Positions 1 through 64,000 of a stretch of 64,000 bases of DNA are shown here, one piece after another. The stretch's first letter is position 1; each line of letters starts with the position of its first letter. Source of the DNA: Alphaproteobacteria bacterium (GTDB lineage Bacteria; Pseudomonadota; Alphaproteobacteria; Sphingomonadales; Sphingomonadaceae). The notes beneath the pieces were generated by a model. That model saw only the letters and a list, made by a program, of their open reading frames with translations, did no database searches and was not told where the DNA came from. Location: contig JAUHWC010000003.1 in the NCBI GenBank assembly GCA_030424845.1, positions 319,034-383,033 of the forward strand, read 5' to 3'. Made by a program: the position numbers and the translations under genes.

Positions 1-746
1 GGTTCGGGGGCCTGACGTTCATCGGCTTCCTCTACGCCGTGGCGTGGGGCCTGGGATATTTCGGCCAGCCGCACATCATCGTGCGCTTCATGGCAGTGAA
101 GGAAGGTCGCATACCGGCTGCGCGCAACGTCGCGCTGAGCTGGATGTTCGTGGCGCTGATCGGCGCGTTGGGCGTGGGCCTTGCCGGTCGCGCGCATGTG
201 GAATTGAACGGCCTCGTGCTGGAAGATGCGGAAACGATCTTCATCCTGCTGGCAAACACGCTGTTCCACCCCTTCGTGACCGGCTTCCTGCTGGCGGCGA
301 TCATGAGCACGATCAGTTCGCAGCTGCTCGTCTCGTCCAGTTCATTGACGGAAGATTTCTATCGCCTGTTCCTGCGCAAGGATGCCAGCGAGCGCGAGAT
401 GGTGAATGTCGGCCGCCTGTGCGTGGCGCTGGTTTCGGTGGCGGCGATCGTCATCGCCAGCGATCCGGACAGCGGTGTACTGGCGCTGGTGGCCAATGCC
501 TGAGCCGGCTTCGGTGCGGCATTCGGTCCGCTGATCATCCTGTCGCTCACGTGGAGGCGCATGACGGGTGCAGGCGCAGTCGCCGGGCTGGTGGCAGGTG
601 CGGGCGTGGTCATGGCGTGGATTGCGAGCGGACTGAACGATGCGACCGGCGTCTACGAGATCATTCCGGGGTTTGTTGCTGCATGGTTGGAATTCTGGGG
701 CATGAGCCTGGTGACCGCGAAGGATATTGTACCAGGGAACGCCTAG
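1..746 (+). pseudogene. putP: PutP-type sodium/solute symporter, 5'-truncated by window, interrupted by in-frame TGA
   Basis: Reading from base 3, this frame gives the C-terminal part of a sodium:proline symporter (SSS family), including the PutP-like stretch GLGYFGQPHIIVRFMA and later the paired serines of ISSQLLVSSSSLTEDFYR. At 501-503 the codon is TGA. The same frame continues past it as AGFGAAFGPLIILSLTW, which in PutP directly follows a Trp (consensus AWAGFGAAFGP), and runs to TAG at 744-746 after YEIIPGF. A TGG-to-TGA change therefore separates the last one or two transmembrane segments, about 80 residues, from the body. The N-terminus lies outside the window. The product would normally be an inner-membrane Na+-coupled proline importer. 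A sequencing or assembly error is the main alternative to a true nonsense mutation. Family call is strong; functional status is uncertain. Confidence 0.85.
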
Positions 747-769
747 TCGAAAGTTCGCGAAGGGGACCG

Positions 770-1708
770 ATGGAATACGACATTATCGGCGATATCCATG
801 GCAAGGCGCCGGTTCTCGAGGCGCTGTTGCGCAAGCTTGGGTATCGTCGTGCGAACGGAAGCTGGACTTCCCCGGAAAACCGGATGTGCCTGTTTGTCGG
901 AGACTTCATCGACCGCGGGGAACACCAGCTTGAGGTGGTCGAGATCGTTCGCAGCCTTGTCGAGGCCGGCCGCGCGCTAGCGGTGATGGGAAATCACGAA
1001 CTCAATGCAGTGGCCTGGCATCGCAGGTTCCGTCCAGACACTCCCAAGAACCGCAAGCAGCACCTCGAGTTCCTCGCGCAGGTTGGCGAGGGGAGCGACC
1101 TGCACGACGAGCTGGTCGAATGGTTCCTCACCTTGCCGCTGTGGCTGGACCTGCCGCAACTGCGGGTTGTCCACGCATGCTGGGACCCCGCTTCGCTGGA
1201 TGTGCTGGGTGCTCGCCTCAGGGATGCGAGGCTGACCGAAGACCTGATCGAATGCGCTACCACCGGCACCGCAAATGCCCTTGCGGCGGATGGCACGCGC
1301 GAGCCGGGGAGTCCCGTTTTCGCGGCCGGCGAAACCTTGCTGAAGGGGATGGAGATCGCTCTTCCGGAGGGGATGAGCTTCCATGACAAGGACGGGCATC
1401 TGCGCCATCATGTGCGGATGCGCTGGTGGATGCGTACCCCCGCAACATTTGCCGATATTGCGCTTGGCACCGGTGAAAGGGCTGATCCGGCGTTGGAGGT
1501 TCCCATCCCGCCCGGGGTCCTGCCGGGCTACGATGATGCAAAGCCGCTGTTCCTCGGCCACTACTAGCTGACCGGTCAGCCGCGATTGCTCACGCCCATG
1601 ATTGCCTGTGTCGAGTACAGCGCCGGGAGAGGTGGCCCGCTCGCCGCCTATTGCTGGCGTGGCGAGGACAGGCTGGAAAACGGGTCCTTCGTAACGGCCA
1701 AACCGTAG
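770..1708 (+). pseudogene. Calcineurin-like metallophosphoesterase interrupted by in-frame TAG
   Basis: ATG at 770 opens a frame with the metallophosphoesterase signature in order: GDIHG at about residues 7-11, GDFIDRG near 43-49 and GNHE near 81-84. These supply the Asp, His and Asn ligands for a two-metal centre. TAG at 1565-1567 ends the frame after FLGHY. Reading on in the same frame gives LTGQPRLLTPMIACVEYSAG, then GGPLAAYCWRGE, to a TAG at 1706-1708. That continuation looks like the normal C-terminus of this family, where GHYW is followed by a final VDYS-like strand. A TGG-to-TAG change at the Trp is the simplest reading. Intact length would be about 312 residues; the interrupted form has 265 and keeps all metal-ligand motifs, so it could still fold. 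The substrate is unknown (ApaH/PrpE-like phosphatases are relatives). It lies 23 bases after the putP remnant, which is also broken. Confidence 0.8.
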
Positions 1709-1720
1709 CTGGCAGCGCGC

Positions 1721-3331
1721 CTAACCGCCGCCCGGCCCGTGCTGGTGCATTGGTGGGGGACCGCCCGGTTCGCCGCCGCCGGTCTCGCCGGTGGCTCCCT
1801 TCTGCTCCCACTCGATGCGGTAGAGGTCGAACCGGCGATCGGCGAGGTTGCGCACGGTGCCTTCCGCGCGTGCCCATGACAGGTCCGCCAGATTCACATC
1901 GCTGATCGTCAGCGTCTCGACATTCTCCGATGCCTCGGCGGCGATGCCGTCCCGCGCGAAGGGGAAGTCGCAAGGGGTGAGGATGCAACTCTGGGCGTAC
2001 TGGATGTCCATGTTGGCGACATTGGGCAGGTTGCCCACATTGCCGCTCATCACGACGTAGCACTGGCTTTCGATGGCGCGCGCTGCCGCGCAATAGCGCA
2101 CGCGCATGTAGCCTTGCCTGCTATCCGTGCAGAACGGCACGAAGATGATGCGCGCACCTTCATCCACCAGCCTGCGGGTCAGTTCCGGAAACTCGCAGTC
2201 ATAGCAGATCTGCACCCCGATCGGCCCGCAATCGGTCTGGATCACGTCGATCGAATCGCCGCCCTTGATGCTCCACCAATAGGCTTCGTTGGGTGTCGGG
2301 TGGATCTTCTCCTGCTCGTGGATCGATCCGTCGCGCAGGCAGACCATGGCGACATTGTGAATGTCCCCGTCATCCATGCGGGTAGGGTGGGATCCACCGA
2401 TGATGTTGATATTGTACTTCAGCGCCATTTCGGACAGCGCTTCGCGAATGCGCGGGGTGTAGTTGCTGAGGCACTCGATGGCCTCGATGGGGGAGAGTTC
2501 CTCCTCCTCCGCGCTCAGCAACATCAGGGTGAAGAGTTCCGGAAACAGGATGAAGTCTGCCTCGTAATCGCCTGCAACGTCGACGAAATAACGCACCTGG
2601 CCGATGAATTCGTCAAAGTCCTTCACCGCGCGCGCCTGCATCTGGCAGGCTGCGATGCGCACGCTCTGCACATCGCGCGGAACGCGGAATTGCGGACTTT
2701 CCTCCTGGTCCACGAAGGGGTTGCGCCAAACCATGTGGACAGCAAAGGCACGGCTGCGGGTATCTTCGGGCAGGTAGTTCTTGAGAATCCCGATGGGTTC
2801 GAAACCGTTGGCAAGCTGGAAGCGCAGCACCGGGTCATGCAATTTGCCGTTGATCACCTGCTCAAGATAATCCTCCGGCCCGTCCACCCGTCTCCAGTAG
2901 CGCTTGAGGTTGGGCATTCGCCCGCCGAAGGTGATCCCCTTCAGGTCAAGCCGTTCGGCCAGCTTGCGACGTTCTTCATAGAGGCGCCGGCCCAGCCGCG
3001 TGCCGCGCACTTCCGGATCGACGCACAGCTCATAGCCGTAGAGCCAGTCTCCCGTCGGATCATGGCGGCTGCCATACCCGTTGCCGGTGATCTCGTCCCA
3101 GCTGTGCGGGCGCAGCGCCTTGTCCCCGCTGATGCGCATGGTGGCGCAATAGCCGACCAGCCTGTCATCCAGGATGGCGACGAAACAGCCTTCGGGATAG
3201 TTGTTCAGCTGGCCGCGGATTTCGCTGCGGGTATAGGGCGCGAAATCATCGTAGACACGTTTTGCCAATGCGGCGATCCGTGGGAAGTCGCCTGTTTCTG
3301 CCTGGCGGATTTCAAGACGCGCCTTGGTCAT
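1721..3331 (-). CDS. GNAT acetyltransferase fused to carbon-nitrogen hydrolase (nitrilase superfamily)
   Basis: This 536-residue protein has two domains. Residues 5-200 are a GNAT N-acetyltransferase fold, with the acetyl-CoA-binding strand and loop ELCVDPEVRGTRLGRRLYEE near 101-120. Residues 224-515 are a carbon-nitrogen hydrolase whose catalytic triad is visible: E265 in FPELFT, K342 in EKIHPTPNE and C376 in QICYDCEFPEL. This fusion is a recognised family, also found in Bacillus (YhcX-like), with no firm substrate; an amide or nitrile hydrolysed in step with an acyl transfer is the usual guess. The C-terminal 25 residues are a Gly/Pro/His-rich tail (GGPPPMHQHGPGGG) with no obvious fold. The start is ATG at 3331. 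It is convergent with the broken phosphoesterase (12-base gap) and downstream of icd, with hairpins between. Confidence 0.9.
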   Translation of the reverse strand: MTKARLEIRQAETGDFPRIAALAKRVYDDFAPYTRSEIRGQLNNYPEGCFVAILDDRLVGYCATMRISGDKALRPHSWDEITGNGYGSRHDPTGDWLYGYELCVDPEVRGTRLGRRLYEERRKLAERLDLKGITFGGRMPNLKRYWRRVDGPEDYLEQVINGKLHDPVLRFQLANGFEPIGILKNYLPEDTRSRAFAVHMVWRNPFVDQEESPQFRVPRDVQSVRIAACQMQARAVKDFDEFIGQVRYFVDVAGDYEADFILFPELFTLMLLSAEEEELSPIEAIECLSNYTPRIREALSEMALKYNINIIGGSHPTRMDDGDIHNVAMVCLRDGSIHEQEKIHPTPNEAYWWSIKGGDSIDVIQTDCGPIGVQICYDCEFPELTRRLVDEGARIIFVPFCTDSRQGYMRVRYCAAARAIESQCYVVMSGNVGNLPNVANMDIQYAQSCILTPCDFPFARDGIAAEASENVETLTISDVNLADLSWARAEGTVRNLADRRFDLYRIEWEQKGATGETGGGEPGGPPPMHQHGPGGG

Positions 3332-3369
3332 GCGGCGAGGGACCTCCGATTGCGATCAACCCAGCGTAA

Positions 3370-3450
3370 AACGAAACGCGCGGCAATGCAGCAGTTTCCA
3401 TCGGGAAACCCCACATTGCCGCGCATTCAGGACAACCTGCCAGCAGGTTG
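3370..3450 (-). terminator. Double hairpin downstream of icd, probable terminator
   Basis: Two inverted repeats follow the icd stop codon on the minus strand. The first has arms 3433-3439 and 3444-3450 with a 4-base loop. The second is an 11-bp perfect stem (3378-3388 with 3414-3424) enclosing an inner stem (3394-3399 with 3404-3409). On the minus strand the second is followed by the T-rich run TTTCGTTTTACG, as expected for intrinsic termination of icd before the GNAT/nitrilase gene. Confidence 0.65.
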
Positions 3451-3461
3451 TTTGTTCCGGT

Positions 3462-4691
3462 TTAGCCGAGGCCCTGGGCCTTCATTTCTGCCTCAAGGCC
3501 TTCCACGATGGCCTCGAAGAACTGCTCGGTCGTCATCCATGCCTGGTTCGGGCCGATCAGCAACGCGAGATCCTTGGTCATCTTGCCGCTTTCGACACAG
3601 CTGATGCAGACCTTTTCCAGCGTTTCGGCAAAGGCCACCACGTCCGGCGTGTTGTCGAAACGGCCGCGATAGATCAGGCCGCGCGTCCACGCGAAGATCG
3701 AAGCGATCGGGTTGGTCGAGGTCGCCTTGCCCTGCTGGTGCTGGCGATAGTGGCGCGTCACCGTGCCGTGGGCAGCTTCGGCTTCCACAGTCTTGCCATC
3801 GGGCGTCATCAGCACCGAGGTCATCAGGCCGAGCGAGCCGAAGCCCTGGGCCACGACGTCGGACTGCACGTCACCGTCATAGTTCTTGCAGGCCCACACG
3901 AACTTGCCGTTCCACTTCAGGGCGGCGGCCACCATGTCGTCGATCAGACGGTGTTCGTAGGTGATGCCGGCATCCTTGAACTTCTGGTCGAAGCCTTCGG
4001 TGTCGAACACTTCCTGGAACAGGTCCTTGAAGCGACCATCGTACTTTTTCATGATGGTGTTCTTGGTGGACAGGTATACCGGCCAGCCACGGTCTAGGCC
4101 GTAGTTGAAGCTGGCACGCGCGAAGTCACGGATGGACTCGTCGTGGTTGTACATGGTCATCGCCACACCCGGCTGGTCGAAGGTGTGGACTTCGAGGTCG
4201 ATGTTCTGGCCATCGGCACCTTCGAACACCATGCGCAGCTTGCCGGCACCGGGGATCAGCGTGTCGGTGGCACGATACTGGTCACCGAAGGCATGACGGC
4301 CAACGACGATGGGATCGGTCCAGCCCGGAACCAGGCGCGGCACGTTGTCGATCACGATCGGTTCACGGAAGATCGTGCCGCCCAGGATGTTGCGGATCGT
4401 GCCATTGGGCGAACGCCACATCTGCTTGAGGCCGAATTCTTCCACGCGGGCTTCGTCCGGGGTGATGGTGGCGCACTTCACGCCCACGCCATACTGCTTG
4501 ATGGCATTGGCGGCATCGACGGTGATCTGGTCGTCGGTTTCGTCACGCTTTTCGACCGAAAGGTCGTAGTACTTCAGCTCGACATCGAGATACGGCAGGA
4601 TCAGTCGTTCACGGATCCACTGCCAGATGATCTTCGTCATCTCGTCGCCGTCGATCTCGACAATCGGGTTCTTGACCTGGATTTTTGCCAT
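3462..4691 (-). CDS. icd: NADP-dependent isocitrate dehydrogenase
   Basis: Oxidative decarboxylation of isocitrate to 2-oxoglutarate with NADP+, a cytoplasmic TCA-cycle step that supplies NADPH. The 409-residue protein is of the short homodimeric type also found in eukaryotic cytosol and mitochondria, rather than the longer E. coli type. It opens with [21 protein letters not shown] and contains the substrate-binding [13 protein letters not shown] near residue 95, an [14 protein letters not shown] stretch, the metal-binding [10 protein letters not shown] near 272, and the nucleotide-binding [13 protein letters not shown] near 305. The frame stays open 25 codons further upstream, but ATG at 4691 fits the family N-terminus. 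tRNA-Val lies upstream on the same strand, separated by a terminator, so icd probably has its own promoter in 4692-4825. Confidence 0.97.
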
Positions 4692-4825
4692 CTGGGCTTC
4701 CTGTGCTGTCTGGAGATTTCGGATAGGATTTGGCGCGCGTCTTAGCAGGGGTGTCGCCATGCGCAAGGTTTCCTTCGCGCACGGGAAGCTGGGACGGGGG
4801 ATTGCAGGCTATTCCGGCAGCCGGA

Positions 4826-4859
4826 AAAGACGAAACCCGCCGCTTTCGCGACGGGTTTC
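4826..4859 (-). terminator. Intrinsic terminator downstream of tRNA-Val
   Basis: An 8-bp inverted repeat (GAAACCCG at 4832-4839 with CGGGTTTC at 4852-4859) sits just past the 3' end of tRNA-Val. On the minus strand it is followed by GTCTTTTCC. This is a typical intrinsic terminator and separates the tRNA from icd. Confidence 0.7.
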
Positions 4860-4877
4860 ATATTCCTTGGGCCAGAA

Positions 4878-4952
4878 TGGTGGGCGTACCAAGGTTCGAA
4901 CTTGGGACCCCTACGATGTCAACATAGTGCTCTACCACTGAGCTATACGCCC
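4878..4952 (-). tRNA. tRNA-Val (anticodon GAC)
   Basis: The minus strand folds as a 75-base cloverleaf: acceptor GGGCGTA pairs with TACGCCC, D arm GCTC/GAGC, anticodon stem CTATG/CGTAG with loop TTGACAT (anticodon GAC, valine), and T arm CCAAG/CTTGG around TTCGAAC. The discriminator is A and the 3' CCA is encoded (4878-4880). It reads GTC/GTT valine codons. Confidence 0.95.
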
Positions 4953-5039
4953 CGAGCCATTCTGTCGTGCCGCAAAGCGCGCGGCAGGCGGGCCATCTAG
5001 CGCCGCCTTTTCCCTGTGGCAAGACCTTATCAAACGCGA

Positions 5040-5414
5040 TCAGACGCGGACGGGTACCGCATCCTCGAACATGCGCTCCACCTCGATGACCAGGTCCTTC
5101 AGGTGGAAGGGCTTGGACAGCATCTTGGCATGCGGCGCTTCGCGGTTGGCACGCAGGGTGACCGCGGCGAATCCGGTGATGAACATCACTTTCGTGTCAG
5201 GGCTCAGCTCGTTGCACAGCTGGGCCAGTTCGATACCGTCCATCTCCGGCATTACGATGTCGGACAGGAGCAGGTCGAAGATCTCTGTCTTGAGGAAGGG
5301 AACGGCCTCGGTCCCGCTGCAGACCGCGGTCACCGAATATCCTGCATTTTCCAGAGCACGGGTAATGTAGCCGCGCATGGCCTCGTCATCTTCGGCCAGC
5401 AGGATTCGGATCAT
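5040..5414 (-). CDS. cpdR: CpdR-like single-domain response regulator
   Basis: A 124-residue stand-alone receiver domain. Visible residues: acidic pair E8/D9/D10, phospho-acceptor D52 in LLLSDIVMPEMDG, T80 in MFITGF and K101 in LSKPF. The sequence closely resembles CpdR, which in Caulobacter receives phosphate through the CckA-ChpT pathway. Unphosphorylated CpdR primes the ClpXP protease for CtrA and other substrates, linking proteolysis to the cell cycle. That function is known for the family and inferred here. The start ATG at 5414 has GGGAG about 7 bases upstream. It is divergent from the N-formylglutamate amidohydrolase-like gene, with 132 bases between. Confidence 0.88.
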   Translation of the reverse strand: MIRILLAEDDEAMRGYITRALENAGYSVTAVCSGTEAVPFLKTEIFDLLLSDIVMPEMDGIELAQLCNELSPDTKVMFITGFAAVTLRANREAPHAKMLSKPFHLKDLVIEVERMFEDAVPVRV

Positions 5415-5546
5415 GGTTTGCTCCCTTTTTTTCTTGTCGGCTGCCGCCTAGACCAGAACGGGTCCGACTTCCCGCCTGAATTTTCAAGTGGCCAGCTTTG
5501 GAACAGCAATTTTGACTTCGTGGATAAGACAGGCCAGCAAGCAGTG

Positions 5547-6491
5547 ATGGTCAAAAGGGTCAACAAGGCTGGCGAATCGGGGCGGCGGCACGGGGGTGTG
5601 TTGCCCGGCGGAGAAGGCCAGCCCGCCTTCGAGCTTGTCCAGCGCAAGCCTTCCGCCATTCCCGTGCTGGTCGCCGTGCCGCATGCCGGGCGCAGCTATC
5701 CCGCACAATTGGTGGAGCGCATGCGCTCGCCGGCCAAGGACTGCCTGCGGCTGGAGGATCGCTATATCGACCTGGTCGGCCGCGCGATTGCCGAGGAAAC
5801 CGGGGCAGCGCTGCTCGTCGCCCATGCGCCGCGCGCGATGATCGACCTCAACCGTGCTGCCGATGACATGGATTGGGACATGGTCGCAGGTGGCCGCCCG
5901 CGCGGGATCGTGCGTCATGCCGCAGGTCGCCGCGCGCGCAGCGGGCTGGGCCTGGTTCCGCGCCGGCTGCCCGGCACTGGCGAATTGTGGAAGGGACAGA
6001 TCGAGCGCAGCGAGCTGGATGCCCGGATCGACCTTGTCCATCGCCCCTATCATGCTTCGCTGGCGCAGGTCATGGAGGCGCTGCGCGACCGCTGGGGAGC
6101 AGCGCTGCTGGTGGACCTGCACTCCATGCCGCCGCTCGGCCCCAAGCTGGGCAAGGAGCCGGCTCCCGATTTCGTGATCGGCGACCGCTACGGCTCGTCA
6201 TGCAGCGCGCAGCTGAGTTGCGCGGCATTCGATCATTTCGAGATGCAAGGCCGCCGGGCAGCGCACAACCGGCCCTATGCCGGGGGATATGTGCTTGATC
6301 GCCATGGCAATCCGGCACGCGGCCTGCACGCGATGCAGGTGGAAGTCTGCCGCGCGGCTTACCTGGATGCGGCTTTGTGCGAACCGGGCGACGGTCTGGC
6401 GCATACCGCAGAAGTGCTGGCCGGACTCGTCAGCAGGCTGGCGGACGAACTGCTTTCCGGCCTGCGCCAGCTGCCGCAGGCCGCGGAATAG
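5547..6491 (+). CDS. N-formylglutamate amidohydrolase family protein
   Basis: A 314-residue protein of the N-formylglutamate amidohydrolase (FGase) family. Recognisable motifs are IPVLVAVPHAGRSYP near residue 42, the run from LRLEDRYIDLVG to APRAMIDLNRA, LLVDLHSMPP near 190, and NRPYAGGYVLDRHG near 245. Characterised members hydrolyse N-formyl-L-glutamate to formate and glutamate at the end of histidine degradation. No hut genes are nearby, so the substrate remains open. The start is uncertain: ATG at 5547 precedes the conserved part by about 38 residues, and GTG at 5598 would give a protein closer to usual length. Divergent from cpdR. Confidence 0.8.
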   Translation: MVKRVNKAGESGRRHGGVLPGGEGQPAFELVQRKPSAIPVLVAVPHAGRSYPAQLVERMRSPAKDCLRLEDRYIDLVGRAIAEETGAALLVAHAPRAMIDLNRAADDMDWDMVAGGRPRGIVRHAAGRRARSGLGLVPRRLPGTGELWKGQIERSELDARIDLVHRPYHASLAQVMEALRDRWGAALLVDLHSMPPLGPKLGKEPAPDFVIGDRYGSSCSAQLSCAAFDHFEMQGRRAAHNRPYAGGYVLDRHGNPARGLHAMQVEVCRAAYLDAALCEPGDGLAHTAEVLAGLVSRLADELLSGLRQLPQAAE

Positions 6492-6513
6492 CGGGCCTCA
6501 CTCGATACCGATG

Positions 6514-6546
6514 AAAAAACCGGCCCGTGCATGAAGCACGAGCCGG
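6514..6546 (-). terminator. Intrinsic terminator, probably of sapC
   Basis: Inverted repeat 6520-6546 (CCGGC-C-CGTGC, loop ATGAA, GCACG-A-GCCGG). On the minus strand it is followed directly by six Ts (6514-6519 complement). It lies about 155 bases past the sapC stop codon and also in the intergenic region after the convergent amidohydrolase gene. Confidence 0.75.
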
Positions 6547-6647
6547 CCAAGGTTCAGGGAGGAAGTGCACAATCGTGCACATGTCCCGACCGGCCATGAG
6601 GGGAGCCAGCGGGACGATTCCTAGTTAAGTCGTAGTGTAGCGGGTTT

Positions 6648-6694
6648 CAAGGACGGGAGCGCAGTTTCGCCTTGCGGCGGCGCTCCCGCCCTTG
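6648..6694. other. Long hairpin immediately downstream of sapC
   Basis: Arms 6648-6662 and 6680-6694 pair over 15 positions with one A:C mismatch, around a 17-base loop, starting 8 bases after the sapC stop. No T-run follows, so it may be a 3'-end stabilising structure or an attenuating stem upstream of the terminator at 6514-6546. Confidence 0.55.
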
Positions 6695-6702
6695 CAGTTC
6701 GA

Positions 6703-7500
6703 TCAGTTGACGGCCGGGTCGATCAGGTCCGGCGAGACTTTCGGTGCCTTGCCCTGCGCATCCTGCTTGGCGAAGATCACGCGCATCAGGTCAAGCGAGA
6801 AGAAGTGCGCATAGATCAGCGCCAGCATGCCGCTCTGGTTCCAGGCGCGCAGCTTGTCACCGCGCATCTCGCGCAGCTTGTCCTGGTTCACCATCTTGAA
6901 GCCGCGATAGATGAAGGGCTTGCCATTGGGATCGTCGACGCGGTTGATGGAAACCTCGCCGTCCATTAGCAGGTCTTCCTTGGCCAGCTCTTCCATGAAG
7001 GCGTTGGTCTTGGCGCCGGCTTCCTCGAACTTCTCGCAGAACTTCAGAAGGTCCTGCGTGTGCTGCGTGGGCTGGGCGTCTTCGGTGAACAGCTCGCGGC
7101 CGTCCTTGAAATCACCGATGAGGTCGCTCGAAGGATCGAAGCACAGCGACAGGTTGTCGGAGTTCTTGTCCAGCCGGGCCAGCAGGAAGGGATAGCGGCG
7201 GATGTAGGCCGGCACGTAAGCGGGGTCGATGGGCGTGCCGTCTTCCTCGAAGAAGACATTCACGCCTTCATTAAGGCCCATTAGGGCGAGCGGAACGGGG
7301 TTGTCGCCGCCGGAAAACACGATCGGGTAATCGCGCTGGGCCTGCGGGAACTCTTCCACCGTCAGCGGAATGGCGTGGCTCTTGGCAACCCAGGGTGCCT
7401 TGTCGACCGAAATGGCCTTGAACTTGCCGTGCTGCTGGCTGTTGAGCGGCACGAGGTCGTTGTAAAGAATGGGCAGACCGGACTTCGGCGCACTGGCCAT
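6703..7500 (-). CDS. SapC family protein
   Basis: A 265-residue protein resembling the SapC family, which is widespread in Sphingomonadales and named after a Campylobacter S-layer-associated gene. Characteristic pieces are LPILYNDLVPLN at the N-terminus, SHAIPLTVEEFPQAQRDYPIVFSG near residue 42, and YIRRYPFLLA near 100. There is no signal peptide or membrane segment, so the product is probably cytoplasmic. In sphingomonads such genes often neighbour tryptophan halogenase and TonB receptor genes; none are here. The biochemical role is unknown. ATG at 7500 is the only sensible start. The gene stands alone, with two hairpins after it. Confidence 0.88.
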   Translation of the reverse strand: MASAPKSGLPILYNDLVPLNSQQHGKFKAISVDKAPWVAKSHAIPLTVEEFPQAQRDYPIVFSGGDNPVPLALMGLNEGVNVFFEEDGTPIDPAYVPAYIRRYPFLLARLDKNSDNLSLCFDPSSDLIGDFKDGRELFTEDAQPTQHTQDLLKFCEKFEEAGAKTNAFMEELAKEDLLMDGEVSINRVDDPNGKPFIYRGFKMVNQDKLREMRGDKLRAWNQSGMLALIYAHFFSLDLMRVIFAKQDAQGKAPKVSPDLIDPAVN

Positions 7501-7591
7501 GATATTCTCTCCGAAACTGGATTGTTGTTAAAGGCTCGACCATTGCCAGGGTTGCCCCGGGCGTGATCCGCCAGGATGTTGGGGCGGGGCT

Positions 7592-9040
7592 TTAGTGGGT
7601 GCTCGCCTCCGGTGCAAGCGGAACGAGTTTGCCGGGATTGAGCAGCCCGCCGGGGTCCAGCGCCTGCTTGACGGCGCGCATCATGGCCAGCTGCACCGGA
7701 TCGCCCAATCGGCCAAGCTCGTCCCGCTTGAGCTGGCCGATGCCGTGTTCGGCGCTGATCGAGCCGCCCCATTGCGTGACCAGGTCATGCACGAAGCTGC
7801 TGATGGCCTTGCCCTGGCCTTCCTCCCACTCGCCGCGCACTGCGCCGGCCGGGGCCAGGACATGGTAGTGGACATTGCCATCCCCGAGATGGCCGAAAGC
7901 GACAGCGCGCGTGCCGGGAAAGCGGGCTTCGACCTGCGGCAAGGTGTCAGCCACGAAATCCGCCATCTTCGCCACCGGCACGGAAATGTCATGCTGCATG
8001 GCCGGGCCGAGCGCGCGCTCCGCAGGGGCGATTTCATCGCGCAAGGTCCAGAATTCCTCGGCCTGCGTTTCGTTCATCGCGATGGTGGCATCCTCCAGCA
8101 GGCCTGCCTCAAGCGCGGTTTCGAGCAGGGCCTGCGCACGCTCCTGCGCGTTGTCGCTGCCGGTGTTTTCGACCGCAAGTTCGATCAGCGCGTTCCATTC
8201 ATGCATGTCTTCCAGAGGAGCGCGCGCGCCGGGCGTATGGGCGAGTACCGCCTCAAGCGAATGGCGGGGCATCACCTCGAAGCCCTCGAGCAGGTCACCA
8301 GCGCTGGCCTGGGCATGGACGAGCAGCTTGCGCGCATCGCGGATATCGCCAAGGCCGACCCAGATCACGGCGCGATCCGCAAGTGCGGGCAGCAGCCGCA
8401 AGGTGGCCCCGGTCACCACGCCGAGCGTGCCTTCGGAGCCGATCAGGAGCTGCTTGAGGTCAAAGCCGCGATTGTCCTTTTTCAAGGGGACGAGTGAATC
8501 GAATACCGATCCGTCGGCCAGCACGGCCTCGATCCCCAGCACCTGCTCACGCATGGATCCGTGGCGCAGCACCTGCGTGCCGCCGGCATTGGTGGAGATC
8601 AGTCCGCCGATGGTGGCCGATCCCTTGCCGCCCAGCGTCAGCGGGAAGCGCAGGCCATGGCGTTCTGCCTCCTCGTGCAGGGTTTGCAGGATCACGCCTG
8701 CCTCGCAGGTGATCTCCCGCGCATCGGCATCGAAGGCGGTAATGCGGTTCATCCGCCGCAGCGAAAGGACCAGCGCCTGTCCGCTGTCATCTGGCGTCGC
8801 GCCGCCGGACATGCCGCTGTTGCCGCCTTGCGGGACCAGCGGCACGCCGAAACGGGCGCACAGCCTGACCAGTGCGGATACCTCGGCCGTCGACGCGGGC
8901 GATGCCATGCCGATCGCCTTGCCGGTGTAGCGGCCGCGCCAATCCGTCAGCCAGGGCGCGACCAGTTCCGCGTCCTGCGTGAAGCCGCGCGGGCCGAGCA
9001 GATCGGCGGCGGCGGTGCAAAATTCTTCGGTCCTGCTCAT
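7592..9040 (-). CDS. FAD-binding oxidoreductase, GlcD / D-2-hydroxyacid dehydrogenase type
   Basis: A 482-residue flavoprotein of the VAO/PCMH fold. The N-terminal FAD domain (about 40-215) has VPQGGNSGMSGGATP for the pyrophosphate loop and LIGSEGTLGVVTGATLRL. The C-terminal FAD-linked oxidase domain (about 220-475) has FGHLGDGNVHYHV, SISAEHGIGQLKR and LDPGGLLNPGK. This set fits D-lactate, D-2-hydroxyglutarate or glycolate dehydrogenases; sequence alone does not fix the substrate. D-2-hydroxyglutarate dehydrogenase would fit a role in the serine pathway, but no ser genes are adjacent. Cytoplasmic or membrane-peripheral, probably passing electrons to the quinone pool or an ETF. The start ATG at 9040 is followed by the family-typical SRTEEF. 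Confidence 0.88.
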   Translation of the reverse strand: MSRTEEFCTAAADLLGPRGFTQDAELVAPWLTDWRGRYTGKAIGMASPASTAEVSALVRLCARFGVPLVPQGGNSGMSGGATPDDSGQALVLSLRRMNRITAFDADAREITCEAGVILQTLHEEAERHGLRFPLTLGGKGSATIGGLISTNAGGTQVLRHGSMREQVLGIEAVLADGSVFDSLVPLKKDNRGFDLKQLLIGSEGTLGVVTGATLRLLPALADRAVIWVGLGDIRDARKLLVHAQASAGDLLEGFEVMPRHSLEAVLAHTPGARAPLEDMHEWNALIELAVENTGSDNAQERAQALLETALEAGLLEDATIAMNETQAEEFWTLRDEIAPAERALGPAMQHDISVPVAKMADFVADTLPQVEARFPGTRAVAFGHLGDGNVHYHVLAPAGAVRGEWEEGQGKAISSFVHDLVTQWGGSISAEHGIGQLKRDELGRLGDPVQLAMMRAVKQALDPGGLLNPGKLVPLAPEASTH

Positions 9041-9171
9041 GCAGCGGCCTCATGCCACCGGCTGTCCGGGGTTGCAAAGGGCAAACTGCAGGTTAAGCCA
9101 CTATTCAACGAGGGTCGCTAAAGGGAACTGAACTGCGGGGTGTTTGATACCTCGCGCCAAGAGCCATTGCC

Positions 9172-9753
9172 TTGAAGAAACGCCTTGCCCTTTCCTGTGC
9201 CGCAGTGCTTGCGATACTGCCGCTCGTGGCGGCCGAAACGCCCGTGCAGGCGCAGGCTGGCGGCGTGAACACCAGTGCCGCGCCTGAAAGGCAAGTGCCT
9301 GAACTGGGCCTCGATGCGGTGGCAACGGCTCCGTTCCGCGTGTTCCAGGATGCCATCCATCCCGACAACTGGGGACAGGTGCGGATCCGGCAGCGGGTGA
9401 TCATCCGCGTCTCCCCAAGCCCGCCCGATGCGCGCGAGCGGATGCTTGCCCTTGCACCGCGCCAGTCTCGCGCGGCGATCCGCGAAGTGCCGCATGACGA
9501 TTGCGTGGAAGTGGAAGACATCATCGGCGTGCAGCCCACCCAGGACAACCGCCTGCTGCTGCTCATGGGTAATCGGCAGGTGCTCGCCGCCACGCTGGAC
9601 AACAGATGCACTGCCAGGGCCTTCTATTCCGGTTTCTATGTCGAGCAGAGCGATGATGGCCGCCTGTGCGTTTCGCGCGACCTGCTCCAATCGCGTGCCG
9701 GCGAAACCTGCTCTGTCAGCCAGTTGAGCCGGCTGGTTCCTGCCGCCGACTGA
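9172..9753 (+). CDS. Secreted protein of unknown function
   Basis: I do not recognise a named family. The 193-residue product begins with TTG at 9172. It has a clear signal peptide: KKR, a hydrophobic run to about residue 21, then AETPVQAQA as a likely cleavage region near 29. The mature part is polar and has four cysteines (two near DDCVEVE and DNRCTARAF, two near GRLCVSRD and GETCSVSQ), which could form two disulfides in the periplasm. One stretch, PFRVFQDAIHPDNWGQVRIRQ, looks conserved. TTG is chosen because no ATG or GTG leaves an intact signal peptide. It reads toward the RNA helicase, with a 139-base gap. Confidence 0.7.
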   Translation: MKKRLALSCAAVLAILPLVAAETPVQAQAGGVNTSAAPERQVPELGLDAVATAPFRVFQDAIHPDNWGQVRIRQRVIIRVSPSPPDARERMLALAPRQSRAAIREVPHDDCVEVEDIIGVQPTQDNRLLLLMGNRQVLAATLDNRCTARAFYSGFYVEQSDDGRLCVSRDLLQSRAGETCSVSQLSRLVPAAD

Positions 9754-9892
9754 TTTTGCCCGCCCATGCACGGGCGATTTCTTGACTTTTTCGCCTTGGA
9801 GTGCTTGAGGGCCGCATCCTTGGCAGGCCCTCGGGCTTTCCTCAATCGCTTGCGGTTTTCCGCAAGCCTCAAGACCCGGACATTGCGACCAT

Positions 9893-11302
9893 ATGAAGTT
9901 TGCCGATCTCGGCCTGTCTGACAAATTGCTGAAAGCCGTCGAGGATGCCGGCTATGAAGAGCCGACTCCGATCCAGGCGCAGGCAATCCCCCAGGTCCAG
10001 ATGATGCGCGACCTGATCGCCATCGCCCAGACCGGCACCGGCAAGACGGCCAGCTTCGTGCTGCCGATGATCGATATTCTCGCCAACGGCCGCCGCCGCG
10101 CGCTGATGCCGCGCAGCCTGATCCTGGAACCGACCCGCGAGCTGGCGATGCAGGTTTCGGAGAACTTCGAGCAATACGGCAAGAACCACGACCTGAAGAT
10201 GGCGCTGCTCATCGGCGGCGTGCAGATGAATGACCAGGTCAAGGCGCTGAACGAAGGCGTGGACGTGCTGATCGCCACGCCGGGCCGCCTGATGGACCTG
10301 TTCGAGCGGGGCAAGATCCTGCTCAACGGTTGTGACCTGCTGGTGATCGACGAGGCGGACCGGATGCTCGACATGGGCTTCATTCCCGATATCGAGTTCA
10401 TCTGCGAGAAGTTGCCCGCCCAGCGCCAGACGCTGCTGTTCTCGGCCACCATGCCGCCTCCGATCAAGAAGCTGGCCGACAAGTTCCTGACCAACCCGAA
10501 GCAGATCGAGGTTGCCCGCGCCGCCACCACCAACGAGAACATCGCCCAGTTCAAGGTGGAAATCAGCCCGCGCAAGAAGAATCAGGCGCTCAAGTACCTT
10601 CTCGAGGTCGACAATGTGCAGACGGCGATCATCTTCGCCAACCGCAAGACCACGGTGCGCGAACTGAACAAGGACTTGCAGAAGTCGGGCTTCCGCAGCG
10701 GAGAGATCCATGGCGACATGGACCAGTCGAGCCGCATTGCCGAACTCGACCTGTTCAAGAAGGGCGAGGTGAACATCCTCGTTGCGTCCGACGTTGCCGC
10801 ACGCGGTCTCGACATCAAGGGCGTGAGCCACGTCTTCAATTACGATACCCCGTGGCACCCTGACGATTACGTCCACCGCATCGGCCGCACGGGCCGCGCC
10901 GGGGCCAAGGGCCGCGCGATCACGCTGGTGACACCGGAAGACAGGGAAGCGCTCGAGAATGTCGAGAAGCTGACCAAGATGAAGGTGCCCGAATTCCCCT
11001 GGGGCGAAGTGTCCGGCCAGGGCGGGGGCGGCAGTGACAGCGCCTCCGCGGATGACGAGCAGCGCGAGGAAAAGCCTGCAGAGGAGCGCAAGCCCCGCTC
11101 GCGCCGCCGCAAGGATGGGGACGAGCGCCCGCAGGATCGCCGCGAGGAACGGCCGCGTCGCGAGAAATCGCGCGATGACAAGCCTCGCGAGGAGAAGCGC
11201 GACCGCAAGCCGCAGGCGAAGCGCCATGCTGACGATGAACCGACCAAGCCTGGCGAATGGAACGGCCCGATGCCCGGCTTCCTGGGTGTCGGCTTCGACT
11301 GA
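9893..11302 (+). CDS. rhlE: DEAD-box ATP-dependent RNA helicase, RhlE type
   Basis: A 469-residue RNA helicase. Visible motifs: Q motif PTPIQAQAIP at about 25-34, Walker A AQTGTGKT near 45-52, PTRELA near 80, motif II DEAD at 153-156, SAT, the ATP-dependent ARGLD stretch and HRIGRTGRAG. The core ends around residue 375. The remaining 95 residues are an Arg/Glu/Lys-rich tail with runs such as EERPRREKSRDDKPREEK, typical of RhlE-like proteins and probably an RNA-binding extension. Likely roles are ribosome maturation or RNA turnover and cold adaptation. ATG at 9893 fits the family start. A symbol is offered because the group resembles RhlE; several paralogues usually occur per genome. Confidence 0.92.
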   Translation: MKFADLGLSDKLLKAVEDAGYEEPTPIQAQAIPQVQMMRDLIAIAQTGTGKTASFVLPMIDILANGRRRALMPRSLILEPTRELAMQVSENFEQYGKNHDLKMALLIGGVQMNDQVKALNEGVDVLIATPGRLMDLFERGKILLNGCDLLVIDEADRMLDMGFIPDIEFICEKLPAQRQTLLFSATMPPPIKKLADKFLTNPKQIEVARAATTNENIAQFKVEISPRKKNQALKYLLEVDNVQTAIIFANRKTTVRELNKDLQKSGFRSGEIHGDMDQSSRIAELDLFKKGEVNILVASDVAARGLDIKGVSHVFNYDTPWHPDDYVHRIGRTGRAGAKGRAITLVTPEDREALENVEKLTKMKVPEFPWGEVSGQGGGGSDSASADDEQREEKPAEERKPRSRRRKDGDERPQDRREERPRREKSRDDKPREEKRDRKPQAKRHADDEPTKPGEWNGPMPGFLGVGFD

Positions 11303-11602
11303 GACGGTCTCCACGACGACCGGATATCGCCGTGCGGGTGGATTTTGCCCGCCGCTTGCATCAACGGTTCACCGCAAACCCCGCGCGAGCCGTCCCCGAA
11401 AACGGCTCATTCTTGCGTTGGATTCATGTGAAGGACAGTTTGCCCGGAACAGGCAAGGGCCACGGCGCGTTCACTTCGCGCTCGCATTCCCGGTTGATGC
11501 GGCCCTGAACATGGGAGCGGGTTTTGAACGCGACACGAGAATGCTGCAAAGTGCAGGAGGCACGGCAGGTAGCGCCGACTATGGAAGTTGAGGAGTACCA
11601 GG
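11303..11602 (+). other. Intergenic region between the helicase and ompA-like genes
   Basis: About 300 bases with no convincing gene. It should hold the 3' end of the helicase mRNA and the promoter of the OmpA-like gene. The clear signal is the AGGAG ribosome site at 11591-11595. I see no strong intrinsic terminator after the helicase. Confidence 0.5.
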
Positions 11603-12505
11603 ATGATTGTCATTTCCCGAAAGCAGGCAGCCCTGCTGGCTTGTGCCACGCTGGCGCTGCCCTTTGCAGGCAGCCTCGCGGCGCAGGAGCTTGATCCCCT
11701 GCTGGACCAGGACCTGATCACCGTGCGCGGAGAACTGCCGGATGACTTGTCAGGCCTTGTCGAAGGTCCGGAGATCGAAGGCTTCATTTCCGCCCGAAAT
11801 GGCAATTCCATGCAGGTGACCACCGTTGATGGCGGCAATACGCAGGTGCGCATCGCGCCGGCCACCGATATCCGCGCTCGCGGCGGCTTCCTTGGCCTTG
11901 ATCGCACGCGCCTGGGTGCAGATGCGTTGATGAACGGCCTGCCGGTTAAGGTGCGCACCGTTGTCTGGGGCGAGGGGCTGCTCGCAAGCGAGGTCCGCTT
12001 CAGCAGCAGCGACCTTGAAACCGCGAACATGATCCGCGCCGGCACCGGCCAGCAATTTGCCGAACAGGGGGCCGCTATCCAGGAAAATGCCGCTGCGACA
12101 GAGGCGCTGCGCGGTCGCATGGGCGATATCGACCAGTACAACATCGTCGGCACCACCAATGTCTATTTCGACACCGGCAAGTGGGACCTGTCTCCGCGCG
12201 CCGAGTTTGACCTGTGTTCGGTGGCGCGCGAAGCCGATGCCACGGACAATGCCCTGCTGCTGGTGGTGGGTTACACCGATTCCGTGGGTGACCAGGATTA
12301 CAACCAGGTGCTGAGCGAGCGGCGCGCCGGCCGCGTGGTCAATTTCCTGCAGCAGGAATGCAGCTGGGCACCCTGGCGCATGCTGACCCCCACCGGCATG
12401 GCGGAAAGCGATCCGCTGGCTGACAACAGCACCGAGGCGGGCCGGGCGCAGAACCGCCGCGTTTCGGTGAATATCCTCGTCAGCAAGGCTATCCAGGGCC
12501 TCTGA
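11603..12505 (+). CDS. OmpA-family outer-membrane/periplasmic protein
   Basis: A 300-residue exported protein. The signal peptide occupies about residues 1-29 (basic start, hydrophobic core, SLAAQ). Residues 55-140 form a small beta-rich domain (GFISARNGNSMQVTTVDGG followed by TDIRARGG) resembling the DUF5666-type fold. Residues 180-295 are an OmpA C-terminal peptidoglycan-binding domain: TTNVYFDTGKWDLSP, VVGYTDSVGDQDYNQVLSERR and the closing NRRVSVNI. It probably contacts peptidoglycan from the periplasm. ATG at 11603 is chosen because AGGAG ends 7 bases upstream; a TTG at 11588 lies upstream of that site. Monocistronic, with a hairpin after it facing the convergent helicase gene. Confidence 0.88.
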   Translation: MIVISRKQAALLACATLALPFAGSLAAQELDPLLDQDLITVRGELPDDLSGLVEGPEIEGFISARNGNSMQVTTVDGGNTQVRIAPATDIRARGGFLGLDRTRLGADALMNGLPVKVRTVVWGEGLLASEVRFSSSDLETANMIRAGTGQQFAEQGAAIQENAAATEALRGRMGDIDQYNIVGTTNVYFDTGKWDLSPRAEFDLCSVAREADATDNALLLVVGYTDSVGDQDYNQVLSERRAGRVVNFLQQECSWAPWRMLTPTGMAESDPLADNSTEAGRAQNRRVSVNILVSKAIQGL

Positions 12506-12530
12506 GCCAAGGCAGCCGAAAGCCCGGGAC

Positions 12531-12553
12531 GGGGCGGACAGGTTGTCCGTCCC
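12531..12553. terminator. Hairpin between convergent ompA-like and uvrD-like genes
   Basis: A 10-bp inverted repeat with one G:T pair (GGGGCGGACA, loop GGT, TGTCCGTCCC) fills the short gap between two convergent stop codons. There is no strong T-run on either side, so it is a probable bidirectional terminator rather than a textbook one. Confidence 0.5.
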
Positions 12554-12554
12554 G

Positions 12555-14855
12555 TCAGTCCGCCTTCTGCACGAAGCTGTCGATCACGCGCTTGGTCCCG
12601 GCCTTGTCGAACTCGATCTCAAGCTTGTTGCCTTCCATCCCCATGACCTCGCCATAGCCGAACTTGTCATGGAACACGCGCTCGCCAATGGCGATGTCGC
12701 CACGCGGCTTGGCGGCGAAGCTGGCGGCGGACCGGGTGTTTTCTCGCACGCGTGCTTGCTTGGTTTCGTACCCGCTGGAGAGCGCCCGTTGCCATCCCGG
12801 GCCGCGGGCGGATGAGCGATCGGGCCGGTCCTGTGCGACATGGGCAAAGGGATCCTCGCTCTCGCTCCAGTTCGCGCGCCACATGCTCGCCCCGCCTGTC
12901 AGCGTGGTTTCCTGCTCGATGGTGTCCGCTGGTAATTCCTCGATGAAGCGGCTGGGGATGGAGCTGGTCCACTGGCCATAGATGCGCCGGTTGGCGGCAT
13001 GCAGGATGGTGCAGCGCCGCCGTGCGCGGGTGATCGCGACATAGGCGAGGCGACGCTCTTCCTCGAGGCTTGCCAACCCGCCTTCATCGAGCGAGCGCTG
13101 GCTGGGAAAGACACCTTCCTCCCAGCCGGGCAGGAACACGTGGTTGAATTCCAGCCCCTTGGCCGCGTGCATCGTCATGATGGTGACCTTCTCGCCATCG
13201 TCGCGCGCGTCATTGTCCATCACCAGCGCGACATGTTCGAGGAAGTCCTCCAGCGTGCCGTAGTCCTCCATCGCGCGGGCAAGTTCGGAGAGGTTTTCCG
13301 CACGGCCTGCGCTTTCGGCCGAGCGATCGGCCTTGAGCATGTCGTCATAGCCGCTTTCGGCCAACACCATGCGCAGCAGCTCTGCGGGAGAGACTTTCTC
13401 GGCCTCTTCGCGCCAGTGCAGGAAACTCGCCATCAGGCCCGCCACGGTGTTGCGGGTGCGGGCGGGCAGTTCGTCGCTATCGGCCAGTTCCAGCGCGGCA
13501 GCGGCAAGGGGAATGCCCTGCCTGCGGGCGTGCTGGTACATCTTTTCCAGCGCCTTTGCGCCAAGCCCGCGCTTGGGGGTGTTGTAGATGCGCTCGAAGG
13601 CGATGTCGTCCGCCGGCTGGGCGATCACGCGCAGGTAAGCCAGGGCATCGCGGATCTCGGCACGCTCGTAGAAGCGGAAACCGCCGATGATGCGGTAGTT
13701 GAGACCGATCTGGATGAAGCGGTCCTCGAACTCGCGCGTCTGGTATTGCGCGCGAACGAGGATTGCCACCTGGTCCAGCGGAGCGCCTTCATGCTCCAGC
13801 CGCTCGATCTCCTCGCCCACGCGGCGCGCTTCCTCTGGCGCGTCCCACACGCCGATCACGCGCACCTTCTCGCCCGCGTTGATCTCGGTCCAGAGCGTCT
13901 TGCCGAGGCGTTGGCTGTTGGCTTCAATCAGGCCCGATGCGGCAGCAAGGATTTGCGGGGTGGAGCGATAGTTCTGTTCCAGCCGGATTACCTTGGCGCC
14001 GGGAAAATCCTTTTCAAACCGCAGGATATTGGCAACTTCCGCCCCGCGCCAGGAATAGATGGACTGGTCGTCATCCCCCACCACACAGATGTTCTTGCGC
14101 TCCTGCGCCAGCAGCCGCAGCCACAGGTACTGCACGGCATTGGTGTCCTGGTATTCGTCCACCATGATGTATTTGAAGCGGTTCTGGTACTGCTCCAGCA
14201 CATCGCGATGGGTGCGGAAGATGTTGAGCATGTGCAGCAGCAGGTCGCCGAAGTCGCAGGCGTTCAATGCCTTCAGCCGCGCCTGGTAGAGCGCATACAT
14301 CTGCTGGCCGCGGCCATTGGCATAGGCCTCGTTGTCGACCGGTGTCAGGTCCCCGGGATTGAGGCCGCGGTTCTTCCAGGCGTCGATCAGGCCCGCCAGT
14401 TGCTTGGGTGGCCAGCGCTTTTCGTCCAGTTCCTGCTCGCGGATCAGCGCTTTCAGCAGGCGCAACTGGTCGTCCGTGTCGATAATGGTGTAATTGCTTT
14501 CCAGCCCGACCAGCTCTGCATGGCGGCGCAGCATCTTCGCGCAGATCGAATGGAAGGTGCCGAGGAACGGCATGCCTTCCACCGCATCGCCGATCAGGTC
14601 CCCCACGCGGTGCCGCATTTCGCGGGCAGCCTTGTTCGTGAAGGTGACGCAGAGGATTTCGCTCGGCCATGCCTTGCGCTCGCGGATGAGGTTGGCGAGG
14701 CGGTGGGTGAGGGCGGCGGTCTTGCCCGTGCCGGCCCCGGCCAGCATCAGCACCGGCCCTTCGCTCGTCAGAACGGCATCGCGCTGCGGATCGTTCAGGC
14801 GCGCAAGCCATGCCGCCGGGGCATTGGAATCGGCAGGGAGGGAAGGGCTGGTCAC
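12555..14855 (-). CDS. uvrD: UvrD/PcrA-type superfamily 1 DNA helicase
   Basis: An ATP-dependent 3'-5' DNA helicase of about 766 residues. Superfamily 1A motifs occur in order: Q motif LNDPQRDAVL, motif I AGAGTGKT, Ia FTNKAAREM, II DEYQDTN, III GDDDQSIYSWRGA, IV QNYRS, V TIMTMHAAKGLEF and VI YVAITRARR. The C-terminus ends in the short Tudor-like region GERVFHDKFGYGEVMGME found in UvrD/PcrA. Roles are nucleotide-excision and mismatch repair and clearing RecA or RNA polymerase from DNA. The frame opens at TTG 14915, which overlaps rsmD; GTG at 14855, giving TSPSLPADSN, is the more likely start, though no strong ribosome site precedes it. Downstream of rsmD on the same strand. Confidence 0.9.
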   Translation of the reverse strand: MTSPSLPADSNAPAAWLARLNDPQRDAVLTSEGPVLMLAGAGTGKTAALTHRLANLIRERKAWPSEILCVTFTNKAAREMRHRVGDLIGDAVEGMPFLGTFHSICAKMLRRHAELVGLESNYTIIDTDDQLRLLKALIREQELDEKRWPPKQLAGLIDAWKNRGLNPGDLTPVDNEAYANGRGQQMYALYQARLKALNACDFGDLLLHMLNIFRTHRDVLEQYQNRFKYIMVDEYQDTNAVQYLWLRLLAQERKNICVVGDDDQSIYSWRGAEVANILRFEKDFPGAKVIRLEQNYRSTPQILAAASGLIEANSQRLGKTLWTEINAGEKVRVIGVWDAPEEARRVGEEIERLEHEGAPLDQVAILVRAQYQTREFEDRFIQIGLNYRIIGGFRFYERAEIRDALAYLRVIAQPADDIAFERIYNTPKRGLGAKALEKMYQHARRQGIPLAAAALELADSDELPARTRNTVAGLMASFLHWREEAEKVSPAELLRMVLAESGYDDMLKADRSAESAGRAENLSELARAMEDYGTLEDFLEHVALVMDNDARDDGEKVTIMTMHAAKGLEFNHVFLPGWEEGVFPSQRSLDEGGLASLEEERRLAYVAITRARRRCTILHAANRRIYGQWTSSIPSRFIEELPADTIEQETTLTGGASMWRANWSESEDPFAHVAQDRPDRSSARGPGWQRALSSGYETKQARVRENTRSAASFAAKPRGDIAIGERVFHDKFGYGEVMGMEGNKLEIEFDKAGTKRVIDSFVQKAD

Positions 14856-14901
14856 ATGTGAACAGCTAGGGAACAAAGCCCCGTCGCGCAAGGGCGGGCG
14901 C

Positions 14902-15450
14902 TCAGTCTTGCGCAAGCCTCAGTAGCGTGAGTTTCGCCTTGCCGACATTGCGTTCCGCATCGACGTCGAAACCGCGCAGCTTGATTTCCTCGTCCCGCGC
15001 GGTTTCCAGCGAAATCCACGTCGCAGGGCCGATCCAGCCGAGACGGCCGAGCTTGTCGAGCGCCACCTGGCCAGCGCCCGTGCCATAGGGCGGGTCCATC
15101 AGGATCAGGTCGAGCGGGGACTTGGCCGGGCCGAGCGCCATTACGGAACCTGCCCGCACATCGCATTGCGATTGTGCGCGAAAGGCCGCGATATTGGCGC
15201 GAAGCGCACGGATCGCTGCCGGGTCCTGTTCTGCAAACAGGCAGTGCGCCGCGCCGCGGGACAGTGCTTCGAGACCCAATGCGCCCGATCCGGCAAACAG
15301 GTCAGCCACCGAGAGCCCCTCGAAGGAACCGAGACGGCTCACGAGCATGGAGAACAGCGTCTCGCGCGTGCGGTCCGCCGTTGGCCGGGTGGTGTCCCCC
15401 GGTGGCGCCTTCAGTGGCCGCCGTTTCCATTCCCCCGCTATGATCCTCAC
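14902..15450 (-). CDS. rsmD: 16S rRNA (guanine(966)-N(2))-methyltransferase
   Basis: This 182-residue SAM-dependent enzyme methylates G966 of 16S rRNA during 30S assembly. Family marks are the N-terminal MRIIAGEWKRRPL, RPTADRTRETLFSML near residue 22, SAM-binding DLFAGSGALGLEALSRGA near 50-67, and catalytic MDPPYGTG near 116-123. Its start overlaps the stop of the pseudouridine synthase gene by 4 bases, so the two rRNA-modification genes are translationally coupled. Confidence 0.95.
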   Translation of the reverse strand: MRIIAGEWKRRPLKAPPGDTTRPTADRTRETLFSMLVSRLGSFEGLSVADLFAGSGALGLEALSRGAAHCLFAEQDPAAIRALRANIAAFRAQSQCDVRAGSVMALGPAKSPLDLILMDPPYGTGAGQVALDKLGRLGWIGPATWISLETARDEEIKLRGFDVDAERNVGKAKLTLLRLAQD

Positions 15451-16223
15451 AACAGGCCTGCCCGCTTCAGCTGGCTTTCAAAGGGTTGCAACTCGTGCTT
15501 CTTCAACTCGTCTGCCTGGCCGCGTGCGAGATCGCCCAGCACGAAGGGCCCGTAGGCCGTGCGGATCAGGCGGTTCACTTTCAGGCCGAGGTGTTCCAGC
15601 ACGCGGCGAACCTCGCGGTTCTTGCCTTCGGTCAGCGTCAGTTCGATCCACTGGTTGCGACCCGTTCGCCGCTCCAGGTTCGCGTCGATCTTGCCATAGC
15701 GAACGCCGTCCACCGTCACCCCGTGGATCAGTTCCTCCAGCTGTTCCTGGGTCACATCGCCGAAGGTTCTTGCGCGATAGGTTCGCTCGATATTGCTTGA
15801 AGGCAGTTCCATCGCCCGCTTGAGCTCGCCGTCATTGGTCAGCAGCAGCAGGCCTTCGGTGTTCATGTCCAGCCGTCCCACCGGCATCAGGCGCGGCGTA
15901 TCCTTGGGCAGGGCATTGCGCAGGGCGGTATAGATCGTGGGGCGGCCGGAGAAATCGCGCTCTGCCGTCAGCAAGCCGCCGGGCTTGTGGAAGCGGAACA
16001 GGCGGGTGCGTTCGGGCTTTCCCACCGGCGAGTCATCGACGGTGACACCCTTGAGGCTTTCCAGCAGGGTGGCCGGGGTTTTCACCACCTCGCCGTCGAT
16101 CTTGATCCGTCCGGCCTCGATCATCCGCTCCACTTCGCGACGGCTGGCGACACCGGCGCGCGCGAGCAACTTGGCTATGCGATCGCCCGATCGTTCGCCC
16201 TGGGGATGTTTGTGGTTGGCCAT
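15447..16223 (-). CDS. Pseudouridine synthase, RsuA/RluB/RluE type
   Basis: A 258-residue rRNA pseudouridine synthase. An N-terminal S4 RNA-binding domain (about 10-60, RIAKLLARAGVASRREVER) is followed by the synthase domain with catalytic Asp in PVGRLDMNTEGLLLLTNDG near residue 115. Later motifs are RTYRARTFG and LTEGKNREVRRVLEHLGLKV near 205. This arrangement fits RluB (23S U2605) or RsuA (16S U516). Choosing between them needs comparison with characterised members. It overlaps the start of rsmD by 4 bases. ATG at 16223 is the first sensible start. Confidence 0.9.
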   Translation of the reverse strand: MANHKHPQGERSGDRIAKLLARAGVASRREVERMIEAGRIKIDGEVVKTPATLLESLKGVTVDDSPVGKPERTRLFRFHKPGGLLTAERDFSGRPTIYTALRNALPKDTPRLMPVGRLDMNTEGLLLLTNDGELKRAMELPSSNIERTYRARTFGDVTQEQLEELIHGVTVDGVRYGKIDANLERRTGRNQWIELTLTEGKNREVRRVLEHLGLKVNRLIRTAYGPFVLGDLARGQADELKKHELQPFESQLKRAGLL

Positions 16224-16272
16224 GGCGCGCCCTTAGCCGCCTTGGCCGCCTGCTCCAAGCCTTTCGCTCGGA

Positions 16273-16473
16273 TCACTGCTGCGCGGTATGCCGATCTGCA
16301 TCGCGACGAGCGTCGCCGTGCGCGTCTTCCAGATAGACGCGCCATCCATCATCGGTGCGCAGCTTGGGCTTGCCGCAGGTGCGGCAGCGTGATCGGAAAT
16401 CGAGGCCATCATGCCAGACACGACCGCGGTTGGCTTCGTGCCTGCCAAGCATACAAGCAATGCGTTTGAACAA
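16273..16473 (-). CDS. Small Cys/His protein, zinc-ribbon-like
   Basis: A 66-residue product beginning with TTG at 16473, preceded by AGGAG with about 7 bases spacing, which is strong support for this unusual start. The order C7, H12, then HDGLDFRSRCRTCGKPK with CxxC near 30-33, then GWRVYLED, looks like a compact metal-binding fold. Small proteins of this pattern are common in Erythrobacteraceae-like genomes, and I know of no assigned function. A longer overlapping frame on the same strand (16233-16496) lacks these features and is taken as a shadow. It sits just upstream of the pseudouridine synthase, with a 49-base gap, and may be co-transcribed with it. Confidence 0.65.
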   Translation of the reverse strand: MFKRIACMLGRHEANRGRVWHDGLDFRSRCRTCGKPKLRTDDGWRVYLEDAHGDARRDADRHTAQQ

Positions 16474-16807
16474 ATTGCGCTCCTGCGTTTTGGCACCGGA
16501 ACAGATGCATTCGACAGCAGATACGAGACCTTTGAATTGGCGAGAGAAATACCACGATTTCGGTCATATTCCCAATTTTATGCCGCAATGCACAATCGAG
16601 AGACATGATTGGTCTTAAGGCGTTGGAAAACGGCGTGAATCGGAAGGCGGGGAAATCGATTGGCCAAGCCGGCATCGCAGTCTCCACAGGAAAAATCCTG
16701 CACCTGGCTCGAATCGCTCTCAGCCATGCGGACAAGATTCGCGAAGGGCTGGCTCATTGGCGGACTTTGTTTAAGAAGGTTGCCATGCCATCCTTGAAGG
16801 ATCCCCG
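16474..16807 (+). other. AT-richer intergenic stretch upstream of ampG, no confident gene
   Basis: By eye about half A/T, clearly richer than its neighbours. Short frames exist on both strands, for example 16605-16811 on the plus strand, whose stop overlaps the ampG start as ATGA. None has a recognisable motif or clear ribosome site. It should contain promoters for ampG and for the small Cys/His gene, and could be the remnant of a decayed gene. Confidence 0.4.
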
Positions 16808-18157
16808 ATGACAGAAGACCTTGCGCAGCCTGCCGAACGCACCGTGTGGCAATCGGTAAAGCCTTATCTCGAAAAGGAATCGCTGGCCGCCTTCTTCCTC
16901 GGCATATCCTCCGGCTTTCCCTACGCGATGATCGCGGCCACGCTGACCACGCGGCTGGCGCAGGACGGGATCGAGAAGAGCACCGTCACGGCCTTCAGCC
17001 TGGCCTTCCTGGTCTACAACTTCAAATGGTTGTGGGCCTGGATCGTGGACGGTGTGCGCATCCCGGTCCTGGGGGCGCTGGGCCAGCGTGTATCTTGGAT
17101 GATCGTCACCGGGCTGCTGGTAATGGCTGCCGTGGTCAACCTGGCACTGGCCGAACCTTCGCAGGACATCTGGTGGACCGCGGTCAGCGCCGTGCTGGTC
17201 GGGGCGGCAGGGGCCACCTTCGACATCGTGATCGATGCCTATCGTATCGAGACGCTGAAGCCCTACCAGCTCGGGACAGGCTCCGGCATGAGCCAATACG
17301 GCTGGCGCGTGGGTGCGGCAGCGGCAGGTGCCGTGGCACTGGTGGTGGCAGCGCGTTATGGCTGGCAGGCCGCCTACATCGCCTGTGCCGGATTTGCGCT
17401 GCCCGCCATGCTGACAGCGATCATCCTGGGCGAGCCGGCCCGCCGCAAGGTGGAGATTGCCCGCAAGGGCATTGGCCAGATGTTCCAGTCCGTTTCCGGC
17501 CCCTTCGTGGAGTTCTTCAAGCGCAGCGGCGCGCTGGTGGTGCTGCTGTTCATCCTGGTCCACAAGATCGGCGATACGCTTGCCAACCTCACCTTGCGGC
17601 TGCTGTTCGACGACCTCAGCTACACCAATGACGAGATCGCCATCTACGATGTGGGCGTTGGCTTCTGGGCGCTGATCATCGGCGTCTTCGTTGGCGGGGT
17701 AATCTATGCGCGGATGGGCCTGAAAAAGTCGGTCTTCATCTCGCTGGTGCTGATGGCCATCTCCAACCTCAGCTTCGCGCTGCTGGCAGCCGCCGGCAAG
17801 AGCAACCTCGGCATGGCCGCGGCCATCGGTTTCGAGAACTTTGCCTCGGGCTACGGCGGCGTGGTCGTGGTGGCCTATTTCTCGGCGCTGTGCGACCTGC
17901 GCTTCACGGCGGCGCAATATGCGTTGATTTCCGCGAGCGCCAGCATCGTCGGCCGCTTCCTGACCGGTACCACGGCAGGCGCGATGATCGAGTGGATGGG
18001 CTATGTGAATTTCTACATCGTCACCACGGTCGCGGCGCTGCCGGGCATCGTGCTGTTCTGGTGGATGATGCGCACCGGCCTCGTCGATGCCGCCATGGGC
18101 ACGGCAGGTTCGGTCAAGGCCGAGGACAGCGAAGAGGCGGGCGAGGCGAAACCCTAG
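16808..18157 (+). CDS. ampG: AmpG-type muropeptide permease (MFS)
   Basis: A 449-residue major-facilitator protein with about 12 hydrophobic segments. The N-terminus (ESLAAFFLGISSGFPYAMI), the KWLWAWIVDGVRIP loop near residue 74-87 and DIVIDAYRIETL near 139-150 match the PAT/AmpG family. AmpG brings GlcNAc-anhydroMurNAc peptides from periplasm to cytoplasm for cell-wall recycling and, where present, AmpC induction. The cytoplasmic C-terminus is acidic. The stop overlaps the convergent folC stop by 4 bases. LdcA and a MurC/Mpl-type ligase encoded at 61-63 kb would act on its cargo. Confidence 0.85.
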   Translation: MTEDLAQPAERTVWQSVKPYLEKESLAAFFLGISSGFPYAMIAATLTTRLAQDGIEKSTVTAFSLAFLVYNFKWLWAWIVDGVRIPVLGALGQRVSWMIVTGLLVMAAVVNLALAEPSQDIWWTAVSAVLVGAAGATFDIVIDAYRIETLKPYQLGTGSGMSQYGWRVGAAAAGAVALVVAARYGWQAAYIACAGFALPAMLTAIILGEPARRKVEIARKGIGQMFQSVSGPFVEFFKRSGALVVLLFILVHKIGDTLANLTLRLLFDDLSYTNDEIAIYDVGVGFWALIIGVFVGGVIYARMGLKKSVFISLVLMAISNLSFALLAAAGKSNLGMAAAIGFENFASGYGGVVVVAYFSALCDLRFTAAQYALISASASIVGRFLTGTTAGAMIEWMGYVNFYIVTTVAALPGIVLFWWMMRTGLVDAAMGTAGSVKAEDSEEAGEAKP

Positions 18158-19500
18158 TCCGGGATTTCGTCATTGGCTTCCAGCACGTTGCCGGCAAGGT
18201 AAAGCGAACCGGCGATCAGCACGGTGCCGCCCTTCTTGTGGCGGCTGGCAATCCCTTGCAGCGCTTCTTCAAGGCTGTTGGCCGTCCATGTCTGTTCCAC
18301 CCCGGCATCCCTCGCCATGGCGGCAAGGTGTTCCAGCGGGTGGTACTCGCTGCCCGTGATGGGGATGGCTGTCAGGCTGGCAAGGTGCGGGGCGATGGTG
18401 GTCAGCGTGGTCCGCGCGTCCTTGGCGCTGAGCATGCCGACAATCGCATCCACCGGCTTTTCCGCCTTGGTTTCTAGGAACCTGGCCATCGCGATCGCGG
18501 CATCGGGGTTGTGGCCACCGTCCAGCAGCACCATCGCTTCGGGCACCATGCGCGTGAGCGGCCCGTCACCCAGCACCTGCAGGCGGGCGGGCCAGACGGC
18601 GCTGGCAATCCCCTTGGCCATCGCTTCGGGCGAGACGGTGATCACGTCCTGGTGGCGCAGCATGGCCACGGCAAGGGCGGCGTTGTCGCCCTGGTGGCTA
18701 CCCGGCATCTGCGGCAGGGGCAGGGCAAGTTCGCCCTTCTCGTCACGATAGGCGATGCCTTCGTCGGACACCACGGCATCCCATGCCTTGCCGCGCATGA
18801 ACAGCGGTGCGCCTTCTTCCGCGCAGCGCTTGGCGATCATCGCTTCCATGTCCTCGCGATAGGATTGCGTGACCATGGGAGAGCCCTTGCGTGCGATGCC
18901 CACTTTCTCGAAAGCGATCCGCACCAGCGGATTTTCGGGTGAGGGGGCCGTAGGGTCTTCGGTCAGCAGGAAATGGCTGTGATCGACGCCCAGCGAGGAT
19001 ATCCCGCAGGCAGCGGGCCGGGCGAGCACGTTGGTGGCATCGAAGCGTCCGCCAAGGCCGACCTCGATCACGCAGACATCCGCTGGAACGCGGGAAAAGG
19101 CGAGGAAGGTGGCAGCCGTCGTCACCTCGAAGAAACTGGGGCCGAGATCCTCGCAGATATCGAGCACTTCCTCCAGCAGCTCTCCCAGCAGATCGTCGCT
19201 GATCAGCTTTCCGGCAAGGCGGATACGCTCGTTATAGCGAACCAGGTGAGGCTTGGTGGCAACGTGCACTGTCAGCCCCTGGGCTGCCAGCATCGCATGC
19301 AGGTATGCGCAGGTGGAGCCTTTGCCGTTGGTTCCGGCCACGTGGAACACGGGCGGGATATCGCGTTCAGGATTGCCCAGGCGGCGCAGGATCTCGTGGA
19401 TCATGTCCAGCCCGATATCGCCTTGCGGCAGCGCAAGCGCGGACAGGCGATCGAGCTGCCCCTGGACCTTGGGATCACCAGAGGAGGCGAAGTCTTTCAT
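18154..19500 (-). CDS. folC: Dihydrofolate synthase / folylpolyglutamate synthase
   Basis: A 448-residue Mur-ligase-like enzyme. It adds L-glutamate to dihydropteroate and then further glutamates to tetrahydrofolate, using ATP. The P-loop VAGTNGKGSTCAYLHAML near residue 52, TKPHLVRYNERIRL near 82, CVIEVGLGGRFDATN near 142 and LGVDHSHFL near 171 are diagnostic. It is the last gene of the trpF-trpB-trpA-accD-folC run on the minus strand, a gene order common in proteobacteria. The gap to accD is 21 bases. Confidence 0.95.
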   Translation of the reverse strand: MKDFASSGDPKVQGQLDRLSALALPQGDIGLDMIHEILRRLGNPERDIPPVFHVAGTNGKGSTCAYLHAMLAAQGLTVHVATKPHLVRYNERIRLAGKLISDDLLGELLEEVLDICEDLGPSFFEVTTAATFLAFSRVPADVCVIEVGLGGRFDATNVLARPAACGISSLGVDHSHFLLTEDPTAPSPENPLVRIAFEKVGIARKGSPMVTQSYREDMEAMIAKRCAEEGAPLFMRGKAWDAVVSDEGIAYRDEKGELALPLPQMPGSHQGDNAALAVAMLRHQDVITVSPEAMAKGIASAVWPARLQVLGDGPLTRMVPEAMVLLDGGHNPDAAIAMARFLETKAEKPVDAIVGMLSAKDARTTLTTIAPHLASLTAIPITGSEYHPLEHLAAMARDAGVEQTWTANSLEEALQGIASRHKKGGTVLIAGSLYLAGNVLEANDEIPD

Positions 19501-19521
19501 CGCTGATGGAGCTTTCGGTAA

Positions 19522-20370
19522 TCAGGCGGCCTTGGCCGGGCTGAGGTAATCGAGCAGCTTGGCAAGCGTCGGGCGCAGTTCCTTGCGGTGCGTCACCATG
19601 TCCACCATGCCGTGCTTGTGCAGGTACTCGGCGCGCTGGAAGCCTTCGGGCAGTTGCTCGCGAATGGTTTCCTGGATCACGCGCTGGCCGGCAAAGCCGA
19701 TCAGGGCACCGGGTTCGGCAATATGGACATCGCCCAGCATGGCATAGCTGGCCGTCACGCCGCCGGTGGTCGGGTCTGCCAGCACGACGATATAGGGCAG
19801 GCCCGCTTCCTTCAGGCGGCGCGTCATCACCGTGGCGCGCGGCATCTGCATCAGCGAAAGGATGCCTTCCTGCATGCGCGCACCGCCCGCGGCGGTCACC
19901 ACGATGAAGCCGCACTGTTCGTCCAGCGCCCGCTGGGCGGCGGCGCAGAAGGCGTTGCCCACGGCCATGCCCATGCTGCCGCCCATGAATGTGAAGTCCT
20001 GCACGCCGAGGACAGCACGCTCGCCCTCTATCGTGCCGACAGCGGCGGTAAAGGCATCGTCATGCGTGCTCTTGGCGCGGGCGGCCTTGATGCGATCGGA
20101 ATAGCGCTTGGAATCGCGGAACTTCAGCGGGTCCTCGGCCACGACCGGATCGGGCAGCAGGGTGTAACCCGGGTCCATCAGCTGTTCGAGGCGCACGTCC
20201 GCCCCGATGCGGCCGTGGTGGTCACAACGCGGGCAGACGGAGAGGTTCGCCTCATACTCGCGGGTGAACAGCATCTCCTGGCACCGCGGGCACTTCACCC
20301 ACAGGTTGTCGGGAGTTTCGCGCTTGTCGCCAAAGGGCAGCGCATTGCGGACGCGGGATAGCCAACTCAT
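19522..20370 (-). CDS. accD: Acetyl-CoA carboxylase carboxyltransferase subunit beta
   Basis: A 282-residue beta subunit of the carboxyltransferase that moves CO2 from biotin to acetyl-CoA, the first committed step of fatty-acid synthesis. The N-terminal four-cysteine zinc ribbon is intact (C27, C30, C46, C49). The crotonase-like core has [26 protein letters not shown] and [21 protein letters not shown]. Three bases separate its start from the trpA stop, so the two are one transcript. Confidence 0.97.
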
Positions 20371-20373
20371 GGC

Positions 20374-21159
20374 TTAGCCCTTTCGCGCATTATGCACCGC
20401 CTTGGCAAGGCTGGCGGTGAGTTCGCGCAGGTGTTGAGGCGCGTTTTCGCCATGCTCGCCGACGATATCGATGAATGCGGAACCGACCACAACGCCGTCT
20501 GCCACCTTGGCGATGGCTTCGGCCTGTTGGGGCGTACGCACGCCGAAACCCACGGCAATCGGCAGGTCCGTCTGCTTCTTGATGCGAGTGACATTCGCCT
20601 CGATGGAATCGATGGCTGCCTGCTGCTTGCCGGTGATGCCGGCGACCGACACGTAGTAGAGAAAGCCCGACGAGCCTTCGAGTACCTTGGGCAGGCGCTT
20701 GTCGTCGGTCGTCGGCGTGGCAAGGCGGATCGGGCTGATGCCCTTGGCGCGCAGGGCCGGGCCAAGATCGGGGTCTTCTTCAGGCGCAAGGTCCACGCAG
20801 ATCACGCCGTCTGCGCCCACTTCTTCGAGCCGGTCAGCAAACCATTCCGGGCCGCGACGGACCATCGGGTTGGCATAGCCCATCAGCACCAGCGGAATGT
20901 CAGGATGGCGCTCGCGGAAGGCCTTGGCCATCGCCAGCACGTCTGCCGTCTTCGTGCCCTTGGCCAGGCTGCGCAGGTTCGCCTTCTGGATAGCCGGGCC
21001 ATCGGCCATGGGATCGGTGAAGGGCATGCCAAGCTCGATCACGTCCGCGCCGCCTTCCACCAGCGCATCCAGGTTGGCGGCGGTATCGCCGTCACCGGCG
21101 GTGATGAAACAGACGAGCGCGGCGCGGTCGGGTTTGAATGCGGACTGGAAACGGGTCAT
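20374..21159 (-). CDS. trpA: Tryptophan synthase alpha chain
   Basis: A 261-residue TIM-barrel subunit that cleaves indole-3-glycerol phosphate to indole and glyceraldehyde-3-phosphate. The catalytic Glu and Asp are in IELGMPFTDPMADGP (about 47-61), and a phosphate-binding region is visible near VGFGVRTPQQ. ATG at 21159 is followed by the typical TRFQSAFK. It is followed by accD (3-base gap) and preceded by a 142-base spacer after a small membrane gene that overlaps trpB. Confidence 0.97.
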   Translation of the reverse strand: MTRFQSAFKPDRAALVCFITAGDGDTAANLDALVEGGADVIELGMPFTDPMADGPAIQKANLRSLAKGTKTADVLAMAKAFRERHPDIPLVLMGYANPMVRRGPEWFADRLEEVGADGVICVDLAPEEDPDLGPALRAKGISPIRLATPTTDDKRLPKVLEGSSGFLYYVSVAGITGKQQAAIDSIEANVTRIKKQTDLPIAVGFGVRTPQQAEAIAKVADGVVVGSAFIDIVGEHGENAPQHLRELTASLAKAVHNARKG

Positions 21160-21301
21160 GTTGCTTTCTTGGCTGGCGACCTGATCAAAATTGCGGCCTT
21201 GCCCATGCAGAGGATAGCCGCAAACAGCAAGAGGATTGTCTCAAGGGAAGCATTCAAGCCGCCCTTCGCGCCGCGGCATGGGATGACGATCTGCCGTGCT
21301 C

Positions 21302-21505
21302 CTAGCGCCGCGAATTTTCCTTCTGCCGTTCCTTGGCCGCATGCACCGCCCAGGTGCCGATGCCGGCCCAGAACACGGGAAAGCGCATGTCGGTGATCTC
21401 AAACGGGATCGGCTCGCCATTGGCGAGGAAATCAACCAGTTTCACGATGCCGGTGAATACGGCCAGCAGCACGACAAAAAGGATGGCGAGCGCCTTGCGG
21501 CTCAC
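21302..21505 (-). CDS. Small membrane protein coupled to trpB
   Basis: A 67-residue product beginning with GTG at 21505, whose GTGA overlaps the trpB stop; GGAG lies about 8 bases upstream inside trpB. One hydrophobic segment spans about residues 4-22 ([21 protein letters not shown]) and a second, weaker one 43-55. The C-terminus is basic ([12 protein letters not shown]). I do not recognise a family, and nothing suggests an enzymatic part in tryptophan synthesis. Overlap and ribosome site make it real rather than a shadow. It may affect stoichiometry or spacing between trpB and trpA translation. Confidence 0.7.
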
Positions 21506-22737
21506 ATTTCCACTCCGAGAGCATCGGCTACGGTGAAGATGTCCTTGTCGCCGCGGCCGCACAGGTTCGCGAGGATGATCTGGTCGCGGTCCATTTCCTT
21601 CGCGCGCTTCACGATTGCCGCGATGGCATGGCTGGGTTCGAGGGCAGGGATGATGCCCTCGGTGCGGCACAGCAGCTGGAAGGCGGACAGCGCCTCGTCA
21701 TCGGTGACGCTGGTATATTCCACGCGGCCGGTTTCCTTCAGCCAGGCGTGCTCCGGGCCGATGCCGGGATAGTCGAGACCGGCGGAGATCGAGTGCGCTT
21801 CGGCAATCTGGCCGTCCTCGTCCTGCAACAGGTAGGTCTTGTTGCCGTGGAGGATGCCGGGGAAGCCGCCGGCAAGCGATGCCGCGTGCTTCTTGTCGAG
21901 GCCGTGGCCAGCCGCTTCCACGCCGAGCATGTTCACGTCCGGATCGTCGAGGAAGGGGTGGAACAGGCCGATGGCATTGGAGCCGCCGCCGATGGCCGCA
22001 ACCAGCAGGTCAGGCAGGCGGCCGGTGCGCTTCTGCATCTGCTCGCGTGCTTCCTTGCCGATCACGGACTGGAAATCGCGCACCAGCTCCGGATAGGGGT
22101 GCGGGCCGGCCGCGGTGCCGATGATGTAGAAGGTGTCATGCACATTGGCGACCCAGTCGCGCAGCGCTTCGTTCATCGCGTCCTTCAGCGTGGCCGCGCC
22201 TGATGTGACGGGCACGATCTCCGCGCCGAGCAGCTTCATGCGGAACACGTTGGGCGCCTGCCGCTCGACATCGGTCTTGCCCATGTAGACCACGCAGGGA
22301 AGGCCGAAACGCGCGCAGACGGTGGCGGTGGCCACGCCGTGCTGGCCCGCGCCGGTTTCCGCGATGATGCGCGTCTTGCCCATGCGAATGGCGAGCAGGA
22401 TCTGCCCGATGCAATTGTTGATCTTGTGCGCGCCGGTATGGTTCAGCTCGTCGCGCTTGAACCAGATTTCCGCACCCTTTCCTTCGGGGGCATCCTTGCG
22501 CAGCTCTTCGGTCAGCCGTTCGGCATGATAGAGCGGGCTGGGGCGGCCGACGTAATGCTCCAGCAGGTCCTGGAACTGCGCGTCGAACGCCGGGTCCTTC
22601 TTGGCGGCGGTGTATTCCTGTTCCAGGTCAAGGATCAGCGGCATCAGCGTTTCGGCGACGTAACGTCCGCCGAACTGGCCGAAATGGCCGCGCTCGTCAG
22701 GCTGGTTGCGGAAGGAATTGGGCTTCTGTTCGGTCAT
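21502..22737 (-). CDS. trpB: Tryptophan synthase beta chain
   Basis: A 411-residue PLP enzyme joining indole and serine to make tryptophan. The PLP lysine is in [11 protein letters not shown], followed by [12 protein letters not shown] and the phosphate-binding glycine run [14 protein letters not shown] at 22737 is chosen over an upstream in-frame start because [21 protein letters not shown] is the usual N-terminus. It lies 10 bases after the trpF stop. Confidence 0.97.
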
Positions 22738-22747
22738 GGTCTCAATC

Positions 22748-23380
22748 TCAGGCTTCGCGGGCCGCTTGGCAGAAGGCACGTATCTTGTCGATATCCTTCA
22801 CGCCCGGAGCGCTTTCCACACCGGAGGATGTATCGACAAGGGGGGCCTTGGTCTGCCTTATCGCTTCTCCCACATTGGCGGGGGTGAGGCCACCGGCGAG
22901 GCCCCAGGGTGCCTTGTGCTGGAAATTGGCGAGCAGCGACCAGTCCATTGCCAACCCGTTGCCACCGGGCAGCTTTCCGGCAGGGGCATCATACAGGATC
23001 ATGTCCACCGCACCCACGAAGCGCTGCGAACTGGCGAGGCTGGCCGCATCCTTCACGCCCACGGCCTTCCAAATCTCGCACGGTGTGTTCTCACGGAAGA
23101 ACGCGCAGCCTTCGGCCGTTTCCGCACCGTGGAACTGCACGATATCCGGCTTGACCACGGCAATCGCCTCGGCGGCGTCGGCGGCATCCATGCTCACCAG
23201 CAGCAGAACTGTCCTGACCGAAGGCGGGACCTGCGCGCGCAAGGCGGCGGCCTGATCAAGCGATACATGGCGCGGGCTGCGTGCGAAATGCACCAGGCCG
23301 ACATGCGTCGCGCCTGCTTCCACGGCAGCGGCAATGCCCTGTGGCGTCTGCAGGCCGCAAATCTTGATCCCGATACTCAT
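22748..23380 (-). CDS. trpF: Phosphoribosylanthranilate isomerase
   Basis: A 210-residue TIM barrel converting N-(5-phosphoribosyl)anthranilate to CdRP, the third dedicated step of tryptophan synthesis. The catalytic Cys is in IKICGLQ (residues 5-11), and the Asp with phosphate-binding loop is in [10 protein letters not shown] and [15 protein letters not shown]. Upstream lies a VOC gene (33-base gap), downstream trpB. Confidence 0.96.
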
Positions 23381-23413
23381 GCGGCAAGCCCATAGGCGGT
23401 CCGCACGGATTCG

Positions 23414-23782
23414 TCACGCCTTTGCCGGGTTCTGCACCAGCCTGAGCAGCGAGCCGTCCGGATCGACGAGATAGGCGATCGTCAGGCCGCTGATATCGCG
23501 CTGCGGAGGCAGCAGCCTTGGCACGCCGGTTCTCGCCTCGGCTATGCCTGCCTCGCGGCATTGGGTCACGAACGCGTCGAGGTCATCCAGCCGGATGCAG
23601 CAGGAATGGTTGTTCTCCATCGGATCAAGGTCCGGCCAGGGGAAGAATTCAAGCTGCACGCCGCCGCGCTGAAGTATCAACCAGTGATGCGAACGGTAGG
23701 AGGCGCGAAAGCCGAGCCGGGCGTAGAACTGCTCGGTCTTCAGGAAATTCTTGCCGGGTAGGTTGGGAGTGGCGTGGTCCAC
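23414..23782 (-). CDS. VOC-superfamily protein (bleomycin-resistance/glyoxalase-like)
   Basis: A 122-residue single VOC domain. Strands such as FLKTEQFYARLGFRASYRS, GGVQLEFFPW and ISGLTIAYLVDPDGSLLRL follow the bleomycin-resistance-protein layout. The family includes antibiotic-binding proteins, dioxygenases and glyoxalases; nothing here picks one. The start is GTG at 23782, 12 bases after the pyrF stop. It sits between pyrF and trpF, and is probably co-transcribed without a metabolic link. Confidence 0.78.
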   Translation of the reverse strand: MDHATPNLPGKNFLKTEQFYARLGFRASYRSHHWLILQRGGVQLEFFPWPDLDPMENNHSCCIRLDDLDAFVTQCREAGIAEARTGVPRLLPPQRDISGLTIAYLVDPDGSLLRLVQNPAKA

Positions 23783-23794
23783 TCTCCGGCGCGC

Positions 23795-24472
23795 CTAAAG
23801 CGTCGCCTCGATCTCGCGCGCGGCCATTGCCGGGTCTGGCGCCTTGCTGATCGGCCGACCGATGACGAGAACGCTCGCGCCATCATCGCGCGCTTTACGC
23901 GGGGTGACGACGCGCTTCTGGTCGCCCACGGCGCTGCCGGCAGGCCTCAGGCCGGGGACGACGAAGAAACCCTTCTTCCACTGCTTGTGGACCGCGCCGA
24001 CTTCCTGCCCCGAACACACGATCCCGTCGAGGCCCGATGCTTCGGCCAGCTCTGCAAGGCGCATCACGTGGTCATGCGGCGTGCCCGATACACCGGTGCG
24101 CTGGAGATCGCGCTCGTCCATGCTGGTGAGCATGGTGACGCCGACGACCTTGGTGTTCTCGCCCGCCGCAGCCTTGGCATCTTCCATCATTGCGCGGCCA
24201 CCGCCGGCATGGACGGTGACGATGGCGGGTTCGAGCACGTGGATCGCCTGCATTGCGCCTGCCACGGTGTTGGGAATGTCGTGGAACTTCAGGTCGAGGA
24301 AAATCGGCAGGCCCGTCGCATGGACAACCTCGTGCACGCCGTGCGCGCCATGGGCGCAGAAGAATTCCAGCCCCAGCTTCAGCCCGCCGACATGTCCCTT
24401 CACTTTCTGGGCCAGTGCCACGGCAGCATCCAGCTGCGGCACATCCAGCGCGACATAGATCGGGTTGCTCAT
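23795..24472 (-). CDS. pyrF: Orotidine 5'-phosphate decarboxylase
   Basis: A 225-residue enzyme catalysing OMP to UMP. The catalytic Lys/Asp network is in IFLDLKFHDIPNT near residue 57, and phosphate-binding elements are in VVPGLRPAG and VIGRPISKA near the end. ATG at 24472 overlaps the stop of the lapA-like gene as ATGA. A longer frame to 24643 crosses that gene and is rejected. Confidence 0.97.
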   Translation of the reverse strand: MSNPIYVALDVPQLDAAVALAQKVKGHVGGLKLGLEFFCAHGAHGVHEVVHATGLPIFLDLKFHDIPNTVAGAMQAIHVLEPAIVTVHAGGGRAMMEDAKAAAGENTKVVGVTMLTSMDERDLQRTGVSGTPHDHVMRLAELAEASGLDGIVCSGQEVGAVHKQWKKGFFVVPGLRPAGSAVGDQKRVVTPRKARDDGASVLVIGRPISKAPDPAMAAREIEATL

Positions 24473-24834
24473 GGCAGCGGCGCTCCCGGATGCGGCGGCT
24501 CTTTCTCCGGTTCGGAGGAAAGTGCGTGTTCGGTCGGTTCTTCCGACGGCGGCCTTGCTGGAGTGGACTTGGGTTGCACTGGCGTTGCAGCAGCCGTGCG
24601 CGCTGCATTTTCCAGCGCGGCGATGCGGCGCTTGGCCTGCCACTTACTGCCCCGCTGATAGAGATACATCGGCAGGAAGCCGATCAGGAAGCTGACCACC
24701 ACGATTGCCGGCAGCATGGTGTCCACCAGCAGATTGTCCCAGATTCTTACCGAGACGGGGATCCAGTTCGCATAGGAGAAGATCGCCAGTGCCACCAATA
24801 GCAGCACCCAGATTACCGTGCGGACAATTTGCAT
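24469..24834 (-). CDS. LapA-family (DUF1049) inner-membrane protein
   Basis: A 121-residue protein with two N-terminal membrane spans (about 3-20 and 40-58), then a basic region (YQRGSKWQAKRRIAALENA) and a Pro/Ser/Glu-rich tail. This matches the LapA domain proteins; in E. coli LapA and LapB act together in controlling LPS synthesis. No lapB is in the window. Its stop overlaps the pyrF start by 4 bases. ATG at 24834 has family-like MQIVRTVIWVLL. Confidence 0.8.
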   Translation of the reverse strand: MQIVRTVIWVLLLVALAIFSYANWIPVSVRIWDNLLVDTMLPAIVVVSFLIGFLPMYLYQRGSKWQAKRRIAALENAARTAAATPVQPKSTPARPPSEEPTEHALSSEPEKEPPHPGAPLP

Positions 24835-24904
24835 GGGTTCTCCTCCCGCCCTCGAGTTCCAGTGCAATGCTAGGCGCTAAGGCCGCGCCTGTGAAGCCGG
24901 AAGG

Positions 24905-26218
24905 CTATTCTCCGAAAACGCGGGCGAAAATCGTGTCCACGTGCTTGAAGTGGTAGTCGAGGTTGAACTTCTCCTCGAGCTCTGCCTCCGACATGGCGGC
25001 CTTCACCTCGTCATCTGCCTTGAGCAGTTCGAGCAGCGAGAGCTGGCCGTCGGATTCCCACACCTTCATCGCGTTGCGCTGGACCAGGCGATAGGCGTTG
25101 TCGCGGGTGATGCCAGCCTGGGTCAGCGCCAGCAGCACGCGCTGCGAGTGGACAAGGCCGCCCATGCGGTCGAGGTTCTTCTGCATCCGCTCGGGATAAA
25201 CCAGCAGCTTGTCGACCACGCCGGTGAGGCGGGCGAGGGCGAAGTCGAGCGTGATCGTCGCATCCGGGCCGATGAACCGCTCGACCGAGGAGTGCGAGAT
25301 ATCGCGCTCGTGCCACAGTGCCACGTTCTCCATCGCGGGCATGGCATAGCTGCGGATCATGCGCGCTTGTCCGGTGAGGTTTTCGGTCAGGATCGGGTTG
25401 CGCTTGTGCGGCATGGCCGAGGAACCCTTCTGGCCGGGCGAGAAATACTCTTCGGCTTCCAGCACTTCGGTGCGCTGAAGGTGTCGGATTTCCACCGCGA
25501 GGCGCTCCATCGAGGAGGCAATTACGCCGAGCGTGGCGAAATAGGCCGCGTGGCGATCGCGCGGGATGACCTGCGTGGACACCGGCTCGACCGCGAGGCC
25601 CAGTTGCTCGGCGACATATTCCTCGACGCGCGGGTCGATATTGGCGAAGGTACCGACAGCGCCGGAGATGGCGCAGGTGGCGATCTCGGCGCGAGCGGCG
25701 CGCAGGCGATCGCGGCAGCGGTCGAACTCGGCATAGGCCTGCGCCAGCTTGAGGCCGAAGGTCGTCGGTTCGGCGTGGATCCCGTGGCTGCGGCCGATGG
25801 TGGCGGTGTACTTGTGTTCCTGCGCGCGGCGCTTGATGGCTTCGAGCAGCGCGTCCATGTCTTCCAGCAGGATGTCGGTGGCGCGGGCCAGCTGCACGGC
25901 AAGCGTGGTGTCCAGCACGTCAGAGCTGGTCATGCCCTGATGCATGAAGCGTGCCTCCGGGCCGACCTGTTCGGCCACCCAGTCGAGGAAGGCGATCACG
26001 TCATGCTTCAAGACGGCTTCCTTGGCGTCGATCGCGGCAACGTCGATACCCGGGTTGGTCTTCCACCAGTCCCACAGCGCCTTGGCGCCGCTTTCCGGCA
26101 CCACGCCCAGCTCTGCCAGCTTCTGCGTGGCATGCGCTTCGATCAGGAACCAGATTTCATACTTCGTTTCCGGCTCCCAGATCGCGGTCATCGCGGGGCG
26201 GGCATAACGGGGGACCAT
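24905..26218 (-). CDS. purB: Adenylosuccinate lyase
   Basis: A 437-residue enzyme of the fumarase/aspartase superfamily, catalysing two beta-eliminations: SAICAR to AICAR and adenylosuccinate to AMP. The signature loop KGSSAMPHKRNP lies near residue 262, with TSSDVLDT near 98 and a catalytic His in GRSHGIHAEP near 143. ATG at 26218 gives MVPRYARPAM, the usual start. It is upstream of the lapA-like gene by 70 bases and divergent from the DUF3857 gene. Confidence 0.97.
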   Translation of the reverse strand: MVPRYARPAMTAIWEPETKYEIWFLIEAHATQKLAELGVVPESGAKALWDWWKTNPGIDVAAIDAKEAVLKHDVIAFLDWVAEQVGPEARFMHQGMTSSDVLDTTLAVQLARATDILLEDMDALLEAIKRRAQEHKYTATIGRSHGIHAEPTTFGLKLAQAYAEFDRCRDRLRAARAEIATCAISGAVGTFANIDPRVEEYVAEQLGLAVEPVSTQVIPRDRHAAYFATLGVIASSMERLAVEIRHLQRTEVLEAEEYFSPGQKGSSAMPHKRNPILTENLTGQARMIRSYAMPAMENVALWHERDISHSSVERFIGPDATITLDFALARLTGVVDKLLVYPERMQKNLDRMGGLVHSQRVLLALTQAGITRDNAYRLVQRNAMKVWESDGQLSLLELLKADDEVKAAMSEAELEEKFNLDYHFKHVDTIFARVFGE

Positions 26219-26394
26219 AGTCTCTTCTTTCTACGCTTGGATCAGGAATATGCGGCTGCGGCTAGGGGCATGGTTCCCGCTTGGCAAGAGGCCGCGCGGC
26301 GATTTTAACCGCGGGGGAAGGGCAATTGCATATTCATCTGCATCCTATACCCTGTCTGCGAACGCCGGAACCGGCGAATTGCGAGGATAAGTTG

Positions 26395-29196
26395 ATGAGA
26401 ACACTGCGTGCCGCCTTGATCTGCACGGCCGCCGTATATGCCCTGCCTGCCCATGCCGGGGATGAGGTTCTCTACCAGCCTGCGCCACAATGGGTGCAGG
26501 AGGCTGATTTCGATGCCCTTGTGCAAGGGGAAGATGGGCATGCCGCCCTGCTGCGCGACTGGCAGTACCGGCTGGAGGGCGGGGTGGTCACCTCCTATGC
26601 CGATGGCGCGCTTAGGATGGATAACCCGCAAGCGCTGATGCAGATGGGCACGCTTTCGCTCAATTGGCTGCCCGACAAGGGCGACATGCGTATCCACCGG
26701 CTGGAAATACACCGCGAGGGCGAGGTGATCGACCTTGTCGCGCAAGGTGAACGCTTCGAGGTGATCCGCCGTGAACAGGGGCTGGAACAACGCCTGCTGG
26801 ACGGGCAGTTGACGGCAACGCTCGCCGTGCCCGGCTTGCGCGTGGGCGACGTGCTGCGGCTGTCCTATTCCACCACGCTCGATGACCAGGCACTGGGTGA
26901 CGAGATGCAGGCGGCACAGTTCCTGCCGTCCGAACCCTTCCAGGTGGAATCCGCGCGCGCCATCCTCAGCTGGCCTGCCGATGAAGAGATTTACTGGGGC
27001 GTGGAGGACCGCGTTGAACTGGCGCAGCCGGTCGAGCGCGATGGCTACAAGTGGCTGGAGGTCGAACTGCCGCTGGCCGAACGCCCGCCCATTCCGCGTG
27101 ATACGCCCTCCCGCTTCCGCCGACCCGAGGTGCTGCGTCTGGGCAGCTTCGCCAGTTGGGAAGAAGTGTCAGATGTCATGACCCCGCATTTCGAAGCGGC
27201 GGCGCAGCTTCCCGCCGGTTCAGACGTGGCAGCACAGGCCGCGGCGATCATGGCGCGGACCGATGATCCCAAGGAACGGATGGCGCTGGCCACCCAGCTT
27301 GTACAGGACGAGGTGAGCTACCTTCTCGATGGCCTGGATGGTGGGAACTATTTGCCGCAAGGTGCTGAAGAAACGTGGGAAATGCGCTACGGCGATTGCA
27401 AGGCCAAGTCCGTGCTCCTGCTCGCCCTGCTGCGCGAAATGGGCATCGAGAGCGAGGTCGTGCTGGTCACCACGCAAGGTGGCGATGCCATTCCCGAACT
27501 GCTGCCGCTGCCGCTGGCCTTCAACCACATGATCGTGCGCGCGGTGGTCGATGGCGAGGATTACTGGCTGGATGGCACCAGCAGCGCCACGCGCCTTGCC
27601 AATGTCGGCGATGTGCCGCCCTTCTTCTGGGCGCTTCCGCTGCGTGAAGGCGGCTCCCCGCTGGTGGAGATGGAACAGCGCGACCTTGCCGTTCCGCGCA
27701 TGGTGATCAATGTCGATATCGATCACTCCGCCGGCACCGATTTCCCCATGCTGTTCGACATGGAAATGCGCCTGACCGGGCCTGCCGGCGCGCCGATCCG
27801 GGCCATGGCCGATGCCGGCGACGAGGATACCATGCGCGGCCTTGCCCGCTCGCTGACCGCGATGGGCGGGATGGATGGTACGCGCGTTTCCTCCGTCGAT
27901 GTCAGTTACGACGAGGCAGATGCCGTGGCGGTCATGCATGTGACCGGCGTTGCCGCCTCGATGTTCGAATGGCGCGACGGACGCATGGAAATGGACGTCG
28001 AGCAGGGCGCGGACCCTTCCGCCTTCAACCCCGACCGTGCGCGCCCGGCGTGGCGCGATTACCCGGTGGCGACTGTCGGCCCCGATCGCTCGCTGTTCAC
28101 CGTGCGCCTGACCTTGCCCGATGGCGGGCGGGGCTACACCCTGGGAGGTGAAACCGAGGCGAGCGGCGGCTTCGGCAACCTGCGTGTCGAACGCGAGGCG
28201 CGGATCGAGGACGGCGTGATGATCGCCCGGGCGGAAAGTTTCGAGACCCTGGGCGAGATCTCCCCGGAAGACTTGCCGGAAGCGCGCCGTGCGGCCCGCC
28301 GGATGGAAAATTCGGTGCTGGAACTGGCCACGCCGCAGGACGTGACCTGGCGCTGGGAACTGGACGAGGCGGATCGCGCGGCGAAGGCCGAACCGATCAT
28401 CGCCGCCTACACCGCGGCCATCGAATTCGCTGACGAGGAGGATTACAGCCCCCTGCAATCGCGCGCGACATTCCTTGAAAGCATTTACGAGTACGAAGCA
28501 GCGCTGGCCGATTACACCGTGCTGGCCAATGAAACCCCGTCCCCCTGGGCGTTCCATCGCCGCAGCGCGGTGCTCGAGGCACTGGGCCGCCGGAACGAGG
28601 CGATCATGGACCTCCAGGCCGCCTACGACCTCGACCCGCAGAATGGCACGGCTTTCGCGCTGGCCCGCCTGCTGGCCTATGAAGGCCGCACCACCGAGGC
28701 AGAGGAACTGCTCGCCTATCTCGCCATCGGCGATGACGAGGAGCTGACGATGGCGGACCTGATGGCCACCGTGTCCGGTCTTGAGGGTGACATCGAAAAC
28801 GGCCTGACCATGCTGGCCGACCATGTCGATACCAATCCGACCGATGCCGAGGCGCTGAATTCGGATTGCTGGTATCGCGGCTTGTTCAATGCCGGGCTGG
28901 ACGATGCGGTGGCGCTGTGCACGCGCGCCGTGGAACGTGCCAGCTTCGCCGCCCCGCCGCTGGACAGCAGGGCGCTGGTGCGTTTCCGCCTGGGGATGCT
29001 GGACGAGGCGCTGGCCGATATCGACGCCGCGCTGGAAGTGGCACCGCACCTTGCCCCCTCGATGTACCTGCGCGGCGTGATCCGCCTGACGACAGGGGAC
29101 AAGGCCGGGCGGGACGATATCGCCACGGCCCTGCGCATCTCGCCGCAGCTGGAGGATTTCTACGCCCGACACGGCATCGTACCGCCTTCGAGCTGA
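26395..29196 (+). CDS. DUF3857 / transglutaminase-like / TPR exported protein
   Basis: A 933-residue exported protein. Signal peptide about 1-21 (ending ALPAHAG). A DUF3857 domain occupies roughly 50-240. A transglutaminase-like core at about 280-400 carries Cys335 (MRYGDCKAKS), His378 (AFNHMIVRA) and Asp393 (WLDGT), the full Cys-His-Asp triad. The C-terminal third, from about 675, contains TPR-like helix pairs. Proteins of this build are frequent in Bacteroidetes and sphingomonads; the substrate is unknown and a periplasmic peptidase or crosslinking role is inferred. GAGG about 8 bases upstream of ATG 26395 supports the start. Divergent from purB with 176 bases for promoters. Confidence 0.85.
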   Translation: MRTLRAALICTAAVYALPAHAGDEVLYQPAPQWVQEADFDALVQGEDGHAALLRDWQYRLEGGVVTSYADGALRMDNPQALMQMGTLSLNWLPDKGDMRIHRLEIHREGEVIDLVAQGERFEVIRREQGLEQRLLDGQLTATLAVPGLRVGDVLRLSYSTTLDDQALGDEMQAAQFLPSEPFQVESARAILSWPADEEIYWGVEDRVELAQPVERDGYKWLEVELPLAERPPIPRDTPSRFRRPEVLRLGSFASWEEVSDVMTPHFEAAAQLPAGSDVAAQAAAIMARTDDPKERMALATQLVQDEVSYLLDGLDGGNYLPQGAEETWEMRYGDCKAKSVLLLALLREMGIESEVVLVTTQGGDAIPELLPLPLAFNHMIVRAVVDGEDYWLDGTSSATRLANVGDVPPFFWALPLREGGSPLVEMEQRDLAVPRMVINVDIDHSAGTDFPMLFDMEMRLTGPAGAPIRAMADAGDEDTMRGLARSLTAMGGMDGTRVSSVDVSYDEADAVAVMHVTGVAASMFEWRDGRMEMDVEQGADPSAFNPDRARPAWRDYPVATVGPDRSLFTVRLTLPDGGRGYTLGGETEASGGFGNLRVEREARIEDGVMIARAESFETLGEISPEDLPEARRAARRMENSVLELATPQDVTWRWELDEADRAAKAEPIIAAYTAAIEFADEEDYSPLQSRATFLESIYEYEAALADYTVLANETPSPWAFHRRSAVLEALGRRNEAIMDLQAAYDLDPQNGTAFALARLLAYEGRTTEAEELLAYLAIGDDEELTMADLMATVSGLEGDIENGLTMLADHVDTNPTDAEALNSDCWYRGLFNAGLDDAVALCTRAVERASFAAPPLDSRALVRFRLGMLDEALADIDAALEVAPHLAPSMYLRGVIRLTTGDKAGRDDIATALRISPQLEDFYARHGIVPPSS

Positions 29197-29217
29197 CGGT
29201 CTTGCGGTGGCAAAGGG

Positions 29218-29934
29218 CTAGATCAGTCCCTTGGCGCGCAGCGAGGTCTGTCCTTCCTTGCCCACGATCACGTGGTCATGCACCGTGATGCCCAGCAGGC
29301 GGCCTGCTTCCACGATGCGGTGGGTTATCTGGATGTCGGCCCGGCTCGGTTCCGGATTTCCACTGGGGTGGTTGTGCACCATGATCAGCGCCGTCGCGCC
29401 GATATACAGCCCGCGCTTGATCACTTCGCGCGGGTGGATGGTGGCTTCATCCACCGTGCCGTCATGCACCAGGTGGTCCTGCAACAGGCGGTTCTTGGAA
29501 TTGAGGTAGAGCACGCGCACACGCTCGTGTGTCAGGTGCGCCATGTCGATGGCAAGGTAATCGAGCAGCGCCTGCCAGCTGCCCAGCACGGGTTGCTGCT
29601 GCACTGCGCTGCGGGCCATGCGCCGGGCGGCAAGGGCGGCGATCTTGATCGCGCCGATCCCCACGTCTGACAGGCCCTTGACCTGTTTCAGCGCCTCGGG
29701 CTGGGCGTTCAGCACCCCTGCGAGCGAACCGAAACGGGCCAGCAGGTCTTTCGCCAGCGGCTTGGTGTCGCCGCGCGCATTGGCGCCGAACAGCAGGAAT
29801 TCCAGCACTTCGTAATCGGCCAGCGCCTCCGGACCTCCCGTCAGAAGCCGTTCGCGCAGGCGGGCGCGTTGCCCCTTGCCGCCGTGATCGGCAGCAGGCC
29901 CTGCGTCGTTTTGCGGTATTTCCTTGCCGTCCAA
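29218..29934 (-). CDS. radC: RadC/MPN-family DNA repair-like protein
   Basis: The protein has an N-terminal UPF0758 helix-hairpin-helix region (RARLRERLLTGGPEALADYEVLEFLL) and a C-terminal MPN/JAMM metalloprotease-like domain with metal ligands in VHNHPSGNPEPSRADI. The name comes from an old repair phenotype later assigned to another gene; the real function is unresolved. The start is uncertain: no ATG or GTG is available in frame near the expected N-terminus. TTG at 29934 gives 238 residues; TTG at 30003, with AAGG 7 bases upstream, gives 261. The divergent ydbH start is only 12-81 bases away. Confidence 0.85.
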   Translation of the reverse strand: MDGKEIPQNDAGPAADHGGKGQRARLRERLLTGGPEALADYEVLEFLLFGANARGDTKPLAKDLLARFGSLAGVLNAQPEALKQVKGLSDVGIGAIKIAALAARRMARSAVQQQPVLGSWQALLDYLAIDMAHLTHERVRVLYLNSKNRLLQDHLVHDGTVDEATIHPREVIKRGLYIGATALIMVHNHPSGNPEPSRADIQITHRIVEAGRLLGITVHDHVIVGKEGQTSLRAKGLI

Positions 29935-30015
29935 GGCCTTGACCCCCAGTCGCCTGCCCGTTCGCGTGGATAGTGCATTGCCTTTGCCTCGCGCCTCGCG
30001 CAAGTGTTGGCCTTC

Positions 30016-33000
30016 ATGTCCCGAGACGCAGACCCCGAAAGCGAAGTTGCGCCTGCTCCCCGTAAACGCAGGCCCATCCGCCGTTTCTTCCAGCTCGCGC
30101 TGGCGCTGCTTGTGGTTGCGCTGGTTTTCGGCTGGATGCGCCGGGAAGAGATTGCCCGCCAGTTCATCACCGACACGCTGGATGGATACGGGATCGAGGC
30201 GACCTACGACATCGTGAGCATAGAGCCCGGCGCGCAGGTGCTGGCGAATCTGGTGATCGGGGATCCTGACGCGCCGGACCTCACCGTGCGGCGTGCGGAG
30301 ATACGCATCACGCCGCGCATGGGCCTGCCCACCGTCAGCACGCTGGTGCTCGACGAACCGCGTTTGTGGGGCAGGGTGGTGGATGGCGAGGTCAGCTTCG
30401 GCGCGCTCGACCCGCTGATCTTCACTGATAGCCGGGAACCCTTCGAGTTCCCGGACATGCGACTGATCGTGAACGATGGCAGGGCGCTGGTGGAAGGGGA
30501 TTATGGCCCCGTGGCGCTCAAGTTCGATGGCTCCGGCCATTTGCGCGGCGGTTTTTCGGGAAAGCTGGCTGCGGTTGCGCCGGACCTCGCCTTGCCCGGC
30601 TGCACCGCCGCCAATGCCACGCTATACGGCACGCTGGCCATCGATGCGGAGCGTCCATCGTTCGACGGGCCCTTGCGCCTTGCCCGCCTGTCCTGTCCGG
30701 ATGCCGATGTCGAGATTACCGATGTGGCCATCGCGCTTGCGGCCCGGGTCGATCGCAACCTTGCCGATCTCGAGGGAACGATCGGCTTGCGGGCCGGGCG
30801 CAGCGCCATTGCCGGCAACAGCCTTGCCGCGATCGAGGGGGAGGGGCGCTACACCTGGCGTGACGGCGGCCTGACCAGCGATTTTGCGCTGCAGGGCCGC
30901 GATTTCACCTCCTCCGGCGTGCAGCTCGCCGCGCTTGACGTGGAAGGGATGCTGCGGGCTGTCGACCGCTTCTACAAGCTGGAGCTCCAGGCAGACCTTG
31001 CCGGGCGCAATCTCCAGCTGGGCCGGGAAATCGACGCTACGCTGGGGGAGGCCATTGCCGGCAGCGAAGGCACGCTGGCTGCACCCTTGCTGGCCAGGCT
31101 GCGCCGGCAATTGGGCAGCGAACTGCGTGGCAGCACGCTTTCCGCCAGCCTGACGGCGCGACAGGAAGCCGACAGGGCCTCGATCGTGGTGCCCGAGGCG
31201 CGGTTGCGTGGGCGCAGCGGGCAAAGCCTGCTGCTGCTGACCCGCGGGCAACTTGCCTTTGCCGATACCGGGATACCGCTCTTTTCCGGCAACTTTGCCA
31301 CGGGTGGGGTGGGGCTGCCGGATATCACCGGGCGCATGGAGCAAACCGGTGATGGCGCGCTGGAGTTGCGCATGCGAATGCGGGAATATTCCGCCAGCGA
31401 TGCTCGCATCGCCTTGCCACAGCTCGATATCCGGCAGGCTCGCGATGGATCGATTGCCCTTTCTGGTGACCTCCAGGCCAGCGGTCCCTTGCCGGGGGGA
31501 TTCGTGCGCGGGCTGGATATTCCGCTTGTCGCGCGCGTGGCCGCAGACGGCACGATTACCGGCTGGCCGGGCTGCACCCGCCTGCGCTTCGAACAATTGC
31601 AGCTGGCGAGCCTTTCCCTCGGGCGCCAGTCGCTGCCGTTGTGCCCCAATGCCGGCCAACCGCTGCTGCGCCAGGATGCCAATGGCTTTGCCTTCGGTGC
31701 CAGCGTGCCACAATTGCAGCTTGAGGCATCGCTCGATGGCACGCCGCTGGCGCTCAAGACAGGTGAACTCGCTCTTTCATGGCCGGGCGGCCTGGCCGTG
31801 CGCGATACCAGCGTGGTGTTGGGCCAGGCAGGCAGCGCCGTGCGGCTGGAGATGGAAACCCTCGCGGCCGATACGGGAGATGTCATTGCCGGCAGTTTTG
31901 CCGGGGCCACGGCGGCAATGGATTTCGTGCCGCTCGATATCAGCCGGGGAAGTGGCAACTGGCGCTATGCCGATGGCGTGCTGTCATTGGGCGAATTGTC
32001 CTTCACCCTGTCCGACCGCGAGGCAGAGGCACGCTTCGATCCGCTGGTGGCGAGCGGGGCCAGCCTGGCGATGACGGACAGCCGGATTACCGCCTCGGCC
32101 ACGCTCGCAGAGCCGCGTTCAGGGCGAAACGTCACCGATGTCAGCGTGGTGCATGACCTTGCCAGCGGCGTGGGCCGGGCGGAACTGGACGTGCCGGGCA
32201 TCCTGTTCGATGATGAATTGCAGGTCGCCCCGGGCGATTGCGCCACGCGCCAGCTACCCGGCTATTACCCCACCAATCGGCGCGCGCCGGGGCTGACCTG
32301 CCTGATGCACGGTACGATCGCCCTTGCCGAAGGAACGGTTTCTGGTCGCGGGTGGATTGACTGGACGGGCGATGACGTGACCAGCGGCGGTCGCTTTTCA
32401 TCGGATGGTTTCGATTTCGCCGCTGCCTTCGGTCCGGTGCATGGCGTGCGCGGGACGGTGGAATTCTCCGATTTGCTCGGCCTGACGACACCGCCCAACC
32501 AGCGCCTTCGCGTGGCTGCCATCAATCCCGGTGTCGAGGTCTATGACGGCGAACTGGCGATTTCCCTGACCGATGGCAGCTTCCTGGCGCTGGAGGAGGC
32601 TCGCTGGCCGTTCATGGGCGGCACGCTGACCATGCGGCCGATCACCCTTTCCGTGGGCGTGGATGAAGTCCGCCGCTACGAGCTGGTGATCGACGGGCTG
32701 GAGGCGCAGCGCTTCATCGATCACATGGAGCTGAAAAATATCGGCGCCACCGGCGTGTTCGACGGCACGATCCCGGTGGTGTTCGACGAGATGGGCAACG
32801 GCAGCCTTGAAGGCGGCGTGCTGTTGTCCCGCCCGCCGGGAGGCAGCGTGTCCTATATCGGCGAACTGACCTACGAGGACCTATCGCCCATTGCCAACTA
32901 TGCCTTCGATGCCCTGCGCGCACTGGAATATGACGAGATGCGGATCGAGATGAACGGATCGCTGACCGGCGATCTCATCACTTCGGTGCGTTTCGACGGT

Positions 33001-33312
33001 GTGCGGCAGGGTGAAGGGGCACAGTCCAATTTCGTCACCCGCAGGCTGTCGAGGTTGCCGATCCGCTTCATCGTCAACGTGCGCGCGCCCTTCTATTCGA
33101 TGATGACGGACCTGCGATCCTTGTATGACCCCTCTGCCGTGCGCGATCCGCGCGGGCTGGGGCTGCTTTCGGACGATGGCACGCGCTTCGTGCCCGCCGC
33201 GCGCCCCGATGCGCCGCAGCCGGCACCGCCACGACAGCCCGAAACCGACAATTCCGCCCTGCGCGGCAATGAACCCGATATTCAGCCCCCCGAAAGCGAG
33301 GCCATGCCATGA
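30016..33312 (+). CDS. ydbH: YdbH-like AsmA-related protein (intermembrane bridge type)
   Basis: A 1098-residue protein. A basic N-terminus is followed by one membrane anchor at about 25-42 (FFQLALALLVVALVFGWM), then a long periplasmic part of repeated beta strands and a C-terminal region (about 780-1040) resembling the YdbH domain, ending in a Pro-rich tail. In E. coli YdbH belongs with TamB and YhdP, large proteins proposed to move phospholipids to the outer membrane, and pairs with lipoprotein YnbE. Here ynbE- and ydbL-like genes follow at once, which strengthens the call. ATG at 30016 is used; a TTG 4 codons earlier is possible. Stop and ynbE start overlap as ATGA. Confidence 0.87.
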   Translation: MSRDADPESEVAPAPRKRRPIRRFFQLALALLVVALVFGWMRREEIARQFITDTLDGYGIEATYDIVSIEPGAQVLANLVIGDPDAPDLTVRRAEIRITPRMGLPTVSTLVLDEPRLWGRVVDGEVSFGALDPLIFTDSREPFEFPDMRLIVNDGRALVEGDYGPVALKFDGSGHLRGGFSGKLAAVAPDLALPGCTAANATLYGTLAIDAERPSFDGPLRLARLSCPDADVEITDVAIALAARVDRNLADLEGTIGLRAGRSAIAGNSLAAIEGEGRYTWRDGGLTSDFALQGRDFTSSGVQLAALDVEGMLRAVDRFYKLELQADLAGRNLQLGREIDATLGEAIAGSEGTLAAPLLARLRRQLGSELRGSTLSASLTARQEADRASIVVPEARLRGRSGQSLLLLTRGQLAFADTGIPLFSGNFATGGVGLPDITGRMEQTGDGALELRMRMREYSASDARIALPQLDIRQARDGSIALSGDLQASGPLPGGFVRGLDIPLVARVAADGTITGWPGCTRLRFEQLQLASLSLGRQSLPLCPNAGQPLLRQDANGFAFGASVPQLQLEASLDGTPLALKTGELALSWPGGLAVRDTSVVLGQAGSAVRLEMETLAADTGDVIAGSFAGATAAMDFVPLDISRGSGNWRYADGVLSLGELSFTLSDREAEARFDPLVASGASLAMTDSRITASATLAEPRSGRNVTDVSVVHDLASGVGRAELDVPGILFDDELQVAPGDCATRQLPGYYPTNRRAPGLTCLMHGTIALAEGTVSGRGWIDWTGDDVTSGGRFSSDGFDFAAAFGPVHGVRGTVEFSDLLGLTTPPNQRLRVAAINPGVEVYDGELAISLTDGSFLALEEARWPFMGGTLTMRPITLSVGVDEVRRYELVIDGLEAQRFIDHMELKNIGATGVFDGTIPVVFDEMGNGSLEGGVLLSRPPGGSVSYIGELTYEDLSPIANYAFDALRALEYDEMRIEMNGSLTGDLITSVRFDGVRQGEGAQSNFVTRRLSRLPIRFIVNVRAPFYSMMTDLRSLYDPSAVRDPRGLGLLSDDGTRFVPAARPDAPQPAPPRQPETDNSALRGNEPDIQPPESEAMP

Positions 33313-33557
33313 GAGATGCCAAATTGACCAGCGCCGCGTGCCCGGCGCATAAGGTCCCGATGCAGGGACCATGTGCAAAGGTGATGCGCGGCGCGATGTT
33401 GGCGATGGGTGCGATGGCGCTCGGCGGATGCATTACGGTGAATGCACCTTCCGAACCGATCGTGATCGAACTCAATATCAACATCACGCAGGAAGTGATT
33501 TACCGCCTGGCCGAAGATGCCGGGCAAGCGATTGAAGCGAATGCCGACATCTTCTGA
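33309..33557 (+). CDS. ynbE: YnbE-family lipoprotein
   Basis: An 82-residue small lipoprotein. Hydrophobic AMLAMGAMALGGC ends in a lipobox whose Cys (residue 41 from this start) would be acylated. The mature part (ITVNAPSEPIVIELNINI, then QEVIYRLAED) is typical of YnbE, proposed to sit in the outer membrane and extend the YdbH strand stack. ATG at 33309 overlaps the ydbH stop and has GAGG 7 bases before it. The n-region is then long, and ATG at 33360 would give a more usual signal peptide and about 65 residues. Confidence 0.85.
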   Translation: MRDAKLTSAACPAHKVPMQGPCAKVMRGAMLAMGAMALGGCITVNAPSEPIVIELNINITQEVIYRLAEDAGQAIEANADIF

Positions 33558-33582
33558 TGCGGTCATCTCGATGGAGCGAGAA

Positions 33583-33978
33583 ATGAACACCAAGCTGATC
33601 CGCCGTATCGCCCTTGGCAGCGCGCTTGCCGCGATGTCCCTCGGCTCGCTGGCCGTGCCCGCGCAGGCGCAACGCGATCCCGCCTATGCCGCTGCCCGCG
33701 CCGAAGGGCGGGTTGGCGAAAAGACTGACGGCTACCTTGGCATCGTCGGCTCGCCCACGCCGGAACTGCAGAACATGGTGGATGACATCAACATCCGCCG
33801 CCGCGCGGTCTATGCCGAACGCGCGCAGGCGGAAGGGGCCACGCTGGAAGAATATGCGCTGACCGCAGGCTGCCTGGCGATCTCGCGCACCACGCCTGGT
33901 GAAATGTACCAGGCGCCTGACGGATCGTGGCAGCGCCGCACCTCTTCCCCGCCGCTGCGCGATCCTCGCTGTCCCTGA
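33583..33978 (+). CDS. ydbL: YdbL-family (DUF1318) periplasmic protein
   Basis: A 131-residue exported protein. The signal peptide ends near PAQAQR (about residue 29). The mature part has AARAEGRVGEKTDGYLGIVG and VDDINIRRRAVYAERAQAEG, the DUF1318 hallmark. YdbL accompanies YdbH and YnbE and is thought to help their assembly. The C-terminal 45 residues (AISRTTPGEMYQAPDG, then RRTSSPPLRDPRCP) go beyond the short E. coli protein. GGAG about 8 bases upstream of ATG 33583 supports the start; ATG 33571 is an alternative. Confidence 0.85.
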   Translation: MNTKLIRRIALGSALAAMSLGSLAVPAQAQRDPAYAAARAEGRVGEKTDGYLGIVGSPTPELQNMVDDINIRRRAVYAERAQAEGATLEEYALTAGCLAISRTTPGEMYQAPDGSWQRRTSSPPLRDPRCP

Positions 33979-34034
33979 AACGACAGCCTTGTTCGCAAAA
34001 GCGGAATAAACCGCCCAGAAACAGCCCCCACCGG

Positions 34035-34063
34035 TTGACTCGGAAATAGCCCCCGCCTAAGGG
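34035..34063 (+). promoter_or_regulatory. Possible sigma-70-type promoter of the atp operon
   Basis: TTGACT at 34035-34040, 17 bases of spacing, then TAAGGG at 34058-34063. The -35 box is good and the -10 box weak. It lies 63 bases before the atpI start, where a promoter for the F0 operon is expected. Confidence 0.3.
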
Positions 34064-34066
34064 GCC

Positions 34067-34085
34067 GGTGCCCTTGGCGGGCACC
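34067..34085 (+). other. Hairpin in the atpI 5' leader
   Basis: A perfect 7-bp stem, GGTGCCC (34067-34073) and GGGCACC (34079-34085), with 5-base loop TTGGC. It lies between the possible promoter and the AAAGGAG site of atpI. It could influence expression, or be an upstream terminator lacking a T-run. Confidence 0.4.
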
Positions 34086-34125
34086 TCTGATGCCCGTGCC
34101 AAATCCTTGCATCAAAGGAGCAGGC

Positions 34126-34467
34126 ATGAGTGACGAGAAACCCGCACGGGAACCCATTGAGGAGGATGCGCGAATCGACGCGCTCGAGGCGCGGCTTAGA
34201 GCCGCCCGGAGCCGCGAGGAGGAGCGCAACCGGCCGAAGATTCAGGGTGCCAGCGAGAGCGAGAAGCTCGGCAGCCGTGTCCTCAGCTATCTTCTCGGCG
34301 GGATCCTTGGCGGCGCGGCTGTCGGCTGGGTCATTGACCAGTTCGCCGATACATCGCCCTGGGGCCTGTTGGTGATGCTGTTCCTCGGAATAGTCGTCGG
34401 CTTCAGGAACATAATCCGGATTTCCAGCCCGACCCCCGGCAATGGCGGCGACGGCGACAAGGTTTAG
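34126..34467 (+). CDS. atpI: ATP synthase assembly protein I (AtpI/AtpZ-like)
   Basis: A 113-residue protein: acidic/basic N-terminal half, probably helical (ARIDALEARLRAARSREEER), then two membrane segments at about 55-73 and 79-98 with LGGILGGAAVGWVID between them. AtpI assists c-ring assembly and possibly Mg2+ or ion handling; it is not essential. ATG at 34126 has AAAGGAG 6 bases upstream. First gene of the F0 operon, 14 bases before atpB. Confidence 0.88.
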   Translation: MSDEKPAREPIEEDARIDALEARLRAARSREEERNRPKIQGASESEKLGSRVLSYLLGGILGGAAVGWVIDQFADTSPWGLLVMLFLGIVVGFRNIIRISSPTPGNGGDGDKV

Positions 34468-34481
34468 GGACGATAGACACA

Positions 34482-35291
34482 GTGGCAGGCGAAACGGCCC
34501 CAGACGGCAGAGTCGATCCGATGCACCAGTTCGAAATCTATCCGCTCTTCGGGACGGATAGCTGGGAACTTGGCAACAGCGGATTCAATATCGCCTTCAC
34601 CAACTCGGCCATGTGGATGCTCATTGCAGCCCTCGGGCTGTGGGTTTTCATGATCGGGGGCATGAAGCGGGAACTCGTGCCCGGTCGCTGGCAGATGATG
34701 GTGGAAACCTTCACCGGCTTTATCGATGACATGCTGGAAGCGAACATCGGCAAGGCGGGCAAGAAGTATGTTCCTTACATCTTCAGCCTGTTCATGTTCA
34801 TCCTGTTCGCCAACCTGCTGGGCCTCGTTCCGCTGCCGCTGGCGATGGCAGGCATCCACCCGTTCACCTTCACCAGCCACTTCACCATCACCGGCGCCCT
34901 GGCGATCATGACCTTCGCCATCGTGCTGATCGTGGGCTTCTGGAAGCACGGCTTCCACTTCTTCAGCCTGTTCGTGCCGCATGGCACGCCGATGGTGATG
35001 ATCCCGCTGATCTTCCTGATCGAGCTGATCTCCTTCCTCTTCCGTCCCTTCAGCCTTGGCCTGCGACTGTTCGTGGCCATGATGGCCGGGCACGTGCTGC
35101 TGGAAGTGCTGGCCAGCTTCGTGATCGACAGCTCCGCAGCCGGCATCGGCTGGGGCCTGGCGATCGGTGGTCCCAGCTTCATCCTGATGCTGGCCATCTG
35201 CGCCCTGGAAATCCTCGTGGCAGGCATCCAGGCTTACGTTTTCGCGCTTCTCGCGTCGCTCTACATCAACGACGCCGAGAACCTTCACTAA
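34482..35291 (+). CDS. atpB: ATP synthase F0 subunit a
   Basis: A 269-residue polytopic subunit forming the proton half-channels beside the c-ring. The essential Arg lies in FRPFSLGLRLFVAMMAGHVLL near residue 190, and conserved polar residues in LEILVAGIQAYVFALLASLYI near the end. The start is taken as GTG 34482 (MAGETAPDGRVDPMHQF), matching sphingomonad homologues; ATG 34521 is an alternative. Followed by atpE. Confidence 0.96.
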   Translation: MAGETAPDGRVDPMHQFEIYPLFGTDSWELGNSGFNIAFTNSAMWMLIAALGLWVFMIGGMKRELVPGRWQMMVETFTGFIDDMLEANIGKAGKKYVPYIFSLFMFILFANLLGLVPLPLAMAGIHPFTFTSHFTITGALAIMTFAIVLIVGFWKHGFHFFSLFVPHGTPMVMIPLIFLIELISFLFRPFSLGLRLFVAMMAGHVLLEVLASFVIDSSAAGIGWGLAIGGPSFILMLAICALEILVAGIQAYVFALLASLYINDAENLH

Positions 35292-35336
35292 TCACCGTCT
35301 CAATCTCGATTAAGAGTTTCACGAAAGGAAAGTACA

Positions 35337-35564
35337 ATGGAAGCAGAAGCTGCAAAGCTCGTTGGTGCGGGTCTCGCTGCTATCGGTGCCGGCATGGCCG
35401 CTATCGGTGTGGGTAACGTCTTCGGTTCGTTCCTCGAATCCGCCCTGCGCAACCCGGGCGCTGCAGACGGCCAGCAGGGCCGCCTGTTCATCGGCTTCGC
35501 CGCAGCCGAACTTCTCGGCCTGCTGGCCTTCGTCGTGGCGATGATCCTGATCTTCGTCGCCTGA
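35337..35564 (+). CDS. atpE: ATP synthase F0 subunit c
   Basis: A 75-residue hairpin of two membrane helices, forming the rotor ring. The Gly-rich first helix has GAGMAAIGVGNVFG (18-31), the polar loop is RNPGAADGQQG, and proton-carrying Glu58 is in FAAAELLG. AAAGGA 8 bases before ATG 35337 is a strong ribosome site, fitting the high copy number needed. Confidence 0.98.
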   Translation: MEAEAAKLVGAGLAAIGAGMAAIGVGNVFGSFLESALRNPGAADGQQGRLFIGFAAAELLGLLAFVVAMILIFVA

Positions 35565-35648
35565 CGAAACCTGATTGGCAGGCCGGGCGCCGATGTGTCC
35601 GGCCAGCCGATCGCCTGATTATCTCCTGACGACAGCCGGAATCCGTCC

Positions 35649-36143
35649 ATGCCCCAGATAGCCCAATTGGCCGAAACCTATTCAAGCCAGATATTCTGGC
35701 TGCTGGTTATCTTCGGTTTCGTATTCTTCGTCATCGGTAAGGGCATGGTGCCCAAGGTGATGGATACGGTCGGTCTGCGCGACAAGCAGATCGCTGACGA
35801 CCTGGCAGCTGCCCAGGCCGCACGCGATGCTGCAGACGAGCAGGAAGAAGCCTGGCGCAAGCGGGAGAACGAGAACCGTGCCGCCGCCCAGGCGCTGGTG
35901 AGCGAGGCAAAGGCCAAGGCTGCTGCCGCCACCGAGAAGAAACTGGCTGCGGTACAGGCAAAGATCGATACGCAGGCAGCAGAGGCAGAGGCGCGCATTG
36001 CCGCAGCTTCCGCCGAAGCGGCGAGCGAAATCCAGGCCGTTGCCGGTGAGGCAGCACAGGATATCGTCGCGCGCATTGCCGGCATCGAAGTGGACCGTGC
36101 AGCCGCAAACGCTGCCGTGAAGAAGGCTCTGGCCAATGGCTAA
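35649..36143 (+). CDS. ATP synthase F0 subunit b'
   Basis: A 164-residue subunit of the peripheral stalk: one N-terminal membrane helix (about 12-30), then a long Ala/Glu/Lys coiled coil to the end. Two different b-type genes side by side, with the b' form first, are the alphaproteobacterial and cyanobacterial arrangement; the two proteins form a heterodimer. It overlaps the next b gene by 8 bases. Confidence 0.93.
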   Translation: MPQIAQLAETYSSQIFWLLVIFGFVFFVIGKGMVPKVMDTVGLRDKQIADDLAAAQAARDAADEQEEAWRKRENENRAAAQALVSEAKAKAAAATEKKLAAVQAKIDTQAAEAEARIAAASAEAASEIQAVAGEAAQDIVARIAGIEVDRAAANAAVKKALANG

Positions 36144-36732
36144 TCTACAGCAGGAAGCCCCCGAGGTTCTCACCGCCGAGGATCCCGCGGCTGAGCACGC
36201 CGTGGAAACGGTCGCGCATACCGAGGATGCGGCGGGTGATGCCCATGCCGGACCTTCCGCGCTTGGCCTGAACCCCGGTGGCTGGGTTGGCCTGGCCATG
36301 CTCGTCTTCCTGATCATCCTGATCTGGAAGGGCGTGCACAAGATCATCGTCGGCGGTCTCGACACCAAGATCGCCGCGATCCGTGCCAATCTCGATGAGG
36401 CCAAGGCGTTGCGCGAAGAGGCAGAGGCCTTGCGCGCAGAATATGCCGCCAAGATTGCCAATGCGGAAAAGGACGCGGAAGCGATGCTGGAAAACGCCAA
36501 GGCAGAGGCTGATGCCATCGTCGCCAAGGCGGAAAGCGATACCGCAGCCATGATCGCCCGTCGCGAGAAGATGGCGGCGGACAAGATCGCCGCTGCCGAG
36601 CGCCAGGCGGTGGACGATCTGCGCGCCAAGGCTGCCGAAGCATCCACCGCTGCCGCCGCCGCGCTGATTGCCGACAAGCATGATGCCGCAGCCGACGCTG
36701 CGCTGGCTGACAAGGTGATCTCGGAAATCTGA
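36136..36732 (+). CDS. atpF: ATP synthase F0 subunit b
   Basis: The 198-residue partner of b'. About 45 acidic N-terminal residues precede the membrane segment (WVGLAMLVFLIILIW, about 50-66), followed by a coiled coil (DEAKALREEAEALRAEYAAK onward). The acidic extension is longer than in E. coli. It ends the F0 operon; a strong terminator follows 29 bases later. The F1 genes are not in this window. Confidence 0.93.
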   Translation: MANLQQEAPEVLTAEDPAAEHAVETVAHTEDAAGDAHAGPSALGLNPGGWVGLAMLVFLIILIWKGVHKIIVGGLDTKIAAIRANLDEAKALREEAEALRAEYAAKIANAEKDAEAMLENAKAEADAIVAKAESDTAAMIARREKMAADKIAAAERQAVDDLRAKAAEASTAAAAALIADKHDAAADAALADKVISEI

Positions 36733-36760
36733 CTAGGTCAGCCCTAATGGCATTTTGAGG

Positions 36761-36786
36761 ACCCCGCTTCGGCGGGGTTTTCTTTT
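36761..36786 (+). terminator. Intrinsic terminator of the atp operon
   Basis: CCCCGC, tetraloop TTCG, GCGGGG (36762-36777), then TTTTCTTTT. A textbook Rho-independent terminator 29 bases past the atpF stop. Confidence 0.92.
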
Positions 36787-36848
36787 GCATCGCTGCCTCC
36801 CGCGGCATAGGTTCGCCACCGAACTGATTTCCAGTGGGAGAGAGATTG

Positions 36849-37463
36849 ATGCATGTTGCGGTACTGGGCGCGAGCGGCAAGGGCGGCTCGGAAATTGCCA
36901 AGGAACTGGCGAGGCGCGGCCACACCGTGCTGGGCCTTGCCCGCAAGCCCGAAGCCATCCCCCAGGACCCGGCCATCACGGCCAAGGCTTGCGACGCGCA
37001 TGATGGCGAGGCGCTGGCAGAGGCCATCAAGGGCGTTGATGCCGTTATCAGCGCGCTGCATTTCGACGTGACGGCAGAAGAACTGCTGGGTGCGGTGAAG
37101 AAGGCAGGGGTGAACCGCCTGCTGGTGATGGGCGGTGCGGCCAGCCTGAAGGGAGCGGACGGCGTTCGCCTGTATGATTCCCCGACCTTCCCGGAAGAGA
37201 TCAAGCCCTATGTGATCGGCGGCATCCACTTCCTCGATGCCATCCGTGAAGAGAAGGACGTTGACTGGACGTTCTTCTCGCCTGCCATGCTGATCTTCGT
37301 CGGTGAACGAAAGGGTCCGGGCAGCTATCGCCTGGGCACCGAAGAGCTGGTTGTCGATGCTGACGGCGAAAGCAAGATTTCCTACGCCGACTATGCGATC
37401 GCCATGGTGGACGAGCTGGAACAGCACAACCACAGCCGTTCGCGCTTCACCATCGCTTACTGA
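36849..37463 (+). CDS. NAD(P)-binding oxidoreductase, NmrA/atypical SDR type
   Basis: A 204-residue Rossmann-fold protein. The nucleotide-binding loop GASGKGGSEIAKELARRGH lies at residues 7-25. RLLVMGGAASL and the tail SYADYAIAMVDELE are typical of the YhfK/NmrA-like NAD(P)H-binding group. No catalytic Tyr-Lys pair is evident, so it may be a redox sensor or a reductase of unknown substrate. GGGAGAGAG precedes ATG 36849. Stand-alone gene between the atp terminator and gloB. Confidence 0.82.
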   Translation: MHVAVLGASGKGGSEIAKELARRGHTVLGLARKPEAIPQDPAITAKACDAHDGEALAEAIKGVDAVISALHFDVTAEELLGAVKKAGVNRLLVMGGAASLKGADGVRLYDSPTFPEEIKPYVIGGIHFLDAIREEKDVDWTFFSPAMLIFVGERKGPGSYRLGTEELVVDADGESKISYADYAIAMVDELEQHNHSRSRFTIAY

Positions 37464-37475
37464 GGCATCAGCGGC

Positions 37476-38234
37476 CTAGAACGAGTCCTTCGCGGCCCTG
37501 AGGGCGGCGAAGGTCTCGTGCGGCAGGTCACCGCCCCATTTCGCCTGCATTTCCGGTGCATCGGCGCGAAGGAAAGGATTGGTTGCCAGCTCGCGCGAGA
37601 GCGGGAAGGGCACCGTGGGCTCGTTGCGTGATCGCTTGTCCGTGATCTCGTCGGCATAAGCCCTCAGCGCGCTGTTGCCGGGGTCCGCATGCAGCGCGAA
37701 CCTGGCGTTCGCGGCGGTGTACTCATGCGCGCAATAGAGCGTGGTATCCGAAGGCAGGGCGCGCAATCGCTTGAGTGAGTCCCAGAACTGGGGCGCCGTG
37801 CCTTCGAACATCCGCCCGCAGCCCAGGGCGAACAGCGAATCCCCCACGAAGGCAACGGCGCTGTCCGGCAGGTGATAGGCAACATGGCCCATGGTGTGTC
37901 CGGATACGTCGATCACCGCGGCGTTGTGCTCGCCCAGCTTCACCAGGTCGCCATCGCGCACGGTCCTGTCGATCCCGGCGATCTTCTCCGCATCGCCCAG
38001 CGGGGCGGTGATGGTGCAGCCCGTGGCGGCCTTGATCGCCTCGTTCCCGCCGGCATGGTCCGGATGCCAGTGGGTGTTCCAGATCTGCGTGATCCGCCAG
38101 CCCCTGGCGTCCGCCTGGCGCAAGTATTCCGCCGCATCCGGCGTATCGATGCACACGGTCTCGTGGCTGTCGGTATCGTGCAGCAGATATCCGTAATTGT
38201 CGGACAGGCAGGGGAACTGGTGGATGGCTATCAT
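37476..38234 (-). CDS. gloB: Hydroxyacylglutathione hydrolase (glyoxalase II)
   Basis: A 252-residue metallo-beta-lactamase-fold enzyme that hydrolyses S-D-lactoylglutathione to lactate and glutathione in methylglyoxal detoxification. Metal ligands are in NTHWHPDHAGG near residue 52-62, SGHTMGHV near 110, VGDSLFALGCGRMFEG near 128-143 and CAHEYT near 170. ATG at 38234 is chosen over the upstream in-frame start. Its ATGA overlaps the stop of the VOC gene upstream, so the two are coupled. Confidence 0.95.
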   Translation of the reverse strand: MIAIHQFPCLSDNYGYLLHDTDSHETVCIDTPDAAEYLRQADARGWRITQIWNTHWHPDHAGGNEAIKAATGCTITAPLGDAEKIAGIDRTVRDGDLVKLGEHNAAVIDVSGHTMGHVAYHLPDSAVAFVGDSLFALGCGRMFEGTAPQFWDSLKRLRALPSDTTLYCAHEYTAANARFALHADPGNSALRAYADEITDKRSRNEPTVPFPLSRELATNPFLRADAPEMQAKWGGDLPHETFAALRAAKDSF

Positions 38235-38617
38235 GGGGTTTCCGGAAGGTTGAGTTGCCAGCTGATGTTGAAGGGGTCTGCAATCCACGTGAACAGCTTG
38301 CTGAAGCCGTAATTGTCGATCGGCATCATCACGCTATCGGTGAGTCCTGCGGCCATTTCGCGCAGCTGTACCTCGTTGTCGCATTCAACGTAGATCGAGG
38401 TGGCTGGGGTGAAACCGAAATTGTGGACTGGCGGGCTGTCGTAGAGCATCCACTCATTGCCGCCGATGCGGACGCGCGCGGACATGATCTGCCCCGCCTG
38501 GTCACCATCGGGGTATTCGGCCATTTCGAGCACCGCGAACCCGGGCACTGCGGATTGCCAGAGCTCCAATGCCGCCTTGGCCTGGCCCTGGAACATGAGG
38601 AATGGCGTTGCTTTCAT
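38231..38617 (-). CDS. PhnB-like VOC protein
   Basis: A 128-residue VOC domain of the PhnB/'3-demethylubiquinone' type: MKATPFLMFQGQAKAALELW, GGNEWMLYDSPPVHNFGF and YGFSKLFTWIADPFNISWQL are characteristic. The old methyltransferase label is unsupported; function is unknown. Direct coupling to gloB, another glyoxalase-system gene, suggests but does not show a link to aldehyde detoxification. ATG 38617 is used (GTG 38620 adds one residue). Confidence 0.85.
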   Translation of the reverse strand: MKATPFLMFQGQAKAALELWQSAVPGFAVLEMAEYPDGDQAGQIMSARVRIGGNEWMLYDSPPVHNFGFTPATSIYVECDNEVQLREMAAGLTDSVMMPIDNYGFSKLFTWIADPFNISWQLNLPETP

Positions 38618-38645
38618 CACGCCAGTCTACACGAGCGCCAGATAG

Positions 38646-38680
38646 AGAAAAGGCCCGCCCGGATCGCTCCGGACGGGCCT
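38646..38680 (-). terminator. Intrinsic terminator of rpsA
   Basis: AGGCCCG-C-CCGG, loop ATCGCT, CCGG-A-CGGGCCT at 38651-38680. On the minus strand it is followed by TTTTCTCTATC. It lies 31 bases past the rpsA stop codon. Confidence 0.85.
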
Positions 38681-38710
38681 TTCCAATCCCTTTGGAGGGT
38701 GTGAAGGGGA

Positions 38711-40408
<1,698 letters not shown>

Positions 40409-40772
40409 AAATAGGGTTTCCCAGTTCAATCATTTGTCCGGCCACCCGGTATGTCCGGGGGTCTTTTCTCCACCGTGGCACCATTGCCTTGGTGGGCCAA
40501 AAGGGCCGATCTGCCTGCACGGCCGGATGCCGGTACAGGCGCCTTCGAGGCAGGCGAATGAGGCGGACACGAAACGCGATGGGCTGGGTGTCGTTGCACC
40601 CCGGCAGGGATACCGGCCATTCGCGGATTGTGCCTGCGGACATGTCCCCTGTCTGTCAGACGCGCGCGCGCCTAGGCGAAATCGGTGGGCTTGGCAAGGA
40701 AAAGCGTCATCCATCCAGGGCTTGTCCAAGCCGGGCAACTATAGGAATAGGGGGGTGAGAGGAGACCTGGTA
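40409..40772. other. Intergenic region with divergent promoters of rpsA and the DUF962 gene
   Basis: 364 bases without a convincing gene. On the minus side it forms the rpsA leader, with a small stem CCCGG-ACATA-CCGGG and no strong Shine-Dalgarno. On the plus side GGAG at about 40760 serves the DUF962 gene. A GGGTG/CACCC stem near 40590 is weak. I see no clear -35/-10 pair. Confidence 0.5.
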
Positions 40773-41264
40773 ATGAGTGCATTGGCACGCAGCCTTGCCA
40801 GATATGGCGAATATCATCGCAACCGGCGCAACGTGGCCACGCATCTTGTGGGCATCCCCATGATCGTCTTGGCGGTCATGGTGCTGCTGTCGCGGCCCTA
40901 TTTGGATATTGAGCAGGGTTGGCTGACGCCGGCACGGGTGCTGATGATCCCCGTGATCATTTTCTACCTGCGGCTCGACATAAGGTTCGGCATCGTCATG
41001 GCCGTACTCTTGTCGCTGGGGTCATGGGCAGGGCTGCTGGTTGTGCGCGAGGCCACTGCCACATGGCTTGGCTGGGGCATCGGGCTATTCGTGGTAGGCT
41101 GGATATTCCAGTTCGTCGGCCACGCCTTCGAAGGGCGCAAACCGGCGTTCGTGGACGATATCAAGAGCCTGCTGGTCGGCCCGCTGTTCGTGGTGGCCGA
41201 AGTCGCCTTCATGCTGGGCCTGCGCAAGCAGTTGCAGGCCGAAATGGAGCAGCGCGAACCCTGA
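40773..41264 (+). CDS. Mpo1/DUF962-family membrane protein
   Basis: A 163-residue protein with about four hydrophobic segments. The family signature is present at both ends: YGEYHRNRRNVATHLVGIP (11-29) and FVGHAFEGRKPAFV (about 112-125), whose His residues bind iron in yeast Mpo1. Mpo1 is a dioxygenase that shortens 2-hydroxy fatty acids by one carbon. Sphingomonads make 2-hydroxy fatty acids and sphingolipids, so a role in their turnover is an attractive inference. ATG at 40773, with GGAG about 10 bases before it. Confidence 0.8.
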   Translation: MSALARSLARYGEYHRNRRNVATHLVGIPMIVLAVMVLLSRPYLDIEQGWLTPARVLMIPVIIFYLRLDIRFGIVMAVLLSLGSWAGLLVVREATATWLGWGIGLFVVGWIFQFVGHAFEGRKPAFVDDIKSLLVGPLFVVAEVAFMLGLRKQLQAEMEQREP

Positions 41265-41268
41265 TCGA

Positions 41269-41900
41269 TCAGGGGCAGGGCAGCTGCCCGGTCAGCGTGT
41301 TCACGATCTCGATGGCTTTCGAGATAGCTTCGTCCTTGTCCATCTCCGACGTGTCGAGCGTGACGGCGTCATCGGCGGCAACCAGCGGCGCGGCGGCGCG
41401 GCTGCGGTCACGCTCGTCGCGTCGGCGCAGGTCTTGTTCGATCTCCTCTAGCGAGTGTTCCTCGCCGCGATCGTTCATTTCCTGCCAGCGACGCTGCGCG
41501 CGCGCCTCCACGCTGGCCGTGACGAACAGCTTCACGTCCGCGTCCGGCGCGATCACCGTTCCGATATCGCGTCCGTCCAGAACTGCGCCACCTTGCTGCG
41601 TGGCAAAGGTGCGCTGCCGCTCGAACAGCGCCTGGCGGACTGCGGTATGGGCCGATACGCGACTGGCAAGGCCGCCGGTTGCCTCGCTGCGAAGCCCGGG
41701 GTGGCCGAGCAGTTCATCGGGAAAATTGCACGCCGCCAGCGCATCCGCCTCGCTGTCAGGATCACCGCCATCGAGCTGCAACTGGTATCCCACCGCGCGA
41801 TAGAGCAGTCCTGTGTCAAGGTGCGGCAGGCGGAAGTGGCGGCCCAGCGCCTTGGCGATGGTGCCCTTGCCTGAAGCGGTCGGTCCGTCGACTGCGATGA

Positions 41901-41904
<4 letters not shown>
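41269..41904 (-). CDS. cmk: Cytidylate kinase
   Basis: A 211-residue kinase phosphorylating CMP and dCMP. P-loop GPTASGKGT at 7-15, HLDTGLLYRAVG near 32-43, and catalytic VLDGRDIGTVIAPDADVKLF near 105. ATG at 41904 overlaps the stop of the CBU_0592-like gene as ATGA. It is the third gene of an aroA-CBU_0592-cmk unit; the classic order continues to rpsA, here interrupted by the DUF962 gene on the other strand. Confidence 0.95.
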
Positions 41905-43530
<1,626 letters not shown>

Positions 43531-43705
43531 TTACGGGCCGCGTCTTTGACAGCGCCATGCCCCTATGGCAAGGCGCGAGACATCCCGGCCAGTCCGCTCG
43601 ATTTCCACCTTGATTTGCGTGAGCGAATCGGGAAAGGGGCGCATCCGGTTTCGATATCGAATTTTACGCCTGCCCACCGGACGGCGAGACAAGGAATGGA
43701 CGAAA

Positions 43706-44032
43706 ATGGTCAAGCCTGAATGGGGCACCAAGCGCAATTGCCCGAAGTGTGGCGAGCGTTTCTATGACCTGGGCAAGGAAGACCCGGTCACCTGCATCGA
43801 ATGCGGCAACGAATGGACGCCGGAACCCGTGCTCAAGTCCAAGCAGCCGATTCCCTTTGAGGAGGAAGCCAAGAAGAAGGACGAGGAGAACGCCGATTCG
43901 GATCTGGCCGATGACGATCTGGAGGACATCGACGAGGACGATGATTCGCCCGACAACGACGTTGACCTCGGCGGTGACGACGATCTCGGCGTGGACACCG
44001 GCTCGGATGGTGACGGCGACGACGATAATTGA
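43706..44032 (+). CDS. TIGR02300 (FYDLN acid) family protein
   Basis: A 108-residue protein with a zinc-ribbon-like head: CPKCGERFYDLGKEDPVTCIECG (two CxxC pairs, residues 12-34) holding the FYDL motif. The tail from about residue 48 is almost wholly Asp/Glu/Gly. The family is alphaproteobacterial and of unknown function. ATG at 43706 is supported by AAGGA about 10 bases upstream and by the family N-terminus MVKPEWGTKR. Divergent from aroA. Confidence 0.9.
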   Translation: MVKPEWGTKRNCPKCGERFYDLGKEDPVTCIECGNEWTPEPVLKSKQPIPFEEEAKKKDEENADSDLADDDLEDIDEDDDSPDNDVDLGGDDDLGVDTGSDGDGDDDN

Positions 44033-44125
44033 TATTTTCCCTCTTGCGCTTCGGAGGGTTCGGCCATAGATGGCCCCCTCCCCCAAGGGACGCAGTTGTG
44101 ATACAGCTGCAAACATGAATGGAAC

Positions 44126-44201
44126 GGGGCCTTAGCTCAGCTGGGAGAGCGCAACACTGGCAGTGTTGAGGTCAGCGGTTCGATCCCGCTAGGCTCCACC
44201 A
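44126..44201 (+). tRNA. tRNA-Ala (anticodon GGC)
   Basis: A 76-base cloverleaf: acceptor GGGGCCT pairs with AGGCTCC (one G:T), D arm GCTC/GAGC, anticodon stem CAACA/TGTTG with loop CTGGCAG (anticodon GGC, alanine), T arm AGCGG/CCGCT around TTCGATC, discriminator A and encoded CCA at 44199-44201. Confidence 0.95.
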
Positions 44202-44320
44202 TTCACTGACACATAAGTCGGGTTTCTGATGAAATTCGCACGCTGGCCGACGAGTTCTCGTCCGCCGGCGTTTTTCGCGTTTGGTGCCGGTTCGCCGGTG
44301 TATTTGGAGTGGCAGAGCAC

Positions 44321-45787
44321 ATGTTCGATACGCTGTCCGACAATCTCGGCAATGTTTTCGACCGGCTGCGCGGGCGCGGTGCGCTCAGCGAGCAGGATGT
44401 GCGCGATGCGATGCGCGAAGTGCGCGTGGCGCTGCTCGAAGCAGACGTGGCGCTGCCCGTTGCCAGGGACTTCATCAACCGCGTCACCGAAAAGGCGGTT
44501 GGTTCGCAGGTCCTGAAGTCGGTCAAGCCCGGCCAGCAAGTAGTCAAGATCGTCAATGACGAGCTGATCGCCATGCTCGGCGGCGAGGACGAGAATGCAG
44601 GCGAGGGTGCGCCCCTCAACCTCGACGTTCGCCCGCCTGCCGTGGTGATGATGGTCGGCCTGCAGGGTTCGGGCAAGACCACCAGCACCGCCAAGATCGC
44701 CAAGCTGCTGAAGGACAAGCACGGCAAGAAGCCGCTGATGGCCTCGCTCGACGTCAATCGTCCGGCGGCGCAGGAACAGCTCGCCGTTCTCGGGCAGCAG
44801 GCCGATGTCGCCACATTGCCGATCGTCGCCGGCCAGCAGCCGGTCGACATCGCCCGCCGCGCGCTCGAATCCGCCAGGCTGCAGAATGTCGACGTGCTGC
44901 TGCTCGACACCGCGGGTCGCCTGCATGTCGATGAAGCGCTGATGGCGGAAATGAAGGCGGTCGCCGGCGTTTCCACCCCTGCCGAAGTGCTGCTGGTAGC
45001 GGACAGCCTGACCGGCCAGGACGCGGTGAACGTGGCGCAGAGCTTCAGCGATGAAGTGCCGCTGACCGGCGTTGTGCTCACCCGCATGGATGGTGATGCC
45101 CGTGGCGGCGCGGCGCTCTCCATGCGCGCGGTCACCGGCAAGCCGATCAAGTTTGCCGGTACGGGCGAAAAGCTCGATGCGATCGAGCGTTTCCACCCGG
45201 CCCGCGTGGCTGACCGCATCCTTGGCATGGGTGACGTTGTCTCGCTGGTCGAAAAGGCCGCCGAAGTCGTCAACAAGGAAGAGGCCAACAAGCTGGCCGA
45301 GCGCATGATGAAGGGTCAGTTCGACATGAACGACCTGCGCACCCAGCTGGCCCAGATGCAGAAGATGGGCGGCCTCGGCATGCTTGCCGGCATGATGCCG
45401 GGCATGAAGAAGGCCAAGGCGGCGATGGCCCAGTCCGGCATGGACGACAAGGTGCTGGTCCACATGGATGCCATCATCGGTTCCATGACCAAGAAGGAAC
45501 GCGCGGCACCCCAGCTGATGAACGCCAAGCGCAAGAAGCGCGTAGCGGCCGGCAGCGGCACCACGGTGCAGGAGGTCAACAAGCTCCTCAAGATGCATCA
45601 GGAAATGGGCCGCGCGATGAAGCAGATCAAGAAGATGGGCGGGCTGAAGGGCCTTGCCGCCATGTTCGGTGCCGGGGGCGGTGGTGCTCCGGGCGGGGCC
45701 GGAGGCGGCGGTGCTGCCGGCGGGCTTCCCGGCGGCGGCGCGGGCGGCCTTCCTCCCGGCTTGCAGAATTTGATGAACAAGAAGTGA
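44321..45787 (+). CDS. ffh: Signal recognition particle protein Ffh
   Basis: A 488-residue GTPase that, with 4.5S RNA, targets nascent membrane proteins to FtsY. N domain about 1-85; G domain with P-loop GLQGSGKTTSTAKIAKLL near 105, DVNRPAAQEQL, DTAGRLHVDE, TRMDGDARGGAALS; then the Met-rich M domain (MQKMGGLGMLAGMMPGMKKA onward). The C-terminus carries an unusual Gly/Ala/Pro-rich run before the closing LPPGLQNLMNKK. ATG 44321 gives canonical MFDTLSDNLG; GTG 44309 would add four residues. It leads the ffh-rpsP-rimM cluster. Confidence 0.96.
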   Translation: MFDTLSDNLGNVFDRLRGRGALSEQDVRDAMREVRVALLEADVALPVARDFINRVTEKAVGSQVLKSVKPGQQVVKIVNDELIAMLGGEDENAGEGAPLNLDVRPPAVVMMVGLQGSGKTTSTAKIAKLLKDKHGKKPLMASLDVNRPAAQEQLAVLGQQADVATLPIVAGQQPVDIARRALESARLQNVDVLLLDTAGRLHVDEALMAEMKAVAGVSTPAEVLLVADSLTGQDAVNVAQSFSDEVPLTGVVLTRMDGDARGGAALSMRAVTGKPIKFAGTGEKLDAIERFHPARVADRILGMGDVVSLVEKAAEVVNKEEANKLAERMMKGQFDMNDLRTQLAQMQKMGGLGMLAGMMPGMKKAKAAMAQSGMDDKVLVHMDAIIGSMTKKERAAPQLMNAKRKKRVAAGSGTTVQEVNKLLKMHQEMGRAMKQIKKMGGLKGLAAMFGAGGGGAPGGAGGGGAAGGLPGGGAGGLPPGLQNLMNKK

Positions 45788-45820
45788 TTTCAAAGATTTG
45801 AATTGGAAAGGTAATACAAA

Positions 45821-46324
45821 ATGGCAGTAACTATCCGTCTCGCACGTGGTGGTGCGAAGAAGCGCCCCTACTACCGCATCGTGGCTGCCGACAGCCGCCG
45901 TGCCCGTGATGGCAAGTACCTGGAGCAGATCGGCACCTACAACCCGATGCTGCCGAAGGACGATGAAAACCGCGTGAAGCTGGATGGAGACCGCGCCCGC
46001 TACTGGCTGAGCGTTGGTGCCTCCACCAGCGACCGCGTCGCCCGCTTCCTCGATGCTGCCGGCATCAAGGAACGCGCGCCGAAGAACAACCCGAAGAAGG
46101 GTGAGCCGGGCGCAGCCGCCAAGGAACGTGCCGAGGAAAAGGCCGCCAAGGCCGCTGAAGCCGAAGAAGCTGCAAAGGCTGCTGAAGAAGAAGCCAACGC
46201 ACCGGCCGAAGAAGCTGCAACCGAAGAAGCTCCCGCCGAGGAAGCTGCTGCTGAAGAGGCTCCGGCTGAAGAAGCAGCTGCCGCCGAGGAAGCTCCGGCT
46301 GAAGAAGAAAAGACCGAGGACTGA
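45821..46324 (+). CDS. rpsP: 30S ribosomal protein S16 with long acidic tail
   Basis: Residues 1-88 are a normal S16 ([44 protein letters not shown]). A Lys/Pro linker follows and then about 70 residues of Ala/Glu/Pro repeats such as [17 protein letters not shown] to residue 167, about double the usual S16 length. Tails of this kind occur in some alphaproteobacteria; the role is unknown. It is followed at once by rimM, whose product matures the 16S head region. Confidence 0.96.
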
Positions 46325-46329
46325 TCCCC

Positions 46330-46836
46330 TTGGTACAGGACAAGCCCGTCACCCTTGCTGCCATTACCGGCGCGCATGGCGTGACGGGCGAAGTCCGCCT
46401 GAAGCTGTTCGGCGAAGGCGTTGCTGCGCTGAACCGCCACACGGCCTTCAATGACGGCGCATTGACGCTCAGGAAGGCCCGGGACGACAACAAGGGCGGG
46501 GCCATCGCCCGCTTCGCCGAGGTGACGGACCGCAATGCCGCGGAAAAGCTGCGCGGCACCGTGCTCACCGTCCCGCGTTCGGCTCTCCTCGCACTGGCGG
46601 AGGGCGAATATTACCACGCAGACCTGATCGGCCTTGCTGCCGTCTCCTCTGACGGGGAAGAACTCGGCACAGTCATATCGGTGGACAATTTCGGTGCCGG
46701 TGACGTGATCGAGATCGAGCGGCCCGCCGCAGAGGGCCAAAAGCCGCAGCGCTTCATGGTCCCCATGCGCATCGAGGCCGTGCCGCATTGGAATGACACG
46801 GAAATTGTCATTCACGCCGACTTCGCTAATGCGTGA
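46330..46836 (+). CDS. rimM: 16S rRNA processing protein RimM
   Basis: A 168-residue 30S maturation factor with an N-terminal RimM domain (PVTLAAITGAHGVTGEVRLKLF) and a C-terminal PRC-barrel (YYHADLIGLAAVSSDGEELG, then VPMRIEAVPHWN). The start is TTG at 46330, with GAGGA 9 bases upstream in the end of rpsP; no ATG fits. Its stop overlaps the next start as GTGA. Confidence 0.93.
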   Translation: MVQDKPVTLAAITGAHGVTGEVRLKLFGEGVAALNRHTAFNDGALTLRKARDDNKGGAIARFAEVTDRNAAEKLRGTVLTVPRSALLALAEGEYYHADLIGLAAVSSDGEELGTVISVDNFGAGDVIEIERPAAEGQKPQRFMVPMRIEAVPHWNDTEIVIHADFANA

Positions 46837-47531
46837 GGGATGCGCTCCAGCCTCAAATCCGCCTCGAAAACCATCGAGGCCACACCGTTCTTGCCTATCC
46901 GAAAGGCTCGGCCCCGCTGGTGGTCGATTGCGGAGCGCACAAGGGCGAATTCGCCACCAGCGTATGCGCCGTATGGGGTGCCCGCTGCCATTCGATCGAG
47001 GCCGCGCCCGGCCTTGCTGCGCAGCTTGACGTGCCCGCGGGAACGAGCACCCATCACTTTGCCGTGAGCGGCGAGGATGGCGAGATCCCCTTCCAGCTTA
47101 CGGACAATGCCGAAGGGTCGCATTTCAAGGACGAGATGGGCGAGGGCTGCGTCATGGTGCCCCAGCGCCACCTTGGCCGGTTCCTCGCTGAAGTGGCGCC
47201 TGACGGGCCCGACTTGCTCAAACTCGATATCGAAGGCGCGGAAATCCCCGCCCTGCAAAGCCTGTCGGACGCGCAACTGGCGCGCATCACCCAGATCACC
47301 TGCGAATTCCATGATTTCTGCGGTTACGTCACTGCGCAGGCCGTCGATGAAGCCATCGCCCGGCTCGAACGCGCCGGCTTTGCCGTGTTCCCTTTCAGCT
47401 GGCACACGCGCGGCGACGTGCTGTTCGTGAACCGCCGCATCGTGCCGCTGGGGCCAGTCGCTCGCCTGCGGATCGCAGCCTACCGCTATGCCCGCGGCTT
47501 CGGGCGCATCCTCTCCCGCCTCGGCGCTTGA
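46833..47531 (+). CDS. FkbM-family SAM-dependent methyltransferase
   Basis: A 232-residue methyltransferase of the FkbM type. SAM-binding VVDCGAHKGEFATSVCAVWG lies near 29-48, SIEAAPGLAAQL near 54-65, and the family DLLKLDIEGAEIPAL near 127-141. FkbM enzymes O-methylate sugars or polyketides. The substrate here is unknown. GTG at 46833 overlaps the rimM stop, so it is translated with rimM, an unusual insertion into the rpsP-rimM-trmD-rplS operon. An Arg/Tyr-rich tail (RLRIAAYRYARGFGRILSRLG) ends the protein. Confidence 0.85.
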   Translation: MRDALQPQIRLENHRGHTVLAYPKGSAPLVVDCGAHKGEFATSVCAVWGARCHSIEAAPGLAAQLDVPAGTSTHHFAVSGEDGEIPFQLTDNAEGSHFKDEMGEGCVMVPQRHLGRFLAEVAPDGPDLLKLDIEGAEIPALQSLSDAQLARITQITCEFHDFCGYVTAQAVDEAIARLERAGFAVFPFSWHTRGDVLFVNRRIVPLGPVARLRIAAYRYARGFGRILSRLGA

Positions 47532-47587
47532 GCTTGCTGCCTTAATACGATAATACACTGGCCGGGACGTTCTTGAGGGAGAATGCC

Positions 47588-48016
47588 ATGACAGTGGCAC
47601 TCATTCTGCTTGCCGTTGCGGTGCTGTTTGCTGCGCTGGGCGGCGGATTTGCCTTGGGCCTGCACCTTTTCCGGCCGCACATGCCTCGCAAGAAGCGCAT
47701 TGCATGGTCCGCAGGGCTTGCCGCGTTTCTGCCGATGATCCTGCCGTTTGTGGGGTTCCTGGTCGAAGGGGCGGATTACACTGCGGATGGCGCGACCGAT
47801 TCCCTGCTCGGTTTCCTTGCGCTGCTCAGCGCGATGGTGATGGCAGGCCTGGTGTTCTGCCTGCCATCAGCCTGGTGGGTCACCAGCCGGATGCACGGCA
47901 CCGCACCTCATGGCGCGGATGGCGATGCTTCCGGGACCGATCGCAAGGTGCTGGAGGACCGGCAGGAGGATCGTGACGTTGCGCTTGACGAGAAGATGGA
48001 GCCGCGGGCAGTCTGA
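47588..48016 (+). CDS. Small three-span membrane protein, cluster member 1
   Basis: A 142-residue product of no recognised family. Hydrophobic segments at about 3-27, 40-60 and 74-94; a basic loop PHMPRKKRIAW follows the first; the third ends CLPSAWWVTSRM. The last 45 residues are polar and charged (HGADGDASGTDRKVLEDRQE). The layout resembles the neighbours at 48030 and 49091 (third span ending SLPGAIAMSRM or [10 protein letters not shown]). GAGGGAGAA before ATG 47588 supports the start. Lies 56 bases after the FkbM gene. Confidence 0.7.
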   Translation: MTVALILLAVAVLFAALGGGFALGLHLFRPHMPRKKRIAWSAGLAAFLPMILPFVGFLVEGADYTADGATDSLLGFLALLSAMVMAGLVFCLPSAWWVTSRMHGTAPHGADGDASGTDRKVLEDRQEDRDVALDEKMEPRAV

Positions 48017-48029
48017 CAGCGTGGCTTTC

Positions 48030-48350
48030 ATGCTGATCTTCTTGTTTTTCGCGATCATCCTGCTCAATGGCTTTGCCGCGGGCGTGGCGGCGTTCCTCTA
48101 CCTGCGGTATCGCCACTGGTATCGCGGCAGGCGCAATTTCATCGCCGTGGCGGCAACCGGGGCAATCGTGGCGCTGATGTTCACCGGGGTGGCGATCTTC
48201 GCGCCTGGCAGCGTCTCGGAAGCGGGACTGGTGGTTAGCTTCATCCTGATCATCTTCGGCGGGGGCGGGGCGGTGCTGTCCCTGCCGGGTGCCATCGCCA
48301 TGAGCCGCATGGTCGAACGCGGGCCGTCCGTGGGCGACACCTTCGACTGA
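48030..48350 (+). CDS. Small three-span membrane protein, cluster member 2
   Basis: A 106-residue product with hydrophobic segments at about 1-24, 38-56 and 66-90, a basic loop RYRHWYRGRRN after the first, and a third span ending SLPGAIAMSRMVE, very like cluster member 1. The start is ATG 48030 or GTG 48021 (three more residues); neither has a clear ribosome site. Thirteen bases separate it from member 1. Function unknown. Confidence 0.65.
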   Translation: MLIFLFFAIILLNGFAAGVAAFLYLRYRHWYRGRRNFIAVAATGAIVALMFTGVAIFAPGSVSEAGLVVSFILIIFGGGGAVLSLPGAIAMSRMVERGPSVGDTFD

Positions 48351-48419
48351 CACATCGCTGATTGCCGGGTTCAGGGCTTAGGATTTGCCTTGTGCGCCCC
48401 GTGAAGCTAGCCCCGCGCC

Positions 48420-48752
48420 ATGGAAGTCTTCGGAATCGTCTTCGGCCTTGCCTATTGGGTGTTGCCGGTATTGCTGGGGTACCTGGCAACGCGCTTCCGG
48501 CCGCAATGGGCCTGGTGGAAGTGCGGCTTGGTCGCCGGTGCGCCCTTTGCCGTGCTGCTGCTGGCTGTCGCGATCTGGATCGGCCTGACTTCGGATATCT
48601 CCACTTGCGCGGAGCCGCCTTGCCAGAACATGGCACCGCTCTTCTTCTGGGGTCTGCTGGCCGGTTCGGCGTTCACCCTGGGGCTCGGCTTCGGCCTTGG
48701 CATGGTGGGCCGTGCGCTGGCACCCACACCGCCTTCCGTGAAAGGTCAATGA
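48420..48752 (+). CDS. Small three-span membrane protein, cluster member 3 (CAEPxC type)
   Basis: A 110-residue product. Hydrophobic segments at about 4-24, 36-57 and 72-96. Between the second and third lies DISTCAEPPCQNMAPLFFWG, and the last span ends GFGLGMVGRAL. The same elements recur in the next gene (CAEPLC, APLYFW, GFGLGMVGHAL), so the two are paralogues. The paired cysteines suggest a disulfide in a periplasmic loop. Its TGA overlaps the next ATG. Confidence 0.68.
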   Translation: MEVFGIVFGLAYWVLPVLLGYLATRFRPQWAWWKCGLVAGAPFAVLLLAVAIWIGLTSDISTCAEPPCQNMAPLFFWGLLAGSAFTLGLGFGLGMVGRALAPTPPSVKGQ

Positions 48753-49084
48753 TGCTCGAACTGCTGGTTTCCGTGCTGGTCTTCGGCTTGCCGATGCTGG
48801 TTGGCTTCATACTGGCGCGCAGGAAGCCCGGTTGGGGGCCGTTCCGCGTGTCCTTTCTCTCCTCGCTGCCGATGGGGCTGATGTTCCTGCTGGGCGCGGT
48901 GCTGCTGCGCTTCACCGTGGAGAATCCGCCTTGTGCCGAGCCGCTCTGCGCCGACACCGCGCCACTCTATTTCTGGGCCTTGCTGATCTGGGGCATCGTG
49001 GCCCTGCTGGTGGGCTTCGGACTTGGCATGGTGGGCCATGCGCTGGGATCGAAGAAGGCCAAGAGCAAAGCGAGCGCAGACTGA
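48749..49084 (+). CDS. Small three-span membrane protein, cluster member 4 (CAEPxC type)
   Basis: A 111-residue paralogue of the preceding gene: spans at about 3-23, 36-54 and 73-97, loop ENPPCAEPLCADTAPLYFWA, terminal GFGLGMVGHALG and a Lys-rich tail (SKKAKSKASAD). ATGATG at 48749 overlaps the preceding stop, so translation is coupled. Function unknown. Confidence 0.68.
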   Translation: MMLELLVSVLVFGLPMLVGFILARRKPGWGPFRVSFLSSLPMGLMFLLGAVLLRFTVENPPCAEPLCADTAPLYFWALLIWGIVALLVGFGLGMVGHALGSKKAKSKASAD

Positions 49085-49090
49085 GGCGAT

Positions 49091-49432
49091 ATGGGTGAAG
49101 CGCTGGTCATCGCATCGGGGTTGTTGGCGATCATCGTGATCGTGGGCTTGTTCTTCGGAGTCGCTGTTATACTGGCATCTCTGGTCCTTGCTGCATTTCC
49201 GGGCTGGAACCGCAAATGGGTAGCGTTCATGGCTTCGGGAGTATTGCCTCTCGGGTGCTTGCTCCTCTTTGTCGGCTCGCTTGTTGCGGTGGTGGACGAA
49301 GAGTTTCGCGGTCCTGAAGTTCTTGGTCTGGCTATTCTGGGGATCGCGACTGGTTTCGCGATAGTGGTAGCGTGGCCCTTTGGCTGGTGGCTGACCGATC
49401 GCTTCTTGCGCAAGCGCGGGGTGCAGCCATGA
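49091..49432 (+). CDS. Small three-span membrane protein, cluster member 5
   Basis: A 113-residue product with hydrophobic segments at about 5-34, 45-66 and 74-97, ending [15 protein letters not shown]. The WW-x-T-x-R ending parallels cluster member 1 (WWVTSRM). An acidic loop ([10 protein letters not shown]) replaces the cysteine loop. It starts 6 bases after member 4 and its TGA overlaps the trmD start, which ties the cluster to the trmD transcript. Confidence 0.7.
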
Positions 49433-50169
49433 CCTTCGCCGCCACCGTGCTCACGCTCTATCCCGAGATGTTCCCCGGGCCGCTGGGCGTGTCGCTGGCG
49501 GGTCGCGCATTGGAGCGGGGCGACTGGTCGATGGAAACCGTCCAGATCCGCGATTTCGCGACCGACAAGCACCGCACGGTGGACGATACGCCTGCCGGTG
49601 GCGGTGCGGGCATGGTCCTGAAACCCGATGTGCTGGCCAGCGCGCTTGATCACGCGACCCAAATCCGGCCTGACGTTCCCATCCTCGCCATGACCCCGCG
49701 CGGCAAACCGATCACGCAGGCGCGTATTCGCGAGATCGCTTCCGGTCCCGGAGTCACCATCATCTGCGGCCGTTTCGAAGGCTTTGACGAGCGTATTTTC
49801 GAGGCTCGCCCGCAGATCGAGGAGGTGAGCCTTGCCGATATCGTCCTTTCGGGCGGGGAACCGGCGGCACTGGCCATATTAGACGCTTGCATTCGCCTGC
49901 TTCCCGGCGTAATGGGCGCGCCTTCAAGCGGTATCGAGGAAAGCTTCGAAAGCGGCCTCCTGGAATATCCGCAATATACCCGACCTCAGGAATGGGAAGG
50001 GCGCACGATCCCTGAAGTGCTGCGATCGGGGGATCATGCGAAGATTTCGGCTTGGCGCAAGCAGAAGTCGGAAGAGACAACTCGGTTACGCAGGCCGGAC
50101 CTTTGGGAGCGTCATGAGGACGCTCGGGACCAGCCTGCCTCTGGCGCGCGGCGTGAAAACAAGGATTAG
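49429..50169 (+). CDS. trmD: tRNA (guanine-N1)-methyltransferase TrmD
   Basis: A 246-residue SPOUT-class enzyme making m1G37 in tRNAs, which prevents +1 frameshifting. Family motifs: [38 protein letters not shown] near residue 50, [15 protein letters not shown] near 108 and [20 protein letters not shown] near 138. ATG at 49429 overlaps the preceding stop. Followed by rplS after 4 bases. Confidence 0.97.
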
Positions 50170-50173
50170 GGCC

Positions 50174-50545
50174 ATGGGTCTTATTCAGGAACTCGAAGCA
50201 GAAAACATCGCTTCGCTTGCAGAGGGGAAGGACATCCCCGATTTCCGCGCCGGTGACACCGTGCGCGTCGGTGTGCGCGTCGTCGAAGGCCAGCGCACCC
50301 GTACCCAGAACTTCGAAGGGGTGGTGATTGCCCGCTCGAACCGTTCGATCAACAGCAATTTCACTGTTCGCAAGATCAGCTTCGGCGAAGGCGTGGAACG
50401 TGTGTTCCCGCTCTACAGCCCGAATATTGAATCGATTACCGTGGTCCGTCGCGGTGTCGTGCGTCGGGCCAAACTCTACTATCTGCGCGGCCGTACCGGC
50501 AAGCGCGCCCGCATCGCCGAGCGTCGGGAGAATGTTGGCCAGTAA
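50174..50545 (+). CDS. rplS: 50S ribosomal protein L19
   Basis: A 123-residue L19: [47 protein letters not shown] and [18 protein letters not shown] are all typical. ATG at 50174 yields [10 protein letters not shown]. Last gene of the operon; a strong terminator follows. Confidence 0.97.
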
Positions 50546-50580
50546 GGCCGGAAAACATCTCCAGGAGAAACGAAATTGGC

Positions 50581-50617
50581 GGGGCGGTTCCAGACTTCAG
50601 GAGCCGCCCCGTTTTTC
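50581..50617 (+). terminator. Intrinsic terminator after rplS
   Basis: GGGGCGGTTCC (50581-50591), 8-base loop, GGAGCCGCCCC (50600-50610), then GTTTTTC. Eleven pairs including one G:T; a strong Rho-independent terminator for the rimM-to-rplS transcript. Confidence 0.9.
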
Positions 50618-50674
50618 ATTGCAGTCAGCAGCAGGCGCGCTAGGCAGCGCCGCGAGGAATTACGGAGTTAGATA

Positions 50675-51700
50675 ATGGGGTATCGTGTTGCAGTTGTGGG
50701 AGCCACGGGCAATGTCGGGCGCGAGATGCTCGCCATCCTGGCGGAACGCGGGTTCCCGATGGACGAGGTGGCCGCGGTCGCTTCCCCGCGCAGCCAGGGC
50801 ACCGAGATCGAGCTGGGTGACACCGGCAAGATGCTCAAGTGCAAGAACATCGAGCATTTCGACTTTACCGGCTGGGACATTGCCCTGTTTTCCTGTGGCA
50901 GCGGCCCGACCAAGGAATATGCCCCCAAGGCGGCAGCCGCCGGCTGCGTGGTGATCGACAACAGCTCGCTCTACCGCATGGACCCGGACGTGCCGCTGAT
51001 CGTTCCCGAAGTGAACCCGGAAGCGATTGATGACTTCAAGAAGAAGAACATCATCGCCAATCCCAACTGCTCCACCGCGCAGATGGTCGTGGCGCTCAAG
51101 CCCTTGCACGATGCCGCCACGATCAAGCGCGTGGTCGTCTCCACCTACCAGTCGGTCTCCGGCGCGGGCAAGCAGGGCATGGACGAACTGTTCGAACAGA
51201 GCCGCGCTATCTTCGTGAATGACCCTGTGGAACCGCGCAAGTTCACCAAGCAGATCGCCTTCAACGTCATTCCGCATATCGACGTGTTCATGGATGACGG
51301 CTCCACCAAGGAAGAGTGGAAGATGGTGGTCGAGACCAAGAAGATCCTCGATCCCAAGGTGAAGGTGCAGGCCACCTGCGTGCGTGTGCCGGTGTTCGTG
51401 GGCCACGCGGAATCGATCACGCTGGAGTTCGAGAAGGAACTTTCCGCCGAACAGGCACAGGATCTGCTGCGCGAAGCCCCCGGCATCATGCTCGTCGACA
51501 AGCGCGAGGACGGCGGATACGTCACTCCGGTGGAATGTGCGGGCGACTATGCCACCTATATTTCGCGCGTGCGCGACGATCCCACGGTCGACAACGGCAT
51601 TGCGCTGTGGTGCGTGGCCGACAACCTTCGCAAGGGCGCTGCGCTCAACGCGGTGCAGATCGCCGAACTGCTCGGCCGCACGCACCTCAAGAAGGGCTGA
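50675..51700 (+). CDS. asd: Aspartate-semialdehyde dehydrogenase
   Basis: A 341-residue NADP enzyme reducing aspartyl phosphate to aspartate semialdehyde for lysine, diaminopimelate, threonine and methionine. Rossmann loop VVGATGNVGREML at 7-19, catalytic Cys132 in ANPNCSTAQM, and a substrate region VSTYQSVSGAGKQGMDEL near 158. ATG at 50675 gives the usual MGYRVAVVGA. Monocistronic, with a hairpin behind it. Confidence 0.97.
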   Translation: MGYRVAVVGATGNVGREMLAILAERGFPMDEVAAVASPRSQGTEIELGDTGKMLKCKNIEHFDFTGWDIALFSCGSGPTKEYAPKAAAAGCVVIDNSSLYRMDPDVPLIVPEVNPEAIDDFKKKNIIANPNCSTAQMVVALKPLHDAATIKRVVVSTYQSVSGAGKQGMDELFEQSRAIFVNDPVEPRKFTKQIAFNVIPHIDVFMDDGSTKEEWKMVVETKKILDPKVKVQATCVRVPVFVGHAESITLEFEKELSAEQAQDLLREAPGIMLVDKREDGGYVTPVECAGDYATYISRVRDDPTVDNGIALWCVADNLRKGAALNAVQIAELLGRTHLKKG

Positions 51701-51722
51701 GCCCGCTCAAATCGATTGGCAG

Positions 51723-51763
51723 GGGCCTGCAAGCAATCACTGCTTGCGGGCCCTCTTCATTTG
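51723..51763 (+). terminator. Hairpin between convergent asd and emrB
   Basis: GGGCC-T-GCAAGCA (51723-51735), loop ATCAC, TGCTTGC-G-GGCCC (51741-51753), followed by TCTTCATTT on the plus strand. A strong stem with a weak T-tract; probable terminator of asd. Confidence 0.65.
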
Positions 51764-53313
51764 CGTTGAGGGGGTGGCTTCTTCATCAGCAGTATCATCG
51801 GTACGGCGGCCAGCACCAGCCACATCAACATGTAATAGTCGTTGATATAGCCGATCATCGCCGCCTGCCGGTTCACCTCTACGTCCATCAGGACAAAAGC
51901 GGCCTTGCCGAGACCCTGGAACCGGTCGAGCGATGACAGGTCGACTGCGCTGCTGGAACCGGCCGTCAGGTGCGCGCCAAGGTCTGCATGGGAGACCTGG
52001 ATGCTGCGCGAGAGCAAGAAGGCCATCACCGCGATGCCGACAGAAGAGCCGACCGAACGGGCGAGGTTGGTGATGCTCGATGCTTCGGTCCGCAGATGCG
52101 GTGGCAAGGTGGCAAATGCGAGCGTGTTCAAGGGAATGAACACGAAGCCGATGCCAAGGCCCTGGACAAGCCCCGATGATACCAGTTCCCATGTGCCAAC
52201 CTGCAATGACCAGCCGCTCATCATGTGGAACGACCATGAGGTGATCAGGAACCCCATCGCCACCAGGATCCGAGAGTCCACTTGCCTGCGGATCAAGAGG
52301 GAAGCGATCTGCATGCTGCCGATCACGCCGATCCCGCGCATCATCAGGATCAGTCCGGTGTCGATCGCGTCATATCCCAGCAGACCCTGCAACATCGGCG
52401 GCAACAGCGCCATGGAGGAGAACATCACGAAGCCCACCACCAGCAGGAACAGCACCGCCACCACAAGGTTGCGATCGGCGAACAGGGCGCGGTCGAACAA
52501 TGGGTGCTTGCCGGTGATGATGTGCACCACGGCCATCCAAGCGCTGCACAGGCACACCAGCAGGTAGATCCAGCATTCCCTCGATTCGAACCATTCGACG
52601 TGCGGCCCGCGGTCGAGCAGCAATTGCATGCTTGCCAGCATGACGCTGATAAGGGCGAAGCCGAGCAGGTCGAACGGGCGCTTGCGCGTCTCTGTCGCCG
52701 GCATGGCTCCCAGTAGCAGGGCGAAGGCCACTGCGCCCAATGGCACGTTTATGTAGAACACGAAGCGCCAGGACCAGTATTCGGTCAGGTAGCCCCCCAG
52801 CACCGGCCCGATGATCGGGCCCAGTACCACGCCCGCACCCCACAGGCCCATCATCTGGGCGTGCTTGCTGCGCGGGGTAATGTCGAGCATCACTGCCTGG
52901 CCAACGGGGATGAGGAACGCGCCGGCAACGCCTTGCAGCGTACGGAACACCACCATGTCTCCCAGTCCCTGCGCCGCGCCACAGGCAACAGATGTGAGCA
53001 CGAATGCCCCGATCGAGCCGAGGATCAACCGCCTCGTGCCGATCCTTGCGCCAAGCCAGCCGGTTATGGGCAGCGCCACTGCGCTGGCGATGATGTAACT
53101 CGTCAGCACCCAGGTGATCGTATCGGGGGCAGCGCCAAGGCTGGTCTGCATGTGTGGAATCGCCACATTGGCGATGGTCGCGTCGATCAGCTGCATCATC
53201 GATGCCAGCATCACCCCGGCAATTACCAGCGCGGGGCTGGCCACCTCGACATGCGGCTTGTCCTCCGTCTGCGGCGCAGTGCCGGATGCAGCATCAGGTG
53301 CGCTCGCGACCAT
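51757..53313 (-). CDS. emrB: DHA2-family multidrug efflux permease, EmrB type
   Basis: A 518-residue MFS protein of the 14-span DHA2 group. Motifs LIDATIANVAIPHMQTSLG (motif D1) near residue 42, TSYIIASAVALPITGWLGARIGTRRL (motif A) near 71-96 and GVVLGPIIGPVLGGYL (motif C) near 160. With EmrA (and an outer-membrane TolC) it exports hydrophobic compounds using the proton gradient. It lies 4 bases after emrA, the normal order. Confidence 0.93.
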   Translation of the reverse strand: MVASAPDAASGTAPQTEDKPHVEVASPALVIAGVMLASMMQLIDATIANVAIPHMQTSLGAAPDTITWVLTSYIIASAVALPITGWLGARIGTRRLILGSIGAFVLTSVACGAAQGLGDMVVFRTLQGVAGAFLIPVGQAVMLDITPRSKHAQMMGLWGAGVVLGPIIGPVLGGYLTEYWSWRFVFYINVPLGAVAFALLLGAMPATETRKRPFDLLGFALISVMLASMQLLLDRGPHVEWFESRECWIYLLVCLCSAWMAVVHIITGKHPLFDRALFADRNLVVAVLFLLVVGFVMFSSMALLPPMLQGLLGYDAIDTGLILMMRGIGVIGSMQIASLLIRRQVDSRILVAMGFLITSWSFHMMSGWSLQVGTWELVSSGLVQGLGIGFVFIPLNTLAFATLPPHLRTEASSITNLARSVGSSVGIAVMAFLLSRSIQVSHADLGAHLTAGSSSAVDLSSLDRFQGLGKAAFVLMDVEVNRQAAMIGYINDYYMLMWLVLAAVPMILLMKKPPPQRK

Positions 53314-53317
53314 GAGG

Positions 53318-54388
53318 CTATTCGTCGTCTGCGGTGAAGACGGTAACTTCGCTCGAAAGCCCGGCGATCATTTGCCGGGGACTGGGCTCATCCAGTTCGA
53401 TCCGCACTGGAACGCGCTGGGTCACCTTGATCCAGTTGCCGGTGGCGTTCTGCGCCGGGAGGACCGAAAATTCCGAGCCCGTACCCGCGCCGATGGAGGC
53501 GACATGGCCGCGCAGCACCAGGTCGGGATAGGCATCCAGGTGGATTTCCGCGCGCTGGCCGGGGGCCATCTTGTCGAGGTCGGTCTCCTTGAAGTTCGCC
53601 TCGATATAGGTGCTGCCGCGTGAAACCAGTGTCAGGATCGGCAGGTTTGGCAACACTTGCTGCCCCAGTTGCAGGCGGTCGGCTTCGGCAACTCGGCCAG
53701 CCGCCGGTGCGCGGATCTCGGTGCGGCGCAGGTTCAGATTGGCACTTTCCCTCTGGGCCAGGGCGGCAGCGATCCTGGGATCCTTCCCCGGCACTGCGCT
53801 GCCGCGTGCCAGGCGGGCGCGTGCTTCGGCCTGCTGTGCTTCAGCCTGGTGCAGCCGTTCTTCAGCTTGCGCCACGGCGTGTTCGGCCGCGTCATAGGCT
53901 GCCCGCGTGGTGAAGCCGCGCGCCAGCAGTTCCTCCTGTCGCCGGAATTGCGAACGGGCGAAGGCGATATCCTCGCGCGCGGCGGCAATATCGACGCCGG
54001 TCAGGCTGGCATCGCTCTGTTTGGCGGTCAGTTCCGCTTGCGCCGTGGCGATGGCGGCATAGGCGGCTTGCAGTTGCAACTGGAAAGGTTCCGGATCGAT
54101 GCGGAACAGCAGGTCGCCCGCGCCAACCTCATCGTTCTCGGACACCGCCACTTCTACGATGCGGCCGCCCACTTCGGCGCTAACGGCGACCATGTCCTGC
54201 TTGACGTAGGCATTGTCGGTGGAGACTTTGCCCTGCTGGCTCTGCCAGTAGAATAAAGCGCCGATCAGCAGGACGAGCGGTATCGAGAGCATCAGCACGA
54301 TGCGCTTGGCTTTTCCGGTCCTGCCGGCCTTGTCCTGGTCGATTGTGTGCTGGCCCGCCGTGGGCGATTGCGGATCGGCTTCCGCCAT
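53318..54388 (-). CDS. emrA: EmrA-type membrane-fusion protein (HlyD family)
   Basis: A 356-residue periplasmic adaptor: one membrane anchor (about 28-48, KRIVLMLSIPLVLLIGALFYW), a biotinyl-lipoyl half (AEVGGRIVEVAVSENDEVGAGDLLFRID) near 70-97, an alpha-helical hairpin at about 105-205, the second half-motif (IRAPAAGRVAEADRLQLGQ) near 225, and a beta-barrel domain. ATG at 54388. No regulator gene is adjacent. Confidence 0.92.
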   Translation of the reverse strand: MAEADPQSPTAGQHTIDQDKAGRTGKAKRIVLMLSIPLVLLIGALFYWQSQQGKVSTDNAYVKQDMVAVSAEVGGRIVEVAVSENDEVGAGDLLFRIDPEPFQLQLQAAYAAIATAQAELTAKQSDASLTGVDIAAAREDIAFARSQFRRQEELLARGFTTRAAYDAAEHAVAQAEERLHQAEAQQAEARARLARGSAVPGKDPRIAAALAQRESANLNLRRTEIRAPAAGRVAEADRLQLGQQVLPNLPILTLVSRGSTYIEANFKETDLDKMAPGQRAEIHLDAYPDLVLRGHVASIGAGTGSEFSVLPAQNATGNWIKVTQRVPVRIELDEPSPRQMIAGLSSEVTVFTADDE

Positions 54389-54503
54389 GAATTTTGCGAG
54401 TCCCTGTCAGATTGCTGCTGCTGTTTAGAGAAGTTGGTTGCGATCAACAACTGGCCTGCCCGGCAGGGCTGACCTGGTGCGGATTGTCGGGTAGGAAAGT
54501 GAC

Positions 54504-55160
54504 ATGAACGCCGGGACCCTGCACGCCGATCTCTTCTTCAGTTTCCGTTCGCCCTATTCCTATCTGGCGATTGGCCGTTACCGCCAACTGGCGGAGCGTT
54601 TCGACCTGACGATCCGGCTGCGCACGGTGATGCCGCTGGCCTTGCGTGACCCGCAGTTCTTTGCCCGGGGCAATCCGCTGATGATGCCCTATGTCCTCGC
54701 CGATGTGCAGCGCCTGGCGCAGTATCTTGGCTTGCCATACGCTTTCCCTCGCCCTGATCCGGTGGTGCAGGACCTGGAAACGCGCGCCATCGCCGCAGAT
54801 CAGCCGCATATCCGGCGCATTTCCCGGCTTGGCGAGGCGGCAGAGCGGCAAGGGGCGGGGCTGGCCTTCGCGCATGAGGCGGCCCGGCTGATCTGGGGCG
54901 GGACGCAAGGCTGGAATGAGGGCGATCATCTCGCTCAGGCCGCCAGCCGTGTCGGTCTGGACTGGCAAGCGCTTGAGGCGGAGGTTGAAACCGGTGCCGC
55001 AGGGCTTGACCGCCAGATCGAGGACAATCACGGCGCGCTGGAAGCGGCCGGCCACTGGGGTGTGCCGACGCTGGTGTTCGACGGGGAACCCTTCTTCGGG
55101 CAGGATCGTATCGAACTGGCGCTTTGGCGCATGAAACAGGCCGGATTGCAGGAACGATGA
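54504..55160 (+). CDS. 2-hydroxychromene-2-carboxylate isomerase / DsbA-like (kappa GST) protein
   Basis: A 218-residue thioredoxin-fold protein without a CxxC. N-terminal FFSFRSPYSYLAIGRYR places the catalytic Ser near residue 16, and the cis-Pro region is HWGVPTLVFDGEPFFGQDRIEL near 190. This fits the HCCA isomerase group of glutathione-dependent enzymes known from naphthalene degradation, but also many paralogues of unknown use. Its stop overlaps the alpha/beta hydrolase start (ATGA). Divergent from emrA. Confidence 0.85.
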   Translation: MNAGTLHADLFFSFRSPYSYLAIGRYRQLAERFDLTIRLRTVMPLALRDPQFFARGNPLMMPYVLADVQRLAQYLGLPYAFPRPDPVVQDLETRAIAADQPHIRRISRLGEAAERQGAGLAFAHEAARLIWGGTQGWNEGDHLAQAASRVGLDWQALEAEVETGAAGLDRQIEDNHGALEAAGHWGVPTLVFDGEPFFGQDRIELALWRMKQAGLQER

Positions 55161-55909
55161 CCATGGACATGATCGAGAGCTTCGATGGCGCAGGGCTTGC
55201 CGCCCATCGCATGGGGCAGGGCAGGCCCGTGCTGCTGCTGCATGGCCTGTTTTCCAGCGCGGCGATGAACTGGATCGATTTCGGTCATGCGCGGACGCTG
55301 GCCGATGCCGGATATGAGGCGATCATGCCGGACCTGCGCGCGCATGGCAGCAGCGCGGCACCGCATGATCCGGCCGCCTATCCGCCCGACGTGCTGGTGC
55401 GCGATGCCCGCGCGGTGGTGGAGCACTTCGCGCTGGAGCCGAGAGGCTATGACCTCGTCGGTTTCTCGCTGGGTGCGCGAACGGCAGCCAATGCCGTGCT
55501 GGCGGGGTTGCAGCCGCGAAGGCTGGCGCTGTGCGGGATGGGCTTCCAGGGCCTTTACGGCTGGGCGCGGCGCAGCACCTTCTTCATCGACGCGATCGAC
55601 CGCTTCGACGAGGTGAAGCAGGGCGATCCGGCCTTTTTCGCGGTCGCCTTCATGCGCAAGATGGAGGTGGACCGTGTGGCGGCCCGGCTGCTGTTGCAGG
55701 CGGTGGAGGACATTGCCGGCGGGGACCTGTGCGGCATCACCATGCCCACAGGGGTGATCTGCGGAGACGAGGATCGCGACAACGGTTCTCCGCAAGAGCT
55801 TGCCGATGCCTTGCCCGATGGCCGCCACATCGAGATTCCCGGCACCCACATGTCCTGCGTCACCAAGCCCGATCTGGGACAGGCCATCGCAAGTTTCCTG
55901 TCGGCCTGA
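55157..55909 (+). CDS. Alpha/beta hydrolase
   Basis: A 250-residue alpha/beta-hydrolase fold. Oxyanion region VLLLHGLFSSAAMNW near residue 25-39, nucleophile Ser104 in VGFSLGARTA, acid in VICGDEDRDNG near 212, and catalytic His in PGTHMSCV near 230. The substrate is unknown; coupling to a HCCA isomerase-like gene suggests a small catabolic or detoxifying pair. ATG at 55157 overlaps the preceding stop. Confidence 0.87.
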   Translation: MTMDMIESFDGAGLAAHRMGQGRPVLLLHGLFSSAAMNWIDFGHARTLADAGYEAIMPDLRAHGSSAAPHDPAAYPPDVLVRDARAVVEHFALEPRGYDLVGFSLGARTAANAVLAGLQPRRLALCGMGFQGLYGWARRSTFFIDAIDRFDEVKQGDPAFFAVAFMRKMEVDRVAARLLLQAVEDIAGGDLCGITMPTGVICGDEDRDNGSPQELADALPDGRHIEIPGTHMSCVTKPDLGQAIASFLSA

Positions 55910-56001
55910 CATGCCATTCGTCGAGGCGGATTATGTACATCGTCCCCGTCGTGTTACAATCCCGCACAACTGGGACGAGGCATCGACGGGAGGAATGGAT
56001 C

Positions 56002-57000
56002 GTGCGGATCGCGACCATGTTTGCAGCAGCGGCCCTTTGCACAGGCTGTTCGGCAACGGATGACGGCATTGCGGGCGGACCGGAGGCAGGGGTTTCAGGC
56101 ACCCTGTTCGTGGCCAACAAGCGCGGGGCCAGCCTCTCGCGGGTGGATCTTGCCACGGGCGAGGAGACGCACCGTGCACAAACCTGCGAGAACCCCCACG
56201 AGCTGACGGTTTCACCTGACGAGGCGCTGGTCCTTGTCGCCTGCTACTCCGGGACCAGCGTGCAGGCTTTCCGCACCGGTGACCTGCAACATGCCAACAC
56301 GCTGGGGCTGGGTGACAACGCCCGGGTGCACAGCGCCATGTGGCTGGATGACGGGCGGATCATTGCCGGGGCCGAGGGCCGCGGCTCGCTGATGGAAATC
56401 GTGCCGGCCTCCGATGACGGCTTTGCCATGACCGAGATCGGCGGCGGCGGGGACGGTCCACACATGGTGGCAGTCAATGGAGCCCGGGATATGGCATGGG
56501 GCACGATCATTCCCAGCGGTACCGTGATCCGCTATGACCTTGAAAACGATAGCGAAGCGGTGCGCCGCGTCGTCGGCAACGAGATCGAGGCGCTGGCGCT
56601 GTCACCTGACGGCAAGACGGTGTGGGTCGGCTCCAACAGCGATGCCATGGTCTACCGCCTTGACGCGCAAACGCTGGAAACCGTGGCGCAAATCCCCGTC
56701 GGCCCGGTCCCGATCCGCATCGCGGCCCATCCGTCGGGCGAGTTTGTCGCCACATCCAATTTCGGCACCGGCGACATCAGCGTGATCGACACGTCCAGCA
56801 ACGAAGTTGTCCGCACCATTGCGGTATCCGGTTCGCAGGATGCAGTGCAGGTCACGCTGGTGTTCAGCGAGGACGGCTCGCGCCTCTATGCTGCCGAGAC
56901 GGCCAGGGACACGATTGCCGAAGTCGACTTTGCCAGCGGCGAGGTGCTGCGGCGCCTGCCGATAGGGCCGGGCGGAGACGGGCTGGCGGTGATCGACTGA
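56002..57000 (+). CDS. YncE-like beta-propeller lipoprotein
   Basis: A 332-residue protein starting with GTG 56002, preceded by GGAGG with about 8 bases spacing. Lipoprotein signal RIATMFAAAALCTGC puts the acylated Cys at residue 16. The rest is a 7-bladed propeller of YVTN/YncE-type repeats: LFVANKRGASLSRVDLATGE, LTVSPDEALVLVACY, LALSPDGKTVWVGSNSDAMV, DISVIDTSSNEVVRTI. Ligand unknown. The hydrolase gene upstream ends 92 bases before, so a separate promoter is likely. Confidence 0.8.
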   Translation: MRIATMFAAAALCTGCSATDDGIAGGPEAGVSGTLFVANKRGASLSRVDLATGEETHRAQTCENPHELTVSPDEALVLVACYSGTSVQAFRTGDLQHANTLGLGDNARVHSAMWLDDGRIIAGAEGRGSLMEIVPASDDGFAMTEIGGGGDGPHMVAVNGARDMAWGTIIPSGTVIRYDLENDSEAVRRVVGNEIEALALSPDGKTVWVGSNSDAMVYRLDAQTLETVAQIPVGPVPIRIAAHPSGEFVATSNFGTGDISVIDTSSNEVVRTIAVSGSQDAVQVTLVFSEDGSRLYAAETARDTIAEVDFASGEVLRRLPIGPGGDGLAVID

Positions 57001-57019
57001 GCAACCGGCCGGCTGGACA

Positions 57020-57058
57020 AAAAGAAGGGCGCCGACCCTTGCAGGTGGCGCCCTCTCT
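57020..57058. terminator. Bidirectional terminator between lipoprotein gene and rplI
   Basis: GGGCGCC (57027-57033) and GGCGCCC (57047-57053) form a 7-bp stem. On the minus strand it is followed by TTCTTTTTG, on the plus by TCTCTTAT. It should stop both the rpsF-rpsR-rplI transcript and the lipoprotein mRNA. Confidence 0.8.
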
Positions 57059-57083
57059 TATCCGGTAGCCGGAAAAGTCAGCC

Positions 57084-57731
57084 TCAGGCTTCCTCTTCGC
57101 CAGCTTCGTCTTCAGCCGGTGCTTCTTCAGCAGCAGCTTCTTCGGCGTCTTCTGCCGGGGGCAGTTCGCCCAGTTCGCGGTCGGGATCGAGCTCATGCTG
57201 GAAGCCGGCTTCGGCTTCTGCCGCAGCTTCCTCTTCCGTCATCTGCGCGATCACGTCCACACCCTGGCTCTGCAGTTCGGCTTCGTCGTCCGAACGGGCC
57301 ACATTGGCCTTCACGGTGACGTGCACTTCGGGGTGCAGGGCAACGGTCACGTCGAACATGCCGATGGTCTTGATGGGCGCGCCCATGATGACCTGCTTCT
57401 TGTCGATGTCGTGGCCCTTTTCAGCGAGGGCGGCAGCGACATCGCGAACGTTGACCGAGCCATACAGCTGGCCGGTGTTGGAAGCGGCGCGGATCAGCAC
57501 GATCTCTTCACCGGCAACCTTGCCGCCCTGAGCTTCTGCAGCGGTACGCTTCTCGGCGTTTTCCTTTTCGAGGCGCTCGCGGTTGGCTTCGAAGACAGCC
57601 TTGTTCGCCTCATTGGCGCGCAGGGCCTTCTTCTGCGGAAGCAGGTAGTTGCGGGCATAGCCGTCGCGTACGGAAACCACGTCACCGATGGTGCCGAGCT
57701 TTTCAACGCGTTCGAGGAGAATGATATCCAT
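57084..57731 (-). CDS. rplI: 50S ribosomal protein L9 with acidic tail
   Basis: Residues 1-148 are a standard L9: N-terminal MDIILLERVEKLGTIGDVVS and GYARNYLLPQKKAL, connecting helix, and C-terminal domain to VKANVARS. A further 67 residues, rich in Glu/Ala/Asp (EEEAAAEAEAG, then [20 protein letters not shown]), have no counterpart in E. coli. The tail resembles the one on S16 in this window. Last gene of rpsF-rpsR-rplI. Confidence 0.96.
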   Translation of the reverse strand: MDIILLERVEKLGTIGDVVSVRDGYARNYLLPQKKALRANEANKAVFEANRERLEKENAEKRTAAEAQGGKVAGEEIVLIRAASNTGQLYGSVNVRDVAAALAEKGHDIDKKQVIMGAPIKTIGMFDVTVALHPEVHVTVKANVARSDDEAELQSQGVDVIAQMTEEEAAAEAEAGFQHELDPDRELGELPPAEDAEEAAAEEAPAEDEAGEEEA

Positions 57732-57745
57732 GTGTCTTACTCCCC

Positions 57746-57970
57746 TTACTTCACGATGTAGGGCAGCAGGCCCAGGTGGCGGGCACGCTTGATGGCCTTG
57801 GCCAGTTCACGCTGCTTCTTGGCGGAAACGGCGGTGATACGGCTCGGCACGATCTTGCCGCGTTCGGACATGAAGCCCTGCAGCAGGCGCGTGTCCTTGT
57901 AATCGATCCTCGGGGCGTCCTTGGCCACGAACGGGCAGGACTTGCGGCGGCGGAAAAACGGACGGGCCAT
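57746..57970 (-). CDS. rpsR: 30S ribosomal protein S18
   Basis: A 74-residue S18: [39 protein letters not shown] and [17 protein letters not shown]. It binds S6 in the 30S platform. Its start codon shares one base with the rpsF stop (TGATG), so translation is tightly coupled to its partner. Confidence 0.98.
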
Positions 57971-58335
57971 CAGTTGCGCTCCTCACGGTCGGTGCGACGC
58001 TTGCGGTCACGATCGTTCTTGCGCATCATCACGGAGGGGCCTTCCTCGTGCTCTTCCACGGCGATGGTCAGCCAACGGATGATGTCTTCGTTGATCTTGT
58101 TCTGGCGCTCAAGCTCGGCCACCAGCGTACCCGGTCCGTCGATGTTCAACATCACGAAATGGGCCTTGCGGTTACGGTCGATCTTGTATGCGAGGGACTT
58201 GAGGCCCCAGGTTTCGGTCTTGACGACCTTGCCGCCATTGTTTTCGACGATTTCCGTCGTGGCAGCTGCAAGCGCATCAACCTGGGCCTGGCTCAGGTCC
58301 TGACGCGCGAGCAACACGTGCTCGTAAAGAGCCAT
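57970..58335 (-). CDS. rpsF: 30S ribosomal protein S6
   Basis: A 121-residue S6: [40 protein letters not shown] and a basic tail ([17 protein letters not shown]) longer than in many bacteria. First gene of rpsF-rpsR-rplI. In several phyla the S6:S18 complex represses its own mRNA through the leader. Confidence 0.97.
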
Positions 58336-58500
58336 GTCACGCTTCCTTTCACTCCATGCCGATCGCTGACATTGGCACGGCGAATTCCGCGCGCGTCCCT
58401 CCGGCTTTCTTCAAGAACTGCCTTGAAGGCAGGTTTCCACAGGGGCCGTCGCCCCCGCGGAAGAGGCGCACATAGACGAATTGCCCCGGAATGCAAGCGC
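58336..58500 (-). promoter_or_regulatory. rpsF 5' leader with possible regulatory hairpins
   Basis: Reading the minus strand, the leader holds GGGGC-GACG-GCCCC (58442-58455 region) and CTGCCT-TCA-AGGCAG (58420-58434 region), then AAGCCGGAGGG and a final GAAAGGAAG ribosome site. An S6:S18-binding leader with a CCG-containing stem is known upstream of rpsF in many bacteria. I cannot confirm the fold by eye. Confidence 0.3.
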
Positions 58501-58536
58501 CGCTAACACCGAAGGCAACGAGAGAGGAATTCATAC

Positions 58537-59046
58537 ATGAAGCGTGCCATTACTACCGCACTGGCCGGACTGGCTTTTTCCGCAGGTGCACCCGCCGCAG
58601 CGCAGGAGGCTCCGCCCGAGCCGGGACTGGAGTTGCTGTACCGTTCGGTTGTCTCGCTGGGCGAAGCGATTGACGTTGGCAAGACGGCCCGCGGCCATCG
58701 CCGCATCATCCCGATCACAGGCGGCACCTTCGAAGGGCCCGACATGCGCGGCGAGATCCTGCCCATGGGGTGGGACTGGCAGCTGGACGTGGAAGGCGGC
58801 TGCACCCAGATCATCGCCGATTACTTCCTGCGGACCGATGATGGCGTGGTCATCAACGTCGTCAATTCGGGGGCCCTGTGCCGCCCTGACGAGGACGGCC
58901 CGCGCCCGGTCCGCACCAGCCCCGTGTTCGAGGCGCCGCTCGGCAAGTACCAACACCTCAGCGAAGGGGCATTTGTCGGCACGCTGGGGTTCGATCCCAC
59001 GGTGGAACATCCGCATGTCGTGATCACCATTTACCGGGCAAATTGA
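58537..59046 (+). CDS. Exported DUF3237 protein
   Basis: A 169-residue protein with a signal peptide ending near AAAQEAP (about residue 23). The mature part fits DUF3237: HRRIIPITGGTFEGPDMRGEILPMGWDWQL and YFLRTDDGVVINVVNSG. The family adopts a beta-barrel; function is unknown. GAGAGGAAT precedes ATG 58537. Divergent from rpsF. Confidence 0.85.
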   Translation: MKRAITTALAGLAFSAGAPAAAQEAPPEPGLELLYRSVVSLGEAIDVGKTARGHRRIIPITGGTFEGPDMRGEILPMGWDWQLDVEGGCTQIIADYFLRTDDGVVINVVNSGALCRPDEDGPRPVRTSPVFEAPLGKYQHLSEGAFVGTLGFDPTVEHPHVVITIYRAN

Positions 59047-59123
59047 TGCCCCGCGCCTTGCGCGCGCCAGCCGCAAGGGGCAAAGCCCATGCCCGGATCA
59101 CAAGCTGAAACGAAGGACGGCCC

Positions 59124-60083
59124 ATGCCCGGTGGCCTTGTCGCCCTGCTAGACGACGTATCGATCATCGCCCGCACGGCTGCGGCCAGCGTGGATGACAT
59201 TGCCGCTGCCGCGGGACGTGCAAGCTCGAAGACAGCCGGCGTGGTGATCGATGATGCGGCGGTTACGCCCAGCTATGTCACCGGCCTTTCGCCCGCGCGC
59301 GAGCTGCCGATCATCTGGAACATCACCAAGGGCAGCCTGATCAACAAGCTGGTGTTCCTGCTGCCCGGTGCCTTGCTGCTCAGCGAATTCCTGCCCGGCG
59401 CGATCATCTTCTTGCTGATGCTGGGCGGGGCATACCTGTCCTATGAAGGCGCGGAAAAGGTGCTGGAAAAGCTCGGTGGCGAAAAGCACGGCAAGACGGT
59501 GGATGACGTGATCGAGGACCCGGCGGCCTTCGAGAAGCAGCGTGTTGCCGGCGCGATCCGGACCGACCTGATCCTGTCAGCGGAAATCATGGCGATCACG
59601 TTGAACGAAGTCGCCGCGGAAGACCTGCTGACGCGCGCAGGTGTACTGGCGCTGGTGGGTGTCGGCGTGACGCTGGCGGTTTACGGCACCGTGGCGCTGA
59701 TCGTGAAGATGGACGATGTCGGCCTGCACCTCGTGAAGGAAGGCATCACGGCAGCGGGGCGCAAGCTCGGCGACGTGCTCGTCCATGCCATGCCCAAGCT
59801 GCTGTTGGCGCTGTCATTCATCGGCACCATCGCCATGCTGTGGGTCGGCGGCGGCATCATCCTGCACGGACTGGAAGAGATCGGGCTGGGCGCTCCTGCG
59901 TATCTTGCCCATGACGCGCAGCACTGGGTGGAACATGCCACCGGATCACTGGGAGGGGTGCTGGGCTGGCTCACATACGCGGCACTGTCCGCCATTGCAG
60001 GGCTGCTGCTGGGTGCAGTGCTGGCCTTCCTGCTGCACAAGGTGCTGGGTATCGGCAGCACGCATGGCGCCGAGGCGCACTGA
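59124..60083 (+). CDS. DUF808 family membrane protein (YedI-like)
   Basis: A 319-residue inner-membrane protein. The start GGLVALLDDVSIIARTAAASVDD and the motif KTAGVVIDDAAVTPSYVTGL are typical of DUF808. About six hydrophobic spans follow, ending LLLGAVLAFLLHKVLG. Function unknown. Starts 77 bases after the DUF3237 gene. Confidence 0.9.
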   Translation: MPGGLVALLDDVSIIARTAAASVDDIAAAAGRASSKTAGVVIDDAAVTPSYVTGLSPARELPIIWNITKGSLINKLVFLLPGALLLSEFLPGAIIFLLMLGGAYLSYEGAEKVLEKLGGEKHGKTVDDVIEDPAAFEKQRVAGAIRTDLILSAEIMAITLNEVAAEDLLTRAGVLALVGVGVTLAVYGTVALIVKMDDVGLHLVKEGITAAGRKLGDVLVHAMPKLLLALSFIGTIAMLWVGGGIILHGLEEIGLGAPAYLAHDAQHWVEHATGSLGGVLGWLTYAALSAIAGLLLGAVLAFLLHKVLGIGSTHGAEAH

Positions 60084-60121
60084 CCGCGCCTCGCGGTTCT
60101 GCGTCGCCCGGCGATGCCTGG

Positions 60122-60601
60122 CTACATCCTGCGCGCCTGCATGTAGGCCGGGATATCCTTTTCCGGAGCCGGCTCGGGCTCGGGTTCACGCTCGGGATCG
60201 GGCATGGCTTGCGGGATTGGCGCGGGTGACGGTTCGGCAGCAGGGGCGGCAGCGTCATCAGCGCTCTTCTTCCGGGCCTTTTCCTGCGCAAGGATCTGGG
60301 CTTCCAGCGCATCGCGACGCATCCGGCGTTCTTCGGCAATCCAGGTGTCGACATCGGCCCAGCAGCGCCCGTCGCTGCATTCCACGCGTTCATCCGGGTG
60401 GACCACGAACCAAGGATCCTCGGCAGCGGCGCGCGGATCGATCGTCAGCGGTGTGAGTTCGCGCTCCTGGCTGATCTGCCAGCCGACGATGGTGGTCCTG
60501 ACCAGGTCGACCTGGTTGTCATCGAAATAGGCATGGACAAGATATGTCCCGCGTTCCGCCGGGATCATCCCCACGCCGACCGGACGGTAGTTTTTCACCA
60601 T
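60122..60601 (-). CDS. Uncharacterised protein with Pro/Glu-rich tail
   Basis: A 159-residue product I do not recognise. The N-terminal half (GTYLVHAYFDDNQVDLVRTT, TIDPRAAAEDPWFVVHPDE, then CSDGRC with two cysteines) looks folded. A charged helix (EERRMRRDALEAQILAQEKAR) and an Ala/Pro/Glu tail with PEREPEPEPAPEKD follow. No signal peptide. ATG 60601. It stands alone between convergent and same-strand neighbours. Confidence 0.65.
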   Translation of the reverse strand: MVKNYRPVGVGMIPAERGTYLVHAYFDDNQVDLVRTTIVGWQISQERELTPLTIDPRAAAEDPWFVVHPDERVECSDGRCWADVDTWIAEERRMRRDALEAQILAQEKARKKSADDAAAPAAEPSPAPIPQAMPDPEREPEPEPAPEKDIPAYMQARRM

Positions 60602-60723
60602 AGCTCGCGCACCCCTGTTCTTTTCTCGCGCACCCCAGACTTGATGGTGGCGAAGCTAGGAATCGGGGCTGAAGGAGCGGCGAAAGAGTGTCGTTAACGC
60701 CAAATTGAGGATGATCCGGCGGT

Positions 60724-61017
60724 TCAGGTCAGGTCCTGCCCGCAATATCCGCATTCCTTGCCCGAGCGTTCGGGGGCAATCCCTATTCCTCGTCCGTTGG
60801 AGGAAGTCTCCGGCATGTTCACCGCCGTTCCGCAATTGGGGCATTGCGGGAATTTCAGGGACACAAGCCCGAATACGAAGAAGCCCAGTGTTCCGCCGAT
60901 CACGAGGGGCAGATAGGCATCGCCTTTCCAATGCGTCATGAGGCCACCGCCCAGTGCCGTCAGCAGGCTGCCGGCGAAAAGGACAACCATGGCCCAAGCC
61001 CTGGTATAAGTGCTCAC
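60724..61017 (-). CDS. Two-span membrane protein with C-terminal zinc ribbon
   Basis: A 97-residue product: membrane spans at about 7-27 and 34-53, then CPNCG (59-63) and ECGYCGQDL (88-96), two CxxC pairs forming a likely zinc ribbon on the cytoplasmic side. No family recognised. ATG at 61017 overlaps the stop of the Mur ligase gene, so it is translated after that gene. Confidence 0.72.
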   Translation of the reverse strand: MSTYTRAWAMVVLFAGSLLTALGGGLMTHWKGDAYLPLVIGGTLGFFVFGLVSLKFPQCPNCGTAVNMPETSSNGRGIGIAPERSGKECGYCGQDLT

Positions 61018-62435
61018 AACCTGTCGAGGATGCTCTTGGCGAAGGCGCTCAGCGTGTCATCGCGCGCGCCCATGATCACGATGCGGTCCCCGGGCCGCGC
61101 GATGGCGACAATGTGATCGCCGCAGGCTTCGCGCCCGGGGATGTGTTCGGCATGGCCGCCAGCTTCGCGGATCAGGCCGACAATGCGCTCGGTTCCCTCG
61201 GAACGGTCCACCGTGCCGCCGAAATAGACCGGGTCGCACATGATGGTCACGTCCTCCTTGCCCAGCACGGCGGCGAAGGTCTTTGCGAGTTCGTGGCCCA
61301 TCTGCCGCAAGGGGCCATAACCATGCGGCTGGAAAAAGGCGATCACGCGGCCTTCATGCGCCTTCAATGTGTCCAGCGTGGCGCGGCACTTTTCCGGGTT
61401 GTGGCCGAAATCGTCGATCACGGTGATGCCGCTCTCGCTGGTGCCGACGATGTCGAACCTGCGGGCGAGGCCCTTGAAGCTGGCGAGCGCCATCGCCGCG
61501 TCATGCACCTCCACGCCCAGCGCCACGGCCCCCGCGATCGCGGCGAGCGCGTTGGACAGGTTGTGCCTGCCCGGCATCGGCAGGCGCAGCGAATGGGCGG
61601 TGTTGCTGCGGCGATCGACCAGCAGGGCGGAAATGCTGGTGGCATCCTCGATGATCGTACCCGGTTCGATCCCCAGGTCGGCTTCGGGATGGTCGATGGC
61701 GAAGGAGATGCGCTTTTTCGCCCTTTCGGAGAGATAGCGCGAATCCTCGTCATCGAAATTCACTGCCGCCACATCGGCGCGGGCCACGAAATTGCCGAAC
61801 AGGCGGCGCAGTTCCTCGATGCTCTTGTGGTCAAGGCTGACATTGAGCAGCACCGATACGGTGGGGTTGTAGAGCTCGATCGAGCCGTCGCTCTCGTCCA
61901 CCTCGCTCACGAAGGTGCCGTGATAGCCCACCCGCGCGCTGGCGAAGGGATTGTCGGGGCGAATGAAGTTTTTCATCACCGCGCCGTTCATGATCGTCGG
62001 ATCGCGGCCGTCCTCGCGCAGGATCCAGCCGATCATGCCGGTCACCGTGCTCTTGCCGCTGGTCCCGCCGATGGCGACGGACCTTGGGCTGGCGTTGAAC
62101 AGGCGGGACAGCAGCTCGGCGCGTGTAAGCCTCTTGCAGCCAAGCTCGTTGGCGCGGGCGACTTCGGGGACGGTATCCTCGATCGCTGCGCTGGCCACCA
62201 GCACCTGCTTCGCGGACTGGATGCCGCTGCCGTCCTGCGGGCTCAGTTCAACGCCCTGCGCTTCGAGGAAAGCCTTCTTTTCCAGCGTGCGGCCCTGGTC
62301 GAAACTGCGGTCCGACCCGCCGACCCTTGCGCCAAGGCCTTTCAGGATCATCGCCAGCGGCAGCATGCCCGATCCACCAATGCCGCAGAAGAAGTAGGGA
62401 TGGTGGAGCAAGGCGTCGTCAGCGATGTCTGTCAT
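61014..62435 (-). CDS. Mur ligase, MurC/Mpl type
   Basis: A 473-residue ligase. The Rossmann-like start FFCGIGGSGMLPLAMILKGLGA (15-36), P-loop GGTSGKST (123-130), LLNVSLDHKS near 197-206, MPGRHNLSNALAAIAGA near 280-300, and FGHNPEK near 350. It joins L-alanine, or in Mpl the murein tripeptide, to UDP-MurNAc. It lies outside the usual dcw cluster and divergent from ldcA, which favours an Mpl-like recycling role, but the MurC-like GIGGSGM start leaves the choice open. ATG 62435. Confidence 0.85.
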   Translation of the reverse strand: MTDIADDALLHHPYFFCGIGGSGMLPLAMILKGLGARVGGSDRSFDQGRTLEKKAFLEAQGVELSPQDGSGIQSAKQVLVASAAIEDTVPEVARANELGCKRLTRAELLSRLFNASPRSVAIGGTSGKSTVTGMIGWILREDGRDPTIMNGAVMKNFIRPDNPFASARVGYHGTFVSEVDESDGSIELYNPTVSVLLNVSLDHKSIEELRRLFGNFVARADVAAVNFDDEDSRYLSERAKKRISFAIDHPEADLGIEPGTIIEDATSISALLVDRRSNTAHSLRLPMPGRHNLSNALAAIAGAVALGVEVHDAAMALASFKGLARRFDIVGTSESGITVIDDFGHNPEKCRATLDTLKAHEGRVIAFFQPHGYGPLRQMGHELAKTFAAVLGKEDVTIMCDPVYFGGTVDRSEGTERIVGLIREAGGHAEHIPGREACGDHIVAIARPGDRIVIMGARDDTLSAFAKSILDRL

Positions 62436-62491
62436 TCCTTGTGACTATTGCGGGAGTGGCGCTTTGTGAAGCGGGAGATTAGAGGAAAAGC

Positions 62492-63304
62492 ATGACAAAA
62501 TGCATCGGCATCGTCTGCCCCGGAAAACCCATCCTGCAAGAGCGGGCCCAAAGCGTGCTGGAACTGGCGCGAGTCAGCCATCCGCAGCTGGAATTGCGGC
62601 TTCACCAGGCCGCCACGCAGGAACACGGACATTTTGCCGGTGACGATGCCACGCGCCTTGCCGCGCTACTGGAATACGCCAACGATCCGGGAATCGATGC
62701 GATCTGGTTCGGCATGGGCGGATATGGTTCCGCCCGGATCGTGGGCGAGGTGATCGCCGGGCTGGGCGAGGCGGCACAGGACAAGACTTTCCTGGGGTAT
62801 TCGGACTGCGGCGTGCTGCTGGGCGCGCTCTACAAGCACGGCATCGGCCATCCGGTGCACGGGCCGCTGGTGGGCGATATCCGGCGCGAGGGCGGGGCGG
62901 AATGCGTCAACCGCGTGCTCGACTGGTTCAGCGGCAACCGGCAAGGGCTGGAGCCGGGCCTTGATGAAAGACCCGCCGTCGCCTTCAACCTGATGACGCT
63001 GGCGATGCTGGTAGGCACCGACTTCATGCCGGACCTCACCGGCCACGTGGTGCTGCTGGAAGAGGTTTCCGAGCACCTTTATGCCGTGGACCGGCTGTTC
63101 TTCCACGTCACCCAGCATTTGCGCGGGGTTGCAGGCATCCGCCTTGGCGAGGTGTCCGACGTGCCGGAAAATGATCGTCCCTTCGGTTATGACGAGGAAC
63201 AGATCGCCCGTTACTGGTGCGAAAAGACCGGCATTGCCTACCTCGGACGTGCGGATGTCGGCCATTCGTCTGCCAACAGGATTGTCCCCTTCGGCCTTGC
63301 CTGA
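62492..63304 (+). CDS. ldcA: LD-carboxypeptidase (peptidase S66)
   Basis: A 270-residue cytoplasmic serine peptidase that removes the terminal D-Ala from recycled murein tetrapeptide. Catalytic Ser104 in LGYSDCGVLL, Glu190/191 in VVLLEEVSEH and His258 in DVGHSSANRIVPFG fit the family triad; IWFGMGGYGSARI near 71-83 is the usual nucleophile-side loop. AGAGGA precedes ATG 62492. Only 56 bases separate it from the divergent Mur ligase, so their promoters overlap. Confidence 0.93.
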   Translation: MTKCIGIVCPGKPILQERAQSVLELARVSHPQLELRLHQAATQEHGHFAGDDATRLAALLEYANDPGIDAIWFGMGGYGSARIVGEVIAGLGEAAQDKTFLGYSDCGVLLGALYKHGIGHPVHGPLVGDIRREGGAECVNRVLDWFSGNRQGLEPGLDERPAVAFNLMTLAMLVGTDFMPDLTGHVVLLEEVSEHLYAVDRLFFHVTQHLRGVAGIRLGEVSDVPENDRPFGYDEEQIARYWCEKTGIAYLGRADVGHSSANRIVPFGLA

Positions 63305-63352
63305 CGCAGCTTCCGCCAATAGGCGGGCCGCGAGAGAAGGAGTTTTGCAACG

Positions 63353-64000
63353 ATGATCGCATTTGTCTTTCCCGGACAGGGTAGCCAGAAAGTCGGCATG
63401 GGCGCGGAACTGGCCGCAGCCAGCGCCGCCGCACGCGAAGTGTTCGAGGAAGTGGACGAGGCGCTGGGCCAGAAGCTCACCGCCATCATGATGGATGGCC
63501 CGGAAGACCAGCTCACCCTTACTGAAAACGCGCAGCCGGCGATCATGGCCCATTCGATCGCCATCGCCCGCGTGCTGGAACGCGATTTCGGCGTGAAACT
63601 GGCGGAAAAGGGTGAGGCTGTCGCCGGACACTCGCTGGGCGAATATTCGGCGCTGGCCGCCGTGGGCGCGTTCTCGCTGGCTGATAGCGCACGGCTCCTC
63701 AAGCTGCGCGGGCAGGCGATGCAGCAGGCCGTGCCCGTAGGCGTGGGCGGCATGTGCGCGCTGCTGGGCGCAGACCTTGAAAAGGCCACCGCGCTGGCAG
63801 AAGCGGCCGCGCAAGGCGAGGTGTGCGAAGTGGCCAATGACAATGATCCGGGCCAGGTTGTCCTGTCCGGCCATGCCGGCGCGATTGCCCGCGCGGTGGA
63901 ACTGGCCAAGGAACATGGCTGCAAGCGCGCCGTGCCGCTGCCGGTCTCCGCGCCCTTCCATTGCTCGCTGATGCAGCCTGCTGCCGATGCCATGGCCGAA
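63353..64000 (+). CDS. fabD: Malonyl-CoA:ACP transacylase, 3' end outside window
   Basis: The first 216 residues of FabD, cut by the window end with the frame still open. FVFPGQGSQKVGMG at 4-17, nucleophile GHSLGEYSALAA near 91-102, the Arg in LLKLRGQAMQQAV near 116, and catalytic His in SAPFHCSLMQ near 205. It loads malonate onto acyl carrier protein for fatty-acid synthesis. AAGGAG 10 bases before ATG 63353 supports the start. Confidence 0.95.
   Translation, partial: MIAFVFPGQGSQKVGMGAELAAASAAAREVFEEVDEALGQKLTAIMMDGPEDQLTLTENAQPAIMAHSIAIARVLERDFGVKLAEKGEAVAGHSLGEYSALAAVGAFSLADSARLLKLRGQAMQQAVPVGVGGMCALLGADLEKATALAEAAAQGEVCEVANDNDPGQVVLSGHAGAIARAVELAKEHGCKRAVPLPVSAPFHCSLMQPAADAMAE

Follow-up and report, generated by a model that had tools for sequence, protein, structure and literature searches.

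The five small membrane-protein genes at 47588–49432 of the window (the whole stretch of 64 000 nucleotides that was analysed) lie between two core translation genes, which we take to be rimM and trmD. We consider it fairly probable that the array represents one state of an accessory site within the rpsP–rimM–trmD–rplS operon of a large family of Alphaproteobacteria (probably the Sphingomonadaceae). In this family the slot is open and its contents vary, whereas almost all genomes measured from other families have it closed. What is new here is a family-specific variable slot in a core translation operon, together with two unnamed membrane-protein families that reside there; at the sensitivity of the sequence searches used, these fast-evolving three-span families were found nowhere but in the slot. 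A junction that almost all other measured alphaproteobacterial families keep closed has thus become a fast-changing cassette site in one large family. We found no report of a rimM–trmD slot in the open-licence literature, as judged by titles and the opening parts of abstracts.

The slot between rimM and trmD

All of the genes in question lie on the forward strand, in the order rimM, an FkbM-type methyltransferase, genes 1–5, trmD and rplS (Table 1). The start of the methyltransferase overlaps the end of rimM (GTGA), and the non-overlapping gaps from the methyltransferase through trmD are each 69 bases or less. A tblastn search of the loci of 60 relatives found no methyltransferase similar to that of the window. 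The S16 protein, with 167 residues in total, carries a long, acidic C-terminal extension rich in Ala, Glu and Pro.

Table 1. Genes of the slot and its flanks in the window. The names rpsP, rimM, trmD and rplS are presumed.
Feature	Coordinates	Strand	Remarks
rpsP (ribosomal protein S16)	45821..46324	+	Open reading frame; upstream flank; as a query, adjoins rimM in most fetched loci
rimM	46330..46836	+	Upstream border of the slot
FkbM-type methyltransferase	46833..47531	+	First cargo gene; GTG start; Pfam PF05050, E = 7.5e-17
Gene 1 (family A)	47588..48016	+	142 residues; three spans, then an acidic helical C-terminal tail
Gene 2 (family A)	48021..48350	+	Start GTG 48021 (109 residues) or ATG 48030 (106 residues); C-terminus -DTFD
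Gene 3 (family B)	48420..48752	+	110 residues; two Cys in predicted periplasmic loop 2
Gene 4 (family B)	48749..49084	+	111 residues; two loop 2 Cys; start overlaps the end of gene 3 (ATGA)
Gene 5 (family A)	49091..49432	+	113 residues; stop overlaps the trmD start (ATGA)
trmD	49429..50169	+	ATG 49429; downstream border of the slot
rplS	50174..50545	+	ATG 50174; next operon gene downstream

Of 149 genomes sampled in the family, 148 yielded trmD, and the upstream DNA was taken for 133 of these. Together with seven genomes chosen for profile hits (L180–L186) and the window, this gave 141 slot loci, of which 132 were measurable and nine were without rimM; the window and L180–L186 are left out of the tally of slot contents, which covers 124 slots. 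The distance from rimM to trmD ranges from −4 to 5532 bp over the 132 measurable loci. Twenty-four of the 124 slots are empty and 100 are filled, with a three-span open reading frame in 37, a member of family A in 16 and one of family B in three. Other cargo includes a VapC-like (PIN) protein (33 slots), an oxidoreductase (33 slots) and a nitrilase-like protein (12 slots), these three labels being based on Pfam matches of single examples. The slot PIN-type genes (e.g. L021 296–676, minus strand) all lie on the operon strand (33/33) and the oxidoreductases all on the opposite strand (33/33). PIN-domain genes end exactly at the trmD start in several slots. VapC-like and three-span cargo occur together in seven slots, a weak avoidance (Fisher p = 0.028, uncorrected and with relatedness ignored). 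No integrase or transposase was present among the few cargo proteins that were scanned.

Outside the family, the loci were drawn from the best 28 of 110 trmD-matching genomes (114 class-wide), 27 of which had rimM within 1.5 kb. Of these 27 measured genomes of the class, 26 have a gap of at most 39 bp and the remaining one a gap of 207 bp; thus, within this sample the open slot is characteristic of the family. Conserved flanks with variable or absent content in relatives, the pattern expected of a variable slot, are what was found.

The two membrane-protein families are confined to this place to the extent that the searches could resolve. With profile A1 of family A, all 44 places matched at E ≤ 1e-4 in 298 genomes are at the slot (30 from fetched loci, two in the window and 12 from larger or later loci), some of them having only one flank visible, with contig ends in G018, G037 and G135. 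Weaker A1 matches, up to E = 0.01, are mostly within much longer frames. With profile A3, run against 296 genomes of the order, the slot accounts for all 27 fetched loci at E ≤ 2.4e-4, three matches containing a stop codon; the next three fetched matches are away from the slot, and the single match outside the family (E = 4.6e-4) falls inside a 553-residue frame. Family B is at the slot in eight of eight matches at E ≤ 0.00163, and six weaker matches show neither flank within 1.5 kb. As controls, matches to the nitrilase-like cargo at 63% identity or more are at the slot in 13 of 21 cases and elsewhere in the other eight, and matches to the oxidoreductase cargo at 54–60% identity also occur elsewhere in many genomes. 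At most 15 first-look candidates per genome were scored in each whole-genome search and the proteins diverge fast, so that some relatives of families A and B elsewhere may go unrecognized.

Two families of three-span membrane proteins

The original prediction of five small three-span membrane proteins with a basic loop after the first span agrees with our analysis: all five open reading frames are present, encode 106–142 residues and contain three hydrophobic segments each by hydropathy, and they share the same predicted topology. Loop 1 of genes 1–5 contains two to five Lys/Arg residues and no Asp/Glu, and loop 2 has a net negative charge. Over 67 slot three-span proteins, the totals are 220 Lys/Arg and 25 Asp/Glu in loop 1 versus 56 Lys/Arg and 162 Asp/Glu in loop 2. 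These loop charges and the Lys/Arg residues that follow span 3 in the 67 proteins would place loop 1 and the C-terminus inside, and we infer from the positive-inside rule that the proteins reside in the inner membrane in an N-out/C-in orientation. AlphaFold2 folding, which covered genes 1 and 4, gave models of three long helices for both (pLDDT 83 and pTM 0.54 for gene 1; pLDDT 82 and pTM 0.67 for gene 4).

The tallies of slot three-span proteins are counts of open reading frames plus hydropathy, in place of codon-usage gene calling. In the 107 slots of at least 200 bp, 67 frames of 75–180 residues with three or more hydropathy spans lie on the operon strand versus none on the opposite strand. 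Gene 5 was missed by a strict codon-usage gene caller; its support comes from homologues in G054 and G464. In close pairs of slot homologues the differences are mostly at third codon positions (4/1/24 for the three positions in L129/L131 and 3/1/9 in the A pair of L183/L184), with the last pair of L183/L184 as an exception (2/3/3). Substitutions in the pairs formed by the window genes themselves are near saturation.

The five proteins were originally regarded as apparent paralogues. Global pairwise scores compared with local shuffles gave z values of 11 for genes 3/4, 4.5 for 1/5, 3.2 for 4/5 and 2.3 for 3/5, and detected no relation of gene 2 to the other four. Iterated profiles were needed because pairwise comparison alone missed gene 2. 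Run over the open reading frames of the loci of 60 relatives and the window, these profiles joined genes 1, 2 and 5 whichever of the three served as the start (family A), and genes 3 and 4 with each other (family B); gene 2 joins family A only via proteins of other genomes. The A and B sets did not merge at E < 0.005. Profile–profile comparison with hhalign gave an A–B probability of 2.4% at first; larger alignments (A3 with 23 sequences and A4 with eight) raised it to 21%, over 26 columns in the region of loop 1, which is suggestive of relatedness. The part of the paralogy claim that stands is the detectable relation within 1/2/5 and within 3/4; what had been seen as one set is two families, with a mutual link that is hinted at. 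At E < 1e-3, 228 pairs among 68 slot three-span proteins are linked, and at E < 1e-5 the number is 135; reversed queries gave 11 and three hits, respectively. Another multi-span protein of 166–169 residues recurs in three slots (L258 4632–5138, L259 1835–2344 and L142 4793–5293, oriented) and is apparently a further slot membrane family.

The absence of a known family, also part of the original prediction, was borne out in that genes 1–5 score below every curated Pfam and NCBIfam cutoff. Searches of Pfam, PHROGs and PADLOC over the alignments returned scattered weak matches, the best Pfam match having E = 0.00038 for one member. Two candidates were considered and rejected: DUF2749 (PF10907), which gene 1 matches at 17.7 bits against a gathering cutoff of 25.5, and the toxin GhoT/OrtT (PF10753), matched by two of 23 members with a best E of 0.056. 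Fold searches of the PDB with the models of genes 1 and 4 found nothing at E ≤ 0.001, and a family A profile search of PDB sequences found no match. Queries with gene 1 (or its group) and with gene 4 (or family B) found no relatives in viral contigs, plasmids or phages.

Turnover of the slot and coupling to trmD

Serial duplication, as proposed originally, conflicts with the tree for genes 1, 2 and 5: forcing them into one clade lowers lnL by 108 (p-AU = 4.3e-13). They fall into three different groups, each with proteins of other genomes, and look like separate old lineages collected at one place and not like a recent copy chain. Genes 3 and 4 are unjoined in the best tree, and a constraint making them sisters gives p-AU = 0.452; these two may be local duplicates.

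The contents of the slot vary within the genus of the window. Compared with G014, the window is 95% identical over ffh and rpsP columns, whereas the counterparts of genes 1 and 4 are 38–51% identical; the slot of G014 holds one A gene, one B gene and no similar methyltransferase. On a quick tree covering 130 of the 132 slots, without a shuffled control and with gain and loss not told apart, the fewest changes needed are 15 for 23 carriers of family A, 28 for 45 carriers of any three-span protein, 27 for 32 VapC-like carriers and 20 for 24 empty slots. The contents may change by repeated gain and loss, perhaps with exchange of alleles through the conserved flanks.

The junction with trmD seems to be kept as the cargo changes, as suggested by open frames in filled slots and by rimM/trmD overlaps in empty ones. 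The frame that ends at the trmD start is open for at least 60 codons in 61 of the 100 filled slots, compared with 14 and six for the other two frames, and in 17 of the 24 empty slots rimM overlaps trmD by four bases. Because the first codons of trmD themselves largely dictate the TGA at its start (in 89 of 100 filled slots), coupling is judged from the open frame and not from the TGA. An exact coupled frame is absent from 40 of the 100 filled slots, 17 of which hold an opposite-strand oxidoreductase, and some of the coupled frames look like open frames without a gene. The cargo would be translated from the operon mRNA and coupled to trmD.

The trmD gene has a peculiarity of its own. The match to it is split near residues 75–82 in about 16 of the 149 family genomes, some of which report an in-frame stop. 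The inserts responsible (e.g. L257 1380–1505, L063 165–290 on the minus strand and L024 6235–6350) are absent from trmD of the window and, when read, give two recurring kinds of peptide plus others. In a folding test of three inserts, each formed a long hairpin (z = −3.6, −6.2 and −7.5); one has 32-base inverted arms, and none were found in the two others at the settings used. The inserts resemble palindromic repeats that have entered a core gene in frame; similar in-frame insertions of palindromic repeats occur in Rickettsia. An association between the trmD insert and slot three-span proteins (9/15 versus 28/109, Fisher p = 0.013) failed with independent pairs and was discarded.

The C-terminal tail and possible functions

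Close to one in three of the slot three-span proteins has the ending -F-X-COOH. Phe is the penultimate residue in 26 of 84 of them versus five of 144 other cargo proteins, and accounts for 27 of 710 elsewhere in the last ten residues; these counts are inflated by relatedness, and 16 proteins from mostly hit-chosen loci contribute 6/16 versus 20/68 for the rest. The tail mostly takes the form [V/T]-F-[E/D], with Asp or Glu last in 20 of the 26 and Val or Thr before Phe in 19. Its bearers comprise members of family A, one member of family B (genome G459; locus L261) and otherwise dissimilar three-span proteins, such as those of L179 (5672–6004) and L269, which are outside family A by links or by eye. 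Within the window gene 2 alone carries this tail; the gene 1 group has another, acidic one.

Because the bodies vary while the cytosolic tail is constant, a shared cytosolic partner is suggested. In this view the membrane and periplasmic bodies are the variable part, and the cytosolic C-terminal peptide (-[V/T]-F-[E/D]-COOH in one subset) would be the constant part on which a common cytosolic partner docks; the proteins would then serve as adaptors or sensors in the membrane whose synthesis keeps pace with that of ribosomes. We offer this mode of working, which is read from sequence features, as a tentative proposal. A more specific version, in which a location-locked system of tail-sharing three-span proteins links an envelope signal or the membrane state to RimM, TrmD, the ribosome or SRP, seems rather unlikely to us; if true, it would be a sphingomonad system with genes confined to the stretch between rimM and trmD and translated together with these two. 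Whichever reading applies, the system is bounded and testable: it has one place, two families and a C-terminal motif in common, and naturally empty slots can serve as controls.

An alternative to repeated gain and loss is vertical inheritance of an ancestral multi-gene slot with differential loss, in which case confinement would reflect operon conservation only and the tail would simply be inherited. We regard this as possible, if somewhat doubtful. In its favour, two of three gene 2 relatives adjoin rimM and gene 5 relatives lie near trmD in other genomes, and the data are compatible with a single origin of the gene 1 group within the genus (p-AU = 0.199). Against this stand the many changes on the tree for three-span carriers and empty slots (counted, as stated, without a shuffled control), the differing contents within the genus of the window and the presence of the tail on proteins outside family A and on the family B member.

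Bacteriocin membrane immunity proteins are likewise small and variable with several spans, and the slot proteins could confer immunity to, or exclusion of, pore-forming bacteriocins, contact toxins or phage entry, with the array collecting orphan alleles. Their size, three spans, stacked diverged lineages and turnover would fit such a role, and the slot often holds PIN-domain (VapC-like) proteins (a PIN domain was found in one that was scanned). We nevertheless consider immunity improbable: the neighbours (rimM, the FkbM methyltransferase and trmD) include no toxin partner, no immunity or defence family was matched in Pfam, NCBIfam or PADLOC, the searches of viral contigs, phages and plasmids described above were negative for the queries tried, and the tie of the proteins to one fixed chromosomal place between rimM and trmD would be left unexplained. 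That the -F-[E/D] tail serves as a degron, through which small membrane proteins would undergo quality control, and not as a docking peptide also has little likelihood in our estimate; it is short, C-terminal and common to dissimilar bodies, but the gene 1 group carries a different tail, and we know of no degron of this form. That the cargo frames are mainly spacers keeping translational coupling to trmD, with products that matter little, would account for different kinds of cargo running in frame to the trmD start and is very unlikely, since the third-position bias in most close pairs and the conserved topology and tails point to constraint on the proteins.

The docking proposal aside, the arrangement can be compared with two known kinds of system. 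It resembles tandem paralogue arrays in its adjacent genes of similar size and topology, and for genes 3 and 4 this may be the right description; it differs in that genes 1, 2 and 5 are not most closely related to one another, a caution that what looks like a tidy array of paralogues may be a gathering of old lineages. Integration hotspots and variable slots are known in bacterial core genomes (for Escherichia coli, see PMC2617782). With these the rimM–trmD slot shares fixed conserved flanks, variable contents, empty sites and repeated change. It differs from hotspots in lying inside a core operon for ribosomal proteins and tRNA methylation, in having a frame that usually runs to the start of the next gene and in hosting protein families that were not found elsewhere.
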